DNA of 34,623 bases from Pseudonocardia sp. SCN 73-27 (lineage in GTDB: Bacteria > Actinomycetota > Actinomycetes > Mycobacteriales > Pseudonocardiaceae). The position numbers were made by a program, and so were the translations under genes. The notes beneath the pieces were generated by a model. The model was not told where the DNA came from. It was given only the letters and a program-made list of their open reading frames with translations, and made no database searches. Shown piece after piece: positions 1-34,623 of this stretch. How positions within the stretch are numbered: the first letter of the stretch is position 1; each line of letters starts with the position of its first letter. The stretch lies in NCBI GenBank assembly GCA_001725415.1, contig MEGH01000062.1, positions 1 to 34,623 on the forward strand. Direction: 5' to 3'.

Positions 1-462
1 CACGACTTCCAGCCAATCTACGCCCGCACCGGCGACACCTGGACCAAGATCGACCTCTCCGGCCCGGCCGAGAAGTGGATGAAGCCGCTGGTCCGCGGCG
101 ACGAGATCGACCTCGTCGAGATCAACTTCAGCTGGTACATCGACGACCTGCCGCCGATGATGTTCATCAAGGGCAGCCCGAACAGCCACGGCTTCGTCAA
201 CCCCCGCGACATCGAGCAGATGTGGCGCGACCAGTTCGACTGGGTCTACCGCGAGTACGACTACGCGATCTACCCGATCACCATCCACCCCGACGTGTCC
301 GGCCGGCCACACGTCCTGCTCATGCTCGAGCGGCTCTTCGAGCACATCCTCGGCCACGACGGCGTCAGCTTCGACACCTTCGAGAACATCGCCGAGGACT
401 TCCGGAAGCGGTTCCCGTTCGAGGACAACAAGCGCTACCCGTTCGACCGCGACCTGCCCTGA
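1..462 (+). CDS. Polysaccharide deacetylase family hydrolase (5'-truncated)
   Basis: The reading frame enters at base 1 without a start and ends at the TGA at 460-462, leaving 153 C-terminal residues. The tail has the look of NodB/PuuE-type deacetylases: a beta-strand ending in [11 protein letters not shown], which in this family supplies a late active-site His, followed by a helix with [11 protein letters not shown] and a final segment around the word DGVSF. The metal-binding N-terminal half lies outside the window, so catalytic competence cannot be judged. Members of this superfamily act on N-acetyl sugars, allantoin or cyclic imides. The asparaginase-family gene starting 26 bases downstream would suit amide or imide chemistry (inference). 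The family call is fairly secure; the substrate is unknown. Confidence 0.75.
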
Positions 463-488
463 GCGTGACCCTGCCCGTAGGAGAGTCC

Positions 489-1481
489 GTGAGTTCCGCC
501 CGTCCGCACGTCCTCGTCGTCACGATGGGCGGGACGATCGCCTCGGTGCCCGACGCGGGAGGCCGCGACGCGGTCCCCCGCCTGGGCCCCGACGAGCTGC
601 TGGCGTCGGCACCCGGGGCCGACCGGGTCGCGACGGTCAGCACCGAGTCGTTCCGGCAGTACCCGTCGGGCGACCTCACCGTGCGCGACGTCGTCGAGCT
701 GGCGCAGCTGGTCGTCGAGCACACCGGCAAGGTCGACGGGGTGGTCGTCACCCAGGGCACCGACACCCTCGAGGAGACCTCCTACCTGCTCGACCTGCTC
801 CTCGACGACGACGCACCACCCGTCGTCCTCACCGGGGCGATGCGCAACTCCGGACTCGCCGGGGCCGACGGGCCCGCCAACCTGCTCGCCGCGCTGAAGG
901 TCGCGGCCGACGAGCAGGCCCGGCGGCTCGGGCCGCTCGTCGTGTTCGCCGACGAGATCCACCTGCCGCGGTTCGTCCGCAAGCTGCACAGCTCGAGCGT
1001 CCACGCGTTCGGGTCACCGAACGCCGGACCGGTCGGCTGGGTCACCGAGGACCGCGTACGGATCTCGCTCGCGCCGCGCCGGCGCGACCCGGTGTGCAAG
1101 CCCGGCGACCTCCCCGTCGACATGCCGTCGGTCGGGATCGTCCGCGTCGGACTGGGCAGCGACCCGATCCGTCCGGAGCACGTCGTCGGGTTCGAGGGGG
1201 TGGTCGTCGAGGCGTTCGGCGGCGGTCACGTACCGGCGCGGGTCGTCGAATCCCTCACCCGGATCGTCGACCGGATGCCCGTCGTCATGACGACCCGGAC
1301 CGGCGCCGGGGAGATCTACGAGTCCACGTACGCCTTCCCGGGGTCCGAGCGCGACCTGCTCGGCCGCGGGGTCATCAGCGGTGGCGCGCTCGACGGCGCG
1401 AAGGCCCGCTTGCTGCTGACGCTGCTGATCGCGAGCGGAGCCGAGCGCGACGCGATCCGCCGCCGCTTCGCGGCGGTCTGA
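489..1481 (+). CDS. Asparaginase/glutaminase family amidohydrolase
   Basis: This is a 330-residue protein of normal length for L-asparaginases. The first nucleophile loop is MGGTIAS (Thr16) and the second catalytic motif is GTDTLEET (Thr91-Asp92), both characteristic of type I/II asparaginases that hydrolyse the side-chain amide of Asn/Gln or related half-amides. There is no signal peptide, so it should be cytoplasmic. The GTG start at 489 was chosen because GTAGGAGAG lies just upstream at 477-485. A longer in-frame extension upstream exists but overlaps the deacetylase and is Arg/Pro-rich, so it is not real. It lies 26 bases after the deacetylase and probably shares its transcript. Context suggests a catabolic half-amidase role rather than housekeeping asparagine breakdown, but this is inference. 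Confidence 0.88.
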   Translation: MSSARPHVLVVTMGGTIASVPDAGGRDAVPRLGPDELLASAPGADRVATVSTESFRQYPSGDLTVRDVVELAQLVVEHTGKVDGVVVTQGTDTLEETSYLLDLLLDDDAPPVVLTGAMRNSGLAGADGPANLLAALKVAADEQARRLGPLVVFADEIHLPRFVRKLHSSSVHAFGSPNAGPVGWVTEDRVRISLAPRRRDPVCKPGDLPVDMPSVGIVRVGLGSDPIRPEHVVGFEGVVVEAFGGGHVPARVVESLTRIVDRMPVVMTTRTGAGEIYESTYAFPGSERDLLGRGVISGGALDGAKARLLLTLLIASGAERDAIRRRFAAV

Positions 1482-1494
1482 CCCGCCGGCGCAC

Positions 1495-1511
1495 GGCCCG
1501 GCGCCCGGGCC
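1495..1511 (+). terminator. Short GC-rich hairpin after the asparaginase gene
   Basis: GGCCCGG at 1495-1501 pairs perfectly with CCGGGCC at 1505-1511 around a 3-base loop, 13 bases past the asparaginase stop. There is no T tract, as is usual for high-GC actinomycete terminators. It may mark the end of the first transcript or only attenuate it before the MFS gene. Confidence 0.45.
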
Positions 1512-1681
1512 GCGCGCCCGCCCGACCCCGCCCGGTCCGCGATGCCCGCTCGCGCCGTGGACCGGGTCACCTCGCACGTCCGGTCGCCCGCGTCTGCGCA
1601 CGTCCGCAGGCGTGGCGGCAGCACGGCCCGCACGACACCGTCGTCCGTCGGATCACCCGCGCACGCGAGGAGACCCCTGCC

Positions 1682-3097
1682 ATGCCATCGACCGCTCTCT
1701 CACCCGCCGACGAGGCGGCCCGGATCAACGCCGCCGTCACGCGCATCGACGTCCGGCGTGCGACCGTCATCTGCTTCTTCGCCTGGACGTTCGCCGTCTA
1801 CGACTTCGTGCTGTTCGCCAACCTGCTGCCGGTCATCGCCCAGGAGCTGGGCTGGTCGGGCGCGCAGACGACGGGCGTCAACACGTGGGTCACGCTCGGC
1901 ACCGCCATCGTGGCATTCGCGGTCGGCCCGTTCGTCGACCGGATCGGACGCCGCGCCGGCATCGTGGTCTGCGTCGTCGGCGCCGCGATCGCGTCGCTGC
2001 TGACCTGGCTCGGCGGCTACGCGGCCGGGGCCCTCGGATTCGCGGGCCTCGTACTGCTCGTCCTGATCCGCGCGCTCGCCGGTCTCGGCTACAGCGAGCA
2101 GGCGGTCAACGCGACCTACCTGAACGAGATGTACGCCCACGTCTACACCGACGAACGCTCCATCAAGCGGCGCGGGTTCATCTACTCGGTCGTGCAGGGC
2201 GGATGGCCGATCGGGTCGGTCATCGCGGCGCTGTCGATCTACATCCTGCAGCCGGTCGGCGGCTGGGAGCTGTGTTTCATCGTCGCCGTCTTCCCCGCGA
2301 TCTTCATGCTGCTCGCCGCGCGGCAGCTCAAGGAGAGCCCGGTGTTCGTCGCCCAGCGTCGCATCCGGGCCCTGCGCGCCGAGGGCCGCGGGGACGACGC
2401 CGACGAGCTCGCCCGCCTCACCGGTCAGGAGATCCGCACGCACAAGATCGGGTTCGGGGCGCTGTTCCAGGGCGACTCCCGGCGGGCGACCATCACGCTG
2501 TCGATCGCATTCCTGCTCAACTGGCTCGGCATCCTTGCCTTCGCGTTCCAGGGCACGCTGATCCTGGTGAACGGCAAGGAGGTCTCGTTCACCGGCGCGC
2601 TCGAGGTGCTGATCGTCTCCAACGTCGCCGGGTTCTTCGGCTACCTGTTCCACGGGTGGCTCGGCGACCGGATCAGCCGGCGCAACACGATCGCGATCGG
2701 CTGGACCGTCTCGGCGATCTGCTTCGGCGTGATGGTGCTGGGCCCCAACGGGAACCTGCCGCTGCTGGTCACCGCGTACGCGCTGGGCACGTTCTTCCTG
2801 ATCGGCCCGTACTCGGCGGTGCTGTTCTTCAACAGCGAGTCGTTCCCCGTCGAGACCCGGGCGACGGCGGGCACGTTGATCAACGCGCTCGGCCAGATCG
2901 GCGCCATCATCGGCGGCGTCCTGTTCACCGCGACGCTCGCCGCCGCGGGCTCGGCGCCCGCCGACCAGGCCGCGGCCTGGATCAGGTCCGGCCTGCTGTG
3001 GGGCTGCCTGCCGATCCTGCTGTCGGCAGGCGCGATCCTCTGCGCTCGCAAGGCCGCGCCGCTGACCAGCACGCACGCCACCGCGGAGACCTCGTGA
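1682..3097 (+). CDS. MFS transporter (sugar/organic-acid type)
   Basis: This 471-residue membrane protein has about 12 hydrophobic segments. The conserved MFS loop between helices 2 and 3 reads GPFVDRIGRRAG, and a second copy in the C-terminal half reads GWLGDRISRRN. A long charged loop near residues 215-255 separates the halves. The layout fits the metabolite:H+ symporter branch that imports sugars, aromatic acids or carboxylates. The ATG at 1682 follows a GAGGAGA ribosome site about 10 bases upstream. Its stop overlaps the start of the next SDR gene by 4 bases (GTGA), so the two are translationally coupled. Together with the SDRs and LacI regulator it probably imports the substrate that they oxidise. 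Substrate is unknown. Confidence 0.85.
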   Translation: MPSTALSPADEAARINAAVTRIDVRRATVICFFAWTFAVYDFVLFANLLPVIAQELGWSGAQTTGVNTWVTLGTAIVAFAVGPFVDRIGRRAGIVVCVVGAAIASLLTWLGGYAAGALGFAGLVLLVLIRALAGLGYSEQAVNATYLNEMYAHVYTDERSIKRRGFIYSVVQGGWPIGSVIAALSIYILQPVGGWELCFIVAVFPAIFMLLAARQLKESPVFVAQRRIRALRAEGRGDDADELARLTGQEIRTHKIGFGALFQGDSRRATITLSIAFLLNWLGILAFAFQGTLILVNGKEVSFTGALEVLIVSNVAGFFGYLFHGWLGDRISRRNTIAIGWTVSAICFGVMVLGPNGNLPLLVTAYALGTFFLIGPYSAVLFFNSESFPVETRATAGTLINALGQIGAIIGGVLFTATLAAAGSAPADQAAAWIRSGLLWGCLPILLSAGAILCARKAAPLTSTHATAETS

Positions 3098-3804
3098 GGC
3101 TCGACGGGCGACGGGCTCTCGTCGTCGGCGGGGCGGGCGGCATCGGAGCCGCGATCGCCGCCTGCTTCGCCGACGCGGGGGCATCCGTCCTCGTCGCCGA
3201 CCAGCGCCCGGCCGCCGGGCCGCACCCCTCGGTGAGCGTCGACGTGACCGACGAGGGCAGTGTCGCCGACGCCGTCGCCGAGGCGGTCCACCGCCTCGGC
3301 GGGGTGGACGTCCTCGTGAACAGCGCGGGCGTCCTCGATCAGGCCGAGGTCGCCGGCATGTCGCTGGACACCTGGCGGCGGACCCTCGACGTCGACCTCA
3401 CCGGGGTGTTCCTGACCTGCCGGGCGGTGCTGCCGCACATGACCGCGCAGGGCTGGGGGCGGATCGTCAACATCGCGTCGCAGCTCGGGCTCAAGGGCTC
3501 GCCGTCGATGGCGCACTACTCCGCGGCGAAGGCGGGCGTCATCGCGTTCACCAAGTCGCTGGCGCTGGAGGTCTCCGGCGCCGGCGTGCTGGTCAACGCG
3601 ATCGCGCCCGGGCCCGTCGTCACGGAGATGACGGCCGACCTCACGCCCGAGTGGACGGCGATGAAGACGGCGGAGCTGCCCCTGGGTCGCTTCGCCGTTC
3701 CCGCCGAGATCGCGCCGACCGCGCTGCTGCTGGCCTCCGACCCGGGCGGGAACGTCTACGTCGGCCAGACGCTGCACCCCAACAGTGGGGACGTCATGCC
3801 ATGA
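3094..3804 (+). CDS. Short-chain dehydrogenase/reductase
   Basis: This 236-residue classical SDR begins at a GTG inside the MFS stop. The dinucleotide-binding turn is VGGAGGIG (slightly off the usual TGxxxGIG), the NAG-type motif appears as NSAG, and the catalytic part is a Ser followed by YSAAK, with the PG motif as APGPV. An acidic residue after beta-strand 2 (VLVADQR) suggests NAD rather than NADP. It should oxidise an alcohol or reduce a ketone in the cytoplasm. It is followed by a second SDR that overlaps it by 4 bases, so the MFS-SDR-SDR trio is a coupled operon. Having two SDRs of different subtypes suggests two successive redox steps on the imported compound. Confidence 0.88.
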   Translation: MRLDGRRALVVGGAGGIGAAIAACFADAGASVLVADQRPAAGPHPSVSVDVTDEGSVADAVAEAVHRLGGVDVLVNSAGVLDQAEVAGMSLDTWRRTLDVDLTGVFLTCRAVLPHMTAQGWGRIVNIASQLGLKGSPSMAHYSAAKAGVIAFTKSLALEVSGAGVLVNAIAPGPVVTEMTADLTPEWTAMKTAELPLGRFAVPAEIAPTALLLASDPGGNVYVGQTLHPNSGDVMP

Positions 3805-4589
3805 GTGCACCGCATCGCGACGACGGGCTGGCCGGCCGCGTCGCCGTCATCACCGGCGGGGCCAGCGGGATCGGCCGGGCGCTGGCCGTCGCATACGCCC
3901 GCGCCGGGGCGCACAGCGTCGTCGGCCACTACCCCGCCGATCCGCACGACGTCGGCGAGACCGTCGACGCCGTCACCGCGGCCGGTGGGCGCTGCCTGCC
4001 GGTCGAGGTCGACGTCGCCGACACCGCCTCGGTCGACGCGCTCGCGCAGGCCGCCGTCGACGGGTTCGGCCGGCTCGACATCGCCGTCGCCGGGGCGGGC
4101 ATCCTGCGCCGCGCACCGCTCGACGAGCTGACCGACGACCGCTGGGACGAGATGCTCGCCGTCGACCTCACCGGCGTCATGCGGACGTTGCGCGCCTGCG
4201 CCCGGCACATGAGCGGCGGCGGGGCGATGGCGGCGGTCGCGTCGATCATGGGTGGGGTCTACGGCTGGGAGGAGCACGCGCACTACAGCGCGGCGAAGGC
4301 CGGCGTCATCGGGCTGTGCCGGGCGCTGGCCGTCGAGCTCGCGCCGCGCGGCATCCGGGTCAACGCGATCGTGCCCGGGCTGATCGAGAGCCCGCAGTCG
4401 CTGGACCCCGTCAACTCGCTCGGTCCCGAAGGGCTCACGAAGGCAGCGCTCGGGATCCCACTCGCACGGATCGGCAGAACCGACGAGGCGGCGCGCGTCA
4501 TCCGGTTCCTGACGTCGGACGACGCCGCGTACGTCACCGGCCATGAGATCGTGGCCGACGGTGGCCTGGCGGTCCGCTACCCGTCGTGA
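3801..4589 (+). CDS. Short-chain dehydrogenase/reductase
   Basis: This 262-residue classical SDR has the full motif set: TGGASGIG nucleotide loop near residues 18-25, the NAG-equivalent as AGAG, catalytic YSAAK after a Ser in VASIMGG, the PG motif as VPGLIES and a C-terminal GHEIVADGG segment typical of gluconate/3-oxoacyl-reductase-like enzymes. The ATG overlaps the stop of the preceding SDR. Function is probably a sugar- or hydroxyacid-type dehydrogenase in the same pathway as the importer and first SDR. The LacI regulator starts 74 bases downstream on the same strand. Confidence 0.88.
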   Translation: MSAPHRDDGLAGRVAVITGGASGIGRALAVAYARAGAHSVVGHYPADPHDVGETVDAVTAAGGRCLPVEVDVADTASVDALAQAAVDGFGRLDIAVAGAGILRRAPLDELTDDRWDEMLAVDLTGVMRTLRACARHMSGGGAMAAVASIMGGVYGWEEHAHYSAAKAGVIGLCRALAVELAPRGIRVNAIVPGLIESPQSLDPVNSLGPEGLTKAALGIPLARIGRTDEAARVIRFLTSDDAAYVTGHEIVADGGLAVRYPS

Positions 4590-4663
4590 GGTGCGGGCGG
4601 CACACGGGCCGCGTACCTGCGCGGATACAGTGAGTCCAGTCCGAGGATTCGGGAGGCGCAGCG

Positions 4664-5677
4664 TTGGCGGCATCCGAGCCGGTGACGCTGGCTCAGATCG
4701 CCAAGCGCGCCGGCGTCCACATCTCCACCGTGTCCCGGGCGTTGGCGCTCAACTCGACCGGCGTCGGGCTCGGCACGGCCACCCGTATCCGGGCCATCGC
4801 CGAGGAGATGGGCTACCACCCCGACCCGGCGGCGTCGGCGTTGCGCACCCGGCGCAGCGGGGCGTTGGGCATCATCGTCCCCCGCATCACCGACTACGTG
4901 CTGGCCCGCATCTACGAGAGCGCCGACGACGCGGCGCACGCCCACGGCTACACGACGCTCGTCGCCAACTCCAACGACGATCCCGAGCTGCGCATGGAGC
5001 GGCTGGAGAAGATGCTGGCCCGCCGCGTCGAAGGCTTCCTGATCGGCGACGCCCGCCTCGACGGTGACGACCTCGTGCAGGCGCTCAAGCGGCGCGGCAT
5101 CCCGTACGTTCTGGTCAACCGCCGGTTGCGCGGCCACCCGTCGGTCACCACCGACGACGTGCGCGGCGGCCGGCTGGCCGGGGAGCACCTCATCGGGCTC
5201 GGGCACCGCAACGTCGGGGTCATCGCCGGGCCCGAGTACGCGAGCACCTGTGTCGAGCGGACGCACGGGTTCGTGGAGCGGTTCCTGTCGGCGGGGATCA
5301 ACGTGCCCGACAGCTGCGTGCAGCCGTCGGCACCCGACGCCGAGGGCGGGCACGCGGCCGCCGCCGCGCTGCTCACCCGTCATCCCGAGATCACCGCGCT
5401 CTTCGCGATCAACGACTTCGCCGCGATCGGGGCCGTCGGCGCCGCCCGGGAGCGCGGCCGGATCGTCGGCCAGGACATCGCGATCATCGGTTACAACGAC
5501 ATCCCGCTGATGAGCTGGCTGCCGGTGCCGATGAGCTCGATCTGCTCGCCGATGGACGACATGGGCCGGCGCGGGTCGGAGGCGCTGCACGACATCCTCA
5601 CCGGCATCGACCGGGAGCCGGAGCTGCTGGAGCCGACGCTGGCGGCGCGCGACTCGACGCTGCACGTACAACTCTGA
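4664..5677 (+). CDS. LacI-family transcriptional regulator
   Basis: This 337-residue repressor has the LacI helix-turn-helix near residues 9-28 (LAQIAKRAGVHISTVSRAL), a hinge helix containing PDPAASALR, and a periplasmic-binding-protein-like sensor domain ending near residue 335. The TTG at 4664 was chosen because GGGAGGCG lies 8-14 bases upstream and the HTH begins right after it. It lies directly after the MFS/SDR operon and probably controls it in response to the imported substrate or a breakdown product, as LacI regulators often do. A TACAGT element at 4626-4631 could be a -10 box, but no good -35 is visible. Confidence 0.9.
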   Translation: MAASEPVTLAQIAKRAGVHISTVSRALALNSTGVGLGTATRIRAIAEEMGYHPDPAASALRTRRSGALGIIVPRITDYVLARIYESADDAAHAHGYTTLVANSNDDPELRMERLEKMLARRVEGFLIGDARLDGDDLVQALKRRGIPYVLVNRRLRGHPSVTTDDVRGGRLAGEHLIGLGHRNVGVIAGPEYASTCVERTHGFVERFLSAGINVPDSCVQPSAPDAEGGHAAAAALLTRHPEITALFAINDFAAIGAVGAARERGRIVGQDIAIIGYNDIPLMSWLPVPMSSICSPMDDMGRRGSEALHDILTGIDREPELLEPTLAARDSTLHVQL

Positions 5678-5692
5678 TCCCCGGGCTACCCG

Positions 5693-5718
5693 TCCGGCCG
5701 ACGCCGCACGCGGCCGGA
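5693..5718 (+). terminator. Hairpin after the LacI gene
   Basis: TCCGGCCG at 5693-5700 pairs perfectly with CGGCCGGA at 5711-5718 across a 10-base loop, 15 bases past the LacI stop and 40 bases before the next gene. It is a plausible intrinsic terminator without a T tract. Confidence 0.5.
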
Positions 5719-5758
5719 GCGAATACCGTCTACCGGACAATTCGCTCGGGGAGGCGCG

Positions 5759-6640
5759 ATGGACTCGTCGATCATCTCGGTCGTGCTGCCGGTCGTGCTG
5801 GCCGTCGTCATGTTCGGGCTCGGGCTCAGCCTCACGGTGGCCGACTTCGCCCGCGTCCTCACCGCGCCCCGCGCCGTGCTGGTGACGCTCGTCTGCCAGA
5901 TGATCGTGTTGCCGCTCATCGTGTTCGGGCTCGTCGTCGCGTTCGGGATCGGGCCCGACCTGGCCATCGGCATGATGGTGCTGGTGGTGTCGCCGGGCGG
6001 GGCGACGGCCAACGTGTTCAGCCACCTGGCCCGCGCCGACGTCGCCCTCAACGTCACCGTCACCGCCGTGAACTCGGTACTGGCGATGATCACGCTGCCG
6101 TTCGTCGTCGTGTTCTCGGTGCGGTTCTTCGCCGGCTCCGAGGCGAGCATCGGGCTGCAGCTCGACAAGCTCGTGCAGGTCGTCGCGATCGTGCTGGTGC
6201 CGGTGGCGCTCGGGATGCTCGTGCGGTGGCGGTGGCCCGGGTTCGCCGAGCGGATGGAGCGGCCCGTCCGCATCGCCGCCGTCGTCGCGGTGTTCCTGGC
6301 GATCATCGCGGCGATCCTGCAGCAGCTCGACCAGTTCCTCGACGGGCTCGTCGCGATCGGACTGCTGTGCCTGCTGGTCAGTGTGCTGAGCCTGACCGTC
6401 GGCTACACGGTGCCGCGGCTGGCCCGGATCGACCACCGTCAGGCCGTCGCGGCGGCGATGGAGATCGGCATCCACAACGCCGTTCTCGCCATCACCGTGC
6501 TGGTCACGGTGCTGGACAACCCGGCGGCGGCGCTGGCTCCGGCGATGTACGGGGTACTGATGTACATCCCGGCGGCGATCTTCGTCCGGCTCGTCATGCG
6601 TGGCCGGGTTCCGACGGGCACACCGATCCACAGGTCGTGA
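5759..6640 (+). CDS. BASS/SBF-family bile acid:sodium symporter-like transporter
   Basis: This 293-residue protein consists almost entirely of hydrophobic helices (about nine to ten). It has the family's N-terminal MFGLGLSL segment and the unwound-helix motif SPGGATANVFSHLA near residues 80-93, with a second crossover-like segment MEIGIHNAVLAI in the C-terminal half. These match the Na+-coupled BASS/SBF fold. Bacterial members import organic anions such as pantoate or other carboxylates. The ATG follows GGGGAGGCG. It is preceded by its own hairpin-bounded intergenic region, so it may be transcribed separately from the LacI gene. Its coding end overlaps the left arm of a convergent terminator shared with the dioxygenase operon. 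Confidence 0.88.
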   Translation: MDSSIISVVLPVVLAVVMFGLGLSLTVADFARVLTAPRAVLVTLVCQMIVLPLIVFGLVVAFGIGPDLAIGMMVLVVSPGGATANVFSHLARADVALNVTVTAVNSVLAMITLPFVVVFSVRFFAGSEASIGLQLDKLVQVVAIVLVPVALGMLVRWRWPGFAERMERPVRIAAVVAVFLAIIAAILQQLDQFLDGLVAIGLLCLLVSVLSLTVGYTVPRLARIDHRQAVAAAMEIGIHNAVLAITVLVTVLDNPAAALAPAMYGVLMYIPAAIFVRLVMRGRVPTGTPIHRS

Positions 6641-6676
6641 GTGGCAACAGTCGCCACAGCGACCATTGCCACTCAC
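6637..6676. terminator. Bidirectional terminator between convergent genes
   Basis: GTGAGTGGCAA at 6637-6647 is perfectly inverted as TTGCCACTCAC at 6666-6676. Inside it GTCGC (6650-6654) pairs with GCGAC (6659-6663) around a CACA loop. The hairpin sits between the BASS transporter stop (6640) and the dioxygenase stop on the other strand (6683), so it can end both transcripts. Confidence 0.75.
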
Positions 6677-6682
6677 AGGGTC

Positions 6683-7702
6683 TCAGGCGACCGGGGCGGA
6701 CACCCGCGATCCGATCTCGGAGGCCTTGATCAGCGACTCCTGCCCGGGGACGGGCGGGGTGCCGTAGACGAAGTACGTCTCCGCGGGCAGCGTCGCGCCG
6801 CCGATCGCGATACCGGTGTCGAAATCGGCGAGGTCCCACGTGACCGTCTCGAAGTCGGGCTCCAGCTCCAGGATCCCGGAGTTGCCGAACAGCTCGATCC
6901 GGTTGCCGCCGGGCTCGAACACGTACAGGAACGCGCCCTGCGTGATCCCGTGGACGTCCGGGCCGGCCTCGATCTGGACGCCGTACTCGCGGCACAGCTC
7001 GGCGGCGTCGGTGTTGTGCTGCGGCACCCCGTACCAGAACGCCAGGTGGTGCAGCCGCCCGCGCGTGCCGGTGGAGTCGGCCATGATCGCCATCTCGTGG
7101 CCCAGGATGTTGACGCTCATCCAGACGCCGATCTCGGTGCCGCCGCCGGCGACGTCGACGACCCGCTCGCGGGTGCCGAACCCGAGGGTCTGCTCGAACA
7201 GCTCCTTCTGGACGGTCACGTCCGACGCCATGAGGTTGACGTGGTCGAGCCGGCGCGGGGGCAGGCCCTGCAGGGGCCGCTTCGACCGGCGGGTCAGGAT
7301 CGGACTCCGCAGCTCCGGCGGGGCCAGGTACTTCTCGACCTCCCAGACCAGCTCCATCGGGTGCCCGTCGGGTGACTCGAACGCGAACGTCGGCCCGACG
7401 CCGAGGTCGCCCTTGGTCCAGCCGCGACCGAGGCCGGCCCTGTCGAGGGCGTCGGCGCGGCGGTCGAGGGCCTCGGCCGAGGTGGTGCGCCATCCCAGGT
7501 TGGCCAGGCCGGGTGCGTCGGCGGCGGTGACCTTGAGGCTGTGGTGGTAGGGGTCCTCGTAGCAGCGCAGGTAGACCGAGTCGCCCTGGCGGGCGACCTC
7601 CCGCATGCCGAGCAGCTCATGGAAGAACCAGAGTGTGCCCTCCATGTTCGGGGTCAGCAGCTCGGCGTGGGCGAGGTGGGCCAGTTCGAAACGGGGGTTC
7701 AT
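6683..7702 (-). CDS. Type I extradiol (catechol 2,3-) dioxygenase
   Basis: This 339-residue protein is made of two VOC modules. The Fe(II) triad of XylE-type extradiol dioxygenases is visible in the C-terminal module: His154 in LDHVNL, His218/219 in GRLHHLAFWY and Glu270 in GGNRIELF. The N-terminal module is degenerate, as usual. The enzyme should cleave a catechol next to the diol using O2. The ATG at 7702 overlaps the stop of the VOC gene upstream (ATGA), so the two are translationally coupled. With the flavoenzyme and AraC regulator it forms an aromatic catabolic unit. No downstream meta-pathway genes (hydrolase, hydratase, aldolase) are nearby, so the pathway must be completed elsewhere. 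Confidence 0.88.
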   Translation of the reverse strand: MNPRFELAHLAHAELLTPNMEGTLWFFHELLGMREVARQGDSVYLRCYEDPYHHSLKVTAADAPGLANLGWRTTSAEALDRRADALDRAGLGRGWTKGDLGVGPTFAFESPDGHPMELVWEVEKYLAPPELRSPILTRRSKRPLQGLPPRRLDHVNLMASDVTVQKELFEQTLGFGTRERVVDVAGGGTEIGVWMSVNILGHEMAIMADSTGTRGRLHHLAFWYGVPQHNTDAAELCREYGVQIEAGPDVHGITQGAFLYVFEPGGNRIELFGNSGILELEPDFETVTWDLADFDTGIAIGGATLPAETYFVYGTPPVPGQESLIKASEIGSRVSAPVA

Positions 7703-8235
7703 GACTCCTGCTCGGTGTGGTCGGCCGACGGGGCCGGGCGCCAGCGCCGCAGCGCCGTCCCCGACTCGTAGGCCTGCGCGGACGGGTAGGTGACGAGCTC
7801 GACGGTCGAGCCCCACGGCGTGCGGGCGTAGACGTAGCGGTTGCCGGGACCGGCGTCGCCGCCCGGCAGCTCGCCGGGCGCCGACAGCAGGGTGCCGCCG
7901 GCCTTCTCCAGCCGGGCCGCGGCCGCGTCCATGTCGTCGACGTAGACACAGAAGTGCTGCAGCCCGTAGTCCGACGGGACCAGCGGATCCCGTTGTGGCA
8001 CACCGGAGTAGGTGAACAGCTCCAGATTGGGGCCGTTGCCGAGGCGCAGCATCCGGATCGCCTCGATCGTCGCGCCGGCCGGGACGCCCAGGCCCGACTC
8101 GATCGCGGGACCGGACAGCGCCTCGTCGATCATGTCGTAGACGTGTTCGGCGCCGAACGCCTCGGCGAAGAACGTCGTCGCCTGCTCCAGGTCGGGCACG
8201 GTGAGGCCGATGTGCTCGATCGCGCGCACGGTCAT
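7699..8235 (-). CDS. VOC-family (glyoxalase-like) protein
   Basis: This 178-residue single VOC protein has paired beta-alpha-beta-beta-beta modules. Possible metal ligands are His9 in IEHIGL, a mid-protein His in LQHFCVYV and a C-terminal Glu in STVELVTY. Similar small proteins include lactoylglutathione-lyase-like enzymes, methylmalonyl-CoA epimerases and accessory dioxygenase subunits. The exact role is not clear. It sits between the flavoenzyme (15-base gap) and the extradiol dioxygenase (4-base overlap) on the minus strand, which implies a function in the same ring-degrading pathway. Confidence 0.8.
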   Translation of the reverse strand: MTVRAIEHIGLTVPDLEQATTFFAEAFGAEHVYDMIDEALSGPAIESGLGVPAGATIEAIRMLRLGNGPNLELFTYSGVPQRDPLVPSDYGLQHFCVYVDDMDAAAARLEKAGGTLLSAPGELPGGDAGPGNRYVYARTPWGSTVELVTYPSAQAYESGTALRRWRPAPSADHTEQES

Positions 8236-8250
8236 CGTCGTCGCCTCTGC

Positions 8251-10128
8251 TCAGATCTCGGCCGCGGCCCAGAAGCCGGACTGGGTGGCCTCGTACATGC
8301 GGCCACCGCGGGCGCGGGTGCCGATCTCGCGGACGCGCTCGCCGTCGACGTCACCGGCGAGGACCCGCGACGGCTCACGGACCGTCGCGCGGACCATGGC
8401 GGCGCCGCCCGGGTCGGCGACCCCGGTCCGGACCGTGACGCCGCGCTCCTCGAGCAGCCCGGCGAGGTGCCCGTTCTGCATGTCGTTGGTGTCGACGCCC
8501 ACCGCCTCGGCCGGCGAGACGAGCGTCGTCGTGCGGCCCTGCTCGGCGAGCCACAGCGCCGCGAACATCGCCGTCTCGGTCTCGCCGAACACCGTGACCT
8601 CCTCGCTCTCGGGGAGGTCACCGGACGCGAGCATCGTCACCGCGTCGACGCCGTCGCCCACCGGTTCGGTGCCGGTGGCCAGCAGGACCTGGTCGAACCC
8701 GGCCCGGTCGACGTCGGCGACGTCGGTGCCCAGGCGGACCTCGACCCCGGCCCGGGCCAGCTCGCTCTCGTAGAAGCCGATCATGTTGGCGATCTCCGCG
8801 CGGAACGGGCTCGCCGCGCCCCACGCGTGCAGCTGCCCGCCGACGCGGGAGTCCCGCTCCACGACGACGACGTCGTGCCCACGCTCGGCCGCCAGCAGCG
8901 CCGCCTCGCAGCCCGACGGGCCGGCGCCCGCGACGAGCACCCGCTTGCGGACGGGCGCGGGCCTGCGCGCGCCGGCCGCCCGCTTCTCCTGGCCCAGGCC
9001 GGGGTTGATGACGCACTGGGTGCGCTGGCCGTTGAACATCCAGCGCGACACGCACTCGTTGACGGCGAGGCAGCGCCGGACCCGCTCGGGCTCCCCGCGG
9101 CGCGTCTTCACGACGGTGTCGGGGTCGGCGAGCTGGCTGCGGCCCAGCGACACGAAGTCGAGCTCGCCGTTGCCGACAGCCTTCTGCAGGTCGTCGAGCA
9201 GCCACGTCAACCGGCCGACGCCGATCACCGGCACTGTCACGCGCTCCTTCACCGCGCGGGCGTAGGGAAGCAGCGAGCCCGGGGCGATCATCGGCAGCAG
9301 CGTCATCGCCGTGTCGTAGTTGCCGCCGGTGATGTCGAGGGCGTCGACGAGCGGGTCGAGCATCTCGCAGAACGCGAGCCCGTCCTCGGTGGACAGGCCG
9401 CCCTCGTAGGGCTCCTCCAGGCTCAGCCGGTACAACACGGGAAAGTCGGGTCCGACCTGTTCGCGGACCGCCTTCACGACCTCCAGCGCGAACCGTGCCC
9501 GGTTCTCCAGCGAGCCGCCCCAGTCGTCGGTGCGGTGGTTCGTCTTGGGCGACAAGAACTGCGACAACAGATAGCCGTGCGCGCCGTGCAGCTCGACGGC
9601 GTCGAAGCCGGCCGCGACGGCGCGCCGTGCGCCCTGGGCGTAGAGGTCGATGAGCCCGGGGATCTCCGACTCCTCGATCGCCCGCGGCGGCGTCCCGAAC
9701 GCGCTGGTGACCCCGGCGGTCGGGGCGATCGGCGGCTCGTTGCGCTCGGCGTTGCCCTGCGAGTTCTGCCGGCCGGTGTGGTGCAGCTGGACCGCGATCT
9801 TCGCACCCTCGTTGTGCACCGCCTCGACCAGGTCGGTCAGTCCGGCGCGGAACCGGTCGTGGTCGATGCGCATCGGGTTGCCGACCGTGCGGCCCAGCTC
9901 CCAGTCGACCGACGTGTTCTCGGTGATGATCAGGCCGACCCCGCCACGGGCCCTCGCCCGGTGGTACTCGATCAGCCGCTGGTCGACCTCGCCCCAGGTG
10001 GTGGCGAACTGCGTGAAGATCGGCGCCTGCACGAACCGGTTGCGCAGCGTCATCGAGCCGATGCGGCCCGGTTCGAACAGCGGACCGTCGTCGGTCGTCG
10101 TGCCTGAAACGCTCTGTGTGGTGGTCAT
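8251..10128 (-). CDS. TMADH/2,4-dienoyl-CoA reductase-type flavoenzyme
   Basis: This 625-residue enzyme has three regions: an Old-Yellow-type FMN TIM barrel (about residues 17-345, active-site HGAHGYLLSQFLSP), a linker that in relatives binds a 4Fe-4S cluster, and a C-terminal FAD/NAD(P)H domain starting with VLVAGAGPSG near residue 398. Relatives are trimethylamine dehydrogenase, stachydrine demethylase and dienoyl-CoA reductase. The cluster motif is CLAVNEC (353-359) plus Cys372. The trimethylamine dehydrogenase pattern is C-x2-C-x2-C-x12-C, so the second Cys is Val356 here. The cluster may be absent or three-ligand. The ATG at 10128 leads a minus-strand operon with the VOC and dioxygenase genes. 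Substrate is unknown; ring or enone reduction or N-demethylation are options. Confidence 0.87.
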   Translation of the reverse strand: MTTTQSVSGTTTDDGPLFEPGRIGSMTLRNRFVQAPIFTQFATTWGEVDQRLIEYHRARARGGVGLIITENTSVDWELGRTVGNPMRIDHDRFRAGLTDLVEAVHNEGAKIAVQLHHTGRQNSQGNAERNEPPIAPTAGVTSAFGTPPRAIEESEIPGLIDLYAQGARRAVAAGFDAVELHGAHGYLLSQFLSPKTNHRTDDWGGSLENRARFALEVVKAVREQVGPDFPVLYRLSLEEPYEGGLSTEDGLAFCEMLDPLVDALDITGGNYDTAMTLLPMIAPGSLLPYARAVKERVTVPVIGVGRLTWLLDDLQKAVGNGELDFVSLGRSQLADPDTVVKTRRGEPERVRRCLAVNECVSRWMFNGQRTQCVINPGLGQEKRAAGARRPAPVRKRVLVAGAGPSGCEAALLAAERGHDVVVVERDSRVGGQLHAWGAASPFRAEIANMIGFYESELARAGVEVRLGTDVADVDRAGFDQVLLATGTEPVGDGVDAVTMLASGDLPESEEVTVFGETETAMFAALWLAEQGRTTTLVSPAEAVGVDTNDMQNGHLAGLLEERGVTVRTGVADPGGAAMVRATVREPSRVLAGDVDGERVREIGTRARGGRMYEATQSGFWAAAEI

Positions 10129-10213
10129 GTCCCGCCTTCGCGTCGTCGGGAAGCGCTCGGGACGAGGCTGCCGCGCACGCCGCGCCGGGACATGCCGGCG
10201 AGAGCACGGAACT

Positions 10214-10239
10214 TGACCGGGCGTGCATGCCCCCGGTCA
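10214..10239 (-). terminator. Hairpin overlapping the AraC stop
   Basis: TGACCGGG at 10214-10221 is perfectly inverted as CCCGGTCA at 10232-10239 with a 10-base loop that contains a GCATGC palindrome. It includes the AraC stop codon (10237-10239) and lies 86 bases before the flavoenzyme start. It may terminate the regulator transcript or be an operator for the downstream operon. Confidence 0.45.
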
Positions 10240-11148
10240 GTCCTCCCGGCGCGCCTCACGCGGGGACATGCCGTAGTGCGCGCGGTAGGCCCGGCTGAAC
10301 GACGACGGGCTGTCGAACCCGCACCGGCCCGCGACCTCGGTGACCGGCAGGTCGGCGCCCGCCAGCAATTGCCGGGCCCGTTCGAGGCGGCGGCGGCGCA
10401 GGTACTCCCGCGCGGTCTCCCCCGAGCCCTGGAACAGCAGGTGCAGGTAGCGCAGCGAGACGGCGTTGGCCTTCGCGACCGTGTCCAGCGTGAGCGTCGG
10501 GTCGGACAGGTTGGCGTCGAGGAACGACTTGACCTGCAGCAACAGCACCGCGTGGGTGCCGTTGCTGCCGTCACGGGCCCGGGCCAGCGAGGCGTTGAGC
10601 AGGTCGAGCGCCATCCGCCCGGCGCGCTGCGCGGTGTCGGGTTCGAGGTCCTCGTGCCGGGTCGCCGTCTGCAGCCAGGCGTGCAGCAGCCGCAGGTCCG
10701 CCGAGTCGGGGATCGCACGGACCAGCGCCGCGTCGAGATCCGGGACGGCGTCGGCCACCAGGGCCCGCGGGACGAACATCGTGTGCTTGTCCAGCCGCGA
10801 CGCCGTGAAGCACTCCACGGGCCGTACCCCGTCCCACAACGCCGCGCCACCCGCCGTGACCTCGGCCGTGCGGCCCTCCTGGCGCAGGTACTCCGTGCCG
10901 CGGTGCACGAGCAGCACCGCCACGTACTCCCCCGGCGTGTCGCGCAGCTCCGCCCGGCCGCGCCGGCCCGTCATCCGTCCGATCCGGCAGCCCACGACCC
11001 ACGGGTCGCCCAGGTCCCACCGCGCCGACGTCGGCGCCCGGTCGTCGCCCAGGTCCAGCGACCACGGCAGGTGGCTCGCGGAGATCGCGTCGAAGGCGTC
11101 GTCGTCCACGTACGCCGGAGCTGCGCCCCCGGCCGTCCCGATGCTCAT
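10237..11148 (-). CDS. AraC-family transcriptional regulator
   Basis: This 303-residue regulator has an N-terminal AraC-binding-like domain (about residues 20-185) and a C-terminal double helix-turn-helix (about 205-303). The second HTH includes VAGRCGFDSPSSFSRAYR and ends in YGMSPREAR, diagnostic for the family (NphR/FeaR-like architecture). It is on the same strand as, and 108 bases upstream of, the flavoenzyme-VOC-dioxygenase operon. The simplest reading is that it activates that operon when an aromatic ligand is present. The ATG at 11148 was chosen because it is the first in frame and gives a full-length sensor domain. Confidence 0.88.
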   Translation of the reverse strand: MSIGTAGGAAPAYVDDDAFDAISASHLPWSLDLGDDRAPTSARWDLGDPWVVGCRIGRMTGRRGRAELRDTPGEYVAVLLVHRGTEYLRQEGRTAEVTAGGAALWDGVRPVECFTASRLDKHTMFVPRALVADAVPDLDAALVRAIPDSADLRLLHAWLQTATRHEDLEPDTAQRAGRMALDLLNASLARARDGSNGTHAVLLLQVKSFLDANLSDPTLTLDTVAKANAVSLRYLHLLFQGSGETAREYLRRRRLERARQLLAGADLPVTEVAGRCGFDSPSSFSRAYRAHYGMSPREARRED

Positions 11149-11264
11149 GTCACCGCCCGGTCTGCCGTGTCGTCGTCGACACCCCGCACGCTAGGCGCGC
11201 ACGTGCGGAACCGGAAGGCGACCGTTCCACTCATCGAACCGCACGGCCGACCCCGCGACGACAT

Positions 11265-11297
11265 CCCGGCAGGGTCACCCCCCGTGACCCTGCCGGG
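11265..11297. terminator. Strong 14-bp hairpin between lipoprotein and AraC genes
   Basis: CCCGGCAGGGTCAC at 11265-11278 is perfectly inverted as GTGACCCTGCCGGG at 11284-11297 around a five-C loop. It lies 69 bases downstream of the minus-strand lipoprotein stop (11366) and 116 bases upstream of the AraC start. Terminator of the hydrolase gene is most likely; an AraC operator is possible. Confidence 0.65.
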
Positions 11298-11307
11298 CTT
11301 GCCGTGG

Positions 11308-11345
11308 CGTGCACGGAACTGTGCGCGCTGTGCGCGCCGTGCACG
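11308..11345. repeat. 9-bp inverted repeat enclosing a tandem 9-mer
   Basis: CGTGCACGG at 11308-11316 is inverted as CCGTGCACG at 11337-11345. Between them TGTGCGCGC occurs twice in tandem (11320-11328 and 11329-11337). It sits just after the hydrolase stop, next to the 14-bp hairpin. Function is unknown. Confidence 0.5.
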
Positions 11346-11365
11346 ATCCCGCGTTGCGCGCCGGG

Positions 11366-12853
11366 TCACGACGCGCAGCGCGCCCCCTCCGCCGGCAGCT
11401 CACCACGGGTCAGCGCCGCGCCACCCGCCGCCGCCATGCACTGCGACCGGTAGAAGCTGGTGTGCCCCATCGTGTCCAGCACGAGCACCCGTGAGCCCGC
11501 GATCATGGAGTGCAGCTCCTCGCCGTTCTCCAGCGGCGTCTCCGCGTCGGAGGTGTTGCCCAGGATCAGCACCTTCCCCGCGACCGGCCTCGTCGGGAGC
11601 GGCAGCGGGCCGTCCTTCACCGGCGGGCACGCGGTCGTGTTCGTCAGCGCGAACGACGACGCGAACGCCCCGAGCCGCGGCGAGACCTTCGCCGGGTCGG
11701 AGGCAGCCGCCTGCACCTCCGGCAACGTCAGCCGCATCGGCCAGTCGGCACACGAGACGAACTGGAAGATCTCCGGGCCGTTGGTGAACGTCCCGTCGGG
11801 CCGCTGCCCGGCGATCCCCAGGCCGACGGCGTAGAGCATCGACGGGTCGCCCTTTCTCAGGTAGGCGGCGACCGCCTCCTCGGCGGCCTCCTGGCTGCCG
11901 CCGTAGTCGACCAGGCCTGCCAGCACGATCTGGTGGACCAGCCCGGCCGTGAGCCGTTTGCCGTCGGTACCGGGCACCACCGGCTGCTCGGCCCGCACCT
12001 TCGCGAACAGGGTGTCGTAGCCGGCGCCCGGGTCGGGTCCGAACGCGCAGTCCGGCTTCGCCGCGCACCGCGCGAACCAGCGGTCCAGCGAGTCCTGACC
12101 GGCGCGGACCATCCCGTCGGCGGTGTCCTTCGCGGTCCCCTTCTGCGACATCGACCCGTCGAGCACCATGTTGCCGACCGTGTTCGGGAACATCGCCGCG
12201 TACGTCGCGCCGATGCGGGTGCCGTAGGACAGGCCGAGGAAGTTCAGCGTCGGAGCGCCGGCCGCGATCCGCATCGCCTCGAGGTCACGCACGCCCTGGA
12301 CGGTGCCGAGCACGCCGAGATAGGTGCCGTAGCGGGCCACGCAGGCGTCACGACGCTGCTGCGCCGCCGCCGCCATCGCCTGCAGGCCTTCCGGGGTGCC
12401 GGGGTCGGCCTCGAAGTAGGCGATGTTGCCCTCGGCGCACGTGATCGGGGTGCTCGTCCCGAGACCCCGCGGGTCCCAGGTGATGATGTCGAGCGACCCG
12501 CCGGTGACGTCGGATATCGCCTTGCCGCGCGTGCGGATCGAGGTGTTGCCGGAGTCGCCCGGGCCGCCCCAGTTCACGAACATCTCGCCCGTGCGCGCGC
12601 CTGTCGCCGGCAGCTGCGTCATCGCGATCGAGATCTTCTCGCCTGCCGGTGCGTTCCAGTCCTTCGGAACCTCGATCGTCGTGCACCGGAACCCGTCACC
12701 GCAGTCGGTCCAGCTCAGCGTGGGCGTCATCGGCGCCGCCGACGTCGACGAGGCCGGTGGGTCCGCCGTCGCGGCCGGATCACCGGAACAGGCGGCGACG
12801 GCGAGTGCGACGGTGAGGACGGCCGCCACCCCCACCGGTCGGAAGCGAGGCAT
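11366..12853 (-). CDS. Secreted alpha/beta-hydrolase lipoprotein (tripeptidyl aminopeptidase-like)
   Basis: This 495-residue protein begins with a signal peptide ending in a lipobox (LAVAAC near residues 16-21), so the mature protein should be lipid-anchored outside the membrane. The body has the alpha/beta-hydrolase fold of the SlpD/SlpE and mycobacterial Hip1-like family: nucleophile elbow GLSYG, the oxyanion region NWGGPGDSG, the acid in ILGNTSDAETP and the catalytic His in DTMGHTSF near the C-terminus. Relatives remove short peptides or act as esterases. The ATG at 12853 follows GGAGGG on the minus strand. It diverges from the two-component system, with 163 bases between the starts, and may be one of its targets (inference). 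Confidence 0.87.
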   Translation of the reverse strand: MPRFRPVGVAAVLTVALAVAACSGDPAATADPPASSTSAAPMTPTLSWTDCGDGFRCTTIEVPKDWNAPAGEKISIAMTQLPATGARTGEMFVNWGGPGDSGNTSIRTRGKAISDVTGGSLDIITWDPRGLGTSTPITCAEGNIAYFEADPGTPEGLQAMAAAAQQRRDACVARYGTYLGVLGTVQGVRDLEAMRIAAGAPTLNFLGLSYGTRIGATYAAMFPNTVGNMVLDGSMSQKGTAKDTADGMVRAGQDSLDRWFARCAAKPDCAFGPDPGAGYDTLFAKVRAEQPVVPGTDGKRLTAGLVHQIVLAGLVDYGGSQEAAEEAVAAYLRKGDPSMLYAVGLGIAGQRPDGTFTNGPEIFQFVSCADWPMRLTLPEVQAAASDPAKVSPRLGAFASSFALTNTTACPPVKDGPLPLPTRPVAGKVLILGNTSDAETPLENGEELHSMIAGSRVLVLDTMGHTSFYRSQCMAAAGGAALTRGELPAEGARCAS

Positions 12854-12932
12854 CGTCAGTCCCTCCCCGGCGCGGCGATCGGTGCCGGACCGAATCGCCT
12901 CAACGATCCCGGCGGCAGGCTCGGCGGCCAAT

Positions 12933-12971
12933 GGCCCTGGCCCCCAGTGCCCAGGGGGCCTGGGCCCCCTG
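12933..12971. promoter_or_regulatory. Two mutually exclusive hairpins in the divergent region
   Basis: Segment 12933-12945 pairs with 12954-12966 (12 of 13 positions) around an 8-base loop. A competing perfect hairpin uses CAGGGGGC at 12952-12959 and GCCCCCTG at 12964-12971. Both cannot form at once. They lie between the lipoprotein and kinase starts. An attenuator or a protein-binding site is possible; extreme GC content alone can also create such pairings. Confidence 0.35.
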
Positions 12972-13002
12972 TTCCGGAGATCCGTTTCGGTCCCTTCGGC
13001 CC

Positions 13003-13019
13003 TACACTCGCCCGCAGTG
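13003..13019 (+). promoter_or_regulatory. Possible leaderless start of the kinase mRNA
   Basis: TACACT at 13003-13008 resembles a -10 box and lies eight bases before the GTG at 13017. No ribosome-binding sequence is visible before this GTG. Leaderless transcripts of this type are common in actinomycetes. No convincing -35 box is seen. Confidence 0.35.
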
Positions 13020-14754
13020 GACGGAGCGCCCGCAGGTTCGTTCCGACGCCGACCCGCTGGGTCGGCTGTCCGGCCTGCCCTGGTCCTTCTGGCGGTGGCC
13101 GCCGTCGCCCTCGCGGTCGCCGAGGCCGTCGTCGCGGTCGGCGGCCCGATCCGACCGTCCTGGTACGGAACCCTGTACCCGGTCGTCGGCACCGCCTACG
13201 TCGGTTCCGGCCTGCTGGCCTGGTACCGCAGGCCCGCCAACCGGATGGGTCCGCTGCTGGTCGGCGCGGGCGTCGTCATGTACCTCGCCGGGTTCGAGCT
13301 GACCGGCGTCGTCCTGCTGGGCGCGATCGGGCTCGTGTTCTCCCTCGCCCCGATCGCGGTGATCCTGCACCTGCTGCTCGCCTTCCCGACAGGACGGCTC
13401 ACCGGGCGACCTGCGCGCGCCCTCGCGGCGACCGGTTACCTGCTGGTGGTCGGCACCGACCTGGTGCAGCACCTGCTGGAACCGGCGACGCCGCTCGGGG
13501 TCGCCGACGCGCCCACCGTCGTCGCGGTCCTCGGGCAGGTCCAGGCATTCGGGACGATCACGCTGATCCTCGCGACGTCCGCGCTGCTCGTGCACCGGTT
13601 CCGGCGCGCCACCCGGGCCCAGCGACGCACCCTCGCGCCCCTGTACGCCTTCGGGATCCTGACCATCCTCTACATCGTCTTCGCCGCGAACGTGTTGCCG
13701 CCGCTGTTCGGCATCGGCCTGTCCGCGGTCGCGTCCAGTCAGGTCGTCGCGATCGGGCTGATCCCCTTCGCGTTCGCCCTCGGCGTGCTGCGCGGCGGCT
13801 TCGCGCGCACTGCGGCGCTGGAGGACCTGGGGCTCTGGCTCGCCCGCGGCGACCGCGACCCCGAGGCCGTCCGCCACGCCGTCGCCGAAACCGTCGGCGA
13901 CCCCGACGCACGCATCCTGTTCCGCGTGGAGGACTCCTACGTCGACCCCGCCGGGCAGCCCGCCGACCCCGGCCCGGCCCACTCCCGCGTCGTCCTCGAC
14001 GGCACCGATATCGCCGCGATCGGCTACGACCCCGTCCACGTCCCCGACGCCACACACGTCGACGCCGTCGGCGGGATCGTCGCCATCGCGCTCGACCGGC
14101 AGCGCCTCGTCGCCGAGCTGCGGGCCTCCCGCGCCCGCGTCACCGAGGCCGCAGACGCCGAACGCCGCCGCATCGCCCGCGACCTGCACGACGGCATCCA
14201 GGCCCGGCTCGTCCTGCTGCGGCTGCAGGCCTCCGGCGGCGTCGGCGCCGACCCCGGTCCTGCTGCTGCTGCAGGTCTCCGGCGGCGTCGGCGCCGACCC
14301 CGGCTCGATCGTCGACGGCCTCGACCGGGTCATCGACGACCTGCGCCGCCTCGTGCACGGCGTCATGCCGGCGATGCTCGTCGAGAACGGGCTCGCCGCC
14401 GCGGTCGAGGACCTCGCCGACCGACTGCCCGTCCGCACAGACGTCGACGTCCGCACCGGCGACTCCGTACTGCCGCCGGTCGTCCAGAGCGCCGCCTACT
14501 TCCTCGTCGCCGAGGCGCTCACCAACGCCGTCAAGCACTCCGGCGCGTCCCGGCTCACCGTGCGCGTGCACCGCGACGACGCCGCCATGCACATCGAGGT
14601 GTGCGACGACGGCCGCGGCGGCGCCCGCATCGACGGGCACGGCGGGCTGCGCGGCGCCCGCGACCGCGTCGAGGCCCTCGGCGGCGGGTTCGAGGTGGCC
14701 GACCTCCCCGGCGGCGGCACCCGGCTGCTGAGCAGGTTGCCGTGCGCGTCGTGA
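13017..14754 (+). pseudogene. NarL-type sensor histidine kinase, frameshifted by a 46-bp duplication
   Basis: The N-terminal part (GTG at 13017) codes for about eight membrane helices (residues 20-260), a linker and the HisKA_3 dimerisation motif RRRIARDLHDG with phospho-acceptor His391. The ATP-binding domain follows but in the next frame: N-box EALTNAVKHS, DDGRGG and the GGLRGARDRV lid, ending at TGA 14752-14754. The frame is broken by an imperfect 46-bp tandem duplication at 14211-14302. Removing one copy gives a continuous kinase of 563 residues. As written, the upstream frame has no stop and runs on into the response regulator in frame, which would yield a 790-residue hybrid without an ATPase domain. 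It is either a true switch or mutation, or an assembly error. Confidence 0.8.
14211..14302 (+). repeat. 46-bp imperfect tandem duplication inside the kinase gene
   Basis: Copy 1 is 14211-14256 and copy 2 is 14257-14302; both begin GTCCTGCTGC and end CCGACCCCG and differ at two positions (G/T at the 11th base and C/T at the 20th). The unit is 46 bases, one more than a multiple of three, so it shifts the kinase frame by +1. The two differences mean the copies have diverged or come from two strain variants placed in series. Confidence 0.95.
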
Positions 14755-15389
14755 TCGGCGAGGACGAGCCCCTTCTCCGCGAAGGGCTCGCCCTCCTTCT
14801 GTCCCGCAACGGTTTCGACGTCACCGCCGCGGTCGGTGACGCGGAGGCGCTGCGGGCGTCGACGGCTGTGGAGCATCCCGACGTCGTCGTCACCGACATC
14901 CGGATGCCGCCCGGCGAGACCGACGACGGTCTGCGCGCCGCCCTCGACATCCGCCGCGGCGACCCGCCCATCCCGGTCCTGGTGCTGTCGCAGCACGTCT
15001 CCCGCCGCTACGTCACGACGCTGCTCGGCGACCGCACCGGCGGCGTCGGCTACCTGCTCAAGCACCGGGTCACCGACGTCGAGGGCTTCTGCGACGACCT
15101 GATCCGCGTCGCGAAGGGCGGCGTCGTGCTCGATCCCGAGGTCGTCTCGGTGATGGTCGGCCGTTCCGCACGTGACGACGGCCGGGTCGACCGGCTCACC
15201 CCCCGACAGCTGCAGGTGCTGGGGCTCGTCGCGGAGGGGCGCAGCAACCTGGCGATCGCCACACGGCTGGGGATCACGGAGAAGGCCGTCGCCCGCCACG
15301 CCGCGCAGATCTACGACACCCTCGACCTGCCGCCGAGCCTCGACGACCACCGCCGGGTGCTGGCCGTCGTCAGGTTCCTGGACCGCTGA
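14742..15389 (+). CDS. NarL/LuxR-type response regulator
   Basis: This 215-residue regulator has a receiver domain with acidic GEDEP at the N-terminus, phospho-acceptor Asp52 in VVVTDIRMPP and the conserved Lys in GYLLKHR. It has a C-terminal LuxR-type HTH (about residues 150-213) recognised by LTPRQLQVLGLVAEGRSN. The GTG at 14742 gives the receiver its normal N-terminus and overlaps the kinase stop by 13 bases, as expected for a coupled kinase/regulator pair. The partner kinase is disrupted. The regulator itself is intact, so it could still respond to small phospho-donors or another kinase. Likely targets, by position only, are the divergent lipoprotein gene and its own operon. Confidence 0.92.
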   Translation: MRVVIGEDEPLLREGLALLLSRNGFDVTAAVGDAEALRASTAVEHPDVVVTDIRMPPGETDDGLRAALDIRRGDPPIPVLVLSQHVSRRYVTTLLGDRTGGVGYLLKHRVTDVEGFCDDLIRVAKGGVVLDPEVVSVMVGRSARDDGRVDRLTPRQLQVLGLVAEGRSNLAIATRLGITEKAVARHAAQIYDTLDLPPSLDDHRRVLAVVRFLDR

Positions 15390-15403
15390 CCGGGCCGTCC
15401 GGA

Positions 15404-15965
15404 TCAGTGGTCGCGGCTGCCCGCTGCTGACGACGGCGCGACCTCGGACGTGCCAGACGCCGTCGTCCGGCGAGTGCGCGGTGAGCCGGCGCGCCTGCCG
15501 CAGCCACGACGCGGCGGTCTCGGGCCAGTCGACGACGGCGAGCACCCGCCCCCCGCGATCGTTCCAGGCCTGGGCGACGGCGTCGGCAGCCGCCGCGGAG
15601 GCGGGGTCGCGACCGTGTCCGACGGCGATCCCGCCGCCGAACCGGAGGCAGAGCCCGGCGACCAGGTCGAGGACGGTCTCGAGCTCGGCATCGGTGTGCA
15701 GCGTCGGGGCGCGGTCGGCGCGCCAGCGGGCATAGGCGTCGGGCAGGCAGACCCCGCACGGCCGGTACCCGGCGGCGACGGCCGTGGCCTCGTCGGCGAA
15801 GAACACCCGGTGGTCGACGTAGTGCCCGCGGGCCAGGGCGCGCCGCGCCGAGGGACAGTCGAGCCGCCCGTAGATGCGCCGGCGCCGGTAGCCGCCGACC
15901 GTCCCGGGCGTGGCGCTGACGAACGGCTGCCCGTCGGCACCGAGAAGCGTGTAGGGGGCGGGCAC
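15404..15965 (-). CDS. Ada-like metal-binding domain protein (3' end uncertain)
   Basis: From GTG at 15965 the protein starts MPAPYTLLGADG and contains an Ada-type zinc module near residues 25-75: YGRLDCPSARR followed by FFADEATAVAAGYRPCGVC. Canonical Ada has four Cys (C-x3-C...C-x2-C); here the first position is Gly, leaving three. A second domain with DLVAGL, VGHGRDPAS and GRVLAVVDWPETAASWL follows, which I do not recognise. In frame, no stop occurs until 14496, antisense to the whole response regulator, which is implausible. A stop in the neighbouring frame at 15404, 14 bases from the regulator stop, suggests a frameshift near 15440 (about 187 residues). It lies one base after the 2OG oxygenase gene in the alkylation-repair operon. 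Confidence 0.55.
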
Positions 15966-15966
15966 G

Positions 15967-16674
15967 TCAGGCGGCGTCGTGGAAGACGAGCCCGAGCGTG
16001 TGCCGGCTGCCCGACCGCACGGTGCTGACGCCGTGCTTCATCGGGCCGTTCGACCAGCCCCGGCTGGAGGCGACGGGCCGGTCGCGCGTCGTGAAGACGA
16101 GCCCGTGGCCCTGGGGCAGGGTCGTCGACGATCCGCGGGACTGGGCGCGCGGGCGTTGCTCGACCATGAGGAACTCACCGCCGGTGAAGTCGACGCCCGG
16201 CTCGTCGAGCATCACGACGACCTGGAGCGGGAACAGCATGTCGCCGAAGACGTCGCGGTGCAGGGCGTTCCAGTCGCCGGGGCCGTAGCGCAGCAGGATC
16301 TGTGCCGACCGGGACTGGCCCGCGGCGTGACAGCGGGCGATCCACTCGTCGAGATCGTCGGGCCAGGGCGCGGGCTTGCCGAGGCGTTCGGCCCAGTCCC
16401 GCGCGATCGGCAGCAGCCACGGGTAGAACGCGGCGCGCAGCTCGGCGACGACGTCGGGCAGGTCGTGGGTGAAGTACCGGTACTCGCCCGACCCGAACCG
16501 GTGCCGCGCCATGTTCACGGTGGTGCGGAACCGGTTCGTGTCGCCGTAGAGCGCGCTGATCTCCCTGCACGTCCCGGGTGTGAGCAGGGGCCCGGTGGGC
16601 GCGTGGCCGTGCTCGTCGAGCTCCGCGGCCAGCGCCGGCCAGTCCTGCCCGGCGACCGTGTCGTGCGGGGTCAC
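15967..16674 (-). CDS. 2-oxoglutarate/Fe(II)-dependent oxygenase
   Basis: This 235-residue protein has the jelly-roll iron site: HRD (His139, Asp141) in WNALHRDVFGD, the distal His214 in MKHGVS and Arg224 in GSRHTLG for 2-oxoglutarate. The segment TGGEFLMVEQRPRAQSR is typical of a bacterial prolyl-hydroxylase-like branch often found beside alkylation-repair genes. The GTG at 16674 overlaps the MGMT stop (GTGA). Its place between MGMT and an Ada-like protein suggests oxidative dealkylation of nucleic acid or protein, but it is not AlkB itself by motif spacing. The role is therefore inferred from neighbours. Confidence 0.82.
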   Translation of the reverse strand: MTPHDTVAGQDWPALAAELDEHGHAPTGPLLTPGTCREISALYGDTNRFRTTVNMARHRFGSGEYRYFTHDLPDVVAELRAAFYPWLLPIARDWAERLGKPAPWPDDLDEWIARCHAAGQSRSAQILLRYGPGDWNALHRDVFGDMLFPLQVVVMLDEPGVDFTGGEFLMVEQRPRAQSRGSSTTLPQGHGLVFTTRDRPVASSRGWSNGPMKHGVSTVRSGSRHTLGLVFHDAA

Positions 16675-17165
16675 AGCAGCGTCGGCTGCAGCACGCCCTC
16701 GAGCGAGAGCAGCTGCACCTTGCGGTCGACGCCGCCGGCGTAGCCGCGCATCGAGCCGTCGGCACCGATGACGCGGTGGCACGGACGCACGACGAGCACC
16801 GGGTTCGCGCCGATCGCCGCGCCGACGGCCTGGACACGCTCGCGCGGCAGGTCGAGGGCCCGGGTGATCGCCCCGTACGTGGTCGACGTGCCGTACTCGA
16901 CGGCGTCGAGCTCTGCCCAGACGCGCTGCTGGAACTCGGTCCCGCCCGGTGTGAGCGGGATGTCGAAGGTGGTCAGGGTGCCTGCGAAGTACGCGTCGAG
17001 CTGGGCGACGACGTCGGCGAACGCCTCCGGTGCGTCCCGCCACCCGGGGCGGGCCTGCGCGTCACCCATCGACAGCGACGTGAGCGTGAGCCCGGCCTCG
17101 CCGAGCTCGCCGACCAGCAACAGCTCACCGAGCGGGCTGCCGGTCGTCGTGTGGACGGTGGTCAT
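16671..17165 (-). CDS. ogt: Methylated-DNA--protein-cysteine methyltransferase
   Basis: This 164-residue protein has the invariant alkyl-acceptor motif PCHRV (Cys129), the DNA-binding HTH around TTYGAITRALDLP and the C-terminal GYAGGVDRK. Length matches Ogt-type single-domain MGMTs. It transfers the alkyl group from O6-alkylguanine to Cys129 in a suicide reaction. The ATG at 17165 follows GGAGAGGA with 8 bases of spacing. It is the first gene of a three-gene minus-strand operon with the 2OG oxygenase and Ada-like protein. The 300 bases upstream (17166-17467) hold no gene I can support, and presumably the promoter. Confidence 0.93.
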   Translation of the reverse strand: MTTVHTTTGSPLGELLLVGELGEAGLTLTSLSMGDAQARPGWRDAPEAFADVVAQLDAYFAGTLTTFDIPLTPGGTEFQQRVWAELDAVEYGTSTTYGAITRALDLPRERVQAVGAAIGANPVLVVRPCHRVIGADGSMRGYAGGVDRKVQLLSLEGVLQPTLL

Positions 17166-17467
17166 CGTCGTGTCCTCTCCGATCTTCCTGACCCCACGGT
17201 GCCCTCGCGCCGACGCCTTCGCTGGCGGGATTCGGACACGGCGCGAAGTCGTCGTCGCCGTGGTGTCGATTCCTGCCGGCGTGCTTCGTGTGGACATCGA
17301 CGGGCCTCCACGGGCGGCCCCGGCCGGCCCGACGAGGACACCCGCGGCGGCTTCACCCACGGCGGCCGGGGCTTCCGCCCGCTCGTCGAGTTCGCGCTGA
17401 CCCGCAGCGTCACCACGGCGCGGGCGTGATCGTCGCGCGCCACCCGCGTCGGTGAGCACGCAGCGGA

Positions 17468-17498
17468 ACGCCCCGGGACCGTGGTGGTCCCGGGGCGT
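17468..17498 (-). terminator. Strong 13-bp terminator hairpin
   Basis: ACGCCCCGGGACC at 17468-17480 is perfectly inverted as GGTCCCGGGGCGT at 17486-17498 with a GTGGT loop. It lies 18 bases past the stop of the small Cys/His-rich gene on the minus strand, whose reality it supports. Confidence 0.8.
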
Positions 17499-17516
17499 CC
17501 GACGTGTGCCGGCGGA

Positions 17517-17771
17517 TCAGTGGTGGCTGTAGCTGCTGCTGTGGCTCCAGCTGTCGTCGCAGTGCGACTTGTGCTCGGTGTGGCACTTGTCCTCGTAGGA
17601 CTTGTCGTCCCAGCAGTCGTCGTAGCGCTTGTCGTCGCAGTGGCTGTACTTGTCGTCCCAGCAGTCGTCGTACTTCTTGTCGTAGTCGTGACAACCCTTG
17701 CCGTAGTCGTCGTCCCAGGACTTGTCGTGACCGCCGTACTTGGAACCGGAGTGGCAGTGGGACTTGAACAT
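17517..17771 (-). CDS. Small Cys/His/Asp-rich protein (candidate metal-binding peptide)
   Basis: This 84-residue protein has 7 Cys (positions 6, 27, 37, 45, 53, 63, 71), 11 His and about 19 Asp, and almost no hydrophobic residues. YDDCWDDK occurs twice (34-41 and 50-57), so the centre arose by internal duplication. There is no signal peptide or membrane segment, and I recognise no known family. The composition suggests loose binding of a soft or borderline metal such as Ni, Co, Cu or Zn. Evidence that it is real: a good ribosome site (GAGAAGAGG) before the ATG at 17771, a strong terminator after the stop, and divergence from a transporter with a His-rich tail. Storage, chaperoning or buffering of a metal is inference. 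Confidence 0.7.
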   Translation of the reverse strand: MFKSHCHSGSKYGGHDKSWDDDYGKGCHDYDKKYDDCWDDKYSHCDDKRYDDCWDDKSYEDKCHTEHKSHCDDSWSHSSSYSHH

Positions 17772-17796
17772 TTCGGGCCTCTTCTCGTTGTGGGGT

Positions 17797-17820
17797 GTCG
17801 TGCTGTGGGGTCGTGCTGTG
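17797..17820 (-). repeat. Direct repeat upstream of the Cys/His-rich gene
   Basis: GTCGTGCTGTG occurs at 17797-17807 and 17810-17820 (13-base period), 26-49 bases before the ATG on the minus strand. It could be an operator for a metal-responsive regulator or a simple duplication. Confidence 0.45.
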
Positions 17821-17866
17821 CCGAGGAGAACTCTGCCGCGCGGCGGACCCGGTTTCGATCGAGTGC

Positions 17867-17894
17867 GCCCCCGTTCCCGAGGGGGCAAACCCCC
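17867..17894. promoter_or_regulatory. Alternative hairpins in the divergent region
   Basis: GCCCCC at 17867-17872 can pair with GGGGGC at 17881-17886, while GGGGG (17881-17885) can instead pair with CCCCC (17890-17894). The region separates the Cys/His-rich gene from the MFS exporter. Short stems in GC-rich DNA are weak evidence. Confidence 0.25.
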
Positions 17895-17934
17895 CACCTG
17901 CGCGGCGGGGCAACTCCCTCCCGCTGACGCACGG

Positions 17935-17954
17935 AATGGCCACGTGCAGCCATT
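17935..17954. promoter_or_regulatory. Operator-like dyad upstream of the His-tailed exporter
   Basis: AATGGC (17935-17940) is inverted as GCCATT (17949-17954) with CACGTGCA, itself containing the CACGTG palindrome, in between. It lies about 30 bases upstream of the predicted -35 box of the exporter. A metal-sensor site is conceivable. Confidence 0.4.
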
Positions 17955-17985
17955 TCCTTGATGCAATTCACTGGCACGTACGCCG

Positions 17986-18014
17986 TCGACGCAATCCGTT
18001 TCCGCGATTACAGT
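17986..18014 (+). promoter_or_regulatory. Predicted promoter of the His-tailed exporter
   Basis: TCGACG at 17986-17991 (4 of 6 to TTGACA) and TACAGT at 18009-18014 (4 of 6 to TATAAT) are separated by 17 bases. The ATG is at 18050, giving a leader of about 30 bases. Confidence 0.4.
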
Positions 18015-18049
18015 GCGCCGCGACGACAACGGCACCCCGACAGGACGAC

Positions 18050-19342
18050 ATGCGCGCGCTGCTGCACCACCGGACCTACGTGAAGCTGTTCGCCGCGCAG
18101 CTGGTGGCACTTGTCGGCACCGGGCTGGCGACGGTCGCGCTCGGCCTGCTGGCGTACGACCTCGCCGGCGAGAGTGCGGGCGTCGTACTCGGAACGGCGT
18201 TGGCCGTCAAGATGATCGCCTACGTCACGGTGTCGCCGGTCGTCGGCGCGTGGGCCGATCGGGTGCCGCGCCGGGTCGTCATGGTGAGTGCCGACGTGGT
18301 GCGCGGGCTCGTCGTCCTCGCGCTGCCGTTCGTCACCCAGGTCTGGCAGGTCTATGCGCTGATCGCGGTACTGCAATCGGCGTCGGCCGCATTCACCCCG
18401 ACATTCCAGTCCGTTCTCCCCGACGTTCTTCCCGACGAGTCCGACTACACCCGCGCATTGTCGGCGTCGCAGTTCGCCTCGGCGGCGGAGACGATTCTGA
18501 GCCCACTCCTGGCCGCCGCGGCACTCACGGTGCTCTCGTTCCACGACCTGTTCGTCGGCACCGCGATCGGGTTCGCCGTCTCGGCGGTCCTCGTCGTGAC
18601 GACCGCAGTTCCGGCCGCGCGCCGCAGCTCCCGTGACCGGTTCCGCGACCGGCTGTCGTCGGGCATGAAGGCGTTCGGCACCGTGCCTGCGCTGCGCGCC
18701 GTCCTGGCCTTCGACCTCGTCATCGCGGCCACCGGGGCGATCACGCTCGTCAGCACCGTCAACGTGGTCCGCGACCTGCTGGCGGGGTCGGAGGCCGACG
18801 TCGCGCTGCTGCTCGCCGTCTCGGGTGCCGGGACCGCGACGGCCGCGGTCGTCTCGCCGCGGCTGCTACGCGTCGTCCACGAACGCACCGTCATGCTCTC
18901 CGGATCGGTGATCGCGCTGGTCTCCGTCGCCGGTGCGGTCGTGCTGGCCGCGGGAGCGTCGTGGGGTCCGGCCTGCGTGGTGTGGGCGGGCATCGGGCTG
19001 GGCAACGGGCTGACGCTGATGCCGATCGGGCGGGTCCTGCGCCGCGCGGGCCGCCTCGACGACCGGCCCGCCGTGTTCGCCGCGCAGTTCTCGCTGTCGC
19101 ACGCCTGCTGGCTGCTCACCTACCCGCTCACCGGGCGGCTCGGCACCGCAGCGGGGTTCGGCGTCACCTGGGCGGTACTGCTCGGGCTCGGGGTCGCGGC
19201 CGTCGTCGTCGCGCTCGTCGTCTGGCCGCGACGGCTCACCCGGCCGGTCCTGCACACCCACGACGACAGCGCCGCCGGGCACGGCTGGTCGCACAGCCAC
19301 GAGGTCATGGACGACGCACACCACCACCCGGTGCTCGCCTGA
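18050..19342 (+). CDS. MFS exporter with His-rich C-terminal tail (NreB-like)
   Basis: This 430-residue MFS protein has about 12 membrane helices and the loop-2/3 motif GAWADRVPRR. The last 30 residues hold eight His, in HTHDD, GHGWSHSHE and DAHHHP. MFS proteins with such tails include NreB, a nickel-resistance exporter, so efflux of Ni or a similar metal is the best guess. Siderophore or drug exporters of the EntS type are an alternative. The ATG at 18050 follows AGGACG; the frame stays open upstream but that part is not MFS-like. It is divergent from the Cys/His-rich gene. Its last 38 bases overlap the 3' end of the opposing CoA-transferase gene. Confidence 0.82.
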   Translation: MRALLHHRTYVKLFAAQLVALVGTGLATVALGLLAYDLAGESAGVVLGTALAVKMIAYVTVSPVVGAWADRVPRRVVMVSADVVRGLVVLALPFVTQVWQVYALIAVLQSASAAFTPTFQSVLPDVLPDESDYTRALSASQFASAAETILSPLLAAAALTVLSFHDLFVGTAIGFAVSAVLVVTTAVPAARRSSRDRFRDRLSSGMKAFGTVPALRAVLAFDLVIAATGAITLVSTVNVVRDLLAGSEADVALLLAVSGAGTATAAVVSPRLLRVVHERTVMLSGSVIALVSVAGAVVLAAGASWGPACVVWAGIGLGNGLTLMPIGRVLRRAGRLDDRPAVFAAQFSLSHACWLLTYPLTGRLGTAAGFGVTWAVLLGLGVAAVVVALVVWPRRLTRPVLHTHDDSAAGHGWSHSHEVMDDAHHHPVLA

Positions 19343-20468
19343 CCTCGGCGCGGATCGCGTCGGTGTGCTCGCCGAGGGCGGGGACGCGGCCGTCGCGACG
19401 CGGCCAGTCCGCCCCCATCGCGGGCGGGGCGAGCGCGGGCAGGGGACCGACGGGCGAGTCGACCTCCCGCCACCGGTCCCGCTCCGCGAGCTGCGGGTGC
19501 GCGGCCAGGTCGTGGACGTCGTTGAGCCGGGCGTTGCCGATGCCGGCGTCGTCGGCACGTTGCTGGATGTCGTCGATGTCGTGGCTGGAGCACCAGTCGC
19601 GCAGGATCGCGTCGAGCTCGTCGCGCAGGCCGACCCGGTCGGAGTTGCGCGCGAAGCGGGGGTCGGCCGCCAGGTCGGGACGCTCCAGCAGGTCCTCGGT
19701 CAGCCGTCGCCACTCGCGGTCGTTGGTGGTGCCGAGCACGACGGTGGCGCCGTCGCGGGTCGGGTAGGCGCTGTAGGGCGCGACCGTGGGCGAGCCCAGC
19801 CCGACGGGCACCATCTCGCCGCCGTGCACGACGGTGTTGAGCGCGAACCCCATCATCTCGGCGAGGACGTCGAGCATCGCGACGCGCACGACCGTCCCCC
19901 GCCCCGTCCGCTCCCGGTCGTAGAGCGCGGCCAGGACGGCCGAGTAGGCGTAGAGCGCGGTGCCGATGTCGGCGACCGGGACGCCCGGTTTCGCCGGCCG
20001 GCCGGGCAGACCGGTGATCGCGCAGGCCCCGCCCTCGGACTGGATCAGCAGGTCGTAGGCCCGTTTGTGGTCGAGCGGGCCGCCCGTGCCGTACCCGGAA
20101 ATGTCGACGACGACCATCCGCGGGAAGCGCTCGACGAGGTCGTCGGGAGCGAACCCGAGCCGGCCCAGCGCACCCGGGGCGAGGTTGCTGACCAGGACGT
20201 CGGCCCGTTCCAGCAGCGCCTCGAACACCGCGCGGTCGGGGCCGTCGCGCACGTCGAGCTCCGCGGACTCCTTGCCGTGGTTGAGCCACACGAAGTGCGC
20301 CGCCATGCCGCGGACGACGCCGTCGTAGTGCCGGGACGCGTCACCCACCCCGGGGCTCTCGACCTTGATCACCCGGGCGCCCAGATCGGCGAGATGTCGG
20401 GTGCACAACGGTGCCGCGATCGCCTGCTCCAGCGCGACCACGGTGATGCCCTGCAACGGCGCGCCCAT
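19305..20468 (-). CDS. CaiB/BaiF family (class III) CoA-transferase
   Basis: This 387-residue protein shows the family's N-terminal ALEQAIAAPLCTRHLADLGA-type segment and the motif KVESPGVGD. The catalytic Asp lies in RAYDLLIQSEGG, equivalent to Asp169 of formyl-CoA transferase. The C-terminal region is also typical. It moves CoA from an acyl-CoA to a carboxylic acid, activating or recycling intermediates. The ATG at 20468 is 39 bases after the MFS exporter stop on the same strand, so they may be cotranscribed. Its 3' end overlaps the opposite-strand exporter by 38 bases. Acid substrate is unknown. Confidence 0.9.
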   Translation of the reverse strand: MGAPLQGITVVALEQAIAAPLCTRHLADLGARVIKVESPGVGDASRHYDGVVRGMAAHFVWLNHGKESAELDVRDGPDRAVFEALLERADVLVSNLAPGALGRLGFAPDDLVERFPRMVVVDISGYGTGGPLDHKRAYDLLIQSEGGACAITGLPGRPAKPGVPVADIGTALYAYSAVLAALYDRERTGRGTVVRVAMLDVLAEMMGFALNTVVHGGEMVPVGLGSPTVAPYSAYPTRDGATVVLGTTNDREWRRLTEDLLERPDLAADPRFARNSDRVGLRDELDAILRDWCSSHDIDDIQQRADDAGIGNARLNDVHDLAAHPQLAERDRWREVDSPVGPLPALAPPAMGADWPRRDGRVPALGEHTDAIRAEVRRAPGGGVRRP

Positions 20469-20507
20469 GCGCCCTCCTCACGGTCGCAGCGACACTGCCG
20501 CGATCCC

Positions 20508-21896
20508 TCACCCGATCTTCGACCGTGCGGGCGGGTTCCGCCGGGTCCGGGCGCCGATCAGCAACGCCCCCGCGACGACGGCCAGCGCGAACGCTGTCGC
20601 CGCCACGACGAACCCGGCCGCGATCGCCTCGGCCGTCCCGGTCCGTCCGGGCAGCGCAGGCCCCAGCCCCAGCACCACCGCGCCGATGACCGCGACGCCG
20701 AGGGTGCCGCCGAGCTGGCGGACCGTCTGCACCACACCGGACGCCTGGCTGCGCTCGGCGTCGTCGACACGGCCGAGGGCGTCGGTGTTCGTCGGCGACA
20801 ACGTCAGCCCCAGCCCCACGCCGACGAGCAGCATCCCGGGGATCTGCCACGGGTAGCTCAACGCCGGCAGGGCCAGCAGCCACGCGACGGCGCCGGCCGT
20901 GCAGACCCCCATGCCGACGAGCACCGGCGACCGAACGCCGGACCGGTCGAACCAGCGCCCCCCGACCTGCGCGGCCAGGGTGAGCGGCAGGATCAGCGGC
21001 AACGCGGCCAGCCCGGCGGCCATCGGGCCGAAACGAAGCAGTTCCTGCAGGTAGATGGAGCTGTAGAGGACGATTCCGAGCAGCCCGAACTGCACCAACC
21101 CCATGACGACGGCGTCGCCGGTAAAGCCGCGGTCGGCGAACAGCCGCACGTGGATCAGCGGATCGGCGCTGCGCAGCTGCCGCACGACGAACCAGCCGAC
21201 GAGCACCACCCCGGCGACGAGCAGCGCGATCGACGCCGGGCCCCACTGCGACAGCTGCTGGATGCCCAGCGTCGTCAGCGCCAGCCCGGCCACGACGAGC
21301 ACGGCGTCGGCGACGTCGATGCGCGCGCCCGCCATGCGTGTGTTCGGCACCTTCGCGACCGCCACGAGCACGAGCGTCGCGATCCCGACGGGGACGTTGA
21401 GCAGGAACACCGCCCGCCACGTCACGTACTCCGTGAGCAGCCCGCCGACAAGCGGGCCCAGCGCGAGGAACACCTGGCTGATCCCGGCGTAGAGGGCCAT
21501 CACCCGGCCGCGCTCGCCGGCGGCGAAGGCGCCCAGCACGATCGTCGCCGACACCGGCATCATCAACGCCGCCCCGGCGCCCTGCAGCACCCGGAACACG
21601 ATGATCGACCAGACGTCCCACGCGAACGCGCACCCGCCCGACGCCACGAAGAAGACCGTCACGCCGAGCTGGAACGTGCGCGCCCGGCCCAGTAGGTCGG
21701 CGGCCTTGCCGCCCAGCGCGACCAGCGCGGCGAGCGCCAGCACGTAGGCGTTGACCACCCACTGCTGACCGTGCGGGGTCAGTGGCAGCTCGCGCGCCAT
21801 CGTCGGCAACGCCACCGAGACCACGGTCTGGTCGAGCATGATCATCGACAGCGATCCCGTCATCGCGACGAGGACGAGCCACCGCGTCGGGTTCAC
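20508..21896 (-). CDS. MFS drug exporter, EmrB/QacA (DHA2) type
   Basis: This 462-residue protein has about 14 hydrophobic segments. Family marks include LDQTVVSVALPTMARELP in helix 1 (the D1 motif LDxTVVNVALP), the helix 2-3 loop GKAADLLGRARTF and motif C in helix 5 (ALGPLVGGLLTE). These exporters expel cationic or amphipathic compounds by proton antiport. The GTG at 21896 was chosen because it starts the first helix and overlaps the stop of the preceding small frame (GTGA). A far longer open frame upstream includes out-of-frame pieces of an MBL hydrolase and is not part of the transporter. Confidence 0.88.
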   Translation of the reverse strand: MNPTRWLVLVAMTGSLSMIMLDQTVVSVALPTMARELPLTPHGQQWVVNAYVLALAALVALGGKAADLLGRARTFQLGVTVFFVASGGCAFAWDVWSIIVFRVLQGAGAALMMPVSATIVLGAFAAGERGRVMALYAGISQVFLALGPLVGGLLTEYVTWRAVFLLNVPVGIATLVLVAVAKVPNTRMAGARIDVADAVLVVAGLALTTLGIQQLSQWGPASIALLVAGVVLVGWFVVRQLRSADPLIHVRLFADRGFTGDAVVMGLVQFGLLGIVLYSSIYLQELLRFGPMAAGLAALPLILPLTLAAQVGGRWFDRSGVRSPVLVGMGVCTAGAVAWLLALPALSYPWQIPGMLLVGVGLGLTLSPTNTDALGRVDDAERSQASGVVQTVRQLGGTLGVAVIGAVVLGLGPALPGRTGTAEAIAAGFVVAATAFALAVVAGALLIGARTRRNPPARSKIG

Positions 21897-22349
21897 CTGT
21901 CCCGGCCTTCGAGCTTCCACCACAGCATCGCCGCCGCGGCCGGGACGAGCCGCAGGCCGTGCGGCATGCCGTCGACCGGGGCGGGGTTGTCGAGCGCCGG
22001 GCGCGACCATGGGGCGTCGGACGCGCCCGACTCCGGCCGCAGTCCGATCTCGCGGAGCTGGTTCGTCGACATGGCAGTGAACATCGCATCGGGGGTGGCC
22101 TCGCCGCCACCCTCCTCGACCATCGTCGCCGCCGCGCCGATGGTGTGCTGGATCTTCAGCTGGTCGGCGTCGGCCGACCACGCCCGGGATCCGTGAGAAC
22201 GACGTCACCCGGTACGCCGACGGGTCCCGCATCTGCTCGCCGTCCCGCGCCGGCACCCAGTGCTCGGTGGGGACGCCCAGCTCGTCGGCCAGATCGTTGT
22301 TGCCGACGTGGTCGGTGTGCCCGTGGGTGGTCAGGAGTCCTGGGGACAT
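21893..22349 (-). pseudogene. MBL-fold hydrolase remnant, N-terminally truncated and frameshifted
   Basis: At 22349 the frame starts right at the metallo-beta-lactamase metal motif (LLTTHGHTDHVGN) and runs to about SAYRVTSF. The sense then seems to continue in the next frame as SRAWSADADQLKIQH, past an in-frame ATG at 22123, to a stop at 21893 (76 residues from that ATG). A normal MBL hydrolase would have 60 or more residues before HxHxDH; these are missing, since the CPBP gene ends at 22353. The apparent indel is near 22195. The last frame overlaps the MFS start, so the 76-residue product could still be made and couple translation of the exporter. The motif is secure; the reconstruction is tentative. 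Confidence 0.6.
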
Positions 22350-22352
22350 GCC

Positions 22353-23237
22353 CTAGGCGTTCGGACCGCGGTATCCCAGCCGGCCGCGTGTCGCGACGAC
22401 CACGACCACCGCCACCAGCCCGAACCCGACCAGCTCCGGCAGCAGCCCGTAGTCGTTCAGCAGGGGTGCCGGGAACAGTGGCGCGACCACCTTGTTCGCG
22501 AACGTGTTGAACGAGGCGTGCATCAGCATCGTGATCAGGAGGCTGCCGCCGACGTTGTTGAACACCCAGCCCATCACGATCGTCAGCAGCGTGATCATGA
22601 CGACGAACATCACCATGTTCGCGAGGGTCGGGGGGTTCCACACGCCCGTCCAGAACAGCGGGAAGTGCCACAGCGCCCAGAGCACGCCCAGGACGGTGTT
22701 GCCGGCCAGCGGCCCGAACCGTTCCTGCAGCCGCGGCAGCGCGAACCCGCGCCAGCCCGGCTCCTCGCCCAGGGGCCCGCCGAGGAAGAACGTCGTCACC
22801 AGCGCGAGCGGGTAACCGAGCACCAGCGCCGACGTCACCGGCTGCGCCGAGGCGGCCACCCCGGGCAGGACGACCGCCCCGACGATCTCGCTCGCCGGGA
22901 TCACGAGCAGCACGAACAGGTACCACCGCAGCTTCACGCGCCACTGCACGTACCGGCGCAGCAGCCGCCGCGGACCCTGCGGCCCCTCCACGGCGCGGAC
23001 CATGACGAACGCCGCGACGGTCGGTCCCGTGTACGTCGCCGCCGCGATGAGCAGCGCCACCGCGAGCGGCGGGAGCGTGTACGGCAGCAGACCCGTCCCG
23101 GTGCGGGACAGGATCACCGGGAGCTCGACCACCCAGGCGCCTGCCGCGGCGATCGCGAAGTACGACACCAGCGGGTGCCGGGTCAGGACCCCGGTTCGTG
23201 CGTCGTCGGGTCGTGCGCCGACGTCCGATGTCGTCAT
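22353..23237 (-). CDS. CPBP-family intramembrane protease
   Basis: This 294-residue membrane protein carries the Abi/CPBP signatures: EEPGWRGFALPRLQ (glutamate pair and Arg), WALWHFPLF (His) and HASFNTF (His and Asn). They match the catalytic residues of glutamic intramembrane proteases related to Rce1. About eight membrane helices are visible. In bacteria such proteins process or protect against peptides such as bacteriocins; the role here is unknown. The ATG at 23237 was chosen for the GGAGAG 8-14 bases upstream; an Arg-rich extension to 23354 is less likely. It lies just upstream of the MBL remnant and exporter on the same strand. Confidence 0.87.
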   Translation of the reverse strand: MTTSDVGARPDDARTGVLTRHPLVSYFAIAAAGAWVVELPVILSRTGTGLLPYTLPPLAVALLIAAATYTGPTVAAFVMVRAVEGPQGPRRLLRRYVQWRVKLRWYLFVLLVIPASEIVGAVVLPGVAASAQPVTSALVLGYPLALVTTFFLGGPLGEEPGWRGFALPRLQERFGPLAGNTVLGVLWALWHFPLFWTGVWNPPTLANMVMFVVMITLLTIVMGWVFNNVGGSLLITMLMHASFNTFANKVVAPLFPAPLLNDYGLLPELVGFGLVAVVVVVATRGRLGYRGPNA

Positions 23238-23390
23238 GCCGAGCTCTCTCCGCCGCTGAGTCATCGCAGGTCGTCGACGTCGAGGGGCGTCGGGAGCAGC
23301 AGAGTAGACATCGGACGGCCGACGACGACCGCAGCTCACTCGATCGTGTGACAAAGCTCAGCGACGCTCGGCGTGGCGACACATCGCCGG

Positions 23391-24337
23391 TCAGGCGACG
23401 GGCGGCAACCATCTCGACGCACCGGTCGCACGCTGCACGCACAGCTCCGATCGCAACGAGCCGGCCCGGCGGCGCCGGTCCCCGAGGAGCCGCGCGACGG
23501 TTGCGGTCCGATCGCACGCGAGCCGCAGCTGTGACTGCTCGCAGCGGGCGTGCAGATCGGTCGCGGCCGCGGCCGACCTCACGGCCGTGACCGCCGCCGA
23601 AACCGCACTCGTCACAGCGGAGTCCTGACTCACCCCGACGGTGGCCGCGGCCAGCACCTCGACGCACCGGACGAGATGCGCCCGGCGCACGACCTCGTCG
23701 ACCAGCGGCTCGACGCCCTCGGCAGGCGACGGGCCGCCACGCCGTCGAACCGGGCCCGGGCGGTCGGCCGGGTGAGGTCCGGCCCCGATTCGCGAACCGT
23801 CGAGGCCGGCCTGTCGACGGCCAGGAGCGTGACCTTGTCCTCCGCGGTCCGGGCGACGACGAGCCAGCGGTCCGCGTCGAGTCCGTGCAGGACGTTCGTG
23901 ACGTCGCCGTGCACGACGGTCTCCCACTCGCCGTCTCCCTCGACCCGGCCTCCGAAGGCGACGGCGACCACGCTGTCGCCGGTGGCGATCTCGGTGAGCA
24001 GACCACGCTCGCCGAGTGCGATCGCGACCAACGGGGCGACGATCGCCGAGGACAGGAACGGCACCGGCGCCGGAATCCGCGACAACGCCCACGCCACGGA
24101 GAGGCTACGGCTGAGGCTCGCCCCCTGCCCCCCGCACTCCGTCGGCACGAGCAGCCCGCCGACCCCGTGGCCGCACAGGGCATCCCACGCGTCGCGGACT
24201 GCGAACTCGTTGCCGCCGGAGGCGTCCGGCTCCTCGGCCGGGGACCACAACGCCGGCAGGTGTGTGAGGAGCGCGTCGACGATGTCGAACTCGGCCGGGT
24301 CGGCCGACGGGAACGGGCGCAGGTCGTCGTTCTTCAT
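23391..24337 (-). pseudogene. Acyl-CoA dehydrogenase-like gene, frameshifted
   Basis: From ATG 24337 the first about 200 residues look like an acyl-CoA dehydrogenase N-terminal and middle domain: GVGGLLVPTECGGQGASL, then SRIPAPVPFL, GDVTNVLHGLDADRWLVVA and DGVAARRLP. The frame then runs into Ser/Arg-rich sequence to a stop at 23630. One extra base near 23720 restores the family-like text PEGVEPL...RCVEVLAAATVGVSQ in the next frame, which ends at 23391. Beyond that the FAD-binding C-terminal domain (usual total about 380 residues) is not recognisable. It follows the aldehyde dehydrogenase by 30 bases in the permease operon. A decayed gene is most likely; a sequencing error explains only the first break. 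Confidence 0.7.
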
Positions 24338-24367
24338 GGTCAGGGACCTCTCGGCAGTCGTCGACGA

Positions 24368-25843
24368 TCACGCCGGCGGGAACGGGTGCGAGATGTACTT
24401 CGTCTCCAGGTACTCGTGCAGTCCGACGTCGCTGCCCTCGCGTCCGAGGCCCGACTGCTTCATCCCGCCGAACGGAGCGGACGCGTCGGACACGAGGCCG
24501 CGGTTGAGCCCGACCATGCCGCACTCGAGGGTGTGGGCGGCCCGCGTGAGCCGCGCCGCGTCCCGCGACCAGGCGAACCCGACGAGGCCCGCGTCCGTGT
24601 CGGATGCGATCCGCAACGCTTCCTCCTCGGAGTCGACGAGGCGGACGGACGCGACCGGCGCGAAGACCTCTTCACGCCAGACCGCCGAGTCCGTGCGCAC
24701 GTCGGTCAGGAGGACCGGCCGCAGGAACGCCGACCCGGGCTCGGGATCGTCGGACAGGACCGGTGTCGCACCGTCGGCGATCGCCGCCCGGACGAGCCCG
24801 GCCGCACGGTCGCGTTGCCTGTTGTCGATCATCGGGCCGAGGGTCGTCGCCGGGTCGGCACCGTGCCCGACGACCTGGGCCCGGAGCCGGTCGGCGAACG
24901 CCGCGACGAACTCGTCACCGACACGGCGATCGACGATGAACCGGTTCGCTGCGACGCAGCTCTGCCCGCCGTTGCGGAGCTTGGCGACGACCGCGCCGTC
25001 GACCGCGGCGTCGAGGTCCGCGTCGGCGAAGACGATGAACGGGGCGTTGCCGCCCAGCTCCATCGACGTCCGCAGCACCCCGTTCGCCGAGGCCGCGAGC
25101 AGGCGGCGGCCGACCTCGGTGGAGCCGGTGAAGGAGAGCTTGCGGATGCGACGGTCGTCGAGCATGCGGGCCACGACCTGCCCAGGCCGCGAGGTCGTGA
25201 GCACATTGACCACCCCCGGCGGCACGCCGACCTCGACGAGGAGGTCCGCGAACAGCAGGGCGGTCAGCGGTGTCTCCTCGGCCGGCTTGACGACGACCGT
25301 GCACCCCGCGGCGAGGGCGGGCGCGATCTTGCGGGTCAGCATCGCCAGCGGGAAGTTCCACGGGGTGATCAGCAACGACGGCCCGACCGGCTGCCTGATC
25401 GTCGTGTGGAACGCGGTGCCGTCGGGGGCTGTCCGCGTCGTGCCTGTTGCGCGCACCGCCTCCTCGGCGTACCAGCGGAGGAACTCCCCGCCGTACGCGA
25501 CCTCCGCCCGCGACTCCGCGAGTGGCTTGCCCATCTCGCTCGTGATCACCGACGCGAACTCGCCCGCCCGGGCCATCAGGAGATCGTAGGCCGCACGCAG
25601 CATCTCCCCCCGGTACCGCGGAGCGGTCCTCGACCAGCTGCCGAAGGCCGTCGCCGCGGCATCCACGGCGTCCACCGCGTCCTCCGGTGCGGCGTCGGCG
25701 ATCTCGGCGAGGGTCGACCCGGTCGCAGGGTCCGTCACGACCAGCGGCGCGCCGGCCGTCCGTGGCTCGCGCCATTCACCCGCGACCAGCAGCTGCGTCG
25801 GCGCGGCAGCCACGGCCGGCGCCGGGAGGGACGTCGTGCTCAT
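24368..25843 (-). CDS. NAD(P)-dependent aldehyde dehydrogenase (succinate-semialdehyde type)
   Basis: This 491-residue enzyme has the full ALDH set: PWNFPLAMLTRKIAPALAAG, cofactor loop FTGSTEVG, general base Glu262 in MELGGNAPF and nucleophile Cys296 in NGGQSCVAAN. The C-terminal APFGGMKQSGLGREG and the tail YLETKYI resemble GabD-type succinate-semialdehyde dehydrogenases. It oxidises an aldehyde, possibly a dicarboxylic semialdehyde, to the acid in the cytoplasm. The ATG at 25843 overlaps the permease stop (ATGA), so the two are coupled. With HyuAB across the divergent promoter, a route from lactam through an amino acid to a semialdehyde is attractive but inferred. Confidence 0.9.
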   Translation of the reverse strand: MSTTSLPAPAVAAAPTQLLVAGEWREPRTAGAPLVVTDPATGSTLAEIADAAPEDAVDAVDAAATAFGSWSRTAPRYRGEMLRAAYDLLMARAGEFASVITSEMGKPLAESRAEVAYGGEFLRWYAEEAVRATGTTRTAPDGTAFHTTIRQPVGPSLLITPWNFPLAMLTRKIAPALAAGCTVVVKPAEETPLTALLFADLLVEVGVPPGVVNVLTTSRPGQVVARMLDDRRIRKLSFTGSTEVGRRLLAASANGVLRTSMELGGNAPFIVFADADLDAAVDGAVVAKLRNGGQSCVAANRFIVDRRVGDEFVAAFADRLRAQVVGHGADPATTLGPMIDNRQRDRAAGLVRAAIADGATPVLSDDPEPGSAFLRPVLLTDVRTDSAVWREEVFAPVASVRLVDSEEEALRIASDTDAGLVGFAWSRDAARLTRAAHTLECGMVGLNRGLVSDASAPFGGMKQSGLGREGSDVGLHEYLETKYISHPFPPA

Positions 25844-27504
25844 GCCTGCGGCTCCGTGGCCTTCTGGGTGGCGTCCACCGCGACCGGTGTGGTCGACACC
25901 GTCCGCGCCTCGGCGTAGGAGGCACGCAGGTAGGCGTTGTCGTTGCTGCCGCATTCGCCGCAGATCGGAGCGTGGTCGGGGGTCGCCGGGTTCCGATCCA
26001 TCTCCTGGGCGATGTAGGACCGCTCGCACGAGGAGCACTCCACCCGTGCCTCCCACGGGTCGTCGACCTCGAAGCGAGGATCGTGGGGGCGGATCAGCCG
26101 GACGTGCCGCTCCCCGGTGAGGTACCGGCCGATCGTGTAGAGGACGCCCGCGATCAGGAAGGCGAACGGCGGCGCCCACGTCGCCCCGAACGATCCGCCG
26201 GCCTCGACCATGACGATCCCGGTCACCGATGCGACGAGCCACGAGCCGAGCCCGACGACGTTGAACGCGGGGACCCGTCCGGGACGGAACTCGAACTCCT
26301 CCGACCGGCGACGGTCACGCCGCGCGAACACGAGGTACACGAGTGCGATCGCGACCCAGGCCACGACGACGACCCCCTGCCACTGGAGCGCTTTCAGCAG
26401 GTAGGAGATGGCGTTCGTCAGCATCAGCGCGAAGACCGCGACACCTGCCAGCACCACCCAGACCCGGCGCGGGAGCCGGATGCGGAACACGCGGGCGAAG
26501 AAGCTCTCTGCGTTGATACTCGCCAGGTAGTAATTGGCCGTGTTGATCCTGGTCTGGCTGACCCAGACCAGCGCGACACCGAAGATTCCGGTGAGGCCGA
26601 CGATCGCCTGCACCGCAGAGAGCTCGGTCAGGGTCGTGCCCGCGGTGAGGCTGTGCGCGAGGAAGATACCCACGACGGCGTTCACGCCCAGGGTCAGCGT
26701 GTAGAACAGCGGGCCGAAGGTGAGCCACTTGTGGAACCGGGCATCGGCGGTCTTCGCGAGCCGGGCGTAGTCCCACGTGAAGGGCTTCATGATCCACACG
26801 CCCATGTAGACCGAGAAGGCGAAGACCCAGCCGGGCGCATGGAAGTTCACCTGCGGGTCGACGGGGCCGGCGGTGAGCCAGTCGTTGCTGTAGCCGTTGA
26901 CGACGATCGTCCAGACGACGGCGACGGTCAGGCCGATGTAGTAGAAGGGCAGCAGGACGCCGTTCAGTTTGTCGAGCCAGGTGCGCACGCCGCCGATGAC
27001 GATCGGAATGCTGTACGCGGCGACGATCAGGTACCAGATCTGGATGTTTCCCCACCCCGTGTACTGGTGGAACACCTCAGCGACGACAGAGCCTTCGAAA
27101 ACGGCGTAGTAGAGCGCCGTTGCGCCGACGATCAATGGCGCTACCGCGGCTCCGAGATAGCCGAACAACGCGCGCGAGAACAGTGCACTGGATATCCCGG
27201 TGCGTGCGGCGTGTCGCCCCAGGAGCGTGCCGAAGACGCTGTAGGCGATGATCGACAGGCCGAGGCCGATCAAGGTGTCGCGCGTTCCGACGGCGAGCGA
27301 CACCGTCGCCCCGACGATCAGCCAGAACATGGCGCTCGCGAACGCGTACCACGCCATCAGCAGCGATACCCGTCCTGACCTCCATGTCCTCGGGGCGACA
27401 TGGAGCGCGTAGTCCTCCGTTCCCGCGCTCTTGACCACGCGCGGGTCGTCCTCGAAGGACACCCGAAGTGGCGCCAAGGAACCTGTTCGATCTTCCCCAC
27501 TCAT
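25840..27504 (-). CDS. NCS1-family permease with C-terminal zinc ribbon
   Basis: This 554-residue protein has 12 hydrophobic segments and NCS1 features such as an N-terminal WRSGRVSLLMAWYAF, ALYYAVFEGSVVAEVF and MKPFTWDYARLAK. The family imports cytosine, purines, allantoin, hydantoins or related N-heterocycles with Na+ or H+. After the last helix (about residue 470) comes a soluble tail with Cys490-x2-Cys493 and Cys515-x2-Cys518, which looks like a small zinc ribbon or rubredoxin-like knuckle. I do not know this as a standard part of NCS1 proteins. The ATG at 27504 has GGAGG seven bases upstream. It heads the minus-strand operon with the aldehyde dehydrogenase, divergent from hyuAB. Confidence 0.88.
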   Translation of the reverse strand: MSGEDRTGSLAPLRVSFEDDPRVVKSAGTEDYALHVAPRTWRSGRVSLLMAWYAFASAMFWLIVGATVSLAVGTRDTLIGLGLSIIAYSVFGTLLGRHAARTGISSALFSRALFGYLGAAVAPLIVGATALYYAVFEGSVVAEVFHQYTGWGNIQIWYLIVAAYSIPIVIGGVRTWLDKLNGVLLPFYYIGLTVAVVWTIVVNGYSNDWLTAGPVDPQVNFHAPGWVFAFSVYMGVWIMKPFTWDYARLAKTADARFHKWLTFGPLFYTLTLGVNAVVGIFLAHSLTAGTTLTELSAVQAIVGLTGIFGVALVWVSQTRINTANYYLASINAESFFARVFRIRLPRRVWVVLAGVAVFALMLTNAISYLLKALQWQGVVVVAWVAIALVYLVFARRDRRRSEEFEFRPGRVPAFNVVGLGSWLVASVTGIVMVEAGGSFGATWAPPFAFLIAGVLYTIGRYLTGERHVRLIRPHDPRFEVDDPWEARVECSSCERSYIAQEMDRNPATPDHAPICGECGSNDNAYLRASYAEARTVSTTPVAVDATQKATEPQA

Positions 27505-27575
27505 GAGGTGCCTCCGAGGATCTGCGAGAAGAACTGTCGGCGAGATGGCCGGTATTGCGCATCCGCGGCGGGTCG

Positions 27576-27590
27576 TTCGCATGTCGCGAA
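27576..27590. promoter_or_regulatory. Small palindrome in the permease leader
   Basis: TTCGC (27576-27580) is inverted as GCGAA (27586-27590) with five bases between. It lies between the predicted permease promoter and its ATG, where a repressor could bind. Confidence 0.3.
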
Positions 27591-27614
27591 ACCTCGAGCC
27601 GTACGGAGCGGTAG

Positions 27615-27644
27615 ATTATTTGCACGCCGCCGGGGGCGGTTCAA
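27615..27644 (-). promoter_or_regulatory. Predicted promoter of the permease operon
   Basis: On the minus strand TTGAAC (27644-27639) and AATAAT (27620-27615) match sigma-70-type -35 and -10 boxes in 4-5 of 6 positions each, with an 18-base spacer. This is one of the few AT-rich spots in the window. It gives a leader of about 100 bases before the ATG at 27504. Confidence 0.55.
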
Positions 27645-28015
27645 GCAGAGTTTCCGACAATCCACGACGACTGTTCTGGAGTACTGACAGGCAGCCGCCG
27701 GCCACAGTTCCTGTGCGTCTCCCAATCAGGCGGCGGCCCGTTTGGACATCGGATGACGGCTGGGCCACCGGCCCCCTGCCGGTGCTCCGAACGGCCGCCG
27801 GACCGGGCCGCGCGGGCAGCATCGACTCCTCGCGCACGGCGGGCAGGGCCGTCGGGCGCCGGAGCCGGCGGGGGCGGTCCGGAGCGACGACAAGTCGGTG
27901 GCCCGCGTCTCTCACTAGTTCCTATTGCCCCCGTCCGACCGGCTGAGCCAGATTGACAGGACCGCGGGGCCGACGCCCCGCAGCGCAGGCGCGACGAGAC
28001 GGGAGGAGGTGCACC
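27645..28015. promoter_or_regulatory. Divergent intergenic region between permease and hyuA
   Basis: No gene is supported here. It holds a 7-bp hairpin (CACCGGC 27766-27772 / GCCGGTG 27778-27784), a perfect TTGACA at 27953-27958 without a clear -10, a leader hairpin (GCGGGGC 27964-27970 / GCCCCGC 27975-27981) and the strong GGGAGGAGGT ribosome site at 28001-28010 for hyuA. It probably carries the hyuA promoter and regulator sites. No regulator gene is visible nearby. Confidence 0.5.
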
Positions 28016-30052
28016 GTGGGACAACGCGTTGCCGTCGACGTCGGGGGCACCTTCACCGACGTCTGTGTCGTCGGTGGTGACGACGGCCTCCTCGTCGCGA
28101 AGGTCCCGACCACGGAGCACGCGGTCGAGGGTGTCCTGCACGGTCTCGGGGAGGCCGGCGTGGACCTGAACCGCGTCGAGTTCTTCTCCCACGGGACGAC
28201 CGCCGCGACCAACGCCCTGCTCAACCGCCGTTTCCCGAAGGCGGCGCTGGTCACCACGCACGGGTTCCGGGACGTGCTCGAGATCGGCCGCGGCACCAAG
28301 AGCGACCTGTGGGACGCCTACGCCGACGTCGCCCCGCCCTACATCGCGCGCCGCGACCGCCTCGTCGTGTCGGAGCGGATCGACGGCATGGGCCGGGTCA
28401 TCACCCCGCTGGACCTGCACGAGGCCGACGCGGTGATCGAGACGCTGCGCCGACGCGAGGTCGAGACGGTCGCGGTCTGTTTTCTCAACTCCTATGTCAA
28501 CCCGGCCCACGAGCAGGAGATGGAGCGCCTGATCAGGGCAGCACTGCCGGACGTGGTCGTGTCGGTGTCCAGCACGGTCCTGCCCGAGATCCAGGAGCAC
28601 GAGCGCTTCTCGACGACCGTCGTGAACGCGCTGTTGTCGCCGCTGGTCAAGCAGTACACGACCGGCCTGGAGTCCGAGCTCGGCCGCGCCGGCTACCGGG
28701 GCAGGCTGCAGCTCCTGCACGGCGGCGGTGGGCTCATGTCGTCCCAGACCGCCGAGCGGTACGCCGGGCGGCTGGCCTCCTCCGGGGTTGCGGCGGGTGC
28801 GATCGCCGGCAAGCACATCGCGCTGGCCTGCGGCTTCGAGAACTCGATCGGCCTGGACATCGGCGGGACGAGCGCCGACATCTCGATCGTCTTCGACGGC
28901 GAGTCCCGGATCGTGCGCAACTGGCACGTCGACTACGGCCACCCGATCTGCTTCCCGTCGCTGGAGGTGCTGACCATCGGCGCCGGTGGCGGGTCGCTGG
29001 CCTGGGTCGACGACGGTGGCGCCCTGCGTGTCGGCCCGCAGTCGGCGGGCGCCAACCCCGGACCGGCCTGCTACGGCCTGGGCGGTACGTCGGCGACCAC
29101 CACCGACGCACAGCTGGTGCTGGGCCGGATCGGCACGTCGCTCGCCGGCGGGACGCGGATCCTCGATCCCGACGCGGCCGCGCGGGCGGTCGGGTTGGTC
29201 GCGGCCGAGCTCGGCTGCTCCGCCGAGGAGGCCGCTGTCGGGATCGTCCGCGTGGCGTCGGCCGACATGGCCGACGCGCTGCGCATCATGTCGGTCCGGC
29301 GAGGACACGACCCGCGCGAGTTCGCGCTGGTCGCGTTCGGCGGGGCAGGCCCGCTGCACGCGGTTGAGCTCGCTCGCGAGCTGGGGATCCCCGAGATCGT
29401 CGTGCCGCCGCACCCCGGTACGACGTCGGCGCTCGGGTGCCTGCTCGTCGACACCCGCCACGATCTCAGCACGATGTTCATCCGTGGGGTCGACTCCGCC
29501 GACCCCTACGAGGTCGAGTCGGCGTTCCTCGAGCTCGAGGCGTCGTCGCGGGACAGCCTGGTGGACGACCATGTCGCACCCGAGCGGATGAGCCTGCAGC
29601 GCTACGTGGAGATGCGTTACCGCGGGCAGTACCGGTCACTGTCCATCCCCGTCGACGGACCCGTGCGTGGCCTCGACGGGCTCACCGCCAAGTTCCACAC
29701 CCAGCACCATCGCGAGTTCGGGTTCAGCCAGCCCGAGGCAGAGGTCGAGCTGTACCAGCTCTCGGTCTCCGCGCTCGGCGTGATCGACAAGCCCGAGGTA
29801 CGGCCCGGGACCTGGGGTTCCCCGCCACTCACGCCCGCGACCCGCCGTCGGGTCCGGTCGGTCGACACGGACAGCTGGATCGACACCCCCGTGTTCGACC
29901 GGACGGACCTCTTCCCAGGGGCTCGTATCGACGGGCCCGCGCTGATCTCGCAGTCGGACTCGACGACCCTGCTCCCGCCCGGGGCCGCCGCCGTCGTCGA
30001 CGACATGCTGAACCTGCGCGTCACCCCGCGTCAGGAGGTGACGGTCCGATGA
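28016..30052 (+). CDS. hyuA: Hydantoinase/oxoprolinase A subunit (ATP-dependent amidase)
   Basis: This 678-residue protein begins with the actin-like ATP-binding motif VAVDVGGTFTDVCVV, has the second phosphate motif GLDIGGTSADIS in the middle and GGAGPLHAVELARELG near residue 445, all diagnostic for HyuA/oxoprolinase A proteins. Paired with HyuB these hydrolyse hydantoins, 5-oxoproline, lactams such as caprolactam, or carboxylate ketones in the acetone/acetophenone carboxylase branch. The GTG start at 28016 follows a near-perfect ribosome site. It overlaps hyuB by 4 bases. No third (gamma) subunit like that of acetone carboxylase is seen, which favours an amide-ring opener. Confidence 0.9.
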   Translation: MGQRVAVDVGGTFTDVCVVGGDDGLLVAKVPTTEHAVEGVLHGLGEAGVDLNRVEFFSHGTTAATNALLNRRFPKAALVTTHGFRDVLEIGRGTKSDLWDAYADVAPPYIARRDRLVVSERIDGMGRVITPLDLHEADAVIETLRRREVETVAVCFLNSYVNPAHEQEMERLIRAALPDVVVSVSSTVLPEIQEHERFSTTVVNALLSPLVKQYTTGLESELGRAGYRGRLQLLHGGGGLMSSQTAERYAGRLASSGVAAGAIAGKHIALACGFENSIGLDIGGTSADISIVFDGESRIVRNWHVDYGHPICFPSLEVLTIGAGGGSLAWVDDGGALRVGPQSAGANPGPACYGLGGTSATTTDAQLVLGRIGTSLAGGTRILDPDAAARAVGLVAAELGCSAEEAAVGIVRVASADMADALRIMSVRRGHDPREFALVAFGGAGPLHAVELARELGIPEIVVPPHPGTTSALGCLLVDTRHDLSTMFIRGVDSADPYEVESAFLELEASSRDSLVDDHVAPERMSLQRYVEMRYRGQYRSLSIPVDGPVRGLDGLTAKFHTQHHREFGFSQPEAEVELYQLSVSALGVIDKPEVRPGTWGSPPLTPATRRRVRSVDTDSWIDTPVFDRTDLFPGARIDGPALISQSDSTTLLPPGAAAVVDDMLNLRVTPRQEVTVR

Positions 30053-32055
30053 CCGCCTCCGACCCGACGGTCGCCGGGCCGTCGGTGGTCGCCCCGGCCG
30101 CCGGCCCCGCGCTCGACCCGATCACGAGCGAGGTGCTCCGCAACGCCTTCGTGACGGCCGTCGACCTGATGGCCGAACAGCTGCTGCGGACCTCGCACTC
30201 GTTCGTCATCCACGCGCGGGACTTCTCCGGCGCCCTCAGCGACGCCAACGGCGACACCGTCGCACAGGGCAGCCAGGACGTGGCCGTCCAGGTCGGGACG
30301 CTGCACTTCTCCGCGAAGGCCGTGCTCGACGCGTTCCCCGGCGACATCTGCGAGGGCGACGTCTTCGTCCTCAACGACCCCTACGCCGGTGGCACCCATT
30401 TCAACGACGTCCGCGTCCTCCGCCCGATCTTCGACGACGGCGTCCTGATCGCCATGGCCCAGAGCAACGGGCACTGGGCCGACGTCGGCGGGTCGGCCCC
30501 GGGGTCGTTCGACACGACCGCGGTCGAGCACTTCGGCGAAGGACTCCGGATCACACCGGTCCGCGTGTGGCACCGCGGCACGTACCTCGCCGACGTGGCC
30601 CGGCTCATCGCCTCGAACACCCGGGCGCCCGAGGACGCCGAGGGGGACCTGCTGTCCCAGGCCGAGGCGACGCGGGTCTGCGAGCGCGAGGTCCTCCGGC
30701 TCACGGCCAAGTACGGCCGTCAGGCCGTCCTCGCCGCCTTCGAGGAGTCGCAGGCCTACGTCGAACGAGTCGTCCGCCGCCGCGTCGGTGCGCTCCCGGA
30801 CGGCTACTGGGAGGCGGAGGACTACATCGACGTCGACCCGAACCAGGGCGACGGGCTCGTCCCGATCCGCGTCGGGATGCACATCGCGGGCGACGCGATC
30901 CGGTACGACCTCGGTGGCTCCCACCCTGCCATCGGCAGCTTCCTGAACTCCGCCTTCGGCGGGACGTTCTCGGCCATCGTCGCCGGCACCAAGACGTTCT
31001 TCCCCGACGTCCCGCTGAACTCGGGCTTCTACCGCCCGTTGCTCGTCGACTTCGGGCCACCGGGGACCGTCGTGAACGCGTCGTGGCCCACAGCGGTGAC
31101 GGGGTTCTACGCCGGCCCCTACGAGAAGATCGTCAGCGCGATCTTCCAGATCTGGTCGGAGATCGTCCCGGAGCGGGCCATCAGCACGTCGTTCAACCTG
31201 GAGTACCTCCTGCTGGGCGGCCGTGACGTGCGCCGCGGCAGGCAGGGCCGGTTCATGTACTACGACTGGATGGCCGGCGGGTGGGGCGGCCGCAACGGCA
31301 AGGACGGCTCCAACGCGACGGCGTCGATCTTCGGTGTCGGCCACGCCATCCAGTCGATCGAGATGCAGGAACGCTCCTCTCCCATCCTCACCGGCCGGTG
31401 CGAGCTCCGGACCGACTCCGCCGGACCGGGCGAGTTCCGCGGCGGCCTCGGGCTGGTCAAGGAGGTGACGCTGACCGACGGCGACGGCGTCGTCCTGTCC
31501 TACTGCTCCGACCGCGCACGGTCGGTCATCACCGGCACCGGCGGCGGTCTACCGAGCTGCCCGCACGGCCTGTCCATCAACCCGCGCTCGGCCGGAGCCC
31601 GCTACCTCGGCGCGCTCGCCTCACGACTCACGATCGTCCCGGGGGACTCACTCGAGCGGCCGTCGGCCGGGGGCGGCGGGTTCGGCGACCCGTTGTGCCG
31701 CGACCCGGAGCGCGTGCTCGCCGACGTCGTCGACGACTACGTATCCGTCGACCGGGCCCGCAAGGACTACGGCGTCGTCATCCGCAACGCCCCGGAGGAT
31801 CCGGACTCCTTCCAGGTCGACGACGTCGGAACCGCAGCGGAACGGCGGCGCCTGCGCAGCCACCGCGTCGACGCGCTCCATGCCGCTCCCGCCGCGATCG
31901 CGGAGATGTACGTGAACGGCGAGCTCGACGAGTTCGACCTCGTCCGTCAGTTCGGCGTCATCCTCGACTGGGGCAGCGGCCGGCTGCTGGACCGGACGAC
32001 CGAGCAGTTCCGCGACATCCTCCAGCGCCGATGCGTGCGGTTCTGGCCCGCCTGA
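30049..32055 (+). CDS. hyuB: Hydantoinase B/oxoprolinase family subunit
   Basis: This 668-residue protein has the HyuB hallmarks: DPITSEVLRNAF near the N-terminus, VLNDPYAGGTHFNDVRVLRP, NGHWADVGGSAPGSF, GHAIQSIEMQERSSP and the C-terminal GGGGFGDPL, followed by a tail (about 595-668) beyond the catalytic core. HyuB holds the ring-opening or carboxylating site and receives activated intermediate from HyuA. The ATG at 30049 overlaps the hyuA stop. Relatives include CapB caprolactamase and NmpA/B-type N-methylpyrrolidone hydrolases. The monooxygenase alpha gene starts 82 bases downstream on the same strand. Exact substrate cannot be read from the sequence. Confidence 0.9.
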   Translation: MTASDPTVAGPSVVAPAAGPALDPITSEVLRNAFVTAVDLMAEQLLRTSHSFVIHARDFSGALSDANGDTVAQGSQDVAVQVGTLHFSAKAVLDAFPGDICEGDVFVLNDPYAGGTHFNDVRVLRPIFDDGVLIAMAQSNGHWADVGGSAPGSFDTTAVEHFGEGLRITPVRVWHRGTYLADVARLIASNTRAPEDAEGDLLSQAEATRVCEREVLRLTAKYGRQAVLAAFEESQAYVERVVRRRVGALPDGYWEAEDYIDVDPNQGDGLVPIRVGMHIAGDAIRYDLGGSHPAIGSFLNSAFGGTFSAIVAGTKTFFPDVPLNSGFYRPLLVDFGPPGTVVNASWPTAVTGFYAGPYEKIVSAIFQIWSEIVPERAISTSFNLEYLLLGGRDVRRGRQGRFMYYDWMAGGWGGRNGKDGSNATASIFGVGHAIQSIEMQERSSPILTGRCELRTDSAGPGEFRGGLGLVKEVTLTDGDGVVLSYCSDRARSVITGTGGGLPSCPHGLSINPRSAGARYLGALASRLTIVPGDSLERPSAGGGGFGDPLCRDPERVLADVVDDYVSVDRARKDYGVVIRNAPEDPDSFQVDDVGTAAERRRLRSHRVDALHAAPAAIAEMYVNGELDEFDLVRQFGVILDWGSGRLLDRTTEQFRDILQRRCVRFWPA

Positions 32056-32112
32056 ACCGACTCCTCCTCGCGGTGCGTTCCGCGCCGCCGACCTTCCCGC
32101 GACCCACGATCC

Positions 32113-32136
32113 GGAACCGAACGAGAGGAACCGAAC
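32113..32136 (+). repeat. Direct repeat covering the monooxygenase ribosome site
   Basis: GGAACCGAAC occurs at 32113-32122 and 32127-32136 with a 14-base period. The GAGAGGA overlapping the second copy is the ribosome-binding site of the alpha subunit (ATG 32138). Confidence 0.6.
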
Positions 32137-32137
32137 A

Positions 32138-33637
32138 ATGCCGCTCCTGGAGCGATCCGCGTGGTACGACATCGCACGCGACACGAACTGGACACCGAAG
32201 TACGTCGAGGTCGACGAGCTGTTCCCGCCGGACCAGAGCGACCCGTACGGAATCCCCGTCGCCGAGTGGGAGACGTTCGACGAGCCGTACAAGGTCTCCT
32301 ACCGGGAGTACGTCAGCGTCCAGCGGGAGAAGGACGCCGGCGCGTACTCGGTGAAGGCAGCCCTGGCGCGCTCGAGCTACTACGAGGACGCAGACCCGGC
32401 GTACCTCAGCATGCTGAAGCTGCACTACGGAGCCATCGCGCTGTCCGAGTACGCCGCCTGCCAGTCCGACGCCCGGATGACGCGCTTCTCCAAGGCCCCC
32501 GGAATGCGCAACATGGCGACCTTCGGAATGCTCGACGAGCTCCGTCACGGCCAGATCCAGCTGTACTTCCCGCACCAACTGGTGTCGCTGGACCGCCAGT
32601 TCGACTGGGCCCACCAGGCCCACCACAGCAAGAACTGGGCGGCGATCGCCGGCCGGCACGCGCTCGACGACGTCATGATGACCCGCGACTCCGTGACGAC
32701 GTCGATCATGCTGAACTTCGCGTTCGAGACCGGCCTCACCAACATCCAGATGATCGGCCTCTCGGCCGATGCGGCCAACATGGGCGACTTCACGTTCTCG
32801 AACCTCATCACCAGCATCCAGTCCGACGAGGCCAGGCACGCCCAGATCGGGACACCCGTCCTCGAGATCATGGTGCGCAACGGCAGGAAGGCCGAGGCGC
32901 AGCAGGCGGTCGACATCGCGTTCTGGCGTATCCACCGCATCTTCGCGATCCTCACCGGCATCCCGATGGACTACTGGATTCCGCTGGAGAAGCGCGACCG
33001 GTCGTTCAAGGAGTACATGACCGAGTTCGTCGGGGAGCAGTTCGAGCGACAGCTGCTCGACCTCGGACTGGAGCGGCCCTGGTACTGGGACATCTTCCTC
33101 GAGGACGTCGGGACCCACCACCACTGCCAGGCGGCGGCCACATGGGCATGGCGCAACACCCTCTGGTGGAACCCGACCGGCAACGTCGGCCCCCGTGAGC
33201 GGGCGTGGCTCGAGGAGAAGTACCCCGGCTGGAACGACACGTTCGGCAAGGCCTGGGACGTGATCATCGACAATCTCGTCGAGGGGCGCACCGAGCGTAC
33301 CCTGCCGGAGACGTTGCCGATCGTCTGCAACATGAGCCAGATCCCGATCTGCGCCATCCCCGGCAACGGCTGGAACGTCAAGGACTGGCCGCTCGAATAC
33401 GAGGGCCGGCTCTATCACTTCAATTCCGAGATCGACCGCTGGGTGTTCGAGCAGGAGCCGGAGCGCTATCGCGGCCACATGACGCTGGTCGACCGCTTCC
33501 TCGCCGGCCACATCCTGCCGCCCGATCTCGGCGGGGCGCTCGCCTACATGAGCCTCCAGCCCGGCGAGATGGGTGACGACGCCCACGGCTATGCCTGGGT
33601 CGACGCCTATCGCGAGACGCGGCGCGCCGCCGAGTGA
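32138..33637 (+). CDS. Toluene-4-monooxygenase-type diiron hydroxylase alpha subunit
   Basis: This 499-residue protein has all six carboxylate/His ligands of the diiron centre at the numbering of TmoA: Glu104, Glu134, His137 (DELRH), Glu197, Glu231 and His234 (DEARH), plus active-site Thr201. Length and the segments EYVSVQREKDAGAYSVKAAL and RFSKAPG...NMATFGMLDE place it in the four-component aromatic/alkene monooxygenase group (toluene-4-, isoprene and Xanthobacter alkene monooxygenases). It inserts one O atom from O2 into an aromatic ring or alkene. Codon use changes near 33400: TAC only before, four TAT afterwards. The protein stays in frame and full length, so this is a recombinant or misjoined allele. 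It needs gamma and reductase genes beyond the window. Confidence 0.93.
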   Translation: MPLLERSAWYDIARDTNWTPKYVEVDELFPPDQSDPYGIPVAEWETFDEPYKVSYREYVSVQREKDAGAYSVKAALARSSYYEDADPAYLSMLKLHYGAIALSEYAACQSDARMTRFSKAPGMRNMATFGMLDELRHGQIQLYFPHQLVSLDRQFDWAHQAHHSKNWAAIAGRHALDDVMMTRDSVTTSIMLNFAFETGLTNIQMIGLSADAANMGDFTFSNLITSIQSDEARHAQIGTPVLEIMVRNGRKAEAQQAVDIAFWRIHRIFAILTGIPMDYWIPLEKRDRSFKEYMTEFVGEQFERQLLDLGLERPWYWDIFLEDVGTHHHCQAAATWAWRNTLWWNPTGNVGPRERAWLEEKYPGWNDTFGKAWDVIIDNLVEGRTERTLPETLPIVCNMSQIPICAIPGNGWNVKDWPLEYEGRLYHFNSEIDRWVFEQEPERYRGHMTLVDRFLAGHILPPDLGGALAYMSLQPGEMGDDAHGYAWVDAYRETRRAAE

Positions 33638-33735
33638 TCGATCTCGCGGGCGCGATCCTCGTGCCGTCCCGCCGGGTCCGGCGGCGGCGCGGCGCGCTCG
33701 CGCCCTCCCCATCTTCCTTCATCGAGGAGCCGACC

Positions 33736-33996
33736 ATGGCCCTGTTTCCCGTGATCTCCAATTTCCAGGAGGACTTCGTTCTCCTGCTGCTGCCCGTCGA
33801 CACCGAGAACACCATGGACGAGGTGGCCGCCGCCGCCGCGCATCATTCGGTCGGCACGCGCGTCGCGCCGCGCCCCGACAAGGTGGTGCGGGTCCGCCGC
33901 CAGGGGGCGAGCGACTTCTTCCCCCGCGACCAGCGGCTCGCCGAGACCGGCGTTCGGCCGATGGAGACCCTCGAATTCATCTTCTGCGACGCGTGA
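33736..33996 (+). CDS. TmoB-like small hydroxylase subunit
   Basis: This 86-residue protein is the size of TmoB (84) and starts LFPVISNFQEDFVLLLLPVD with a later VRRQGASDFFPRD and a C-terminal PMETLEFIF. TmoB-like gamma subunits stabilise the hydroxylase dimer beside the alpha subunit. The ATG at 33736 follows GAGGAGC. It lies 98 bases after the alpha gene, a wider gap than usual in such operons. Codon choice (CAT, AAT) matches the proteobacteria-like pattern that starts inside the alpha gene. Confidence 0.88.
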   Translation: MALFPVISNFQEDFVLLLLPVDTENTMDEVAAAAAHHSVGTRVAPRPDKVVRVRRQGASDFFPRDQRLAETGVRPMETLEFIFCDA

Positions 33997-34003
33997 GGCC
34001 GCG

Positions 34004-34339
34004 ATGACCTTCAAGCCCGCCTGCACGCTCGACGACATCTGGGAAGGCGACATGACCGAGGTGGAGGTCGACGGACGGCCGATCCTCCTGGTGTGGCCGG
34101 AGGGTGGCGAAATCCGCGCCTTCCAGGGGATCTGCCCGCATCAGGACATTCCGCTGGTCGAGGGCAAGTTCGACGGGCGCACGGTCATGTGCCGCGCCCA
34201 TCAGTGGACCTTCGACGCGAAGAGCGGCGAGGGCGTCAATCCCAAGGACTGCCGGCTCGCCAGCTACCCGGTGCGGATCGAGGGCGAGACCGTCCTGGTG
34301 TCGACGGAGGGGGTCGCCGCCCTCTTCGCCCACACCTGA
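34004..34339 (+). CDS. Rieske ferredoxin of the diiron monooxygenase (TmoC-like)
   Basis: This 111-residue protein has the Rieske 2Fe-2S ligands Cys44-Pro-His46 in GICPHQDIPL and Cys63-x2-His66 in MCRAHQWTFD, with the same spacing and length as T4moC (112). It shuttles electrons from an NADH reductase to the diiron hydroxylase. The ATG at 34004 is eight bases past the TmoB-like stop. It is followed, 40 bases downstream, by the TmoD-like frame with its own GGGAGG site. The order alpha-B-C-D matches the toluene-4-monooxygenase operon; the remaining subunit and reductase would lie beyond the window. Confidence 0.93.
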   Translation: MTFKPACTLDDIWEGDMTEVEVDGRPILLVWPEGGEIRAFQGICPHQDIPLVEGKFDGRTVMCRAHQWTFDAKSGEGVNPKDCRLASYPVRIEGETVLVSTEGVAALFAHT

Positions 34340-34379
34340 ACCAAAGAAGACGAGAACGATCGAACGGGAGGAACCCCAC

Positions 34380-34623
34380 ATGAGCACCCACGAGGCCGCC
34401 CAAGGCTATCGCAACAATCGGGTCGGACCCATCCTGCGCGCCGGTCCGCTCACCGCCGGGATCATCGAGGCGGCGGCCGGTGAGGTGGGCGCCAGAGCCG
34501 CAGCGGTCGGGCCCGGGATCGGCCCCTGCTGCTTCGAAGTCGGTCCCGAAGTGGAAGCCGCGTTCGCGGGCCTGGGACCGGGATTGATGAATGGGCGCAA
34601 CCTCGACCTGCCGGAAGTCGCCC
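34380..34623 (+). CDS. TmoD-like effector N-terminus fused to YfiH-like sequence (3' open)
   Basis: The ATG at 34380 follows GGGAGGA. The first about 25 residues, with NNRVGPILRAG, match the start of TmoD-type coupling proteins, which bind the hydroxylase and tune catalysis. From about residue 26 the text is LTAGIIEAA...AAVGPGIGPCCFEVGPEVEAAF, then NLDLPEV, which resembles YfiH/LACC1 laccase-domain proteins after their HAGWRG motif, not a TmoD. The frame is open to the window end. Codon use also shifts here (AGA, GCA, GAA, GGA). It is probably a chimeric join, natural or artefactual; a functional effector cannot be made from this. Confidence 0.7.
   Translation, partial: MSTHEAAQGYRNNRVGPILRAGPLTAGIIEAAAGEVGARAAAVGPGIGPCCFEVGPEVEAAFAGLGPGLMNGRNLDLPEVA

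Follow-up and report, generated by a model that had tools for sequence, protein, structure and literature searches.

A 46-bp tandem duplication within a HisKA_3 sensor-kinase gene of a draft Pseudonocardia genome, and its possible origins

In the draft genome of Pseudonocardia sp. SCN 73-27, a 46-bp unit stands twice in tandem within a sensor-kinase gene, and the frame that enters the repeat runs on into the gene of the adjacent response regulator. The question is whether this arrangement is a mutation that inactivates the kinase, a fault of assembly, a reversible switch, or the gene for a hybrid protein. The window, meaning the entire stretch of DNA analyzed, comprises all 34,623 bases of contig C62 (GC 71.6%) and comes from a draft whose 99 contigs add up to 6.95 Mb, with completeness 99.99 and contamination 4.16. 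According to domain searches, the locus is preceded by genes for an alpha/beta hydrolase, an AraC-type regulator and a flavin oxidoreductase, and followed by those for an Oxygenase-NA protein and an MFS transporter; it is an ordinary chromosomal neighbourhood. Two other open frames in the window, both on the minus strand, have no match in Pfam or NCBIfam: one of 178 aa (15404-15940), directly downstream and facing the regulator gene, and one of 580 aa with coding-like composition (25840-27582; no match at E 0.001).

Reading frames and repeat

The N-terminal part of the kinase, whose GTG start codon is assumed, comprises 413 aa and closes with the first 25 positions of HisKA_3, a helix with the DLHDG motif and with His391, the presumed phospho-acceptor (Table 1). 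Counting this part as frame 0, the ATPase part lies in frame +1 and the regulator in frame 0 again; the regulator gene (start codon likewise assumed) overlaps the end of the kinase gene. A receiver and a LuxR-type DNA-binding domain, both above cut-off, identify the regulator as NarL-type. The HisKA_3 helix and HATPase_c are both present, split over two frames. With one unit the kinase has 563 residues followed by a stop, and with two units the run-on frame has 790 residues and enters the regulator in frame.

Table 1. Features of the kinase/regulator locus (positions in the window)
Feature	Position	Strand	Evidence or remark
Kinase N part (membrane sensor region, then the first HisKA_3 helix, which carries His391)	13017..14255	+	HisKA_3 E 7e-07, residues 382-406
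Unit, copy 1	14211..14256	+	matches G028 ortholog at both variable positions
Unit, copy 2	14257..14302	+	holds both changes (unit positions 11, 20); +1 frame shift
Run-on linker in the frame of the N part, 162 residues, 45% Arg	14257..14741	+	translation composition
Kinase ATPase part, out of frame with N part	14302..14754	+	HATPase_c E 1.7e-11; 75% identical to G028 ortholog
NarL-type response regulator	14742..15389	+	Response_reg E 2e-15, GerE E 1.1e-09

The repeat begins eight codons after the codon for His391 (14187-14189). Its two copies agree at 44 of 46 bases, differing at 14221 versus 14267 and at 14230 versus 14276, and have an exact stretch of 27 bp in common; TRF gives the span as 14211-14303, with one extra unit base after copy 2. 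The duplication is not due to chance. Identity at a lag of 46 is 96% in the window, versus a best value of 65% in 200 triplet-shuffled windows, and with 20 shuffles and lags of 40-199 the best match was 67%, again versus 96%. An earlier note on this DNA had described the tandem duplication with its two differences and its +1 shift, the separation of the N part from the ATPase domain in the two-unit form, and the lengths of the two products; the first is exact in the assembly, the second is borne out by the different frames of HisKA_3 and HATPase_c, and the lengths agree with our recomputation.

A TRF survey for gap-free repeats with a period of at least 20 and an identity of at least 90%, which took in the window and 60 other stretches of 20 kb, together 1.23 Mb of this genome, returned 13 repeats. 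Three of the 13 are flanked on either side by a strong coding signal (GC3 of at least 0.90) in the same orientation; two of these have a period of 24 and keep the frame, and only the repeat in the window breaks it. The other ten, which have weaker or opposite-strand signals, are by eye intergenic, at gene ends or frame-keeping. Since no other in-gene frame-breaking repeat is found among the 13, a break of this kind would not be a recurrent fault of the assembly.

Two further loci may be recorded here. In L049 (5940-6102; G000:C7, at about 246 kb), a 77-bp tandem repeat (91%) apparently lies between two diverging genes, one of which looks, by eye, like a protein kinase. L075 (8514-8702, minus strand; G000:C38) encodes a 62-aa precursor peptide made of two near-identical halves, which matches NCBIfam NF040715, the streptamidine-related RiPP repeat proteins, with 121 bits versus a cut-off of 45.

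The run-on frame in relatives

The run-on into the regulator had been presented in the earlier note as a special feature, from which a membrane-tied hybrid regulator could arise. That the two-unit allele yields such a functional protein of 790 residues is highly improbable, despite a reading frame that is open throughout. Its linker is not only Arg-rich but consists to 88% of R, P, A, G or H, and in the 790-aa product Pfam at E 0.001 matches only regulator domains, with neither HisKA_3 nor HATPase_c. A hybrid kinase-regulator carries a receiver and a kinase core with ATPase in one chain, whereas the 790-aa product carries no such core. The note had itself called a functional hybrid doubtful in view of the Arg-rich linker (45% over 162 residues).

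Open frames are, moreover, cheap at this locus, as seen from the run-on frame being open even further upstream (ORF 12423-15389, 988 aa). For a control among relatives, 87 loci were taken, 76 of which gave a hit; after three representing the window itself, 22 duplicates and the stop-less L005 were dropped, 50 were kept and counted regardless of the intactness of each gene. The regulator stands in the same relative frame to the kinase in 42 of the 43 relatives with a regulator found, L082 being the exception. The alternative frame equivalent to the run-on passes the kinase stop in 42 of the 50 relatives and is open for more than 450 nt beyond it in 38, whereas only four have the remaining alternative frame open past the stop. 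For the 46 relatives with a GC of at least 0.70, the corresponding figures are 39, 35 and 4. The equivalent frame is open in most relatives because kinase and regulator are out of frame with each other in DNA of about 72% GC. Being latent in most relatives, the open run-on frame is to be expected; it lends no support to a hybrid protein, and the claim of a special feature is not supported. A caution follows for genomes rich in GC in which kinase and regulator genes overlap: as the alternative frame usually stays open as far as the regulator in pairs of this kind, a chance frameshift easily mimics a gene fusion.

Unit number in relatives and the question of assembly

With one unit, the hairpin of the kinase, counted from the His motif to 'xVMP', is 43 residues long. 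The relatives have hairpins of 41-58 residues (n = 49 measured), with 46 or fewer in 11 of the 49. In detail, L006 has 41, ten have 44-46 and 37 have 47-58, while the single value of 72, from L116, is a motif miss. L006 is the nearest paralog in the same genome (58-60% in the ATPase part). Judged by spacing, the one-unit form fits the relatives, at the short end of their range.

The closest counterpart is an ortholog in genome G028, whose regulator is 81% identical over 211 codons. It starts with LLRLQA at the end of its contig (C155, locus L088), which ends 3 bp inside the repeated unit, at unit position 4, and its reading frame goes on unbroken from the counterpart of copy 1. As it agrees with copy 1 at both variable positions, both changes belong to copy 2. 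With its upstream half missing, this ortholog is a partial witness, and it could have had a second unit there. Its N part was found in neither a DNA nor a protein search. Among 390 family genomes a full-length ortholog is absent, this sole partial one stopping at the unit; in the same set, full-length relatives of the N part stay at or below 44% identity (E 1e-60 or better; 13 genomes matched), and partial matches reach 46%. A scan of the contigs of the genomes gave 18 loci, each matching only short stretches around the His motif; the relatives named there belong to Micromonospora, Lentzea, Amycolatopsis and Pseudonocardia. Both the hairpin spacing and the cut-off ortholog fit the one-unit kinase that had been proposed as the continuous form.

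The age of the break was approached by comparison with the same ortholog. The ATPase part gives dN 0.19 and dS 0.55, the regulator dN 0.13 and dS 0.63 (NG86), and in a tree of the ATPase part, designed for up to 15 sequences and reduced to six by duplicates and absent names, the end branch is 0.19 for the window versus 0.24 for G028. The ATPase part has no visible decay, and the break is therefore either recent or not real, although the comparison is weak for a young break, in which mild decay would stay hidden.

A break that is not real could have come about if two contigs or reads sharing a 46-bp overlap had been joined without merging it, and one of them contained errors close to its end; the true gene would then have one unit. 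We take this to be a serious, if somewhat doubtful, possibility. It is in line with the undecayed ATPase part and the draft state of the genome. The stop of C155 at unit position 4 points the same way: with about 1250 contigs in 6.1 Mb, the chance that one of them ends no more than 3 bp from a chosen base is about 0.3% (post hoc arithmetic). In addition, both changes of copy 2 relative to copy 1 and G028 lie within its first 20 bases, where two changes free to fall on 92 bases would land by chance in about 5% of cases (our own arithmetic). However, the survey of 13 repeats in 1.23 Mb holds no second in-gene frame-breaker, and G028 also breaks near further kinase genes, so that the break in C155 need not involve the unit. 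The kinase match in C283 stops 16 bp short of the contig end, and those in C674 and C484 lie 118 and 148 bp from the contig start; several G028 contigs besides C155 end in or near sensor-kinase genes. Strong folding at the site is a weak candidate cause, as about 5% of the 190-bp stretches in the window fold equally strongly. The 16-base start of the G028 contig was also considered as an assembly repeat and set aside, its exact matches (four in G028 and three in G000, controls one each) being too few to account for a break.

A possible inactivating duplication and its parallels

Our preferred reading, held with moderate confidence, is a spontaneous tandem duplication, real and recent, that inactivates the kinase gene. 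Assembly error is its close rival, and these two, which the earlier note had offered as alternatives, are now the best readings. In the preferred one, an ordinary HisKA_3 sensor kinase would have had 46 bp of its gene duplicated in tandem, either in this strain or not long ago in its ancestry. The frame would shift directly after the phospho-acceptor helix, and no complete kinase would be made. Ribosomes would translate a senseless Arg-rich stretch before they reach the overlapping regulator gene, and their product would be at most a badly folded, membrane-tied protein, presumably devoid of function. The regulator would be deprived of its partner kinase and probably also of its normal translational coupling. 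That the duplication is present in the cell, where the kinase would then be inactive, is suggested by the domains being intact on both sides in two frames, by a one-unit hairpin within the range of the relatives, by a G028 ortholog whose frame is kept beyond the counterpart of copy 1, by the shorter end branch of an undecayed ATPase part, by the lack of a second in-gene frame-breaker among the 13 repeats surveyed, and by the duplications of 26-116 bp in Xenorhabdus lrp (PMC6786866). Against it, the evidence comes from one draft assembly, and the G028 contig end and the mismatches of copy 2 also fit a joining of contigs.

As any tandem duplication, this one could in principle revert, and a reversible switch, in which some of the cells would gain or lose the unit and with it lose or regain the kinase, has been proposed. 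Slippage can remove a unit from a tandem repeat, and the copies have an exact 27 bp in common; on-off switching is known for two-component systems, as PMC12124856 describes. We nevertheless consider the switch unlikely, given that there are just two units, mismatched at two of 46 bases, that the evidence is one assembly of one strain, and that conservation of the repeat is not demonstrable in 390 family genomes that hold no full-length ortholog. Equally unlikely would be bet-hedging, by which a two-unit minisatellite with a useful rate of gain and loss leaves some cells kinase-less, with a regulator that is uncoupled and perhaps membrane-tied. Were the switch true, it would be a further two-component system toggled by DNA rearrangement, here in an actinomycete. 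As for recoding, in which the ribosome slips by one base in the second unit, no known slippery site was recognised there by eye.

The preferred reading, inactivation by duplication, is best seen beside known systems. The locus shares domains and gene order with overlapping pairs of HisKA_3 kinase and NarL-type regulator, but in this case the second unit interrupts the frame of the kinase. A reversible 64-bp duplication is said to occur in Ralstonia phcA, reportedly described by Poussier in 2003. In Xenorhabdus lrp, three of 25 mutations are tandem duplications of 26-116 bp, according to PMC6786866, which also describes phenotypic reversions without genetic reversion and, in a legend, eight tested isolates without duplications. 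As at this locus, a short tandem duplication there destroys a regulator gene, but the mutants were seen arising in culture, whereas ours is known from one draft genome. In a sensor-regulator gene of Pseudomonas tolaasii, a 661-bp duplication accompanies phenotypic switching (Han 1997, as cited in PMC12124856); like ours it lies within a sensor-kinase gene, but the unit is larger and switching is reported, whereas here the duplication is known from one assembly. Duplications that cause switching in sensor genes are thus already known, and this locus, provided that its duplication is real, would add to the instances of duplication in such genes and to the regulator genes that short tandem duplications have disabled.
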